Source of the DNA: a virus
Direction: 5' to 3' (one strand)
Virus record (IMG/VR): IMGVR_UViG_3300011261_000079
Location: 1 to 35,423 of that record
Length of the DNA stretch: 35,423 bases
The notes under the pieces: generated by a model
The model's database searches: none
What the model saw: the letters and a program-made list of their open reading frames with translations, nothing else
What the model was told of the DNA's origin: nothing
Shown here: positions 1 through 35,423 of the stretch, piece after piece
Numbering within the stretch: position 1 is the first letter of the stretch
How the letters are laid out: each line of letters opens with the position of its first letter
Translations under genes and position numbers: made by a program

Positions 1-152
1 TTCTTTGCGCTTTGACCTGCATTTTGTAACCGTGGATAGATATTCGTACGTCTTGCCCATATTTGAAATACTTTGAGCAATCGTTTTGTTGCGTATTTCT
101 CATATCTGTCATGAGCACGCAAATAGTTACGTCTATAAGTCGATCTATTCAT
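1..152 (-). CDS. MuF-like head morphogenesis protein, 5' end only (duplicate of the start of 34548-35348)
   Basis: This is the first ~50 codons of the minor head protein whose complete copy lies at 34548-35348. It starts with MNRSTY, overlaps the portal stop by 8 nt, and runs off the left edge. It differs from the full copy by several non-synonymous changes (for example S/R, H/N and T/I). That pattern fits contig-end sequence error better than a second functional gene. In the closed genome this is the same gene as the one at the right end. Confidence 0.8.
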   Translation of the reverse strand, partial: MNRSTYRRNYLRAHDRYEKYATKRLLKVFQIWARRTNIYPRLQNAGQSAK

Positions 153-227
153 TTATGTCGAATCCTGTTTTGATTGTTTCTTCTAGCGGTAATGCATTGT
201 CATTCACTGTGTGAATATCCATATTTG
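1..227. repeat. Terminal redundancy, left copy (matches 35197-35423)
   Basis: These 227 bases match the last 227 bases of the window without gaps but with about 17 substitutions by my count. The match keeps the head-gene start/portal stop overlap (152/145 here, 35348/35341 at the other end). The contig therefore overlaps itself and the true unit is about 35,196 bp. The differences look like low-quality contig ends or population variants rather than an exact terminal repeat. I see no attachment-site or cohesive-end signature. Confidence 0.85.
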
Positions 228-1539
228 AATCATCTGATTTTTCGAATCGCAATGCAACACGAACTTCGTTTCTCGATAACACGGCTTTGTCTAATCCACC
301 GTACAACCATTGAGATAATAATGTTGCATCATCTTGCATTTCAGGTAGTTCCATAACATCGTATTCCAAACGAGTATTGTCATAACCTTTAAACAACGGT
401 AAAAATGATTTGTTCAATGCCTGAGTTAATAATTCAAGATCTGGTACAATGTTATCAGTGACAACTCGCTTACGTTCTTGTAATTGTTTGTCGTATTTAC
501 CTCCATTGTCATTGTTCAACAATGCAGTACTCCAACCAAGAACATTACATATCTGTTTTTCATCATATCCAAGATAATCGAATGGTTTTAATTCGTCAGA
601 TGTCAATGACATTCTAGTGAAGCCCATTTCTGCACTCACACCCGCGATCTTGCCTAGATTTCCTGAATCATTGTTCATTGTGACTAATCTATCTTTCAAT
701 TCAGCAGCTTGTTCGGCAGTCAATGGAGTTGATTTTCCGTGAATGAATCCAAATGCACCGCCTGATTTCATCGTTTTGATATTGAGGTTCAATGCCTCGT
801 TTGATGATTCAATATTTTTCAATGATGCCTGTAATGGAGATTGTCCGTATAAATGACTACCTTCCATGTCGAAATTTGGATTCGGGTATTTAATATGAAT
901 CACATCTGAAACATCAAAATCTTGCGACATATTTCCTTCAATCAACATATAATGCGAAATTGGATTCTCGAGCATCAACAAATTTGCATTTTTCTTTAAT
1001 ACGATTTGCATCAAATGAGAAGGTAAACAATATATCGCCATTGGTTTGCCAGCGTTTTGACCTTCTTCGACTCGCAACATATAAAAATACGCGTTTCCAG
1101 TTGAACGAATAAACGTTTTGTATAATTGCACAAATTCGATCCATGACTGATTTGGATTAGGTTGTTCCAATGGAAAATCTATCTCACCGTTTTGAAATGC
1201 CTTATTCGATAAAATCATTTCACGTGCTTTTTGTTGCATCGAATAGGATCCTGAAGCGCCTTGCCTTAATCGTTCCAATTTCTTCATTGATTGTTTGTCT
1301 TCAACCTTTTTGACATATATCGGTATTGACGAGGTTTTTGATGCCATTTGTTGAATAGCACTGTAAACAATTGGATTAATGTTATAACCTTGTTTAATAT
1401 ATTCCTTTAAATTTCTGTCATATGCAGTCATTCCACCGCCCATGGCCCAATAAAATGTTTCATTGAATGCATTCTTTAAAACTGATCTTGGATTAACAAA
1501 GTTCGAAATACTTTGCGCTGCTTTTGTAAATAAGTTCAT
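145..1539 (-). CDS. Phage portal protein (HK97 family)
   Basis: The 464-aa protein is the dodecameric ring at the unique capsid vertex through which DNA is packaged and to which the tail is attached. An early N-terminal region is followed by the typical portal core: a NPIVYSAI segment near residue 55, a long helical/beta region rich in N and Q, and a late stretch FDYLGYDEKQICNVLGW (about residues 322-338) that resembles the stem/clip region where portals read 'ICxxFGVP'. Length is normal for the family. It follows the large terminase by 26 nt, and its stop overlaps the start of the head morphogenesis gene by 8 nt, the usual TerL-portal-MuF order. A partial copy with an internal stop exists at the right contig end. 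Family assignment rests on motif, length and order. Confidence 0.9.
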   Translation of the reverse strand: MNLFTKAAQSISNFVNPRSVLKNAFNETFYWAMGGGMTAYDRNLKEYIKQGYNINPIVYSAIQQMASKTSSIPIYVKKVEDKQSMKKLERLRQGASGSYSMQQKAREMILSNKAFQNGEIDFPLEQPNPNQSWIEFVQLYKTFIRSTGNAYFYMLRVEEGQNAGKPMAIYCLPSHLMQIVLKKNANLLMLENPISHYMLIEGNMSQDFDVSDVIHIKYPNPNFDMEGSHLYGQSPLQASLKNIESSNEALNLNIKTMKSGGAFGFIHGKSTPLTAEQAAELKDRLVTMNNDSGNLGKIAGVSAEMGFTRMSLTSDELKPFDYLGYDEKQICNVLGWSTALLNNDNGGKYDKQLQERKRVVTDNIVPDLELLTQALNKSFLPLFKGYDNTRLEYDVMELPEMQDDATLLSQWLYGGLDKAVLSRNEVRVALRFEKSDDSNMDIHTVNDNALPLEETIKTGFDINE

Positions 1540-1564
1540 TATTGTCTATTTTGCGTAAAATTAA

Positions 1565-2899
1565 TTAAAAAGTAAACACCTTTGGCTCCAATTCAAAGAA
1601 ATATCTCATCATGATTGAATCCCACTCATCTGGTGATCTACCTATCTTTTCTTTTATTATGTCTTTAGGAATGATAGCAATTTTCCCATCTTTGTCAATG
1701 TCTTTTTGTTTGATTTGTTCCATTTCTTCCGACACTGTATCTTGGTCGTCTGCAGACAAATTCATCTCACCAGCTTGTCGTGTTTCAATCAATTGCGCCA
1801 TTTTAAATCCACATTGAGAACGTAAGTTTTGATAATTGGGTACAATATACTCATTTCCAACCATTTCTTTCATCGCTCTCGATCCATTGACGAATCCTTT
1901 ACAACGTAAAAAATCAACAACACCACCACCGACTCCATCTTCATCAGCAACGATATGCGACAATGGAATATTATGTTTGATTCGTAATTGTGTTGCTTTG
2001 TTTACGACTTCGACAAGGCCTGATTTAGCAATCCTGAATCGTTCGATGACTAATAATCCATCCCAGACACGAAATACAGTTGAATCTTTACCTTTACGAG
2101 CAACATCAATTGTCATGTATTTAGTTCCAGTAGGTTCAATGTGCGCAGGTTTAAAATAATCCATTATTGCATCGTATGAAATCAATGCAGCTGGATCATT
2201 ATCATATTCCCAGTTTCCATAATACAATCTTTCGCGACTGTTTTTATCTAACGACAATAATGATTCAAGATATTCAGGTGGTAAATGTGGGTTATCAGTC
2301 GGCAATGCCTGAAGAAATGCACGTCCTTTTTTCAATGTGCCTTTTTTTGACGGTTGATAAAATTGTTTATAAACCCAATTCTTTGCTGGATTGCAGGATC
2401 CTAGCAATCGAGGTTTGATATCAAATTCTTTTAACTTATATCGACATCGTGATAATACAACTTGCCATGCCTTATGAACGATCTGATTGACTTCATCAAT
2501 GAATGCACCGCATATTTCTAACGAGCCCAGTGAATCGAAATTTGGGTCTGACGGGTAAAGGAAAAGGTCCTTCAATACGATTTCAGATCCATTGTACCAT
2601 GTGATAACATAATCTTGCGAATTGTAATTGTATAAATGAGTCATGCCCATTAATGCAGTCAAATCAAAAAACGTTTTCAATGTCGTTTCTCGTAATGTCT
2701 TTAATTTCGAACGACCCATTAACCATCTTGATTTCGGGTATTTCAATGACATTTCAATCAACCAAAAACAACCTAACGCAGTTTTACCACCACCTGCAGC
2801 ACCACCATAAACGGTTTCTCGAATGTCGTCATCGCGCAAATGATAAATGCATTGATTCTGTTTTGCAGTTAATTTAATCAGGTTTGATTCCATGTCCAA
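1565..2899 (-). CDS. terL: Terminase large subunit
   Basis: The 444-aa packaging motor and nuclease docks on the portal and translocates and cuts concatemeric DNA. The ATPase half has a Walker A loop GGAAGGGKT at about residues 32-40, a coupling/arginine region with LMGRSK, and a Walker B GAFIDE near residue 135. The RNase H-like nuclease half has the first acidic residue in MTIDVARKGKD and a second in VADEDGVGGG, matching TerL nuclease metal sites. Length is normal. The start at 2899 overlaps the end of the small subunit by 26 nt; the second ATG six bases in (MESNL) is an equally good start. The portal follows directly. Confidence 0.95.
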   Translation of the reverse strand: MDMESNLIKLTAKQNQCIYHLRDDDIRETVYGGAAGGGKTALGCFWLIEMSLKYPKSRWLMGRSKLKTLRETTLKTFFDLTALMGMTHLYNYNSQDYVITWYNGSEIVLKDLFLYPSDPNFDSLGSLEICGAFIDEVNQIVHKAWQVVLSRCRYKLKEFDIKPRLLGSCNPAKNWVYKQFYQPSKKGTLKKGRAFLQALPTDNPHLPPEYLESLLSLDKNSRERLYYGNWEYDNDPAALISYDAIMDYFKPAHIEPTGTKYMTIDVARKGKDSTVFRVWDGLLVIERFRIAKSGLVEVVNKATQLRIKHNIPLSHIVADEDGVGGGVVDFLRCKGFVNGSRAMKEMVGNEYIVPNYQNLRSQCGFKMAQLIETRQAGEMNLSADDQDTVSEEMEQIKQKDIDKDGKIAIIPKDIIKEKIGRSPDEWDSIMMRYFFELEPKVFTF

Positions 2900-3302
2900 G
2901 ATCTAAATGTACGATGTTGCCAGCCACCTCAGTTTTAACGTTCTCAGACAAGTTGTTCAATCGTGCAGTGATTGAGGCATTGTAAATTCCTGCCATACCG
3001 CCTGAAACTTGATCTTCTCTGATTTCATCCTTTATACGTGAAGCGATAGGTAAAAAATCTTTGTATTTGTCATCAGTATTTTGAATATAATGTTTGATGC
3101 CCCAGCTCATTCCAATTCTCGAATAAACGAAATTACTGAATCCAACCATTGATAGTGGTCGTTCTAATTTCAAAATGACCTCATATGCATCTTTGCCTCT
3201 GAAGTCATTTTTTTTAATCGGGTTTTCATCTCTCCATTGTTTATATTCTTCGAACAATGAGTAAAGATCTTCCGGTGTTTTTATTGTTTTTGTTCTTCCC
3301 AT
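2874..3302 (-). CDS. Terminase small subunit (probable)
   Basis: This 142-aa protein is placed immediately upstream of and overlapping terL, where a DNA-recognition subunit is expected. It begins MGRTKTIKTPEDLYSLFEEY. An in-frame upstream extension to 3353 exists but lacks family-like sequence, so I use the internal ATG at 3302. The N-terminal part has a helical DNA-binding look (YSLFEEYKQWRDEN, then SMVGFSNFVYSRIGMSW). The C-terminal part has IREDQVSGGMAGIYNASITARLNNL, a pattern typical of small terminases in Bacteroidota phages. The assignment rests on position and sequence style; I cannot confirm oligomerisation or a pac/cos preference. Confidence 0.8.
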   Translation of the reverse strand: MGRTKTIKTPEDLYSLFEEYKQWRDENPIKKNDFRGKDAYEVILKLERPLSMVGFSNFVYSRIGMSWGIKHYIQNTDDKYKDFLPIASRIKDEIREDQVSGGMAGIYNASITARLNNLSENVKTEVAGNIVHLDLGHGIKPD

Positions 3303-3306
3303 ATTT

Positions 3307-3519
3307 TTAATTATTACATATTGGATTTCCAAAGGCGGTGTGAGTAAATGCACCGTAGTTCAAATGTATATTCCAATATTGATTTGCTAATGGTTTATTG
3401 CCTACAAATCTATAAAAATCAGACAATCTTTTTTGATTGCGAATGAAATTGATTCGTTCTTTATAGGTATCTTCCACATACAAATGTAATAATTTTTTGA
3501 TTGTGTTTATCACTAACAT
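3307..3519 (-). CDS. Hypothetical protein, 70 aa
   Basis: I do not recognise this protein. It is small and basic, with a helical N-terminal half (TIKKLLHLYVEDTYKERINF) and an aromatic C-terminal half (YRFVGNKPLANQYWN). It starts one base after the stop of the 81-aa gene and ends 4 nt before the terminase small subunit, so it is probably translated as part of the terminase transcript. No membrane segment or metal motif is visible. Confidence 0.6.
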   Translation of the reverse strand: MLVINTIKKLLHLYVEDTYKERINFIRNQKRLSDFYRFVGNKPLANQYWNIHLNYGAFTHTAFGNPICNN

Positions 3520-3765
3520 CTATGGTTTTTTATTTTCAATAGGTTTTGGTGATGATTCCTTTTTTTTATCATTGCAATGTTGACAAGGTGTTTTGCGTTC
3601 GATTCGCGCAGTGTATTTTTGCTTTCCGTATTCAAGATCTGCATTAATGAAATTCGGTACTTTGCCTATTTCCATTAATCGTACCAGCATTTTCATTGTT
3701 TCATCCAATTGATGTTGCCATTGGTCGAATTGTTGTTTTGTGAAATGTTCGAATTTGTGTGCCAT
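3520..3765 (-). CDS. Small CxxC protein, 81 aa
   Basis: The chosen start is the ATG at 3765 (MAHKFEHFTKQQFDQW). The longer reading from 3807 overlaps the previous membrane protein and has no better leader. The N-terminal ~35 residues form a likely amphipathic helix (DQWQHQLDETMKMLVRLM). The C-terminus has CQHCNDKKK, half of a possible zinc-binding site, followed by a lysine/proline-rich tail. A single CxxC could bind metal only as a dimer. Its place just before the terminases is compatible with a packaging accessory role, but that is only inference. Confidence 0.6.
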   Translation of the reverse strand: MAHKFEHFTKQQFDQWQHQLDETMKMLVRLMEIGKVPNFINADLEYGKQKYTARIERKTPCQHCNDKKKESSPKPIENKKP

Positions 3766-3767
3766 GA

Positions 3768-4031
3768 TTAATTGTTTTCGTTTAAATATGTTAATATCCA
3801 AGTACATCCAGCTCTGAATGCATTTCTTCGTTTGACTGACGTAATGATATGTTCGACATCATCTGAGGTGTATTTTATTGCCTGTTCATCAACTTGTTTC
3901 CATTCAGGCAGATTCAGTCGTCCATTTTGTTTGTTTTGATATCGTTTTAGTTGGTTCCTGTAGTTCAATTCGAATCCTATGAAGATTAACATAAAGAAAT
4001 TGAGAACTAACAGTATTTCGATTGTATTCAT
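3768..4031 (-). CDS. Small membrane-anchored protein, 87 aa
   Basis: An N-terminal hydrophobic helix (residues about 5-22, IEILLVLNFFMLIFIGF) is followed by a basic, soluble domain of about 60 residues, suggesting a single-pass protein with a cytoplasmic C-terminus (positive-inside rule). The start codon overlaps the stop of the upstream 116-aa gene by one base, which suggests translational coupling. Function is unknown. Confidence 0.6.
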   Translation of the reverse strand: MNTIEILLVLNFFMLIFIGFELNYRNQLKRYQNKQNGRLNLPEWKQVDEQAIKYTSDDVEHIITSVKRRNAFRAGCTWILTYLNENN

Positions 4032-4381
4032 TATTTTGATGTATTGCGCCAGATGTTATTCGGGCTGGTTAAAAATTTCTTTGCTTGTTCGATTCTGTGT
4101 TTCGGTGCAAAAAATGATCTGCAGGTATCGTTTTCCAAAAACATTCTATGTTGAGAAGGATTCAATAATATCAATAAAATGTCATGAAATTCTAAATGAT
4201 GCAAGCAATTTAATTCTGTAGAATCAGTTAATGTAATATCATGACAAACATCATCAATCAATATTGGATGCAATCCTAGTATTTTTTCTTTTTTGCGTTG
4301 TTTTTCAGCTTGTTGTTCTTCGTATTTGCGAATGATTTCTTTTGCTGCCTCATATTTGCGTAATGAGATTATTGGTGCCAT
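4031..4381 (-). CDS. Hypothetical protein, 116 aa
   Basis: This protein has a lysine/glutamate-rich N-terminal helix (KYEAAKEIIRKYEEQQAEKQ) that could form a coiled coil. A mixed region follows, with LHHLEFHDILLILLNPSQHRMF and a basic C-terminus. No known motif is recognised. It sits 2 nt after the 75-aa gene and overlaps the next gene by one base, so it is part of a tightly packed operon. The histidine content in the middle does not form a recognisable metal site. Confidence 0.6.
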   Translation of the reverse strand: MAPIISLRKYEAAKEIIRKYEEQQAEKQRKKEKILGLHPILIDDVCHDITLTDSTELNCLHHLEFHDILLILLNPSQHRMFLENDTCRSFFAPKHRIEQAKKFLTSPNNIWRNTSK

Positions 4382-4383
4382 AA

Positions 4384-4611
4384 TTATCCGAGTTTGTGTT
4401 CTTTCCTATACGGTGGTAATTGTGTCGATTGTTTGAATTTATCGATTTGTATTTGGATTTGAGTTAATAAATCTTCTTGATCTTCGAAATTGAATGTCGT
4501 CCAATCCTTTTCAGAACGAACATAACCTCCACCTGAATTAAACAAGTAAATGTAATAATTCATTTTCGTGATTTCGTTCAATCGTTGTAATTGTTTTACT
4601 AAGTTATCCAT
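4384..4611 (-). CDS. Hypothetical protein, 75 aa
   Basis: An unrecognised 75-aa soluble protein with an N-terminal helix (MDNLVKQLQRLNEITKM), an aromatic/glycine middle (YYIYLFNSGGGYVRSEKDW) and a glutamine-rich C-terminal helix. It is the first gene downstream of the structured RNA/terminator at 4627-4714, with a leader of about 15 nt after that element's U-run, so its expression may depend on readthrough or on processing of that structure. Confidence 0.6.
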   Translation of the reverse strand: MDNLVKQLQRLNEITKMNYYIYLFNSGGGYVRSEKDWTTFNFEDQEDLLTQIQIQIDKFKQSTQLPPYRKEHKLG

Positions 4612-4626
4612 GTCTGTTTTTGTGAT

Positions 4627-4714
4627 AAAAAAAAGACGCCAGCGTTTATGCTCGAAATGTACTCCCCGTATATTAATCTAGCAATTAGCTAATGATGAGC
4701 GAACTACTGGCGCC
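4627..4714 (-). ncRNA. Structured RNA or long-stem terminator, about 85 nt
   Basis: On the minus strand the segment starts with GCGCCAG (4713-4707) and ends with CTGGCGT (4642-4636), which pair over 7 bp with one G-U. An inner GCTC/GAGC helix and a small inner hairpin (TAGC-TAATT-GCTA) follow. Immediately 3' is a run of eight U (4634-4627), so the RNA has a terminator-like end. The structure lies in a non-coding gap between the 58-aa and 75-aa genes and is larger than a simple terminator needs. It could be a small RNA, a 5' leader element of the 75-aa gene, or an ordinary terminator with a large loop. It does not fold as a tRNA. Confidence 0.5.
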
Positions 4715-4725
4715 GAACGTATTGT

Positions 4726-4902
4726 TTAATTCTTCAATTTCTCTTCCAATTTCTTCCCACAATGAATGCAAGTGAAAATAGGTTTGAATTTTATGTTTGT
4801 ATTTTTCGTATCAGGATTGCTGTTTTTGTATTCGTGCAATTTTTTGATACATCTTCTTTTTGCGTTTCGTCCCAATGACGGTGTTTTGTTTACGTGATAC
4901 AT
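4726..4902 (-). CDS. Small basic CxxC protein, 58 aa
   Basis: A 58-codon reading frame beginning MYHVNKTPSLGRNAKRR. It is strongly basic and has an isolated Cys near residue 18 and a CIHCGKK motif near residues 45-51, like a zinc knuckle. It fits neatly between the winged-helix gene (stop at 4913) and the structured RNA element, and its stop is 12 nt before that element, so the hairpin could terminate its transcript. A nucleic-acid-binding role is plausible from charge and CxxC but unproven. Confidence 0.6.
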   Translation of the reverse strand: MYHVNKTPSLGRNAKRRCIKKLHEYKNSNPDTKNTNIKFKPIFTCIHCGKKLEEKLKN

Positions 4903-4912
4903 AATCTTTGAT

Positions 4913-5209
4913 TTAGAGGTTTATTTTCATTATTTTAAGTGTTGATGCATAGACAGTTTCAGGACGTCCGTACAATCCATCTTTTGTACCTACTGGCTCA
5001 ATTATATCGTCTTTCATCAATGTGTTTAGTGATCTACGAACTGAAGTTATTGGCCATTTGCATCCGAATGCATTATAAATATCAGATGCACTGAAATCGG
5101 TAAACAAATTCAATAGAAAATGTTCTTTGATTCGCATTGTTTGACTCATTGCCTTTTCCTTGATTTGATTCAATTCAGGATCCTTGATGTTTGTCGTGTT
5201 GTAATACAT
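4913..5209 (-). CDS. Winged-helix DNA-binding protein, 98 aa
   Basis: Residues ~35-85 have a winged-helix pattern: MRIKEHFLLNLFTDFSASDIYNAF (helices), then WPITSVRRSLNTLMKDDIIEPVG (recognition helix and wing), then GLYGRPETVYAST. This resembles small phage regulators that act on replication or packaging operons. I chose the ATG at 5209, 10 nt after the stop of the upstream membrane-protein gene. The in-frame ATG at 5248 would overlap that gene by 29 nt. It is a candidate middle- or late-gene regulator, which is inference. Confidence 0.65.
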   Translation of the reverse strand: MYYNTTNIKDPELNQIKEKAMSQTMRIKEHFLLNLFTDFSASDIYNAFGCKWPITSVRRSLNTLMKDDIIEPVGTKDGLYGRPETVYASTLKIMKINL

Positions 5210-5219
5210 TTGATTTAGT

Positions 5220-5363
5220 TTAGAATGTGAATGGATAGAAGTGTACATTCATCGTGTAAATGATTGATGCAGCTAACACCACTAAAAATGGTATAACGTA
5301 TCGAATGATGAATATTTGGGCTTCGTTAAAATTCTCTTTGATAAAATTGTTTATTTGTTTCAT
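5220..5363 (-). CDS. Small single-pass membrane protein, 47 aa
   Basis: This short frame begins MKQINNFIKENFNEAQ and contains a transmembrane helix at about residues 17-37 (IFIIRYVIPFLVVLAASIIYT), ending in an aromatic tail. Its leader is A/T-rich (ATATTATGAAACAAAT). It fills the otherwise empty gap between two winged-helix genes and stops 10 nt before the next start. Function unknown. Confidence 0.55.
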   Translation of the reverse strand: MKQINNFIKENFNEAQIFIIRYVIPFLVVLAASIIYTMNVHFYPFTF

Positions 5364-5412
5364 AATATTTTGATTTATGTTGTTATTTCTTTTATAATTT
5401 CGAACATCTTTT

Positions 5413-5667
5413 TTAGGTTATGTTATTAATACAATATCCTGAGCCATTTGGCAAACCTGTTTCTTCGTTCCAAATCATCATGATTCTAATTTTACCATCA
5501 TGCTTTAATTCTTTGAGTAATACAGTCAAAATATTCATTGAAATACTTGTTTCTTCTTGGATTTCCCATTTTCTCATAGCCCAACCATCATCTAAATCAG
5601 ACAAAGAAGAAATAATATCATCCTTCATATCATTAAATATCTTTTTATATTTTAGATGTTTGTTCAT
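5413..5667 (-). CDS. Winged-helix-like protein, 84 aa
   Basis: The protein has a short N-terminal lysine-rich segment. Then comes AMRKWEIQEETSISMNILTVLLKELKHDGKIRI, which reads like a winged-helix recognition helix plus the first wing strand, followed by a beta-hairpin-like end (MMIWNEETGLPNGSGYCINN). It belongs to a group of small putative DNA-binding proteins downstream of the replication genes. I do not recognise a named family. Confidence 0.6.
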   Translation of the reverse strand: MNKHLKYKKIFNDMKDDIISSLSDLDDGWAMRKWEIQEETSISMNILTVLLKELKHDGKIRIMMIWNEETGLPNGSGYCINNIT

Positions 5668-5688
5668 TTTTATTAGATTAATGTAAAT

Positions 5689-6108
5689 TTATAGTTTTTT
5701 ATTTAGATATTCAAATATTATTTTTTTCTCGTTGTATTTCGATTGCAATATTTCGATTTCAGACATGATGTCCATCATTTCGCCTTTCATTGATTTGATT
5801 TCGCCTTTTATGTCGAATCGTCTTGAATCGTTCTTCATGTCGCGAATCGATCTCAATAATTCATTGCAATATTGAACTGAAACTCTGGGACCGTTCCAAT
5901 AGATAATCGGTTCTCGTTTTGTCGATTGATCTGAATGTTTGACGATTGAATTTTCAAATAAATATTTAGTGACATAATTCGAAATCGGTACATCGTATTT
6001 TTTCATCAGAACAGTCAATCCAGTTTTGACCGTTCCTGCGTCATTCAAGAACGCCACTTCCAATTCTCGCAGCGCCTTGAATAATTTTTCTCCTGCAGGT
6101 GTTTCCAT
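5689..6108 (-). CDS. Hypothetical protein with C-terminal coiled coil, 139 aa
   Basis: The N-terminal ~90 residues (KALRELEVAFLNDAGTVKTG then a KKYDVPISNYVTKYL segment) look helical and resemble a winged-helix fold. The C-terminal ~50 residues (DIKGEIKSMKGEMMDIMSEI, then a run rich in I, E and K) form a heptad-like coiled coil, so it is probably an oligomer. The start overlaps the stop of the 70-aa gene by one base. Function unknown. Confidence 0.6.
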   Translation of the reverse strand: METPAGEKLFKALRELEVAFLNDAGTVKTGLTVLMKKYDVPISNYVTKYLFENSIVKHSDQSTKREPIIYWNGPRVSVQYCNELLRSIRDMKNDSRRFDIKGEIKSMKGEMMDIMSEIEILQSKYNEKKIIFEYLNKKL

Positions 6109-6320
6109 TATAATGGGTTTGATGAATTAAATTTCAACATTGAAATAGATGCATTCGTCAAATCATTTACGATTTCTTGAACCTGTTCCATTTTTTTCGC
6201 GAGTTGTTGTTTTTTTTCGCCTTCAGGATATGTTGGGTAGTTTTTCGATAATTCACAAAGCGCGTCCGTGTAAATATCTCTTAATTTTTCGATTGTTTCT
6301 AATGCAGTTGGTGTTTTCAT
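6108..6320 (-). CDS. Hypothetical helical protein, 70 aa
   Basis: It appears entirely helical, with EKLRDIYTDALCELSKNYPT followed by KKQQLAKKMEQVQEIVNDLT. It is coupled by a one-base overlap to the following coiled-coil protein and may be its partner. No catalytic motif is seen. Confidence 0.55.
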   Translation of the reverse strand: MKTPTALETIEKLRDIYTDALCELSKNYPTYPEGEKKQQLAKKMEQVQEIVNDLTNASISMLKFNSSNPL

Positions 6321-6341
6321 AATTTTATAATTTGATTGATT

Positions 6342-6587
6342 TTATAATGTTGACTCGATTTGAGCAATGATTTGATATTCTATTGATTCATCTACGAATG
6401 ATTCAACTGTAAATGCAAGTTCGTCTGTTTTGACTAAAATTTTACCTGAACCTTGAGTTTGATACGTTCCGAAATAATTGATTAATTCAATGTCGTATGA
6501 TTTACCCTGAATTTCAATTGTTGAATTTTGTTCTTCTCTTGATGAACGATCTGCAGCTAATTTGTTTAAGGCGTTTTGTAATCTCAT
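6342..6587 (-). CDS. Hypothetical protein, 81 aa
   Basis: A basic helical start (MRLQNALNKLAADRSSREE) is followed by a beta-rich region (STIEIQGKSYDIELINYFG, then ILVKTDELAFTVESF). It is soluble and acidic overall. It is not recognised and lies in the cluster of tiny early genes after the promoter-like element at 6837-6866. Confidence 0.55.
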   Translation of the reverse strand: MRLQNALNKLAADRSSREEQNSTIEIQGKSYDIELINYFGTYQTQGSGKILVKTDELAFTVESFVDESIEYQIIAQIESTL

Positions 6588-6612
6588 GATGATTGTTTTT
6601 TTGTGGTTGTAA

Positions 6613-6804
6613 TTAAGATAAAATTTGTTTCAAGTTCAATTCTTTCAATTCGAATAATGATAATTTCATTAATTCATCTTTCGCGTTTTGACCTTCAGTT
6701 GTATATGAATAATCTTTGTTTTGTGAATTTGCAATTGTTCTCACTACGATTCTATGAGCGAAATTTGATTTTTGTTCTTCAATGTGGTTTCCGAATTGTA
6801 ACAT
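6613..6804 (-). CDS. Hypothetical protein, 63 aa
   Basis: I start it at the ATG at 6804 (MLQFGNHIEEQKSNFA). The longer frame to 6852 would run through the promoter-like element at 6837-6866 and adds only a hydrophobic, atypical segment. The protein is short and polar with a C-terminal helix (KDELMKLSLFELKELNLKQI). No function can be suggested. Confidence 0.55.
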   Translation of the reverse strand: MLQFGNHIEEQKSNFAHRIVVRTIANSQNKDYSYTTEGQNAKDELMKLSLFELKELNLKQILS

Positions 6805-6836
6805 AATTAATAGTTGTTTTGTTGTTATTAGATATG

Positions 6837-6866
6837 TAAATATAAAGAACATTCTTTAATTGGCAA
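6837..6866 (-). promoter_or_regulatory. Weak Bacteroidota-type promoter, degenerate copy
   Basis: Read on the minus strand this is TTGC-N18-TATATTTA. It aligns base for base with the three strong promoters (TTTG-N18-TATATTTG), including the shared ATTAAAGAA in the spacer, but both boxes have mismatches. It sits 33 nt upstream of the 63-aa gene. It may be a weak or inactive copy of the duplicated promoter. Confidence 0.45.
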
Positions 6867-6896
6867 TGGACAATTATATCTTTTTTTTTAATCGTG

Positions 6897-7094
6897 CTAG
6901 GATCCTTGTAAACTGATTAGAAATTCAATTGATTTACCGACATTACCTGCATCGATATCATCTTTCCTCATCTTCAATACAGGCATGATGATTGATTCAA
7001 TTTTCTTCGCCTTAAAACCTCGCCTCATCATTGATTGAGTTGCCAGTTTTGTATGTTTCAATAATTTTTTATGATTGTCTGTTAATTGTGTCAT
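6897..7094 (-). CDS. Hypothetical basic protein, 65 aa
   Basis: This is a helical, lysine-rich protein (NHKKLLKHTKLATQSMMRRG, then ESIIMPVLKMRKDD). Its last codons contain one AGGATCCT octamer (6899-6906), with the stop codon formed in the octamer's flank. It starts 2 nt after the stop of the 54-aa gene. The function is unknown. Confidence 0.55.
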   Translation of the reverse strand: MTQLTDNHKKLLKHTKLATQSMMRRGFKAKKIESIIMPVLKMRKDDIDAGNVGKSIEFLISLQGS

Positions 7095-7096
7095 GA

Positions 7097-7261
7097 TTAA
7101 TTGTTTAGGAATGATTCAATGTTGTTGATTGTGTTTTTTAATGTGTCGATCCATGCAAATACAGGATCTATTCCATTATTGTATGATATTTGATATTCGT
7201 CTTTTCCGATGCGATTAAATTCGAATGACCTTTTGCCGTCTATTAATTTTCCGTGTTTCAT
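7097..7261 (-). CDS. Hypothetical protein, 54 aa
   Basis: A 54-codon frame beginning MKHGKLIDGKRSFEFNRIG that fills the gap between the 103-aa and 65-aa genes with spacings of 12 and 2 nt. A beta-rich N-terminal half (FNRIGKDEYQISYNNG) is followed by a helix (FAWIDTLKNTINNIESFL). Codon use and leader are like the neighbours. Confidence 0.55.
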   Translation of the reverse strand: MKHGKLIDGKRSFEFNRIGKDEYQISYNNGIDPVFAWIDTLKNTINNIESFLNN

Positions 7262-7273
7262 GATTGATTGTTT

Positions 7274-7585
7274 TTAATATCCGTGAGTTTCTTGGTTCCA
7301 CTGGTCATATGTTTTCCCATCTTCAGTATCGTCTTTGAAATCTGAATCGTAAGCTAATTTGTATTCATTCGAAAATGAAATCAATTCGTTTAATAATGTC
7401 ATGTTTAAAACGACTTCATTATTTGTCATTTTATCTTTGATTGTGATTGTTTCAGTTTTGATGACAAATTGTCCAGTTGATTTGTTTGTCAGTAATTTCA
7501 ATGCGCGTTCTAACATATCATAAGTAAAAGGTACATCGCATAAATAAATTAATCCGGTTGTTGTGCAATAATAAGCATTTTTCAT
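7274..7585 (-). CDS. Hypothetical protein, 103 aa
   Basis: Alternating beta strands and helices (AYYCTTTGLIYLCDVPFTYD, ALKLLTNKSTGQFVIKTETI) are followed by an acidic C-terminus. It starts 2 nt after the preceding 50-aa gene, so both are served by the strong promoter at 7764-7793. It is probably an early, host-directed small protein, but the sequence shows no motif for that. Confidence 0.6.
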   Translation of the reverse strand: MKNAYYCTTTGLIYLCDVPFTYDMLERALKLLTNKSTGQFVIKTETITIKDKMTNNEVVLNMTLLNELISFSNEYKLAYDSDFKDDTEDGKTYDQWNQETHGY

Positions 7586-7587
7586 AA

Positions 7588-7740
7588 TTATAGTTTTAAA
7601 TCGTTATCAGTACAAGATTTACCATTCAATTTAACTTCGAACGCGTAAATTGTGTTTCCACATTCAAATTGAAAATTCATAAATGAATGAAGTTGTTGCA
7701 ATGTGTTGAAAGTTTCTTCGTAATTGGTTATCGTGTACAT
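7588..7740 (-). CDS. Hypothetical protein, 50 aa, first gene after promoter
   Basis: This short frame begins MYTITNYEETFNTLQQLHSF and continues with a beta-rich half (FECGNTIYAFEVKLNGKSC). Its start lies 24 nt downstream of the -7 box of the strong promoter at 7764-7793, so it heads that transcript. It has two cysteines but no CxxC. First position behind a strong early promoter is typical of host-takeover proteins, though the function is unknown. Confidence 0.55.
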   Translation of the reverse strand: MYTITNYEETFNTLQQLHSFMNFQFECGNTIYAFEVKLNGKSCTDNDLKL

Positions 7741-7763
7741 ATCAGTTGTTTTATTAAGATATT

Positions 7764-7793
7764 CAAATATACAGATATTTCTTTAATAGCAAA
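7764..7793 (-). promoter_or_regulatory. Strong Bacteroidota-type promoter (copy 1)
   Basis: On the minus strand it reads TTTG (7793-7790), an 18-nt spacer and TATATTTG (7771-7764), a full match to the Bacteroidota -33 TTTG / -7 TAnnTTTG consensus at a spacing close to that reported for the class. The spacer contains ATTAAAGAAATATCTG, nearly identical to the copies at 12749-12778 and 15414-15443, and the flank upstream (AAAGTC) is also shared with copy 2. It drives the leftward cluster of small genes. Confidence 0.8.
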
Positions 7794-7820
7794 GACTTTT
7801 CTATAATTATTTTATCTTTT

Positions 7821-7940
7821 TTACAATTGTCTGTATTTTCTCATGTAATTCGTATGATATGATTTGTTTCGTTTTCGCCATTCGATTGCGTAGATGCGCC
7901 TATATTCTTTCAATGCAGTTTCATACTGTTCATCTGTCAT
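7821..7940 (-). CDS. Tiny basic protein, 39 aa
   Basis: A 39-codon frame starts MTDEQYETALKEYRRIYAIE and is rich in arginine and tyrosine (WRKRNKSYHTNYMRKYRQ). The Y-x-x-x-Y-R pattern is like small helical nucleic-acid-binding peptides seen near replication genes. It lies between the RecA-like ATPase stop (7955) and the promoter region, and the spacing is consistent with a real gene. Confidence 0.5.
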   Translation of the reverse strand: MTDEQYETALKEYRRIYAIEWRKRNKSYHTNYMRKYRQL

Positions 7941-7954
7941 TGATGCAGTACGTA

Positions 7955-8785
7955 TCAAAAGAAATTATCAGTCGATTCAGTTGGCAAATGTTCTTTGTTA
8001 ATCATGAATGAAAAATCATCAAATGCAAAATTCCTTGAATATTTACAAACGACATTCATTGTATTGCCATCCGGTTCTGGTTCTACGAAAACAACAGTTT
8101 CAGCTTTTTTCAATACGGCGGATCCAATATGACCTACTGGTTTTTCAGTACCAAAATTTTTGTGTAAAATTCCTGTTATGTGACATTTCGCGTCTGCAGA
8201 CCATTTCAATAATTTGCCAGTCAGATCATTTGATTCTGTCAGTGAATTATAATCATTTACCAAATCAGCATATCCATCGATTGAAACGATACCTATTTTA
8301 TTTCGATATTCTGATTCGTTAATCAACCATTCGATGAATTGCAATCGTTCATTTGGAGTGTATCTTCGCAAACTGAATCCTTGATAATTTGAATTGATTG
8401 AACCAACCATTTCTGGGATCCTGCGAAATGTTCTTTGTGAATGAAACATTGATTGTTCAGTATCGATGTCTAAAATGTATTTATCGTTATTGTGATGACC
8501 TCGAATGTTAGGAAAATAATTTTGCGCCTCGCCTCCTTGATAGCATGCAAGAATTGCTGATTTCAAGAACGTTTTTTTCGATTTCGACGCTCCTACAATG
8601 CACGAATAATCTCCATACGATCCAAATGCAATTGGATATGAATTACCTTTATAATCAGATTCACCGATTGATATTGCAACTGGTTGAGGTTTTAATACCT
8701 CGTCTAAATTTACGAGTGCAGATTTTAATAAATCAGATCCATCGAATGTCGGATCAATGTTTTCGGGTGTAATTAATTCAATCAT
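7955..8785 (-). CDS. RecA-fold replication ATPase (RepA/DnaB-like helicase)
   Basis: The 276-aa protein is most likely the replicative helicase or helicase-like motor. The RecA-type core has a modified Walker A GASKSKKTF at about residues 65-73, where the usual glycine before the catalytic lysine is replaced by lysine. A Walker B-type strand IGIVSIDGYADL is at about residues 173-184, and a LLKWSADAKCHITGILHKNF segment matches the RepA/AAA_25 motif 3 region. The IDTEQS stretch fits motif 1a. No C-terminal primase or extra domain is present. It overlaps the preceding gene by 4 nt (ATGA), in an initiator - loader candidate - helicase order. Similar Walker A variants occur in Bacteroidota phage relatives, so the residue change is probably not a defect. 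Confidence 0.75.
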   Translation of the reverse strand: MIELITPENIDPTFDGSDLLKSALVNLDEVLKPQPVAISIGESDYKGNSYPIAFGSYGDYSCIVGASKSKKTFLKSAILACYQGGEAQNYFPNIRGHHNNDKYILDIDTEQSMFHSQRTFRRIPEMVGSINSNYQGFSLRRYTPNERLQFIEWLINESEYRNKIGIVSIDGYADLVNDYNSLTESNDLTGKLLKWSADAKCHITGILHKNFGTEKPVGHIGSAVLKKAETVVFVEPEPDGNTMNVVCKYSRNFAFDDFSFMINKEHLPTESTDNFF

Positions 8786-9279
8786 CGTCTTGTGTTGTTT
8801 ATTTGAGTGGTTATCATATCATCTAATCGTGTTATCAAATTTGAAATCGGTATTGAATCTTTCGATATTCTTTTTTTATCGTCTTCAGACAGTGACATGA
8901 ATTGCGAAACTTCGTCTGATTCATCATTTTCCTCGCGCTGAACGATTTTAATCCAGTCAGTTTCAATTTCCTTTGACTTGAATATCGATAACGTGTTTAG
9001 TTCGTTGTATGCAATTAAGATATTGTCGTAAAATATTTGAAGTGGTTGTTTCAATATATTTCGAATGTGCTTGTAAGTCGCTGTCGTGTCTTTGTATCTG
9101 AGCAAATTACCTTCGTACAAATATAAAAATAATTTAGCAAATGCAATATTATCGTATTGTTTTTCTCGTTCTTGATAATTTAAATCTTCAATGATTTTAT
9201 TCAATGCAGCAATTTGAGCTTCTGATTTCATTGATTTAGCAAGAAATTGAATTGCGAATTTTGAAGTATGAAATTTCAT
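8782..9279 (-). CDS. Hypothetical protein, candidate helicase loader, 165 aa
   Basis: The protein is mostly helical and is not recognised. It has an N-terminal region KFAIQFLAKSMKSEAQIAAL, a YLYEGNLLRYKDTTATYKHI segment and a charged C-terminus with many D and E. It overlaps the initiator gene and the helicase-like gene by 4 nt on each side, so its stoichiometry is probably coupled to both. In many phages this slot holds a loader or a DnaC/P-like adaptor. That is context inference only, as I see no AAA+ motif. Confidence 0.6.
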   Translation of the reverse strand: MKFHTSKFAIQFLAKSMKSEAQIAALNKIIEDLNYQEREKQYDNIAFAKLFLYLYEGNLLRYKDTTATYKHIRNILKQPLQIFYDNILIAYNELNTLSIFKSKEIETDWIKIVQREENDESDEVSQFMSLSEDDKKRISKDSIPISNLITRLDDMITTQINNTRR

Positions 9280-9917
9280 AATTTACCTTTTTGAGTGTCC
9301 ATGATTCGTTTTTTGTTCCATGTTTTTAATCTGCGATTGATGTCGAATGATGTTTGCTTTTCGAATCTCATTTTTTTATCACGAGGCCCAGCTTCAGTCC
9401 AATATTCTGCAAATTCATTCAACATCGCAGAAGGATATTTAACATCATTTTCAATTAAACAGTTTTTAATATCATCGATAAATGTTTTTTTCCTTTCGCC
9501 TATAGTAATACTTGTATTACTCTTGTTTAATGGTTTAGTTGTTGCTATCCGTTTGTCTTTGGATTGTTTTCTGCTTGCTTTCCTTAATTCAAGATCTTGA
9601 TATTCGTCATATTTTACAACTGTTATAATCGAAAATCTGTTTGAGGAGGTGGTAACAATTTCGCCAGTCGATTTTAAATTCGAAATTCGTTTTCTTAATT
9701 GAGGTATTGTCATATTAGTTGCTGCAGATAAATTGTTCAATGATGTGACAATCTGACCTCGTTTGATTGTTTGTCCTCGCCATTGTTTATCTTCCCAATT
9801 AACCGTCAAAATTAAATGAATGAATAATTTGATTGATAGTGCGTCATCGTACCATTCCCAGTTAGTAAATGCACGATACAAAACAATGAAGCCCATTTTG
9901 GTTGTTTCTTCGCTCAT
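9276..9917 (-). CDS. Replication initiator with winged-helix N-terminus (DnaD/O-like)
   Basis: The N-terminal ~110 residues have the common phage replication-protein pattern: MGFIVLYRAFTNWEWYDD, then VNWEDKQWRGQTIKRGQIVT, then a winged helix (LNNLSAATNMTIPQLRKRIS and LKSTGEIVTTSSNRFSIITV). A basic low-complexity linker follows (ASRKQSKDKRIATTK, near residues 114-128). The C-terminal segment FAEYWTEAGPRDKKMRFEKQ, then RRLKTWNKKR, is shared with many phage initiators and may bind the helicase or single-stranded DNA. The linker DNA contains the inverted repeat and the 23-bp sequence that recur at 31191-31243, so the gene may carry an origin inside it, as in lambda O. Confidence 0.75.
   Translation of the reverse strand: MSEETTKMGFIVLYRAFTNWEWYDDALSIKLFIHLILTVNWEDKQWRGQTIKRGQIVTSLNNLSAATNMTIPQLRKRISNLKSTGEIVTTSSNRFSIITVVKYDEYQDLELRKASRKQSKDKRIATTKPLNKSNTSITIGERKKTFIDDIKNCLIENDVKYPSAMLNEFAEYWTEAGPRDKKMRFEKQTSFDINRRLKTWNKKRIMDTQKGKL
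9504..9555. repeat. Inverted repeat plus 23-bp sequence shared with the intergenic iteron site
   Basis: AGTAATAC-TT-GTATTACT (9504-9521) is a perfect 8-2-8 inverted repeat. Eleven bases later, 9533-9555 is identical over 23 bp to 31221-31243. The second locus has its own perfect 8-2-8 inverted repeat with the same TT centre and the same 'cctata' edge, and only a 2-nt length difference between repeat and identity. This copy is coding and encodes the initiator's linker. It is a candidate initiator-binding site or origin. Confidence 0.6.
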
Positions 9918-9924
9918 GATTGTG

Positions 9925-10137
9925 TTATCTTTTTAAGTTGGTGTAATAATTTTCTTTCCAAACAATAGGAATGCCAAAATGTGTTTTAAATGCGAAGTCG
10001 ATAGTTGATTGTGCTATCTGTTCAAACTCTAAACATCGAATGTATTTAGGATCCTTGATTATGGAAAGAACAAACTTACGTTTTTCTGGTTGACTTTTCA
10101 AAGAATTATATTTAATTATTGCTTCTTTTTTGTTCAT
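9925..10137 (-). CDS. Hypothetical protein, 70 aa
   Basis: A basic helical start (MNKKEAIIKYNSLKSQPEKR) and a compact C-terminal half (FEQIAQSTIDFAFKTHFGIP, then WKENYY). It starts with an ATG overlapping the stop of the 50-aa gene by one base and ends 7 nt before the initiator start. One AGGATCCT octamer encodes K-D-P-K here. Unknown function, perhaps an initiator partner from its position. Confidence 0.55.
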   Translation of the reverse strand: MNKKEAIIKYNSLKSQPEKRKFVLSIIKDPKYIRCLEFEQIAQSTIDFAFKTHFGIPIVWKENYYTNLKR

Positions 10138-10289
10138 TAGAATAGGAATTGTTGGTTATCAGTTACAATTTGCGATGCATGAAAGGTCGTTTTTATCATG
10201 CATTCGATTCGATCTCCATCTTGTTTTTCAAAGATTGCTTCAATCACTTTTCCACCTGATGAAAAGTGAATTACGTCACCGCGTTTCAT
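10137..10289 (-). CDS. Hypothetical protein, 50 aa
   Basis: This frame begins MKRGDVIHFSSGGKVIEAIF and is beta-rich (EKQDGDRIECMIKTTF), like a small SH3-type barrel or a KOW-like fold. Both ends overlap neighbours by one base (TAATG), which strongly supports coupled translation in the replication operon. No known family is recognised. Confidence 0.6.
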   Translation of the reverse strand: MKRGDVIHFSSGGKVIEAIFEKQDGDRIECMIKTTFHASQIVTDNQQFLF

Positions 10290-11467
10290 TAAAATAATGT
10301 CATTTGATTCTGAGCAACGTGCTTAAATGCATCTGCATTGAATGTCACAATATCAGTTGATTGATCTGAAGCATCGCCAATATATTTATACGATTTAGTT
10401 ATTGCATTTCGCATTTTCAACATTCCTCCTTTGTCTGATGATTGTTGTTTTTCCATCCATTCAGAATTTAATTGTTCTTTTTTAACTTGATTCGTCAATT
10501 TCCATCGATGTTCATTTTTTTTCATTGCACCGAATAATGCTGGATTTGATGTTTTAATGTACATATTTTTATTGTCAGCTTTGTACAATGCGCCAAAATA
10601 ATCGATGATTTGAAATCCAATACCCAAGCCTTGATAATCAGGTAAAACTACAACTCGTGAAATACGATATCCATTTTCAATGTTGCCATGAGGAAAAGGT
10701 AAAATTGCAATAAATCCAACTGGTTTGTCGTTCATTATCCAAACAAAACATTTTGCTGCCTTGTTTAGGTCCTGACTCATATAATGACTTGATTTGAATA
10801 TATTCCAAGTTTCATATCGACATCGAAATATCTGAAGTTCAATTTTTGGCCTTGATTGCCGAAGACATGACGCTCTCTCAAGACGCCCTTTAATCGGTGA
10901 ATATGTCCAATCCGGTTGTAACCATTCCATTATATCGAAATGACATGATGCAAGAACGATCTTCTTTTTTTCACGTCTTATGTATTTTTGCAATGCATTG
11001 CTCATCGCCTTTGCAACATCTCGATCTACGACAGATGTAAACTCATCGATTAAAATAACTTCGCCTATTTTCGCCTTACCGACTTTGTATGCAAGTGCAG
11101 CTCGATATTGTTCTCCGTTCGATAATAATGCAAAAGGTCGCAACCATGTAGGAACAGCGGATAAACCCATTGCAGATAATAAAAATGTTGCTTCTTTCGG
11201 TGTCATCCAGTCGAAATTCGATATCAAAGGTTTTTTATCATCGAATTGATCTTCAGTCAATGACCCAAATTCTTTCAACAATGTAGTTTTTCCTGTACCA
11301 GATCCACCGTAAATAACTCCGATATTCCATTCAAACGTTTTCGCCTCACCAAAATTAATAGGTATTTTAACTGACGTTTCGTCTTTGTTTTGAATGTCAA
11401 ATGCTTCATAAACATATTCTGTATATTCGTCATTTATTATTTTATTTGTTCGTTCAATGTATTTCAT
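10289..11467 (-). CDS. ABC-type ATPase fused to GNAT acetyltransferase
   Basis: This is a 392-aa two-domain protein. Residues ~45-190 form an ABC ATPase: Walker A GGSGTGKTT (about 54-62), signature LLSNGEQ (about 114-120, where classical ABC proteins have LSGGQ), Walker B EVILIDE (136-142) with its catalytic glutamate, and an H-loop ASCHFD (His about 176). There are no membrane segments, so it is not a transporter but resembles soluble ABC ATPases of DNA or translation metabolism. Residues ~205-345 are a GNAT fold: strands FVWIMNDKPVGFIAILPF, then VVVLPDYQGLGIG (about 272-284), the acetyl-CoA pyrophosphate-binding loop. It lies in the replication operon between a DnaA-like protein and the initiator. 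A DNA- or protein-modification role (for example Mom-like chemistry) is speculation. Confidence 0.8.
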   Translation of the reverse strand: MKYIERTNKIINDEYTEYVYEAFDIQNKDETSVKIPINFGEAKTFEWNIGVIYGGSGTGKTTLLKEFGSLTEDQFDDKKPLISNFDWMTPKEATFLLSAMGLSAVPTWLRPFALLSNGEQYRAALAYKVGKAKIGEVILIDEFTSVVDRDVAKAMSNALQKYIRREKKKIVLASCHFDIMEWLQPDWTYSPIKGRLERASCLRQSRPKIELQIFRCRYETWNIFKSSHYMSQDLNKAAKCFVWIMNDKPVGFIAILPFPHGNIENGYRISRVVVLPDYQGLGIGFQIIDYFGALYKADNKNMYIKTSNPALFGAMKKNEHRWKLTNQVKKEQLNSEWMEKQQSSDKGGMLKMRNAITKSYKYIGDASDQSTDIVTFNADAFKHVAQNQMTLF

Positions 11468-11470
11468 GAT

Positions 11471-11884
11471 TTATACAATTTTATGTTCTTCGTTTGCATT
11501 AATTTTATATCTGTATGGATTTGCACAAGTATCTCTCAATGTGCCAGTTTTCATCATTGTTAATCGTCTTGAATCGTATTTCAAACGTGAAACTGTATTC
11601 TTGTAAATCCAAAATTGAACTTGATTTGGCGCGTCCACTTCAGCGTCAAATTCATACAATCCATGAATGATTGAAGAATGATCTCTGTTGATGTAAAATG
11701 CACATTCGGCTAACCTGAAATCATCGCCTAACATTTCTCTCGTGATTCCCATATAAACATTTCGTGCTTTAACGGCAAGTTGCGCTCGTGATTCGGTGCT
11801 CAAATCGAGGATCCTGCACTCTTGTTCAAGTGCAGTTTTAACCTCGATAAATACATGAGCATGATTGATTGATTCGCGTCTCAT
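11471..11884 (-). CDS. DnaA domain IV-like DNA-binding protein
   Basis: The 137-aa protein contains a stretch matching the C-terminal DNA-binding domain of DnaA: AVKARNVYMGITREMLG (about residues 37-53), AECAFYINRDHSSIIHGL (about 59-76). NRDHSSIIHG corresponds to the DnaA signature GRDHTTVLHA that contacts the DnaA box. There is no AAA+ domain, so it cannot itself melt DNA; it could mark an origin or compete with host DnaA. It sits 3 nt upstream of the ABC-GNAT gene in the replication operon. I found no clear DnaA boxes by eye, so its site is unknown. Confidence 0.75.
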   Translation of the reverse strand: MRRESINHAHVFIEVKTALEQECRILDLSTESRAQLAVKARNVYMGITREMLGDDFRLAECAFYINRDHSSIIHGLYEFDAEVDAPNQVQFWIYKNTVSRLKYDSRRLTMMKTGTLRDTCANPYRYKINANEEHKIV

Positions 11885-11888
11885 AATT

Positions 11889-12212
11889 TTATACGTATTT
11901 TTGATTAATAATAATTTCTTTTTCGAATGTCAAAAGCTTCTCGTTTTCAAATCCAAATTCATTCATTAATTTACGAATGATTTCATTAATGATTTCGACA
12001 TCATCTGTAGTTTTAGCAACTTCAAACACTCGTTTTCCGTCATTTGCTTCGCTGAAATAAACTGCAAAATATCTTTTATTATTGTCATCTGCAAATCCAG
12101 ACAATGCATAATATTCTTTGTAATAATGAGATTCATTTCCTGTAAAATAATCATTTGGATTAACATCTACTTTGGCTGCAAATGCATTAGCTAGTTTTTT
12201 TAAATTTGTCAT
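11889..12212 (-). CDS. Hypothetical acidic protein, 107 aa
   Basis: The start is chosen from a MTNLKKLANAFAAK N-terminus with the usual A-rich leader. The body is alpha/beta (EYYALSGFADDNNKRYFAVY, then FEVAKTTDDVEIINEIIRKL), possibly a small two-layer fold. It directly precedes the DnaA-like gene by 4 nt and is therefore probably co-translated. Not recognised. Confidence 0.6.
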   Translation of the reverse strand: MTNLKKLANAFAAKVDVNPNDYFTGNESHYYKEYYALSGFADDNNKRYFAVYFSEANDGKRVFEVAKTTDDVEIINEIIRKLMNEFGFENEKLLTFEKEIIINQKYV

Positions 12213-12247
12213 GATTGATTGTTTTTTATGATTGATTAATTGATTGA

Positions 12248-12475
12248 TTATTCGCTGAAATCGTTTTCATTATCTTCGTGCAATGATTCGATTAATGAAT
12301 GTAAAGATGAATCGTGAGGATTTCCATTGCCCAATAATTGACTGAATCCGTATTTACCGTAAGCACGATAGTTTGATTCAATTGAAGTTCCTGCAACTGC
12401 ATCATCTACGATAGACATTGCTTCTTGAATCATATTGATTGCTTCTTCGATTTGTTGTTGTTTTTCGTAACTCAT
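12248..12475 (-). CDS. Hypothetical acidic protein, 75 aa
   Basis: An N-terminal helix rich in Q, E and I (QQQIEEAINMIQEAMSIVDD) is followed by a flexible, glycine/serine-rich and acidic C-terminus (HEDNENDFSE). It is acidic overall, which could suit a DNA mimic or an inhibitor, but this is only a charge observation. The hairpin at 12496-12529 lies in its leader, about 20 nt before the ATG. Confidence 0.55.
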   Translation of the reverse strand: MSYEKQQQIEEAINMIQEAMSIVDDAVAGTSIESNYRAYGKYGFSQLLGNGNPHDSSLHSLIESLHEDNENDFSE

Positions 12476-12495
12476 AATTTCTGGTTGTTTTAATT

Positions 12496-12529
12496 GGGTT
12501 AGGAATCCACTTCGTCTGACGCCTAACCC
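12496..12529. other. Perfect 8-bp hairpin in leader of the 75-aa gene
   Basis: GGGTTAGG (12496-12503) and CCTAACCC (12522-12529) form a perfect 8-bp stem with an 18-nt loop. On the minus strand the stem is followed by AATTAAAA, not a T-run, so it is not a good terminator. It is unusually GC-rich for this genome and sits between the 58-aa gene and the start of the 75-aa gene. It could be an operator, an mRNA-stability element or a translational control hairpin. Confidence 0.5.
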
Positions 12530-12545
12530 GTTTCTTGAATAATTA

Positions 12546-12722
12546 TTATAAAAAGTTGTTTTGTTTACATATTGCTATAAATTCAGATATACTCATTAAT
12601 TTGTCTGAACATAAAACTTTATCGATTCTTCTAACTTCAACGTCCCAACCTTTGTAGATGAAATAAATCGTACAAAATTCGTTATCGATTAGTGTGCTTC
12701 TGAATTGTTTTGTAGTTGTCAT
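12546..12722 (-). CDS. Hypothetical protein, 58 aa, first gene after promoter
   Basis: A 58-codon frame beginning MTTTKQFRSTLIDNEFCTIY, with a beta-rich first half (FIYKGWDVEVRRIDKV) and a C-terminal helix (KLMSISEFIAICKQNN). Its start is 27 nt downstream of the -7 box at 12749-12756, so it is the leading gene of that transcript. Confidence 0.6.
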   Translation of the reverse strand: MTTTKQFRSTLIDNEFCTIYFIYKGWDVEVRRIDKVLCSDKLMSISEFIAICKQNNFL

Positions 12723-12748
12723 AATGTATATTTTAATTGATTACTCAA

Positions 12749-12778
12749 CAAATATACAGACATATTTCAATTAGCAAA
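12749..12778 (-). promoter_or_regulatory. Strong Bacteroidota-type promoter (copy 2)
   Basis: TTTG (12778-12775), an 18-nt spacer and TATATTTG (12756-12749) on the minus strand. Spacer and flanks repeat those of the promoter at 7764-7793: both are preceded by TAATTATAGAAAAGTC and both carry TCTG just before the -7 box. It should drive the replication operon starting at the 58-aa gene. Confidence 0.8.
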
Positions 12779-12791
12779 GACTTTTCTATAA

Positions 12792-12890
12792 TTATTTTGG
12801 GTCAATTGTTTCGAAAACCACTTCGATTTCGTTTATATCGATTGGCTGGCTTGCATTTTCGTCATTAAAATTATTTTTGTTTATTTTCAT
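12792..12890 (-). CDS. Possible tiny protein, 32 aa
   Basis: A short frame beginning MKINKNNFNDENASQP, acidic in its second half (INEIEVVFETIDPK). It overlaps the end of the HNH gene by 20 nt and ends 13 nt before the promoter copy 2. Its position and A-rich leader fit a real gene, but a frame of this length can occur by chance. Confidence 0.35.
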   Translation of the reverse strand: MKINKNNFNDENASQPIDINEIEVVFETIDPK

Positions 12891-13266
12891 AATATTCGAT
12901 TTGACTTAATAAATGTTTTAATAATTCTTCCTTTTCGAACTTCTTGAGTTTCGAAATACCATGGGCTTTGTGTCGTAATTCACTCATCCATGCTTCGCCT
13001 TTTTCTTTGTACAACCATTCAGTAAATTCGACCGGAGTTTTGTGTGCAGAAAATGACGATGAAAATACATGATGCCCAGTACATAAACATATTCCGTTTA
13101 TAGTATCCCATCTTGTCGAACGGTTCGAACGTGAATAAATATGATGCGATTCTAATCGTTTAACTCTTGTGTTGCAATATTCACATCTAAAACCTGCGCG
13201 ATGTTTGACTAATAATGACCATGCACGGTCTAATTTTCCATCTATACCTTTTAACTGTTTCATCAA
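12871..13266 (-). CDS. HNH endonuclease, 131 aa
   Basis: The zinc-bound HNH fold is shown by CEYC (about residues 28-31), the catalytic-region SHHIYSRS (His about 41-42), and a later CLCTGHHVFSS with the second metal pair (about 60-66). The C-terminal half is lysine-rich and helical (SKLKKFEKEELLKHLLSQIE). It lies at the end of the recombination cassette and overlaps the preceding gene by 4 nt. It could be a NinG-like resolvase-type nuclease or a general DNA-processing HNH. It is not a homing endonuclease on this evidence, as it is integrated in an operon. Confidence 0.85.
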   Translation of the reverse strand: MMKQLKGIDGKLDRAWSLLVKHRAGFRCEYCNTRVKRLESHHIYSRSNRSTRWDTINGICLCTGHHVFSSSFSAHKTPVEFTEWLYKEKGEAWMSELRHKAHGISKLKKFEKEELLKHLLSQIEYYENKQK

Positions 13267-13616
13267 TCTAATTTGTTTTTGAAATGATTAATAATTCCTT
13301 CCATTTGATGATTGTAGTAATCATCGAATATTTTATATCCTTTAGGATCCTGTTCGAAGTTACAAAATAAAACGGCTCGCATTCTTTGAGATTTAGATTT
13401 TCCTGTATCTTCATAATCTGATTTCAATGATTCCAACATCTTAATTTCATTCGTTTTTAATGCATCTTCCTTGAATGCAAGAAATCCAAACCGCCCAATA
13501 TTATGAGCGATTTGGACTAATTGTTCTCCAGTCGGTTCTTGCGTTTCAAACGTTATTTTCAATGTCTTATCTTTCAAAGACCTGTAAACATCCAATGTAG
13601 CACCGATTAGTATCAT
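13263..13616 (-). CDS. Hypothetical protein of recombination cassette, 117 aa
   Basis: It begins MILIGATLDVYRSLKDKTLK and has a beta strand then two helices, followed by KSKSQRMRAVLFCNFEQDPK and an aromatic C-terminus (YYNHQMEGIINHFKNKL). The ATGA-type overlaps with genes on both sides show tight coupling with the ERF-HNH operon. Similar genes accompany ERF annealing proteins in related phages, probably supporting recombination. The exact role is unknown. Confidence 0.65.
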   Translation of the reverse strand: MILIGATLDVYRSLKDKTLKITFETQEPTGEQLVQIAHNIGRFGFLAFKEDALKTNEIKMLESLKSDYEDTGKSKSQRMRAVLFCNFEQDPKGYKIFDDYYNHQMEGIINHFKNKLD

Positions 13617-14038
13617 TTCCTGATTTGTTTTAATATCATCGATGATTTTCTATTGACGACTGTAGGCAACTCAAGGATCTCACCATTTTCATCCACTGAA
13701 GTCAAACCTTGTTGAAATGATGCATATGCAGCTTTCATTTTTTGTTCTTCAGCTTTTAATTCATCTTTCAATTTCGCAACTGACGGACAATTATCATATT
13801 TAAATGTTTTGCCGCCATTTCGAAATTCGAATTTCCATCCACCGAATCCTTCTGGATAATCAGTTGAATGCATCGCGATTTCGTTAATGTTTTCATCCAT
13901 GAAATCTTTGATGAATTTCAATGGATGAACTAATTTAATTTTTAACTCGTGCAATGTTACAGTGGCTTCCATAATATTGATTTCGCCTTCATTCCATTTT
14001 GTAATTGTTCTTTCGATTTTTTCTAATACTTCAGTCAT
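13613..14038 (-). CDS. Hypothetical protein next to ERF, 141 aa
   Basis: N-terminal helices (LEKIERTITKWNEGEINIME, then TLHELKIKLVHPLKFIKDFM) are followed by a beta-rich region, a lysine-rich helix (KLKDELKAEEQKMKAAYASF) and a basic tail. It starts 5 nt after the ERF stop and overlaps the next gene by 4 nt. Its position suggests a recombination accessory protein. I do not recognise a family. Confidence 0.65.
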   Translation of the reverse strand: MTEVLEKIERTITKWNEGEINIMEATVTLHELKIKLVHPLKFIKDFMDENINEIAMHSTDYPEGFGGWKFEFRNGGKTFKYDNCPSVAKLKDELKAEEQKMKAAYASFQQGLTSVDENGEILELPTVVNRKSSMILKQIRK

Positions 14039-14042
14039 AATT

Positions 14043-14585
14043 TTATCCGATTAGTTTCATTAATAATTCTTTTGTTTTTTTACTCACTTTATATTTAGTG
14101 ATTTGATTGATGTCAGTTAATTTACCGTTCTCGATATACATTTCGATTTCTTTATATTCTGCAGTTCCTTCATTCAACCACGGTCTGTCGTCTGCTTGTC
14201 GCATTGATTTCGAATTTGCATCATTTGAATGACCAGCTGCCAGATTTGCGTCATCGTCTTCGGCTTGTAATGATAACAATGATTGTAAGGTATATCTTCG
14301 ATAATAAGTTATTGCACTACCCATTTTTTGCGGGTCATTCAATACAGGTAATTTTAACCTTGATTCAATTTTCGAATCGTCTGATAAATCAATTATCAAT
14401 GTGTGAATTTCATCCAGCACTAACGGTTGCAATATCATTAATCCATGTGATTCAAGAATTGGCTCTACAGTTTCCAACAATGTATTGATGTCGAAATACG
14501 TATTTTTGAAATGAGGATTTCTCGAATCTTTTTTGATCTTGCCTATTTCTTTTTTCGCCTCAGCTAATTTCTTGTAAATGCTCAT
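14043..14585 (-). CDS. erf: ERF-family single-strand annealing protein
   Basis: The 180-aa protein anneals complementary single strands in phage recombination. ERF hallmarks are present: the N-terminal KKLAEAKKEIGKIKKD with NPHFKNTYFDINTLLETVEP, a central ESHGLMILQPL strand, and the conserved GSAITYYRRYTLQSLLSLQ (about residues 88-106) followed by EDDDAN. The C-terminal third is divergent and basic, as usual in the family. It heads an operon with two accessory genes and an HNH nuclease. The C-terminal region may recruit the nuclease or SSB, which is inference. Confidence 0.9.
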   Translation of the reverse strand: MSIYKKLAEAKKEIGKIKKDSRNPHFKNTYFDINTLLETVEPILESHGLMILQPLVLDEIHTLIIDLSDDSKIESRLKLPVLNDPQKMGSAITYYRRYTLQSLLSLQAEDDDANLAAGHSNDANSKSMRQADDRPWLNEGTAEYKEIEMYIENGKLTDINQITKYKVSKKTKELLMKLIG

Positions 14586-14587
14586 AA

Positions 14588-14803
14588 TTATTTGTTTAAT
14601 AGTTTTGATGTTTTTTTCATTTCAGCTTTGATCCAATTTATCATCAAATGATGTACACGTTCTTGATGTTGTTCAGGTATTTGCCATGACGAAAACCAAT
14701 TTGCTCTCGTCCCAGCATAACTGAGATTAAATTCGTGTGCAACAAATTTGACAAATTCTGTCTTGTCGATAATTCTTTTAAATAATGTTTGTAAATTTTT
14801 CAT
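14588..14803 (-). CDS. Hypothetical protein, 71 aa
   Basis: It has a basic N-terminus, then AHEFNLSYAGTRANWFSSWQ and a helical lysine-rich tail (IKAEMKKTSKLLNK). The segment around residues 15-35 resembles a small helix-turn-helix, so a DNA-binding role is possible. It precedes ERF by 2 nt. Confidence 0.6.
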   Translation of the reverse strand: MKNLQTLFKRIIDKTEFVKFVAHEFNLSYAGTRANWFSSWQIPEQHQERVHHLMINWIKAEMKKTSKLLNK

Positions 14804-14807
14804 GATT

Positions 14808-15131
14808 CTAGTTTAATATTAAGTTATGATTTATAATTGTTGCAGTATGACCTTTGCCACATCTATCTAATTCTTTGCTCATTTTGATTGCTAATGATTT
14901 CGATTCAACTTCAAATGTATGATAAAACAAATCATAGTCATCGTTGTTTTGTCTCCAATATTCTACGAGGTATGAAATTTTATTATCGAATACATTTTTA
15001 ACATCGAAAAAAACCTCAATTTCGCCTTCCAGTGATGTTAATATTTTCGTTTCTACGCCTGTAGGAATTTCTACATTTTTGTAATATTTGCGTTTATAAA
15101 ATTTGTCGAATAATTGTTTTAATGTTTTCAT
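14808..15131 (-). CDS. Hypothetical protein, 107 aa
   Basis: It begins MKTLKQLFDKFYKRKYYKNV and continues beta-rich (TKILTSLEGEIEVFFDVKNV, then YDLFYHTFEVESKSLAIKM). It shares the style of short alpha/beta early proteins elsewhere in the region and has no recognisable motif. Separated by 2-4 nt from its neighbours. Confidence 0.6.
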   Translation of the reverse strand: MKTLKQLFDKFYKRKYYKNVEIPTGVETKILTSLEGEIEVFFDVKNVFDNKISYLVEYWRQNNDDYDLFYHTFEVESKSLAIKMSKELDRCGKGHTATIINHNLILN

Positions 15132-15133
15132 GA

Positions 15134-15361
15134 TTAGATTGATTTAAATTCGTCAAAATATTGATATAGGTTGTTTGCATTCAGATCCAGATAGTTATGC
15201 ATCGCCAAGACGATTTCGTACGGTAAATCCATTACTAACTCAGTCGTTTTCAATGTTTTTTTGACTTGCGACATGACAGCTGGGAATTTCTCAATTTCTT
15301 GCGATAATTTCAATTTATGATCTGATTTTAATCTTTCGTATAATGATTGTGATTTGTACAT
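15134..15361 (-). CDS. Hypothetical protein, 75 aa, first gene of early operon
   Basis: It starts MYKSQSLYERLKSDHKLKLS and is helical. The stretch VMSQVKKTLKTTELVMDLPY is followed by MHNYLDLNANNLYQYFDEF, which suggests a helix-turn-helix. It is the first gene behind the promoter at 15414-15443, about 50 nt from the -7 box. It could be an early regulator but there is no direct evidence. Confidence 0.55.
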   Translation of the reverse strand: MYKSQSLYERLKSDHKLKLSQEIEKFPAVMSQVKKTLKTTELVMDLPYEIVLAMHNYLDLNANNLYQYFDEFKSI

Positions 15362-15413
15362 AATTAAATAAATTTAAGTCTTAATAATTTAGATTGTTTT
15401 AATGATTGTTTGA

Positions 15414-15443
15414 CAAATATACAGACATTTCTTTAATATCAAA
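15414..15443 (-). promoter_or_regulatory. Strong Bacteroidota-type promoter (copy 3)
   Basis: TTTG (15443-15440), an 18-nt spacer with ATTAAAGAAATGTCTG and TATATTTG (15421-15414) on the minus strand. It matches the consensus perfectly and shares most spacer bases with the copies near 7.78 and 12.76 kb. It lies just after the terminator of the phosphoesterase gene, so it starts a new transcript running into the recombination and replication genes. Confidence 0.8.
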
Positions 15444-15465
15444 GAAAAAGATTTAAAAATATGCA

Positions 15466-15498
15466 TAAAAAAACACCGTTACCAAGCAGCAACGGTGT
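15466..15498 (-). terminator. Rho-independent terminator after the phosphoesterase gene
   Basis: On the minus strand ACACCGTT (15498-15491), a 10-nt loop and AACGGTGT (15480-15473) form a perfect 8-bp stem followed by a T-run. It lies about 50 nt past the stop of the phosphoesterase gene and just upstream of the next promoter, so it separates late from early transcription. Confidence 0.85.
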
Positions 15499-15546
15499 CC
15501 AACCAATCAATCTAATATAATTATGAGTATTACAACCGAGGTAAAC

Positions 15547-16794
15547 TTACAAAGAATAATCGAAAACGTTAGGTTGTCCAGTCCCATTGTTTTCAACAAT
15601 TAAGAATCCCGGAGTTGTGGTATAACCTAAATTCTCACTGAATGAATTGCCAGTAAATAATGACGGACAAATCATTCGTCTTGAATCAATCGTATCATCC
15701 ATGACGACTTGAAAATTAGACATTTGTGAAACTGACAATTTTTGCATTCGTGAATGAAGATGACCTTCAAGGATAAAATTGAATAAACCTTTTGTGCCGA
15801 ACTTCCAGCAAATCTCATCTGTTTTTAATTTCTTTGTCAATGGTAAATGACCATGATTTAATATGAATGATATTTCGTCAGTAATGAATGTTAAAATAGT
15901 TGATGAAAATTGAACATCGTAATCCATTAATTCTAATCCCCATGCAATCGCTTCGGCAGCGCCACCGTCTGTATCTTCTTTTGAATCAGAACTGGTTCTG
16001 TCGTGATTTCCTGCAACCATTTTAATCGAACCAAGATTTGCTATTCGTTCCAATAAATGTTTACTAACCAATTCGCAAAACAATCTAATCGCTTTGATTC
16101 CGAACATTCCTTTCTCAAGACCTTTCCATGAGTTAGCATGATTCATTCCTGTGAATGATTCAATCATGTCGCCTAGGAAAACTACATCAACTGATTCGTA
16201 TCCATATCGATTTACTTCTTGAGCTGCCTTTTCCAACATATCGCATAAAATCGTGATTGAGAAATCTAATCCTGAGGCGAGGCCTGAAATGTAAGCACCG
16301 AAATGAAAATCTGATAAAACTAAAACACCTCGTTTTGCTGTTCTCGGTAAATCGAATAACAATTTCGGTTGGTAATCATCTAATGTTTCTTTTAAAATAT
16401 TTAGATAATCGATATCGTCTTGTTCAGTCGGTTGCCATTGTTTAGGTCGTGTTTGGATCCACTGCAGACCAGTTTGAGAATTTGTAGATATTTTTATGAC
16501 TTCATGATTGTCTGGAACCTTAATCGGTTTAGGTTGCAATTTTTCAACTGAAGATGTTTCGTTTCCATGTTTGTCGAATCGTTGCTCAGTTTTGTTCCAT
16601 TGTTTTTTTATTTTGAATGGTACACCTGTCAAATATTTTTTAATGTATTTTCTAAAATCTGCTGAAGGTTGTTTATCAAATTCGATTCCATTTTGAGTAA
16701 ATATTTCGATTGCAACCGCATTATAAGAAATCGAAGGATTGATTTCGTACAACTCCGTAATTTGTTCATTATATTTTTCCCATTTATTTGCCAT
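15547..16794 (-). CDS. Calcineurin-like metallophosphoesterase
   Basis: The 415-aa protein has a long N-terminal part (about 150 residues) with a helical EKYNEQITELYEINPSISYN region resembling a terminase-type or HTH module. The dinuclear metal-binding core follows: LVLSDFHFGAYISG (D and H near 162/164), VFLGDMIES (about 206-214), VAGNHDR (about 260-266), ILNHGHLPL and a final LEGHLHSRM. All five motifs of the calcineurin-like fold are present, so it should be active on phosphoesters such as nucleic-acid ends or nucleotides. It lies after the lysis genes and is closed by a terminator. The substrate is unknown. Confidence 0.85.
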   Translation of the reverse strand: MANKWEKYNEQITELYEINPSISYNAVAIEIFTQNGIEFDKQPSADFRKYIKKYLTGVPFKIKKQWNKTEQRFDKHGNETSSVEKLQPKPIKVPDNHEVIKISTNSQTGLQWIQTRPKQWQPTEQDDIDYLNILKETLDDYQPKLLFDLPRTAKRGVLVLSDFHFGAYISGLASGLDFSITILCDMLEKAAQEVNRYGYESVDVVFLGDMIESFTGMNHANSWKGLEKGMFGIKAIRLFCELVSKHLLERIANLGSIKMVAGNHDRTSSDSKEDTDGGAAEAIAWGLELMDYDVQFSSTILTFITDEISFILNHGHLPLTKKLKTDEICWKFGTKGLFNFILEGHLHSRMQKLSVSQMSNFQVVMDDTIDSRRMICPSLFTGNSFSENLGYTTTPGFLIVENNGTGQPNVFDYSL

Positions 16795-16812
16795 TTCTTT
16801 TTCATTTTTAGT

Positions 16813-17337
16813 TTATAATAGAATAAATAAAGCAGTGACTATTATGCCACCACTTACAAGACCTTTTACGAATGATTTTCGTTTTGCCTTTCGCAGTTTT
16901 TTTTTGTCTAATGTTTGTAATTGCTCGAAATTATCTATTATTACATCGTTATTGATTTGAATATCGTTCTTCAATCCAATTCGCTTGACGTAAACACCTT
17001 TAGATCGCTCGCAGATTTTCAATGCAGTTTTTAATTCATTGATTTGTTGTTTTCGCAAGGATCCTACTCGACTAGGTTTTTGTTCGATTTGATTGATGAT
17101 TTTTTCTAATGAATCAGATTTTAATTCATGTACGATTTGCAAATCATTTAATCGAATATTCTCTGCAGCTAATTTATCATTTGATGCTTCGATTCGTTCA
17201 TTTAATGATTTCAATTGTTTGATTTCAAAAGTGCGTTCTATTCGTTCCGTTTCTAATTTATTGTAGTTTTTATTGCCTCGAAATACAACAACGGCCAGCA
17301 CGACCAAAAGACATACAATTATTACATTTGATTTCAT
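16813..17337 (-). CDS. Spanin-like coiled-coil protein, 174 aa
   Basis: The N-terminus has a membrane anchor (VIIVCLLVVLAVVVF, about residues 5-19). A long coiled coil follows (ETERIERTFEIKQLKSLNER, then LKSDSLEKIINQIEQ). A second hydrophobic segment ends the protein (SGGIIVTALFILL, about 161-174). The architecture resembles i-spanin (Rz) proteins that bridge to the outer membrane in the last lysis step, but the C-terminal membrane segment is unusual. It starts with an ATGA overlap right after the endolysin, the position expected for a spanin. No separate outer-membrane lipoprotein partner is visible inside the gene. Confidence 0.65.
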   Translation of the reverse strand: MKSNVIIVCLLVVLAVVVFRGNKNYNKLETERIERTFEIKQLKSLNERIEASNDKLAAENIRLNDLQIVHELKSDSLEKIINQIEQKPSRVGSLRKQQINELKTALKICERSKGVYVKRIGLKNDIQINNDVIIDNFEQLQTLDKKKLRKAKRKSFVKGLVSGGIIVTALFILL

Positions 17338-17768
17338 AATCTTCTATATTTTAAAACTCTGTATTTTGGGTATCGTTTGATATTGACTTCATCGCCTTGA
17401 TTGCCGCCTAAGATCCAAACATAATTTGCACTTTCGCGAATGTAAAATCCAACATGACCTTTCCATGATGTTTTAGAACCTCGCCACAATACAACGACAT
17501 CGCCTAATTTGACTTTTGATTTAGATACAGGTTTGCCGACTGTCAACCATGAACGAGCGTTCAATTTATTCGACATCGGTTTGTTTGATTTCATTGCACA
17601 CCAATTGACGAATGCTGAGCACCATGCCATTTCATCATCTTGCACCCATTCGAATCCGATCTCTTGAAAATACCTTAAAATATTCTCATTTTCTGGTGCA
17701 TTTATATTTGAGTCTGCATATTCGCGAATCGCGAATTGACTGAGCGCTATATGAAACGGTTCCACCAT
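17334..17768 (-). CDS. Endolysin, Cys/His peptidase (TIGR02594 / CHAP-like)
   Basis: The likely start is the ATG at 17768, giving 144 aa; a longer frame to 17825 overlaps the upstream membrane protein more deeply. The papain-like fold shows AWCSAFVNWC (catalytic Cys about residue 50), KLGDVVVLWRG, WKGHVGFYI (His about 105) and LGGNQGD (Asn about 123), the full motif set of the TIGR02594 endolysin family. It lacks a signal peptide, so it needs a holin. It lies in a cluster of small membrane proteins and just before the spanin-like gene. Confidence 0.85.
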   Translation of the reverse strand: MVEPFHIALSQFAIREYADSNINAPENENILRYFQEIGFEWVQDDEMAWCSAFVNWCAMKSNKPMSNKLNARSWLTVGKPVSKSKVKLGDVVVLWRGSKTSWKGHVGFYIRESANYVWILGGNQGDEVNIKRYPKYRVLKYRRL

Positions 17769-18142
17769 ATCAGTATGATTGATAAAATTAATATTATTGT
17801 TTTGATGATAAATCCGAAAGTGCATCGATTATCGTTTCCATCCCATGCATCAACTGTATTGTCTAATTTTGAAGTTTCACCGCAATAATTCCAAGGCCAT
17901 TTGTTTATTAAATTGAATAATAAATCGAAAAATGTCCAACGATACGCAAGTGAAAACAAAATAAAGAATCCAACGTCCCAACCAACCAAAAACCAGCCGC
18001 TAATGACGTATGCTAATCCATCAAATGCAGCTGATAATTTGTGATTTACTCGTTTATCTGGATCATCATGCAAACGTTTATCGTTCCATAATTTGAATCC
18101 AAGCAGACCGTTTAATATTAAAAAGTAATATACTTCAGCCAA
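17747..18142 (-). CDS. Membrane protein of the lysis cassette, 131 aa
   Basis: Hydrophobic stretches near residues 3-17, 44-66 (YVISGWFLVGWDVGFFILFS) and 107-128 (FGFIIKTIILILSIILIWW) suggest three or four transmembrane helices. An aromatic/acidic loop lies between (NKWPWNYCGETSKLDN). It overlaps the endolysin start by 22 nt. A holin or antiholin role is possible from context, though it is longer than most holins. Confidence 0.6.
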   Translation of the reverse strand: MAEVYYFLILNGLLGFKLWNDKRLHDDPDKRVNHKLSAAFDGLAYVISGWFLVGWDVGFFILFSLAYRWTFFDLLFNLINKWPWNYCGETSKLDNTVDAWDGNDNRCTFGFIIKTIILILSIILIWWNRFI

Positions 18143-18261
18143 AGTTCGCCCCAGTTTACGATGTTAAACAAATCGAGTAACACGAATCCGACTATACCTA
18201 AAACGAGGTACAAAAGTACGTGGAACTTCTTGTCTTGATACCATTTTATTTTGTGATACAT
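18118..18261 (-). CDS. Small membrane protein, 47 aa
   Basis: This frame begins MYHKIKWYQDKKFHVLLYLV and has one transmembrane helix at about residues 14-32 (VLLYLVLGIVGFVLLDL). An upstream ATG in another frame at about 18267 does not give a membrane protein. It overlaps the start of the 131-aa membrane protein by 25 nt and follows the 65-aa membrane protein. It is one of several tiny lysis-cassette membrane proteins and a candidate holin subunit. Confidence 0.55.
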   Translation of the reverse strand: MYHKIKWYQDKKFHVLLYLVLGIVGFVLLDLFNIVNWGELWLKYITF

Positions 18262-18276
18262 TGTACATGATTTAAA

Positions 18277-18474
18277 TTAGTTTTCTAGTTTTGATTTTAT
18301 CAGTTTAATGACATAATGAAATATGATTATCACAATCAATATGCCGTTAACAGTGTTCATGAATTTTCCCGGAATTACAAATACATTCAAAATGAATCCA
18401 AATAGCACCACGAATGGTAAATATTTAGAAATGAATTTAAATCCAGTGTTGAAATAATCTTTTAATTGTTGCAT
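18277..18474 (-). CDS. Small two-helix membrane protein, 65 aa (holin candidate)
   Basis: Two hydrophobic helices (about residues 17-35, YLPFVVLFGFILNVFVIPG, and 43-59, NGILIVIIIFHYVIKL) with basic ends resemble a class II holin. It lies 3 nt downstream of the XhlA-like gene. The actual holin may be this gene, the 64-aa gene, or both. Confidence 0.6.
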   Translation of the reverse strand: MQQLKDYFNTGFKFISKYLPFVVLFGFILNVFVIPGKFMNTVNGILIVIIIFHYVIKLIKSKLEN

Positions 18475-18477
18475 AAT

Positions 18478-18801
18478 TTATTTATTAGTTAATAATGAAA
18501 ATATAAATATAACCAAAGTAACGACTATTCCACCGAGTGCACCCCAGCCAAACATCATTCCTTTTAAATTGTCTCGATAACTTTCTAATGATCTGATTCG
18601 CGTTTCATTTCCTCTAACTTTTGCGACTGCGCCTGCAGTTCCTGTTCTGTCATCATCTTCCAATAAAAACAAAACTCGCTGCATTCCTAATTTCAATGAA
18701 TCAACATCGTTTTGTAATTGCGAAATGATAACTGCCGATTCGAGTTGCTTTAGTGCGATTTGTTCTATTATAGGTTTTTCTTGTTTGTTCATTTGATCCA
18801 T
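18478..18801 (-). CDS. XhlA-like membrane protein, 107 aa
   Basis: A long soluble N-terminal helix (KPIIEQIALKQLESAVIISQ, then LQNDVDSLKLGMQRVLF) is followed by one C-terminal transmembrane segment (GALGGIVVTLVIFIFSLL, about residues 87-104). This is the layout of hemolysin XhlA-type lysis accessory proteins. It overlaps the 64-aa gene by one base and precedes the second holin candidate. XhlA works with a holin and an endolysin in other phages. Confidence 0.65.
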   Translation of the reverse strand: MDQMNKQEKPIIEQIALKQLESAVIISQLQNDVDSLKLGMQRVLFLLEDDDRTGTAGAVAKVRGNETRIRSLESYRDNLKGMMFGWGALGGIVVTLVIFIFSLLTNK

Positions 18802-18995
18802 TACTTTGTATGAGATTTATTCGAATCTTTGGCGAAATAGCCTATCAAAGTTGAACCAAATGTTCCGACCGAAGCGATTGCAATCGTGAATGTTTCTTTA
18901 TCGATTTTATCTAAAATCAATGCAGCGACAAGACCCATTCCAGCTATCGTCATTGCTACCGCTATAATCGTTGTAGTAATTCCTTTATTGTTCAT
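18801..18995 (-). CDS. Small two-helix membrane protein, 64 aa (holin candidate)
   Basis: Two hydrophobic segments (TTTIIAVAMTIAGMGLVAAL at about residues 7-26, and TIAIASVGTFGSTLIGYF at about 37-54) with a basic C-terminus give a holin-like topology. It is the first gene of the lysis cassette, coupled by a one-base overlap to the XhlA-like gene. Confidence 0.65.
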   Translation of the reverse strand: MNNKGITTTIIAVAMTIAGMGLVAALILDKIDKETFTIAIASVGTFGSTLIGYFAKDSNKSHTK

Positions 18996-19045
18996 AACAT
19001 CGTATTTTTATGTTCTATTTGTAAACATACAAAAATAATTATTAA

Positions 19046-19807
19046 TTATGGCATATATGTCGCTGGATCCACTTTTAAATTAACAAGTTTCATGACGCCT
19101 TCTTTATGATCTCGAATCCGTTTGACAGTGAATGTATTCTGATATTTTTTCATATCTATCGTTAATGAATCATTGAATTGTACGTTTGTCATTCCGTATT
19201 GTTTAGTCGGAAAAGAAATGATGTGAGGATAAACGTCAATTTCGCCAGCATGGAACCACATCTTATTCTCGTATATTTCAAAACAGGTAGTTATTTGAAT
19301 CGTATCAATCGTTTGATTTGGTAAGATTTGTTCGATTTCATCAACTTTATAAGAAACGCCATTTACCGTGATTGAATCTAATTCCTTGTAGATAACATCT
19401 GGATTGCTCAAAGCTTCGGCTAAATCGATATTTAACTGTTCAATGTTCGTATTTAATGTAGTTATTTCGATTGTTTGAGTTTCAATTGTCGATTCATGAT
19501 TATTTATGATGATTTGTTTGCCGTTAATGTCATTTTGCAATTCATCTTTTTGATCTGTCAATGTAGTAACTCGAAGCGTCAATGCAGATTTATCATCTGT
19601 TAATTCTTGATTAATCAAAAGCAATGCATCGTTTTTATCCAATTCAATTTTGACTGCATCTTCCAATGAATCAATTTTGATTTGTTGTTTAGGATCCTCG
19701 ACAATTATTGGATCGCAAGGAATGTTGCCATTTGTTTGTGCTTCGCATCCGAAAGGATATAAAAATACTCCACTAATTAATACTAAAAATTTCATTAAGT
19801 TTTTCAT
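19046..19807 (-). CDS. Exported coiled-coil protein, 253 aa
   Basis: The N-terminus is a signal peptide (MKNLMKFLVLISGVFLYPFG) with a Cys at residue 21 followed by EAQ, so it could be a lipoprotein (imperfect lipobox) or be cut after EAQ. A long coiled coil follows (about residues 45-140, for example SLEDAVKIELDKNDALLLIN), then a beta-rich C-terminal domain of about 100 residues (VDEIEQILPNQTIDTIQITT). It lies between the beta-propeller-like tail protein and the holin cassette. Possible roles are a periplasmic spanin-like or surface-exclusion protein, or a virion component; none is certain. Confidence 0.65.
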   Translation of the reverse strand: MKNLMKFLVLISGVFLYPFGCEAQTNGNIPCDPIIVEDPKQQIKIDSLEDAVKIELDKNDALLLINQELTDDKSALTLRVTTLTDQKDELQNDINGKQIIINNHESTIETQTIEITTLNTNIEQLNIDLAEALSNPDVIYKELDSITVNGVSYKVDEIEQILPNQTIDTIQITTCFEIYENKMWFHAGEIDVYPHIISFPTKQYGMTNVQFNDSLTIDMKKYQNTFTVKRIRDHKEGVMKLVNLKVDPATYMP

Positions 19808-19829
19808 GTTGTTTGTTTTATGTGATTTG

Positions 19830-19861
19830 CAAATATAAGTAAATTTTAATTATCGGTTAAA
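19830..19861 (-). promoter_or_regulatory. Possible Bacteroidota-type promoter before the exported coiled-coil gene
   Basis: TATATTTG (19837-19830) on the minus strand lies 23 nt upstream of the ATG at 19807, with TTTA 20 nt further upstream as a possible -33 box. The -7 box is identical to the strong promoters but the -33 is not ideal. It would give separate expression to the exported protein and the lysis cassette. Confidence 0.45.
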
Positions 19862-20718
19862 TCGTATTGTTTAACCTCGACATTAGCTGACGCTCCGCGA
19901 CCTAACCAAATTCTATCGTATCTTGCAGGATGAACAGTCATCATTCGAACATCTGCAGTTAAAGGTCCAGTTACGGTTTGAAGATTTGTAATCGTTGTAA
20001 TATCCCAATTCGTAGTTAAATCGTATGTGCCAGTTGTTCCTGAACTTTCATCTTGTACACGAACTTGAGATCCGTTTCCATTAAAAATCATGTTCGACCA
20101 TTTGTAAGGCGATGTTGAAATTGTTTGAGCTGCAGTTGTACTCATTGTAGATACGTCCCATGCGGTAGACATATCATATCTATGCCAGTTTGTATTGTTG
20201 TAGCAAACCCACATATATTTTCCTTCATTTTCATTTCTTGGTGTCAAAACCGCATACAAATTAGAACTAACGGCTGATGACGCTGCATTATAAGTGACTG
20301 TTCCACCCAAATCCCATCCAGTCGTTAATGTCCAACTGAAAAGTTTTCGTTTTCCATAGTCGCAAACTATCAATTCTGTTCCATCTTCATTCCACAACAT
20401 ACCAGTAGGAATTGTTGAACCAACTGAAGATACATCATAAGAAACGTCTAATGAAAAACCAGTAATATCGAAAGGTGCAGTCACCGTATATTGATCTATA
20501 TTATCGGTAGTCGCTCCAATTACATAAAACATCATTCCGTCAGGTCGCCAAGTCATGTCTTGTAAATTCGATTCATTGACATCTATTTCAACATCGAGTG
20601 TATAAGTTACGTCATAATTCCAACGATATTTGTTATTTGAAACACCTGTTAAAGCTGTAAATTGTGCTTGCATAGAAAATGCAAACGATAAAAACATTAT
20701 GATTAAATACTTTCTCAT
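19846..20718 (-). CDS. Exported beta-propeller-like tail protein, 290 aa
   Basis: I start at the ATG at 20718 (MRKYLIIMFLSFAFSMQAQF), a clear signal peptide typical of Bacteroidota with predicted cleavage after QAQ. The mature part contains repeated blades ending in W/F-D-x-x-G/S/T (PFDITG, GWDLGG, AWDVST, NWDITT) about 45-55 residues apart, plus DGMMFYVIG and NEDGTELIVCDYG motifs. It is therefore probably a beta-propeller, as in many marine-phage tail proteins that bind receptors. The export signal on a tail-type protein is unusual. Follows the fibre by 23 nt. Confidence 0.7.
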   Translation of the reverse strand: MRKYLIIMFLSFAFSMQAQFTALTGVSNNKYRWNYDVTYTLDVEIDVNESNLQDMTWRPDGMMFYVIGATTDNIDQYTVTAPFDITGFSLDVSYDVSSVGSTIPTGMLWNEDGTELIVCDYGKRKLFSWTLTTGWDLGGTVTYNAASSAVSSNLYAVLTPRNENEGKYMWVCYNNTNWHRYDMSTAWDVSTMSTTAAQTISTSPYKWSNMIFNGNGSQVRVQDESSGTTGTYDLTTNWDITTITNLQTVTGPLTADVRMMTVHPARYDRIWLGRGASANVEVKQYDLTDN

Positions 20719-20741
20719 TTTTTGATTATTTAAAATTATTA

Positions 20742-23700
20742 TTAATAAGCACCGATTGCAATCCAATCATCCGAAGATGCAGTTCGTTGTACGAATTGAA
20801 CGGCATTAATTTTGTTATTTACAACACCTGTAATGATTACATCGAATGACGTAGAACCATTTATTGTTGCTGTCCCAGATGTGGTTACAGTAACCGTTCC
20901 AGCGCCTTCAGCTACGATTGTGAATGTTGCTCCTTCGCCTTCCGTTAATGTGTCAGGTATTGTATATGTCACTGCACCTGCAGCGGTTGAAAACAACAAT
21001 TGACCCACATCGGTTGTGCTTATGTTTTGCGTAGTTGATTCAGTCAATACATCAAGTCTTGCGTCTTGTATTTGGGCATCATCAAATGATACAATATCTA
21101 CATCTTCAAATACAAATCCATCTGAAAGGCCGAAATAATTTAAAGTCCCAGTCGCTGTATTGCCTAGGTCATTGAATTTTAATTTTAAACCAGCTACATC
21201 GTCATATTTTACAGAAACTTCACCGTATGTAATTGCCGTATCATAAGATCCTATTTTAGGTTCATTGCCTAAAAAATTCAAATAACTTGTTCCAACAACA
21301 CCTGTTCCAGCGGTAGTATTTCCAATTGAAAATGAGCCGTTATTTGCATTAGTAATATTGAATGTATTTACATCTAAATTACCACCTAATTGAGGTGTTG
21401 TATCTTCGACAATGTTTGAAATTCCACCGCCACCACTTGGAGTGAATGATTCATTTGCCTGATATCCAATTGCTTTAAATTGATTAATCGTGCCAGTGAA
21501 GTTTGTTGTTGTAGCAATTTTCAAATCATTGTGAGATGATGTAACTGGATCAATTATTATTTCATATTTACCAGCTGCAGTTATTGTAGTTGTGCTTGCT
21601 GTTCCTTCAACCGAAATAGTGAGAGTTCCTGACGTGTAAGACGATACATTGATGATAACCTTCACTTTGTCACCAATCAAAAAGGAAGGCGACAAATCTA
21701 AATCCAAATCGCCTGATGCTGCAGATCCAACAAATGAATCATTGCTATTTGTCCAACCAGTACCAAATGTCCAAGATCCATCAAATTTATCTCTAGTATA
21801 ATCTTGAATTGCATCGAAAAAATGATTCGAAGCACCGTAAGTCATTAAACTATTATTTCCTGCTATATCGAAATCTGCACCTGCAGAAATGTTTGTTATC
21901 GAAGTGTTACCTAAATTGACAGTGTTGCTACCTAATCCAGTTGAATTATGTCCGATAGCAATTTCATTTGTGATTCCAGTTGTTGCAGATGCTTTTGATA
22001 AATTACCAATATAGATAGATTGATTATTGTTAGTGAACAAATAACCTGCATTTCTACCCAAAGTGACATTGTCACTTCCTATAGTGTTGTTTTCCATAGA
22101 TCCCCTGCCGACTGCGGTATTCCTATCGCCAGTTGTCATAAAAAAACCTGCACCCGAACCAACTGCAGTGTTCCAATCTCCATCGGTCAAATAAGCTAAT
22201 GCACCTGAACCAAAAGCGGAAGTTTGCGTACTTTCAGCACCCAAAGATGATAATGCATAAGTTCCAATTCCAGTGTTTCCACCGTCATTATTTCCATTGG
22301 CACTTGTTCCATGTAATGATGTATTTCCACCTGCATAAAGACCTAAAAATGTATTCGGATAAGCTTCGTTTTCAGCCGAAGAAAATGAATATGGATAACC
22401 ATTTTTCCATATTGCACCAGCACCAAGTCCAATTCCATTCAATGCATCGGCTAACATTATTTTATCAGCTTGCAATCTAAGAGAATCAGCCGCGACATTG
22501 TATGTAATTTTAGCAGAACCTTGAATATTGTCAGTACCATTTCCGAATGCAATTTGTTCGTCAGAAATTGTGCCACCGATTGTTCCAGTACCAGCGCCAG
22601 CGACTGCATCTTGTACATATTCGACAGTTGCTGCAGCGTGAGGATATGTATCATCCCATATTTTAAGATTCGTCAATGTCGATGCTTCCAAATTGACTAA
22701 TCCAGCTAATGCATCTCGAAAAACTACAATTGAATTTCGAGGCACATCGCGAACAAATTTAGTTGAACCAGTACCAGTTAAATCACCAGATCCAATAATC
22801 ATTCCGATGTTGTTCGAACTGAATCCTTCAGAATTAATTGGTTCTTTATTTCCTTGTCCGAATATTGCAACTTTGTCAGACAATGCAGTTGTTTCAGACA
22901 AACCCCAACCAATTCCAACATTCAATCCGCCAGATGTGAAATCAATCGAATGACCTATTTGTATTCCATAATTTGTTGTATTCGTTAAAAACGTACCAAA
23001 TCCAACACCAGAATATCCACCGATTGAATTATCAGTACCGATATTTATTGCGTATGTTCCAGAAGTAGGAATTTCAGAATCTTGACCTAATAAAAACGCA
23101 CCATATCCTTCATTTTTATTGTTATATCCCATCGAAAATGATTGCGTCCCGAGGCTACCTTGTGTCGGAGATTCAGATCCAGTATTGTCATAAAAACCTA
23201 AATCGAGTGCACCAGCACCACCAATACCAGTGTATGTTCTATCCATTCCTACAGGATAAAATGTATCTCCATTGCCTTCATCATATCGTCCAATTGCTGT
23301 TTCTCCTTGTATTGCACTCAATGACGCTGTTGAACCATCGCCCATCAAAATGTCATCTGATGTTCCGCCTGTTCGAACGAATTGACCTGATTCGACTTGA
23401 GCAAGAAAATATCCACCGCCTAAAACAGATAAAGTACCTGCATTGAATGTCAATGACGATGTACCGATTATTGTATTTGGAGTTGTATCACCAATTGCAA
23501 GTTGACCTACAGTCAAGGATCCTGGCAATCCACCACCGATAGATTCCCAAGTTGATCCGTTCCAATGTTGATATTCTGAATCAGTGACGTTATAAATCAT
23601 CCAAAATTCAGATGAAGGTACCGTCAATGCATCGCGTTCAATTGTCGTTAATTGTTTATAACCAGCAACATTGAATTTTGATATTTGCGCAGGTGCAGTT

Positions 23701-23759
23701 TCGCATCCGATTATAAAAATGAATGTGATAATTGCGAATAATAATTTTAAATTTTTCAT
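20742..23759 (-). CDS. Large tail fibre with N-terminal lipoprotein-like signal, 1005 aa
   Basis: The N-terminus MKNLKLLFAIITFIFIIGCE has a lipobox (IIGC, Cys 19), unexpected for a phage fibre. Then comes a Bacteroidota tail/adhesin module (LTTIERDALTVPSSEFWMIY, with NGSTWESIGGG near residue 68) and long glycine-rich repeats. Residues about 460-630 (SAFGSGALAYLTDGDWNTAVGSG and GDRNTAVGRGSMENNT style; the first split at most 20 residues: SAFGSGALAY, NTAVGSGAGF) repeat the G-x-x-N-x-A-x-G pattern of trimeric adhesin heads, so it is probably a trimeric receptor-binding fibre. It starts with ATGA overlap after the 64-aa module. The C-terminus ends with a GVVNNKINAVQF-type beta domain. Confidence 0.8.
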   Translation of the reverse strand: MKNLKLLFAIITFIFIIGCETAPAQISKFNVAGYKQLTTIERDALTVPSSEFWMIYNVTDSEYQHWNGSTWESIGGGLPGSLTVGQLAIGDTTPNTIIGTSSLTFNAGTLSVLGGGYFLAQVESGQFVRTGGTSDDILMGDGSTASLSAIQGETAIGRYDEGNGDTFYPVGMDRTYTGIGGAGALDLGFYDNTGSESPTQGSLGTQSFSMGYNNKNEGYGAFLLGQDSEIPTSGTYAINIGTDNSIGGYSGVGFGTFLTNTTNYGIQIGHSIDFTSGGLNVGIGWGLSETTALSDKVAIFGQGNKEPINSEGFSSNNIGMIIGSGDLTGTGSTKFVRDVPRNSIVVFRDALAGLVNLEASTLTNLKIWDDTYPHAAATVEYVQDAVAGAGTGTIGGTISDEQIAFGNGTDNIQGSAKITYNVAADSLRLQADKIMLADALNGIGLGAGAIWKNGYPYSFSSAENEAYPNTFLGLYAGGNTSLHGTSANGNNDGGNTGIGTYALSSLGAESTQTSAFGSGALAYLTDGDWNTAVGSGAGFFMTTGDRNTAVGRGSMENNTIGSDNVTLGRNAGYLFTNNNQSIYIGNLSKASATTGITNEIAIGHNSTGLGSNTVNLGNTSITNISAGADFDIAGNNSLMTYGASNHFFDAIQDYTRDKFDGSWTFGTGWTNSNDSFVGSAASGDLDLDLSPSFLIGDKVKVIINVSSYTSGTLTISVEGTASTTTITAAGKYEIIIDPVTSSHNDLKIATTTNFTGTINQFKAIGYQANESFTPSGGGGISNIVEDTTPQLGGNLDVNTFNITNANNGSFSIGNTTAGTGVVGTSYLNFLGNEPKIGSYDTAITYGEVSVKYDDVAGLKLKFNDLGNTATGTLNYFGLSDGFVFEDVDIVSFDDAQIQDARLDVLTESTTQNISTTDVGQLLFSTAAGAVTYTIPDTLTEGEGATFTIVAEGAGTVTVTTSGTATINGSTSFDVIITGVVNNKINAVQFVQRTASSDDWIAIGAY

Positions 23760-23950
23760 AATAGTGTTATATCTTTAAATAATTGTAAATTCGTTTCTGT
23801 CGTATATGGTACAGCAATAACTTTTGCTTCAATATATCTTGACGTTGTAGGATATCTTCGGATCATGTCGCCTGTTTGAATTTGAGTCATGTTGAAATTA
23901 CCGCTCGCTTTCAATACGTATGCATCATCTATTTCTATCCATTCAATCAT
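23756..23950 (-). CDS. Stand-alone copy of the duplicated tail-tip module, 64 aa
   Basis: This small protein (MIEWIEIDDAYVLKASGNFN, DMIRRYPTTSRYIEAKV, NLQLFKDITLL) is a paralogue of the last ~64 residues of the preceding 208-aa tail-tube-like protein (WIEIDDAFVYKG, DMIRRYTSINRYIHARV, NLSIFEEITLL), with over half the residues identical by eye. It starts by an ATGA overlap with that gene and its own end overlaps the fibre start. A tandem duplication split into a separate protein is likely. Role is perhaps as a fibre adaptor. Confidence 0.7.
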   Translation of the reverse strand: MIEWIEIDDAYVLKASGNFNMTQIQTGDMIRRYPTTSRYIEAKVIAVPYTTETNLQLFKDITLL

Positions 23951-24573
23951 AATAAAGTAATTTCCTCAAATATACTTAAATTTGCTTCAACAGTGTATGG
24001 TAATGCATCAACTCTCGCATGAATATATCTATTGATTGAAGTATATCTTCGAATCATGTCATCAACTTCGATTGAGTTCGTGTTCGTGTTAGTTCCTTTA
24101 TAAACGAATGCATCGTCTATTTCGATCCACTTCGCATCAATTAACGGTGGAATATTTTCTGATAATGGTGCACCAGTTCCGACAATTGCACCACTAAATG
24201 TAACAAATTCATCAACTACGGCTGATTCAGATAATGATGTTATAAATCCAGAACCTTCCTTGAAATTTGCTGATTCAGTTGACTCGATTTTCCATTCGAT
24301 AGGTTGTCTTGCCTGTTTCAAAACGACTAGATCTTCGTACGAAAATATTCCATTCGAATCGTTTGTTACTGTCATTAATCCACTGAAATCAATATTGTAT
24401 CTTTGTTTAATTGGAACAGACGCAACCCAACCATTTTCAACATCGCGAGTAGTTACGTCAGTCATGTCTGATTCATCTGAGAAATTGTTCTCTGTCAAAC
24501 ATCCAATTGGGACCCATAACGATGACCGTTTGATGTATAATAATCTATTTTCGCCTTTCATGAAATCGCCCAT
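23947..24573 (-). CDS. Second tail-tube-like protein with C-terminal module, 208 aa
   Basis: The first ~140 residues align with the major tail protein at 28894-29337: FMKGENRLLYIKRSS with WVPIGCLTEN versus FIKGEALVLYVHDGS with RPVACLTSN, PIEWKIES versus VTWKMD, and GSGFITSLSESAVVDEFVTF versus a similar GSSIMSQLGLDAPSGDEFASF. It is therefore a tube paralogue, placed at the tail tip after the 629-aa protein. The last ~64 residues (WIEIDDAFVYKG to EEITLL) form an added module that is repeated in the next gene. It may cap the tube and connect it to the fibre. Confidence 0.75.
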   Translation of the reverse strand: MGDFMKGENRLLYIKRSSLWVPIGCLTENNFSDESDMTDVTTRDVENGWVASVPIKQRYNIDFSGLMTVTNDSNGIFSYEDLVVLKQARQPIEWKIESTESANFKEGSGFITSLSESAVVDEFVTFSGAIVGTGAPLSENIPPLIDAKWIEIDDAFVYKGTNTNTNSIEVDDMIRRYTSINRYIHARVDALPYTVEANLSIFEEITLL

Positions 24574-24577
24574 TTTC

Positions 24578-26467
24578 TTATCCTTTTATAGTCGGTTTTA
24601 CTGTATTTCCATAATCAAATGTAATTTGATAGTCCAAATCTAATAATTCATCCGTAAAGATTTCAATAAATTCTGCATCAATTATATTTTCTTTAGTGTC
24701 CCATTCATAAGAAGTGGGTACAAATAAACCTGTTAAACCATTAATTTGTACGATTGATAAATACTCAAAATACCCATAAACACTGCCTTTGAAAATTCGC
24801 GCAGGTTTTTGACTTGCTCTCATTGTTTCATGACCCATCATACCTAAAATTGGTAATTCGTCAGTCAATCCAAATCGATTCCATGCCGCGGTGTTAGTTG
24901 TTCCATCGATTTCATAAATTGCACCTTTGAAATTGTCTTCAACATTGTCGCCAGTAAATACTTCTTTTATGTTTTTGATTTGCGCAGAAGGTTTTGTTGT
25001 TCGCTGAAATGTATGAAATTCGCCTTCAATCGTTGTACCTTGAACTCCAGATCCAGTATCTTCTTGACCCAATTCAACTTGTGTAATGTGACAAACGCCA
25101 CCTCCGATTCCGCCATTACCATCTCCCGAAATGTTTGTTCCTTGACAATTGTACATCGCAACAATTAAATTCCCAGCAACTGGCAACGGGTCCATCGTAT
25201 CATCAATGACCCATGATGCATTTGCATAAAATGATTTAGAAATATCGTCTTGTGTATTTAATAACCAAGTTCCATTTGGGCGTAAATAATATATGTCCGA
25301 GGATCCTGAATCTTCTAAACGAACTTCGTATTTAAAGTTAGTTGTTTCAGCTGGTGGATATCGATTCACTTCTCCATGAAATCGCAATGTCAAATCTAAT
25401 CCAGATGCAAATAATAATGGGTCTGATTCAATGACGATTTCGTCTGTATTATAACCAGTGATTGCTAATGAAATTCCACAACCGTTAGATAATGGATATG
25501 AAACAAGCAATGCAGATAAAACGTCCCATTCAGGAATGTCAGGAAAAACTCCCACACACAAATACTGATTCGAAAACAATGATTGTAGTTGTCCGTATTT
25601 GTAATTAATTCTATATGCACCAATTGAATTTTTGATATTGATTTGCTGATTCGCTTGAATGTGGTGAGGTACAAATCCATCGGTAAATGATCCGAGCGTC
25701 CATGCTGTTTCCAATGTCGATTTCGCAGGTGTTAATGCTGCACCAAGATAATCATAACGAAAATAATTAATGATTGAATCTTCTGATATTTGTACAGGTC
25801 GAGTGATGAACCATTCACCATTTTTTGATTGAACATTTGCAGTAAACGGTTCCAAAATGTCGCGAATGACCTTATCACAACTGAAAATAGTTTCGCCATC
25901 ATCTTCTACGTATCGTTCAACATTTATAGTCGCATTTGCTAAAACGTCTAGCGATTGATCTAATCCATTATAATAAATATCTATGTCTGTATTGATATTG
26001 TGTTGTAGGCCTGTTCTTGCTAACGCCTTCGACAAAACTGATAACATCGTGAATTTACCTGTATATGGAAAACCTGAATCATCTACGAATGATAAATTTT
26101 CAAGATAACCTAATCCATCAACACAATCGAATGAAACTTTCCATTCTGCATTTACATAATCTTCGTACCATCCTTCTGGATTCATCCATCCGATGAATTG
26201 CGTTTGTAAATTTCGTGAATAAATGACTTTGATTGTTTTTTGATCTTCAGTGTATAAATCGTAGAATGTCAATGAATCATCCGCTTCCAATTCGACTCGC
26301 AATCCTTTACCTCGAATCGCGTCCAATGGATCATCAACTTGTGCATGAGTTAAAAAAACTCGCCCATTGATTTCAGTTTCAGTTCCTACAAAAGCATCGT
26401 CATATATTTCCAAACGATGATCTGAATTTGTAGTATCTTTGTATTCTAAGAAATATTTCAATGCCAT
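24578..26467 (-). CDS. Tail-tip / distal tail protein, 629 aa
   Basis: Beta-rich throughout, it opens MALKYFLEYKDTTNSDHRLE and has a FIGWMNPEGWYEDYVNAEWK stretch followed by VSFDCVDGLGYLENL. The style is that of baseplate hub or distal-tail proteins in Bacteroidota siphophages. No peptidase or lysozyme motif is visible. It directly follows the tape measure (1 nt) where Dit/Tal proteins lie. A Tal-like hub is probable; a precise family call is not possible by eye. Confidence 0.65.
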   Translation of the reverse strand: MALKYFLEYKDTTNSDHRLEIYDDAFVGTETEINGRVFLTHAQVDDPLDAIRGKGLRVELEADDSLTFYDLYTEDQKTIKVIYSRNLQTQFIGWMNPEGWYEDYVNAEWKVSFDCVDGLGYLENLSFVDDSGFPYTGKFTMLSVLSKALARTGLQHNINTDIDIYYNGLDQSLDVLANATINVERYVEDDGETIFSCDKVIRDILEPFTANVQSKNGEWFITRPVQISEDSIINYFRYDYLGAALTPAKSTLETAWTLGSFTDGFVPHHIQANQQINIKNSIGAYRINYKYGQLQSLFSNQYLCVGVFPDIPEWDVLSALLVSYPLSNGCGISLAITGYNTDEIVIESDPLLFASGLDLTLRFHGEVNRYPPAETTNFKYEVRLEDSGSSDIYYLRPNGTWLLNTQDDISKSFYANASWVIDDTMDPLPVAGNLIVAMYNCQGTNISGDGNGGIGGGVCHITQVELGQEDTGSGVQGTTIEGEFHTFQRTTKPSAQIKNIKEVFTGDNVEDNFKGAIYEIDGTTNTAAWNRFGLTDELPILGMMGHETMRASQKPARIFKGSVYGYFEYLSIVQINGLTGLFVPTSYEWDTKENIIDAEFIEIFTDELLDLDYQITFDYGNTVKPTIKG

Positions 26468-26468
26468 A

Positions 26469-28163
26469 TTATAAACTTAATTGACCACCCAAGGCCTTAT
26501 TTCTATCCAATGTGTTTTTCAAAACACCTACTAATTTTGTTCCTGCGATTTCGAAAACGTATGTTCCACCGCCACCACCAGATGATGTTTGAACTGAAGA
26601 ACCAGATGTTGATGAACGCGAACCAGATCCACCGACTGAGCCACCTCGACCACCGCCACCACCGATTGATCCGCCTATTTTTGATGCCTGAGCACCGACT
26701 GCAGAACCTAACGCGACAAGAGCAACCCCAGCTGCAATTGCAACAACTGGATTCAATGATTTCAATGCAAGTTTGATTGCCAATAATCCAACACCTACCT
26801 GAATTGCCATTTTTCCTAATGATGTCAAAACTGAACCTAAACCTTGTAGCAATACTTGACCACCGGCCTGTAATAAGTTTCCTCCGTTCGCTAGCGTTTG
26901 ACCGATAGTTTCGCCTAGATTAGCAAAGGTATTTGCGATTTCGTTCGATATAATCGAGCTGGCTGATTCATTAAAGAAATGTAATGCCTCGACTGAAGCT
27001 TCGTAATGCGCCTTTTGTTTTGCAAGTTCAGCATCATAAACCGATTGTGGAATTATACCGATTAATTTTGTCGCATCCAATGGTGGAATTTTATCAAAAT
27101 CTTCTCGCGATCCAGTCATTTCAAGTTGAAAATTCTGCAATGCCTTTTTTGCCGTTGCTGTCAATTTAAACATTTCAGCTGGATTCGGTGCACCCAATAA
27201 TGCTTCTGCACGAGGTTTTGATTTCGCCTTCGCCTTTTTACCTAAAATATCATATTGTTGATCTGCAGTAACTCCGTATTCGGCCATGACATCTTTAATC
27301 GTGTCTTGCAGTTCATTTATTTCGTTTTCGATTTCTGTTTTGCCATCGCCTAAAATCGCCTGACCTAATCCACCCAATGACGGAACAGATGCACCTAAAT
27401 TTGATAATGCAAGGCCTAATTTATCAGTTGCTGATAATGTTTTTTTCGTTTGTAATTCAGCAAGTTTTGCAAATAATGGTGCTTGTTGAGCTTGTAATTG
27501 TTTGACAATACCTGCGCCTATAATCGACTTTTTTTGTAGATCGTATGCCTTTGATATTTCGTCAACCGATGCCTTTTCAAGATCCATATTGCCGAAATAT
27601 CCCGGATATTGTTTTTGAATTTCTTCGATTGCAAGTTTACGCTGTTCAGTTGATAACGATGCATCATCTAACGCACCGACTAAAGTTGATAATTCTTGAA
27701 TTTCCTCGCCTATACCTTCAGCTGCCTCACGAAATGCCTTATCGGCTGCCGATGTCGTGGAAATCATGTCTTGCATTTCGTCACCATATGAAACCATCAA
27801 TGATGTGATTGCAGAAATCGCTAATAGGATCCCAGCAGGTCCAGCCAATGATGATAACATTGCTTGTAATGCCTTAGTTCCACCGCCTGCAGAAGTTGCT
27901 AAATATCCAAAATTTTGTGTTAATTGTGTGATGTTATTCGCAACACCTTGAATGCCGAATGGTGCGTCCTGAACAATACGTGAAAATTCAGATAATGCTG
28001 GTACTGCATTTACTTTTGTAGTTTTTGCAAGTTTACCTTGTTTTTGTGATGCGACTTTAGTTTTGTTACCAAAATCTTGTACTGCTTTTCCCGCTCGTTT
28101 CGTTCCGTTTTCAAGGTCTTTCGTCTCTGCGGTAAAGACCATTTTTAAATCTTCATTCGCCAT
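26469..28163 (-). CDS. Tail tape measure protein, 564 aa
   Basis: It follows the chaperones, is alanine/glutamine-rich and helical, and has hydrophobic helices in the middle (AGPAGILLAISAITSLMVSY, then LGKMAIQVGVGLLAIKLALK) as expected for a protein that spans the tail lumen and inserts in the host membrane. The N-terminal coiled coil (AETKDLENGTKRAGKAVQDF) is typical. The C-terminus is a glycine/serine-rich linker followed by a small domain (TYVFEIAGTKLVGVLKNTL). At 564 aa it predicts a short tail, if the usual 0.15 nm per residue holds. Confidence 0.85.
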   Translation of the reverse strand: MANEDLKMVFTAETKDLENGTKRAGKAVQDFGNKTKVASQKQGKLAKTTKVNAVPALSEFSRIVQDAPFGIQGVANNITQLTQNFGYLATSAGGGTKALQAMLSSLAGPAGILLAISAITSLMVSYGDEMQDMISTTSAADKAFREAAEGIGEEIQELSTLVGALDDASLSTEQRKLAIEEIQKQYPGYFGNMDLEKASVDEISKAYDLQKKSIIGAGIVKQLQAQQAPLFAKLAELQTKKTLSATDKLGLALSNLGASVPSLGGLGQAILGDGKTEIENEINELQDTIKDVMAEYGVTADQQYDILGKKAKAKSKPRAEALLGAPNPAEMFKLTATAKKALQNFQLEMTGSREDFDKIPPLDATKLIGIIPQSVYDAELAKQKAHYEASVEALHFFNESASSIISNEIANTFANLGETIGQTLANGGNLLQAGGQVLLQGLGSVLTSLGKMAIQVGVGLLAIKLALKSLNPVVAIAAGVALVALGSAVGAQASKIGGSIGGGGGRGGSVGGSGSRSSTSGSSVQTSSGGGGGTYVFEIAGTKLVGVLKNTLDRNKALGGQLSL

Positions 28164-28464
28164 TTTTGATCTTGTTTTTTGCTCGTTCCATTACATACTT
28201 TTTTTGAGCTGCAATCATCATTTCTCTTTGAACATCAACTGATTTCTTTTTATTCGATGTTAATGGCCAGAATGATTTGATTGATTTCTTTATTTTTTTT
28301 GGATCTTGATGCGGTGCCATGTATGTAATCCATGCTAATTCTCGCACTTTCATCCATTGTCGTTCTTCTTGTCGATTGTATGAATGCAACCTTATCAAAA
28401 ATTCAGACCAAGTCATTTCATAAACGTATTCCAATGACGGACAGCCCAGCTCACCAATCGCCAT
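28153..28464 (-). CDS. Tail assembly chaperone, frameshift extension (gpT-like)
   Basis: As a separate frame it begins MAIGELGCPSLEYVYEMTWS, with the TWSEFLIRLHSYNRQEERQW pattern of GTA_TIM/TAC chaperone extensions and a basic C-terminus (KKSVDVQREMMIAAQKKYVM). Its reading frame is open upstream to the A10 run (28491-28500), so a -1 slip in the 127-aa protein adds IDWQRDVIS and then this sequence. It overlaps the tape measure start by 11 nt, so it is read just before that long protein. Confidence 0.8.
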   Translation of the reverse strand: MAIGELGCPSLEYVYEMTWSEFLIRLHSYNRQEERQWMKVRELAWITYMAPHQDPKKIKKSIKSFWPLTSNKKKSVDVQREMMIAAQKKYVMERAKNKIKNGE

Positions 28465-28487
28465 TGAAATTACGTCTCTTTGCCAAT

Positions 28488-28871
28488 CTATTTTTTTTTT
28501 GATGCCTTGACGTTCTTTGCATCATTCTTTGGGACCTTTTTTGGTTCAGGATCTTTAGGTACATCTTTAGTCAACCATTTGTTGAATTGATGCATAAATT
28601 CGACTGCAGCTGGGCAATAAACCACTCCACCATCGTTATCTACTAATTCATTGAAATCGTGAATAGAAAAATCGAATCTGTCTTGATTCACTTCAGCACA
28701 ATATTTTGCTGAAACGAACATCAATAATGGAACCGTTTTCCACGGATTCTTTCCTGATTTAACTCCTAATTCTTCAATATCCCAACCGGTCAATTCCAAA
28801 ACTTCGCCTAAAAATCCAAGACCTAATGAAAACTCAAGTTCATGTCCGCCCAATGTTAATACTTTTCTCAT
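28488..28871 (-). CDS. Tail assembly chaperone (gpG-like), 127 aa
   Basis: The protein begins MRKVLTLGGHELEFSLGLGF, with GLGFLGEVLELTGWDIEELG typical of TAC proteins, then AVEFMHQFNKWLTKDVPKD and a lysine-rich end (VKASKKK) encoded by the A10 run. It binds the tape measure during tail assembly in this family. It lies between the major tail protein and the tape measure, and its stop is directly on the slippery site. Confidence 0.85.
   Translation of the reverse strand: MRKVLTLGGHELEFSLGLGFLGEVLELTGWDIEELGVKSGKNPWKTVPLLMFVSAKYCAEVNQDRFDFSIHDFNELVDNDGGVVYCPAAVEFMHQFNKWLTKDVPKDPEPKKVPKNDAKNVKASKKK
28491..28500 (-). other. Programmed -1 ribosomal frameshift site
   Basis: Ten consecutive A residues on the coding strand end the 127-aa chaperone (codons TCA AAA AAA AAA TAG). 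The run contains A AAA AAA, the X XXY YYZ slippery heptamer. A -1 shift at this point enters the frame of the 103-aa downstream gene with no stop for over 100 codons. This is the conserved G/GT mechanism of siphophage tail assembly. A +2 shift could give the same frame but is less likely. Confidence 0.8.
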
Positions 28872-28893
28872 ATTTGATTATTTATTTAATTGA

Positions 28894-29337
28894 TTAAATT
28901 GTTGGATCAACTTCTACGATTGCTCCAGATCCAGATAATGTACACGAAAACGATGCAAATTCGTCACCAGACGGCGCATCAAGACCCAATTGCGACATGA
29001 TTGAAGAACCATAATATGCTGCAGTGTCAGCTAATCCTGTATCCATTTTCCATGTAACAGCGTCACCAGCTTCCATCAATCCTTTCAGATAATCATGTGA
29101 TGCCTTAGTTGTTTCTCCACCGACTGAAGTTGTATCGATGTAATTTCCTTCTGCAGAAATTTCGTACGATAACGATCCAGCTTGTCGTTCAGTTTGTCCC
29201 GGAAGACATTTTGTTTGTGTTTCAATAATTCCTCGAGTTTGCTCAAGTGCATTAGACGTCAAGCAAGCTACGGGCCTATATGCCGAACCGTCATGAACGT
29301 ATAATACCAGCGCTTCTCCTTTAATGAATGTGCTCAT
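28894..29337 (-). CDS. Major tail tube protein, 147 aa
   Basis: A single compact beta domain begins MSTFIKGEALVLYVHDGSAY, with CLTSNALEQTRGIIETQTKC, SLSYEISAEGNYID and a C-terminal FSCTLSGSGAIVEV. This is the style of the TP901-1/tube family. It lies between the tail completion gene and the chaperones, the usual slot for the hexameric tube protein. A weak promoter-like sequence (TACTTTTA) is upstream around 29365. A divergent paralogue occurs at 23947-24573. Confidence 0.85.
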   Translation of the reverse strand: MSTFIKGEALVLYVHDGSAYRPVACLTSNALEQTRGIIETQTKCLPGQTERQAGSLSYEISAEGNYIDTTSVGGETTKASHDYLKGLMEAGDAVTWKMDTGLADTAAYYGSSIMSQLGLDAPSGDEFASFSCTLSGSGAIVEVDPTI

Positions 29338-29384
29338 GATATTTTGTTTTAAAGTTATTTAATTTGATGTAAAAGTACGAAAGT

Positions 29385-29822
29385 TTATTTAATCTTCATT
29401 TCAAGCCTGAGAAATTTACGATAAATTATTTCAGACGATGTTTCAGATGTTATGTCTGCAGGAAACGACATATTCATCCAAACGATTTCTAACGCGCCAG
29501 TTAACGCTAAATTTTGGAGTTGATTCCTAACTTCATCAAGAATGTTATCGATGAATAGCCTAGATCCTGTATTGCCAGCACCATCATAATGAACTATTAT
29601 ATCAAGCAAGATTGATGAATCCCAAAAATATTCACATTTATTTTGTTTATCAACTTCGTTTGTTTGAGTAGACATCAACACGTATGCAAATGGTGGATCA
29701 GTTTGCCCATCAGTTGTGATTCGCGTATCAAAACACGGTATTGTAATTGAATCAACTACAATGTTGTTTATCGCATTGTAAACCGCTAATCGAATGTGTT
29801 TATTTGGAAGTGATTTGTTCAT
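29385..29822 (-). CDS. Tail completion protein (DUF3168-like), 145 aa
   Basis: The protein begins MNKSLPNKHIRLAVYNAINN, has ITIPCFDTRITTDGQTDPPF followed by AYVLMSTQTNE, and a helix with DNILDEVRNQLQNL. This fold occurs in tail-terminator and DUF3168 proteins that close the tail end facing the capsid. It overlaps the gp10-like gene by one base. The call rests on order and pattern. Confidence 0.7.
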   Translation of the reverse strand: MNKSLPNKHIRLAVYNAINNIVVDSITIPCFDTRITTDGQTDPPFAYVLMSTQTNEVDKQNKCEYFWDSSILLDIIVHYDGAGNTGSRLFIDNILDEVRNQLQNLALTGALEIVWMNMSFPADITSETSSEIIYRKFLRLEMKIK

Positions 29823-30349
29823 TAGAAATCTTCTTTTAATTGTTTTAATATAATTTTCGCCTTTCGTTTGATTTCGCCTCGTGCAAATAAAAACGCAGGA
29901 TAAAAAAACGGTTTAGGTGTTAAACCTCGTTTCAATATTGCCATCAATATCGGCCATGCTGCCTTTTCATCAATTCCTTTCCGTTTGCACCATTCACGAA
30001 TCGCTTGCAAAGCACCATCTTTTTTAGGTCGTGATCTGATTTTTGTTGCAATCGATTGAAATGCAGGTGGTACTTTTACTTGAGCACCAGTTCCAAATTC
30101 AACATATCCTGAATGAGCTGCAGACGCGATGACATCAGCATCCATTTCGCCTCGTTTTTTAACATAAATTCCTTGTACCAAGGATCCTCTGTCAAATGAT
30201 TGACCTCGAGCATTTTTTTTTGCTTGTTCTGCAGTTTCAGACGATACATCGAAAACTAATTCAGCAGCTGCATCTCGACCTTTCTTGCCGAACGTTTCAT
30301 ACTTTTCGACAATTTTATCAAGGTTAACTATGTTGATATCGACTTTCAT
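29822..30349 (-). CDS. HK97 gp10-like tail/connector protein, 175 aa
   Basis: The N-terminal helix (IVNLDKIVEKYETFGKKGRD) and the region SSETAEQAKKNARGQSFDRG with GSLVQGIYVKKRGE are the pattern of HK97 gp10. A SGYVEFGTGAQVKVPPAF stretch is a family hallmark, followed by a basic C-terminus. The protein is expected at the head-tail joint. It lies between the adaptor and the completion protein. One AGGATCCT encodes G-S-L here. Confidence 0.85.
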   Translation of the reverse strand: MKVDINIVNLDKIVEKYETFGKKGRDAAAELVFDVSSETAEQAKKNARGQSFDRGSLVQGIYVKKRGEMDADVIASAAHSGYVEFGTGAQVKVPPAFQSIATKIRSRPKKDGALQAIREWCKRKGIDEKAAWPILMAILKRGLTPKPFFYPAFLFARGEIKRKAKIILKQLKEDF

Positions 30350-30352
30350 TTT

Positions 30353-30697
30353 TTATGTTGATCTTGTCGGCAATTCAGACATCGTAAATGTAATAAATTT
30401 GCCAGTGAAATTTGTGTCAATGATTCCGCCATTGATTTGATATTCTTTGTTTTTGTATTTTATGAAATTACCGACTCCAGTCAAATCCAAATCGATTCGT
30501 TTTCTCATTGTAACACGAACAGAACGTTCTGGTATTTTATCACCAAATTGATGCACGATAGATCCCGGCGATAATGTTTCAAGTTTTGCCCATGTCGTAG
30601 CAATTAATGTTTGCGTAGAAACCGACCCACCAAATCCATCCAAACTCGTGCCGTTCGAATAAATGTCTATCCTTTTTTTCAATTCCCGACTTCTCAT
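30353..30697 (-). CDS. Head-tail adaptor (SPP1 gp16 / Phage_H_T_join type), 114 aa
   Basis: It begins MRSRELKKRIDIYSNGTSLD and has the family pattern TTWAKLETLSPGSIVHQFGD, then RSVRVTMRKRIDLDLTG and NFIKYKNKEYQINGGI. It stops the capsid and mates it to the tail in SPP1-like phages. It overlaps the gp6-like gene by 4 nt. Confidence 0.85.
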   Translation of the reverse strand: MRSRELKKRIDIYSNGTSLDGFGGSVSTQTLIATTWAKLETLSPGSIVHQFGDKIPERSVRVTMRKRIDLDLTGVGNFIKYKNKEYQINGGIIDTNFTGKFITFTMSELPTRST

Positions 30698-31158
30698 ACC
30701 AAAAATCTTCTAAATTCATTAATAGTCATTTTTGACATTACAGACAAATCGTTTATCGTTTTATCCGTTTCATTTGCATAATATAATAAATCTATTATTT
30801 CCAACGCAACATTTTTCAATGAATCAGGATAATCCAATGGATCTTCATATCCAACATTCAAAATTAAATTGCCTTCAGTCCCAATATTATAATCTGTATG
30901 TAAATTCCTAACCGATGCATCAACCGATGCCGCTGGGAATATCACTGAATTAATTGGATAATCATAAATTCGTCTGCAGCCATTTCTACAAAAGTAAGTT
31001 TTTTCACGAGCAAACGCAATATGATATGTTTGATCTTCTAAATGTTTCAATGCAGTGTTTATTGCTAATGTAATCAATGCATCATCTTCAGTCAATGTGT
31101 CATCGACTCGTAAATACAATTTTGCTTCTGTTAGTGATATTACTGTTAAATATGACAT
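30694..31158 (-). CDS. Head-tail connector (HK97 gp6-like), 154 aa
   Basis: It begins MSYLTVISLTEAKLYLRVDD with DDALITLAINTALKHLEDQT, the hallmark of the gp6-like connector family. A CRNGCRRIYDYPINSVIFPA stretch follows, and a C-terminal helix EIIDLLYYANETDKTIND. It forms the ring below the portal. It lies after the iteron region at 31185-31269. Confidence 0.85.
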   Translation of the reverse strand: MSYLTVISLTEAKLYLRVDDTLTEDDALITLAINTALKHLEDQTYHIAFAREKTYFCRNGCRRIYDYPINSVIFPAASVDASVRNLHTDYNIGTEGNLILNVGYEDPLDYPDSLKNVALEIIDLLYYANETDKTINDLSVMSKMTINEFRRFLV

Positions 31159-31184
31159 TTTATAATTGTTTAAATTTCATTTTT

Positions 31185-31269
31185 CCTATAAAGTATATTT
31201 ATATACTTACTTGTTACTTTGTTTAGTTGTTGCTATCCGTTTGCTTTCCGTTTGCTTTCCGTTTGCTAT
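31185..31269. repeat. Intergenic inverted repeat plus three 11-bp iterons (candidate origin or regulator site)
   Basis: Between the connector gene (start 31158) and the 69-aa gene (stop 31319), 31191-31208 is a perfect inverted repeat AAGTATAT-TT-ATATACTT. Positions 31221-31243 match 9533-9555 over 23 bp. At 31237-31269 the unit CCGTTTGCTTT occurs three times in tandem with an exact 11-bp period (the last ends TAT). Read in the frame of the initiator gene, the minus strand gives GKQTESKRIATTKQSNK between two stops, resembling the initiator linker. It may be an origin, or the remnant of a second initiator gene. A weak inverted repeat (TGACAA/TTGTCA) lies about 20 bp further right. Confidence 0.6.
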
Positions 31270-31318
31270 GCAATCAACTTAATCAATGACAAACCTAAGC
31301 TTGTCAATGAATACCGAG

Positions 31319-31528
31319 CTATTTCTGCTTGCTATTATTGTCTTCAGTAGATTTGCCTCCTTTCTTATCAATTTTGTCGATTATTGGATTAACTTTTGTT
31401 ACAGGTTTGTCTTTTTTCACATCGCGAACCAATGATTTGTCTCGTTTGATTTTTGAGGTATATTCCATACCTTTAAACCATTTTTTTCTTTCTACGATTG
31501 AATAAAACGTTTTGATAACTATCTTCAT
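31319..31528 (-). CDS. Lysine-rich hypothetical protein, 69 aa
   Basis: I start at the ATG at 31528 (MKIVIKTFYSIVERKKWFKG); a longer frame to 31552 overlaps a possible -7 box at 31550-31557. A short beta/aromatic N-terminal part is followed by a lysine- and aspartate-rich disordered tail (KDKPVTKVNPIIDKI, GGKSTEDNNSKQK). It could be a small head-associated or DNA-binding protein. It follows the probable virion protein by 34 nt. Unknown. Confidence 0.55.
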   Translation of the reverse strand: MKIVIKTFYSIVERKKWFKGMEYTSKIKRDKSLVRDVKKDKPVTKVNPIIDKIDKKGGKSTEDNNSKQK

Positions 31529-31562
31529 AATGTATAAATTTAATTTCAACAAATATAATCAA

Positions 31563-32552
31563 TTAATCTACAACTTCAGAACCTTGCGCCAAGATTTCAA
31601 ATGTCGATAAACTGGTTAGGTCATCTTGAATGACGATTTGCAGATCTTCGTTTGATTTCAATCGAATGACAGACCCAAATTTACCTTGTGATGCGAAAGT
31701 GATTCTTCCATGAGCACCGTCTTGCGCATTTCCTAATGCTGCTTCAATTTCGAAATCGTACATTAATTGCTTTAAATTTGCGTTTGTTTTGCAATTAAAA
31801 ACGTTTCTATTTGCATCGTCAGTATATCCTCGTCTTCGCAATACAATTCCATTTGTGATACCTCCAACGATGTCACCAAATTTAGATAAATCAAGTGAAT
31901 TGTTGCATAAAAATTTAACCATTAATCTTGTAATATCAACCGACAATGGAACATCTTCAACCGTTGGATTTCTGATACCAAATATTTGTGGAGTTACAGA
32001 TCCATCGACATTCAATGCAAATGATCCAGTCGATACGAAAGAACCTGCAGGAAAAGGAAAATCTAGCGGAGTATCCAATGATATTACATTTCCTAATTTT
32101 GATAATGATTTAGCGAAAAAAACACGATTATCGTCTGGGCTATAAATCGTCACCAGTTCGCCTGAATTGAAATTGCTTGCATCAACTATTGTAATCGTGT
32201 AATCGTCAAGTAAACTCGATACTGACAGTATAGTTTCGTCAATTAATCGCGTAAATGGAACAACGAATAGTGGAGAAGTAGGATCCTGAAGCACTACATC
32301 AACCAATTGTTTGTTTAATTTCGATAAATATATTTCAACATCTTCCAATGTTCCAATTTGTTCGCCTTCTTCATTTAAACATTCAGCAATTGTAAATTTC
32401 CATTCGCGTGGATGATTTGGTGCAGTTTCCTTGATGTAAACTAAACCTGCTTGAATGTACCAGTCAAATGAATCAAAATACTCACGGTAATCGATTCCTT
32501 CAATGTCTAAAAATATTTGATTTTCTACTCTATAAATTTTTGTATTTGCCAT
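31563..32552 (-). CDS. Probable virion structural protein, 329 aa
   Basis: I start at the ATG at 32552 (MANTKIYRVENQIFLDIEGI). An upstream frame to 32600 runs into the terminator hairpin and is not a sensible start. The protein is beta-rich (TITIVDASNFNSGELVTIYS, SFALNVDGSVTPQIFGIRN) and has no enzyme motif. Its position directly behind the major capsid protein and the terminator suggests capsid decoration, a head fibre or a neck protein. The family is not recognised. Confidence 0.6.
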   Translation of the reverse strand: MANTKIYRVENQIFLDIEGIDYREYFDSFDWYIQAGLVYIKETAPNHPREWKFTIAECLNEEGEQIGTLEDVEIYLSKLNKQLVDVVLQDPTSPLFVVPFTRLIDETILSVSSLLDDYTITIVDASNFNSGELVTIYSPDDNRVFFAKSLSKLGNVISLDTPLDFPFPAGSFVSTGSFALNVDGSVTPQIFGIRNPTVEDVPLSVDITRLMVKFLCNNSLDLSKFGDIVGGITNGIVLRRRGYTDDANRNVFNCKTNANLKQLMYDFEIEAALGNAQDGAHGRITFASQGKFGSVIRLKSNEDLQIVIQDDLTSLSTFEILAQGSEVVD

Positions 32553-32598
32553 CGTTTTCGGGGTGTTAAGATGAATTAATATTTGTTTAATTAAATGC

Positions 32599-32631
32599 AA
32601 AAAGGATCCAACGATATGCTGGATCCTTTTT
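32599..32631. terminator. Bidirectional hairpin terminator built from two GGATCC copies
   Basis: AAAAAGGATCCA (32599-32610), a 9-nt loop and TGGATCCTTTTT (32620-32631) give a perfect 12-bp stem flanked by A and T runs, so it can work on both strands. It lies 28 nt after the major capsid stop on the minus strand. Each arm is a copy of the genome's over-represented AGGATCC motif, as in terminators formed by inverted DNA-uptake sequences in Neisseria and Haemophilus; that analogy is only formal. Confidence 0.85.
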
Positions 32632-32658
32632 TATAATATTTTATGATTTTTCTACTGC

Positions 32659-33834
32659 TTATATTGCAGTAAAGTCACCATAAATCAATGCATCAGGTCT
32701 TTCGATTGCCAATGCAACTTGAGCTTCAACTCTTGCAGTGATGTTGTTCTTTCTGAAGTTATCAGAATCTTCGTTTGAAAATTCAAGTGATAAACCTTCA
32801 GTTACAACTTTTTTCACGTATGTAAAGTCTCCAACAATGTATTTGTCAGCTGGTACCCAATTCGCCTTGTAAACAGGTATTCCGTTTATAGCCAATTGAC
32901 CGTTAATCAATGTAACAACTCCCGGCAATCCGTATCCAGCACCAGTAGATTTTTCAGTTACCAAAATATCCCAGTAATCAGCAGGCGTCATAACAACTCC
33001 AGTTGATGCATAATCTAAACCTTCAAGGGTTGCGATTTCAGCAATCAACATTTCGATCTTGTTTTGTCCAGTGATTATTTGAGTTGATGCAGTAACACCA
33101 GCAGCAATAACCGCTTCGAATGCATCGTTTTCAGCTTTCCAATAGTCACGTCTTAATGCAACAGGAAGGAATGATTCAAGGAAAGGAAGATTGTTCTTCA
33201 TTTTCTTAGAATACACGGCAAAACCAGCAATGAAATCAGTATTGACATCAATCATGGCCAAATCATAATCGATTTGAGATTTTGCAGAACCTTCAGTTTG
33301 TGCAGAAATTGAACCTTCAGACGCAGTTTCACGCGGGAAAGTATATGTACCTCCTGAAATGGTAATTGATTGAACTAAATCTGCAACATTCACTAATTGA
33401 GAAGGAACCATTGCAACAGTGTTCGAATAATCACGAGGTTGATCTCCAGTCAATGAAGCACCAAGCGTCATGTCACCAACAACTTTCAATTCGACTGCAT
33501 TTCCTTTTTTCACTGAACCTAATTTTTCAAGGTTTTCAGCGATTGCAGTTTTTACATTATCAACAAATCCAGCTTTCTTCACTTCGTTTGTTTTCACGGC
33601 CTTCATTTTGACGTCTAATGCATCAGCATGGTCTTGCACTTTTTTGATTTCGGCAGTCAATTCATCATTCAATGTTTTGATCTCACCAGCGATAACTTCA
33701 TTCGCCTTTGTTTCTGTCAGGAAGTCGCCATACTTTGCTTCAAGCGTTTCCAATTCTGCCTTGATTTGAACTGCAGTCTTGTTTTCAAGATTTGCTTTCA
33801 TCGCCTCAAGAGCGTTTTTTAATTCTTGGTCCAT
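32659..33834 (-). CDS. Major capsid protein (HK97 fold), 391 aa
   Basis: The N-terminal ~95 residues are a charged coiled coil (MDQELKNALEAMKANLENKT, then AVQIKAELETLEAKYGDFL), a scaffold (delta) region that the upstream protease would remove. The mature part begins around residue 110. It has TYTFPRETASEGSISAQTEG, the E-loop/P-domain style stretch with a VNTDFIAGFAVYSKKM segment, and late VVMTPADYWDILVTEKSTGA and GIPVYKANWVPADKYIVGDF, all typical of HK97-type capsids. Length is normal. It starts 5 nt after the protease stop and ends at a strong terminator, consistent with very high expression. Confidence 0.9.
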   Translation of the reverse strand: MDQELKNALEAMKANLENKTAVQIKAELETLEAKYGDFLTETKANEVIAGEIKTLNDELTAEIKKVQDHADALDVKMKAVKTNEVKKAGFVDNVKTAIAENLEKLGSVKKGNAVELKVVGDMTLGASLTGDQPRDYSNTVAMVPSQLVNVADLVQSITISGGTYTFPRETASEGSISAQTEGSAKSQIDYDLAMIDVNTDFIAGFAVYSKKMKNNLPFLESFLPVALRRDYWKAENDAFEAVIAAGVTASTQIITGQNKIEMLIAEIATLEGLDYASTGVVMTPADYWDILVTEKSTGAGYGLPGVVTLINGQLAINGIPVYKANWVPADKYIVGDFTYVKKVVTEGLSLEFSNEDSDNFRKNNITARVEAQVALAIERPDALIYGDFTAI

Positions 33835-33838
33835 TTTT

Positions 33839-34522
33839 TTAAATGTTTAATGTTTTTGTAAATTCGTTTATTAACTTTATATCGGCTCGTTTATGAATGT
33901 CGTTAGACGGTTCAATGAGTGATTCTTTTTTGCCTAAAATATATGCATCTGATTGCAATTGTTTTAACGCAACTTCCAACAACGAAAATGTTTCATCAGT
34001 GAATGTTCCGTTTTTAATTGCCTTAATCAATTTCTTTGCATGGTCATTTATTTCTTTCATCGATGTTTTGAATCCAGTGAATGGAGTTTGAGAATTTGCT
34101 CCCAATGTTACATTCGAACCTTCAAATAGTTTGATTTCCTGTAATATCCTTACATCTCCTTCGTTTACTGCCTTAATCGTTTGATAACCTATTGAATGTT
34201 CATTTACGATGCCAGCTGCATACAATTTGATGAGGTCAGATGAATATGTCGTATCAATCAATGGTGTCGATTCGAATTTCAAACCTTTACCATCTTCAAT
34301 CAATTGATTAAATTTTCCGTGGGGTTGAGCCCAATTATGCTGATTCAAAAAGAATATGTCGTTCTTTCGTTCATGCAATGTTTTGGCAAATGCACCTTTA
34401 GGAATTGAATCTCCATGATGATCTTTGTTATCAAAATTAGATAAGTAACCAGTGACGATTCTTTTCTTTTCATCGATATCTTCGATTTGTCCTGTAATTG
34501 ATTTGTATTCTAATATTTTCAT
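33839..34522 (-). CDS. Prohead protease (U35/HK97 gp4 family), 227 aa
   Basis: The family pattern is clear: VTGYLSNFDNKDHHGDSIPKG (here at residues 24-43, quoted in part as GYLSNFDNKDHHGDSIP), FFLNQHNWAQPHGKF with the catalytic His of the Ser/His pair, and GIVNEHSIGYQTIKAVN with the Ser. The C-terminal helical part (EINDHAKKLIKAIKNGTFTD) may target scaffold. It matures the capsid protein encoded next. A TATATTTG box lies only 5 nt before the start codon, so a leaderless transcript is possible. Confidence 0.9.
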   Translation of the reverse strand: MKILEYKSITGQIEDIDEKKRIVTGYLSNFDNKDHHGDSIPKGAFAKTLHERKNDIFFLNQHNWAQPHGKFNQLIEDGKGLKFESTPLIDTTYSSDLIKLYAAGIVNEHSIGYQTIKAVNEGDVRILQEIKLFEGSNVTLGANSQTPFTGFKTSMKEINDHAKKLIKAIKNGTFTDETFSLLEVALKQLQSDAYILGKKESLIEPSNDIHKRADIKLINEFTKTLNI

Positions 34523-34547
34523 GTTTACAAATATAAATTAATTTTCT

Positions 34548-35348
34548 TTACAATCTTACTAATCTTCCATTTTTATCTCTTCTCGGTACCATGATGACAG
34601 AACAACGACAATTTATGATGTTGCCAGCTTCGCCTTCAGGATCTCCCGGATATTGCAATGAATCAAATCCATTATTAAATACAAATGGTTCATGACGTGC
34701 AACCTTTTTTCCATCCATTTCGCGGTGGTCATATCGATCTCCTTTTGCATGAGTTCGAACTCGATTATCATGAGCCGATAACCATTCTTTATCCAATACA
34801 AATCCAAATTGATCTGCAGATTTCATGCCTCCGAAATTCATTGCCGCAGTTGTTTCTGTTCTTGCAACTCGAGCCGATTGCCATCGATAATAATTTGGAT
34901 CATCAACAATGTCAGATACGATTTGCGTTAGTTCATCAATCGGCATATTCGAATCGAATCGTTTTGTAATTGCGTTTGCTAAATCATTGATGAATGAATT
35001 ACGAATCATTGTGACTCGCCTCAGTCCTTTGTTGTGAATGTAGTTTATTATCAATTGTCGAAATATGATTTCAAATGCATTGATGTCGAATAGTTTTATT
35101 TCTTTGTCGATGTCTTTTCCGACTTGTGTGCCGTGACTGAATCCTACATGAAAATAAATATCGATATACGCCTGAATCAATTCTGATACATTTGCATTCT
35201 TTTCGATTTGACCTGCAATTTGTAACCGTGGATCTATATTCGTACGTCTTGCCCATGTTTGAAATACTTTGAGCAATCGTTTTGTTGCATATTTCTCATA
35301 TCTATCATGAGCACGCAAATAGTGACGACTATAAGTCGATCTATTCAT
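34548..35348 (-). CDS. Head morphogenesis protein (MuF / SPP1 gp7-like), 266 aa
   Basis: This is the complete copy of the gene started at 1-152 on the left edge. The N-terminal half is helical (ATKRLLKVFQTWARRTNID). The C-terminal half contains the MuF hallmark: RVARTETTAAMNFGGMKSAD, then DKEWLSAHDNRVRTHAKGDR (His/Asp pairs) and late NNGFDSLQYPGDPEGEAGNI with INCRCSVIMVPR. It links portal to capsid assembly or is injected early. It lies between portal and prohead protease, the usual position. Confidence 0.9.
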   Translation of the reverse strand: MNRSTYSRHYLRAHDRYEKYATKRLLKVFQTWARRTNIDPRLQIAGQIEKNANVSELIQAYIDIYFHVGFSHGTQVGKDIDKEIKLFDINAFEIIFRQLIINYIHNKGLRRVTMIRNSFINDLANAITKRFDSNMPIDELTQIVSDIVDDPNYYRWQSARVARTETTAAMNFGGMKSADQFGFVLDKEWLSAHDNRVRTHAKGDRYDHREMDGKKVARHEPFVFNNGFDSLQYPGDPEGEAGNIINCRCSVIMVPRRDKNGRLVRL

Positions 35349-35423
35349 TTATGTCGAATCCTGTTTTGATTGTTTCTTCTATCGGTAATGCATTTTAATT
35401 CACTTTGTTAATTTCCATATTTT
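35197..35423. repeat. Terminal redundancy, right copy (matches 1-227)
   Basis: This end repeats the left 227 bases with about 17 substitutions, mostly concentrated in the final 40 bases. The mismatches break the portal reading frame here, so the extreme end is probably low-quality sequence. Trim one copy to close the genome. Confidence 0.85.
35341..35423 (-). pseudogene. Portal C-terminus, truncated copy with internal stop
   Basis: This is the 3' end of the portal gene read into the right edge, overlapping the head morphogenesis start as at the left end. In the left copy the codons read V-N-D-N-A-L-P-L; here the D codon is TAA, giving a stop, and other changes cluster near the edge. Most likely a sequencing or assembly error in an end overlap, not a real second portal. 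Confidence 0.7.

Follow-up and report, generated by a model that had tools for sequence, protein, structure and literature searches.

A phage ABC ATPase-GNAT fusion protein as a probable DNA-modification enzyme that may stand in for Mom

Proteins that join an ABC ATPase to a GNAT acetyltransferase domain (ABC-GNAT) are probably phage DNA-modification enzymes, in the form of ATP-gated acyltransferases acting on base amines of phage DNA. Support for this reading comes from an exchange with mom at one locus, from a ParB partner common to Mom and ABC-GNAT, from genes that directly follow that of ABC-GNAT, from a fold match to TmcA, and from an independent prediction (PMC7824862). The member of the family described here is encoded by a 35.4-kb virus record, all 35,423 nucleotides of which were analyzed and are called the window below. 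Its open reading frame lies on the minus strand (10289-11467; PHROG 11143), begins with ATG and specifies 392 amino acids. The ABC-GNAT architecture is not new, and the window protein is a conserved member of a family predicted earlier; the new element is what genome comparison adds, namely the exchange with Mom and the genes that accompany ABC-GNAT.

Residues 1-200 form the ABC ATPase domain (10868-11467, minus strand, as for all parts of the protein given here). It contains a Walker A motif, GGSGTGKT, at residues 54-61 (11285-11308), the ABC signature LSNGEQ at residues 115-120 (11108-11125), a Walker B motif, VILIDE, with the catalytic glutamate at residues 137-142 (11042-11059), a D-loop, SVVD, at residues 145-148, and the H-loop histidine H176 (10940-10942). 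In an alignment of 106 sequences, residues G54, S56, G57, G59 and K60 of Walker A, L115, S116 and G118 of the signature, D141 and E142 of Walker B, and H176 are invariant; the canonical glutamine of the Q-loop is not conserved. Pfam ABC_tran is sub-threshold in the window protein alone (E 0.0065) and matches 106 of the 106 family members, and the assignment is backed by NCBIfam ABC models and by PHROG 293 (ABC). The GNAT domain covers about residues 205-365 (10373-10855) and is recognized by Pfam Acetyltransf_1, both in the whole protein (E 4e-9) and in the GNAT part alone (E 1.6e-9). Its family-wide N-terminal motif, F224..H228-Y229 (10781-10798), has an invariant F224 and Y229, with H228 kept in at least 90% of the sequences, while the acetyl-CoA pyrophosphate loop, PDYQGLGIG, at residues 276-284 (10616-10642) has P276, Q279 and G280 invariant among the 106. 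The motifs of the ABC domain and of the CoA loop remain invariant down to about 31% identity in this set.

An AlphaFold2 model built on the 106-sequence alignment has a pLDDT of 90.3. The model resembles ABC ATPases over residues 1-201 (Z up to 14.7, with rmsd 2.9 over 171) and GNATs over residues 207-365 (Z 13.8 to 1y9k, with rmsd 3.6 over 137). Profile searches and structure prediction thus find both domains present, and they bear out the first-pass annotation of the gene, which had described a complete soluble ABC ATPase fused to a GNAT domain with an acetyl-CoA loop. Its statement that no transmembrane parts are present is also confirmed, as the two soluble domains fill the 392 residues and no transmembrane partner or permease gene was seen among the Pfam-annotated neighbors. 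The protein was rejected as an ABC transporter ATPase for want of an associated transmembrane domain or permease. Gene-wide dN/dS is 0.085-0.136 in comparisons with five relatives, and purifying selection acts on both the ABC and the GNAT domains. Relative to Nonlabens phage P12024S and to the relative at locus L016, the GNAT part has a rate of change several times that of the ABC part, which is possibly a sign of changing specificity.

Full-length homology over both domains places the window protein in the ABC-GNAT phage family, since the whole protein matches phrog_11143 (E 5.8e-136, residues 3-369), a family labeled as being of unknown function. Its nearest relatives are encoded by marine phage contigs (79% identity), and the nearest among named phages is that of P12024S (66.8%). 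The homologue in Tenacibaculum phage pT24, QAX98348.1, is 54.6% identical over 83% of the protein; the pT24 gene (L085:6001-7173) has an in-frame TGA inside its GNAT part, for which sequencing error, decay and recoding are candidate causes, and it is annotated as two genes. The family has members in 64 phage records and also in numerous prophages, among them those of Planctomycetes, Actinomycetes and Proteobacteria. COG2401 is an archaeal ABC-acetyltransferase fusion, of which no mention was found in the literature searched. Membership of a known defense system was rejected, there being only weak partial PADLOC matches, to the ATPase.

The pT24 homologue has been named as a previously predicted ABC-GNAT system for acyl modification of DNA bases (PMC7824862), and the prediction is attributed there to an earlier study (Iyer et al., 2013, as cited in PMC7824862). 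The idea of DNA modification put forward in the first-pass annotation is therefore a published prediction. Its remark that the function of this architecture is unknown holds with regard to experiment; as a predicted system, in contrast, the family had already been described (PMC7824862). Neither an experimental report of base acetylation in phage DNA nor a test of the ABC-GNAT prediction was found in the literature searched.

The window gene lies between two replication-type genes on the same strand, one for a protein resembling the C-terminal helix-turn-helix of DnaA (11471-11884; Bac_DnaA_C E 4e-6, below the Pfam cut-off) and one for a DnaD-like helicase loader (9276-9917; phrog_2514 E 1.7e-20). 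The DnaA-like and initiator-type neighbors noted at first pass are thus weakly borne out, and both genes are context that is probably outside the system. Gene neighborhoods were compared in three sets, namely 82 loci of the window clade, genome and phage loci of other clades, and a clade with a formyltransferase-fold partner. Among the 82 window-clade loci, the replication genes (DnaB/Toprim, DnaD-like, DnaA-C-like and ERF) are found at 9-15 offsets on either side of ABC-GNAT, with the DnaA-C-like gene at 15 different offsets and the DnaD-like gene at 12. In other clades, ABC-GNAT adjoins the terminase or sits at a Mu-like right end. A functional link to the neighboring replication genes was rejected on account of their scattered offsets, and the survey does not sustain the significance that had been attached to the location in a replication operon. 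A NinG/HNH-type nuclease gene (window:12871-13266) is also common in these phages, at varied positions.

Directly downstream of ABC-GNAT, the 82 window-clade loci have a restricted set of partners. When present, DUF3850/ASCH genes are always at +1/+2 (17/17 occurrences) and often overlap ABC-GNAT, and the same placement is found for a putative PD-(D/E)XK family, cluster 7 (21/21), for PDDEXK_14 (7/7), for a PDDEXK_9-like family (9/10), and for cluster 32, a small unannotated family present in P12024S (7/7). These are the only conserved directly downstream partners in the clade, and 90-100% of their occurrences are at +1/+2, compared with 0-33% for the replication genes. At least one DUF3850/ASCH or PD-(D/E)XK gene follows directly in 41 of the 82 loci, and in 16 of 37 after removal of copies more than 90% identical. 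Given the fixed downstream partners and the scattered replication genes, ABC-GNAT heads a portable cassette, for which the replication context is incidental. No DUF3850 or nuclease gene lies beside the window's own ABC-GNAT. Cluster 7 is probably a PD-(D/E)XK nuclease: it has invariant D32, D34 and D48-H49-K50, and its model (pLDDT 88) has Hjc, RecU and restriction nucleases as best fold matches, with Z at most 7.4 and a Foldseek E of 0.1 that is not significant.

Other branches of the family have an upstream partner. A gene with a ParB_N domain directly precedes ABC-GNAT in 53 of 80 genome loci and in 21 of 30 phage and Firmicutes loci, as a rule immediately ahead of the terminase. The tree places the window in a clade of 55 rows (SH-aLRT 99), none of which has an adjacent ParB, whereas such a gene is present in 42 of 60 rows in the main other branch; no ParB-profile match was found anywhere in the window. 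An adjacent ParB was thus taken as a common trait of the family and not as a strict criterion of membership. At one locus of the window clade (L059:6260-7387), a ParB_N domain is joined to an N6/N4 DNA methylase in the vicinity of ABC-GNAT, which is another link between this ParB family and DNA modification.

A third type of partner is a formyltransferase-fold gene that overlaps the 3' end of ABC-GNAT in 7 of 7 loci of one clade, comprising Porphyromonas, Dysgonomonas, Prevotella, Pseudomonas Komp, Novosphingobium, Aquaspirillum and Gordonia BiggityBass (partners at L088:6032-6505, L089:6035-6652, L004:1823-2473, L286:6005-6505 and L262:6053-6652, among others). Classical formyltransferases have an asparagine two residues before the histidine; the partner keeps HPS(L/P)LP and a later aspartate and seems to be without that asparagine. 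The BiggityBass copy is annotated as a tRNA-methyltransferase.

The exchange with Mom was found among Mu-like phages of Porphyromonas. The mom gene of Mu is a proven DNA-modification gene. At the right end, after the last tail gene, four of the Porphyromonas phages (BK068093-96) have a Mom homologue, and five (BK068089-92 and PP754929) have ABC-GNAT with the formyltransferase-fold gene. None of the phages compared has both cassettes, and PP754930 has neither. Between BK068093 (Mom) and BK068092 (ABC-GNAT), identity is 87% across the 4659-bp left flank and 81% across the final 91 bp, and the cassette alone differs (Mom, L296:5897-6710; ABC-GNAT with the formyltransferase-fold gene, L088:4646-6582). 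The paper describing these phages makes no mention of the exchange. In addition, Microbacterium phage Appa has a ParB-domain gene directly upstream of mom and overlapping it, whose product matches the ABC-GNAT ParB profile (E 1.4e-29). The swap and the common ParB partner are the strongest indications of a Mom-like job, DNA protection, for ABC-GNAT. The Mu-like right end may, on the other hand, be a general cargo slot, open to any cargo. Aeromonas phage PX29 (L380 and L087) carries a Mom homologue and ABC-GNAT far apart in one large genome, and the two therefore need not exclude each other everywhere.

In a profile-profile comparison, the GNAT domain was closest to RimI (E 2.7e-7) among the three families tested and remote from Mom (E 0.29, probability 0.2%); with so few families, and profiles of 10 sequences for RimI and only 2 for TmcA, this comparison ranks few candidates. 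Membership of the Mom family (PF25680) was rejected on that profile score, the window protein having no Pfam Mom match, and two relatives gave weak Pfam Mom matches (E 0.035-0.16). At the start of the GNAT fold, HY(L) is conserved where Mom has HY(S), and the best local alignment pairs the two without being significant. The GNAT domain thus looks like an ordinary RimI-like one by sequence, and the link with Mom drawn at first pass appears to hold for function, through the swap at one locus, and not for kinship.

TmcA, a tRNA cytidine acetyltransferase, and Kre33 and NAT10 are ATPase-GNAT enzymes that acetylate the N4 of cytosine in RNA. In a Foldseek search of the PDB with the whole protein, the best match was TmcA (2zpa, E 1.5e-8), and two chains of 5jpq, a 90S pre-ribosome entry, which we take to be Kre33/NAT10, were at ranks 5 and 7. 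TmcA is ranked first because the ATPase-then-GNAT order is the same; as the TM-score is only 0.25, the pair of domains does not superpose as a rigid unit, and the match is an ordered two-domain one. Membership of the TmcA/NAT10 family was rejected, as GNAT_acetyltr_2 gave 15.7-17.9 bits against a cut-off of 24.6 (E 0.0022 for the GNAT part alone) and the ATPase is of the ABC type with LSNGEQ. The likeness to TmcA may therefore serve as a working analogy and does not amount to membership.

In Streptococcus, Lactococcus P335, Oenococcus, Enterococcus 9184 and Thomasclavelia phages, ABC and GNAT are encoded in two overlapping frames. The shift between the frames is always -1, and the end of the ABC frame falls within the HY motif, which is out of frame there. 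For the Streptococcus-type, P335 and Oenococcus sequences, no ATG, GTG or TTG precedes the HY motif in the GNAT frame, so that a whole GNAT domain would require either ribosomal frameshifting by -1 or a start of an unusual kind. A programmed -1 frameshift is the probable means of joining the two domains in the Streptococcus, Lactococcus and Oenococcus phages (probable frameshift overlaps at L001:6444-6546, L003:6447-6549, L095:4561-4663, L399:1806-1911, L400:1941-2043, L109:2578-2683 and L111:3067-3178). Streptococcus and P335 have kept the heptamer GTTTTTC in the overlap; it is not found in Oenococcus. A AAA AAG, a canonical slippery heptamer, occurs in the overlap of Enterococcus phage 9184 (L092:5279-5414), whose GNAT frame also has ATG codons of its own; the GNAT part of this phage is annotated as a DNA polymerase. 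The arrangement of frames suggests that the fusion of ABC with GNAT is functionally required.

Rad50, SMC and MutS are non-transporter ABC ATPases and offer an analogy for a gate that clamps DNA or presents a base. In the mechanism that we infer, which extends to the DNA substrate, the base, the acyl group, the use of ATP and the anti-restriction role, an ATP-bound ABC dimer would clamp DNA, or distort it, and present a base to the fused GNAT. This domain would then take an acyl group, acetyl or another, from acyl-CoA and attach it to the N4 of cytosine or the N6 of adenine, both of them exocyclic amines, and ATP hydrolysis would reset the enzyme. The resulting mark may protect replicating phage DNA against host nucleases, and the linked nucleases might attack unmarked DNA. 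Loading or guidance of the enzyme might fall to the ParB-like proteins. The ASCH protein YqfB hydrolyzes N4-acetylcytidine, and DUF3850/ASCH proteins might read or remove the mark.

Should the substrate be a protein, ABC-GNAT might serve in host takeover like Rac of phage phiKMV, which acts on RNA polymerase, with the ABC domain as a regulatory or targeting module. Phage GNATs acting on RNA polymerase are known (PMC7824862), and RimI, the closest of the three families, is a protein N-acetyltransferase. Such a role is nevertheless unlikely in view of the mom swap, the ParB partner shared with Mom, and the neighboring nucleases and PUA-like DUF3850/ASCH proteins, and an ATP-driven ABC domain of the DNA type would be unnecessary for acetylating protein. 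Acetylation of tRNA or mRNA bases in the manner of TmcA/NAT10, for instance to ac4C on phage or host RNA, would agree with TmcA as the top fold match with the same domain order, with the weak GNAT_acetyltr_2 match and, given the activity of YqfB, with the DUF3850/ASCH neighbors. We regard it as improbable, as no RNA-binding domain was seen in the protein and its genomic partners are of the DNA type (ParB, PD-(D/E)XK nuclease and a terminase-adjacent position in prophages).

Although many GNATs use small molecules and one clade has the formyltransferase-fold partner, it is very improbable that ABC-GNAT acylates a small molecule, such as an antibiotic or a host metabolite, or free nucleotides of the dNTP pool; such a role leaves the ABC domain and the ParB and nuclease partners unaccounted for, and no nucleotide-biosynthesis operon surrounds the gene. 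That ABC-GNAT modifies or remodels the adjacent phage initiator or helicase loader can hardly be expected, for the position of the window gene between the DnaA-C-like and DnaD-like genes gives way in relatives to 9-15 offsets on both sides, and in other clades to the terminase or the Mu-like right end. Among the targets listed in the first-pass annotation, which were DNA, a replication protein and a host defense factor, DNA is the best supported, by the Mom swap and the published prediction. Counting against modification of DNA are a GNAT nearest to RimI and not to Mom, the possibly general nature of the right-end slot, the P-loop domain of TmcA, which is helicase-like and not of the ABC type, the low TM-score of the match to it, and the lack of adjacent partners in the window.

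Returning to DNA modification, a fuller proposal is advanced tentatively, as one somewhat less likely than not to be correct. ABC-GNAT would place a mark not seen before in DNA, an acetyl, glycyl or formyl-glycyl group, on an exocyclic amine of a base by ATP-gated acyl transfer, as a DNA counterpart of TmcA, and would replace Mom functionally; clade-specific partners, namely the formyltransferase fold, DUF3850/ASCH, PD-(D/E)XK nucleases and ParB-like NTPases, would finish, read or enforce the mark. To our knowledge, ATP-driven base acylation is known only for RNA, in TmcA/NAT10. If the prediction of DNA modification is right, an uncharacterized modification made by an ATP-driven acyltransferase is present in hundreds of phages and prophages from many bacterial phyla. 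This would mean one more system against restriction, possibly a new modified nucleoside, and enzymes that acylate bases. The Mom swap offers a direct and cheap test, because the sister phages differ almost only in the cassette at that locus.

Among related systems, the GNAT protein of Leptospira phages LE3 and LE4 has a full-length BFVD fold match to the window protein (E 3.6e-33, TM 0.77-0.82) at 35% identity; a ParB gene directly adjoins theirs, whereas the window is without ParB, and the authors placed that protein under replication (PMC6078989). The predicted system of the pT24 type has the same two domains and no membrane part, and the window clade differs from it in being without the ParB neighbor common elsewhere and in often having DUF3850 or PD-(D/E)XK genes. 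RimI and other canonical GNATs are stand-alone and do not have an ABC domain. Mu Mom (PF25680) is likewise a GNAT, has an HY motif at the start of the fold that may correspond to that of ABC-GNAT, occupies the locus of ABC-GNAT in sister Porphyromonas phages and can have the same ParB partner, but it has neither an ATPase nor the canonical QxxGxG loop. TmcA, Kre33 and NAT10 resemble ABC-GNAT in having an ATPase followed by a GNAT and are its top PDB fold matches, and they differ in their P-loop helicase-type rather than ABC-type ATPase, their RNA substrate and their extra domains.
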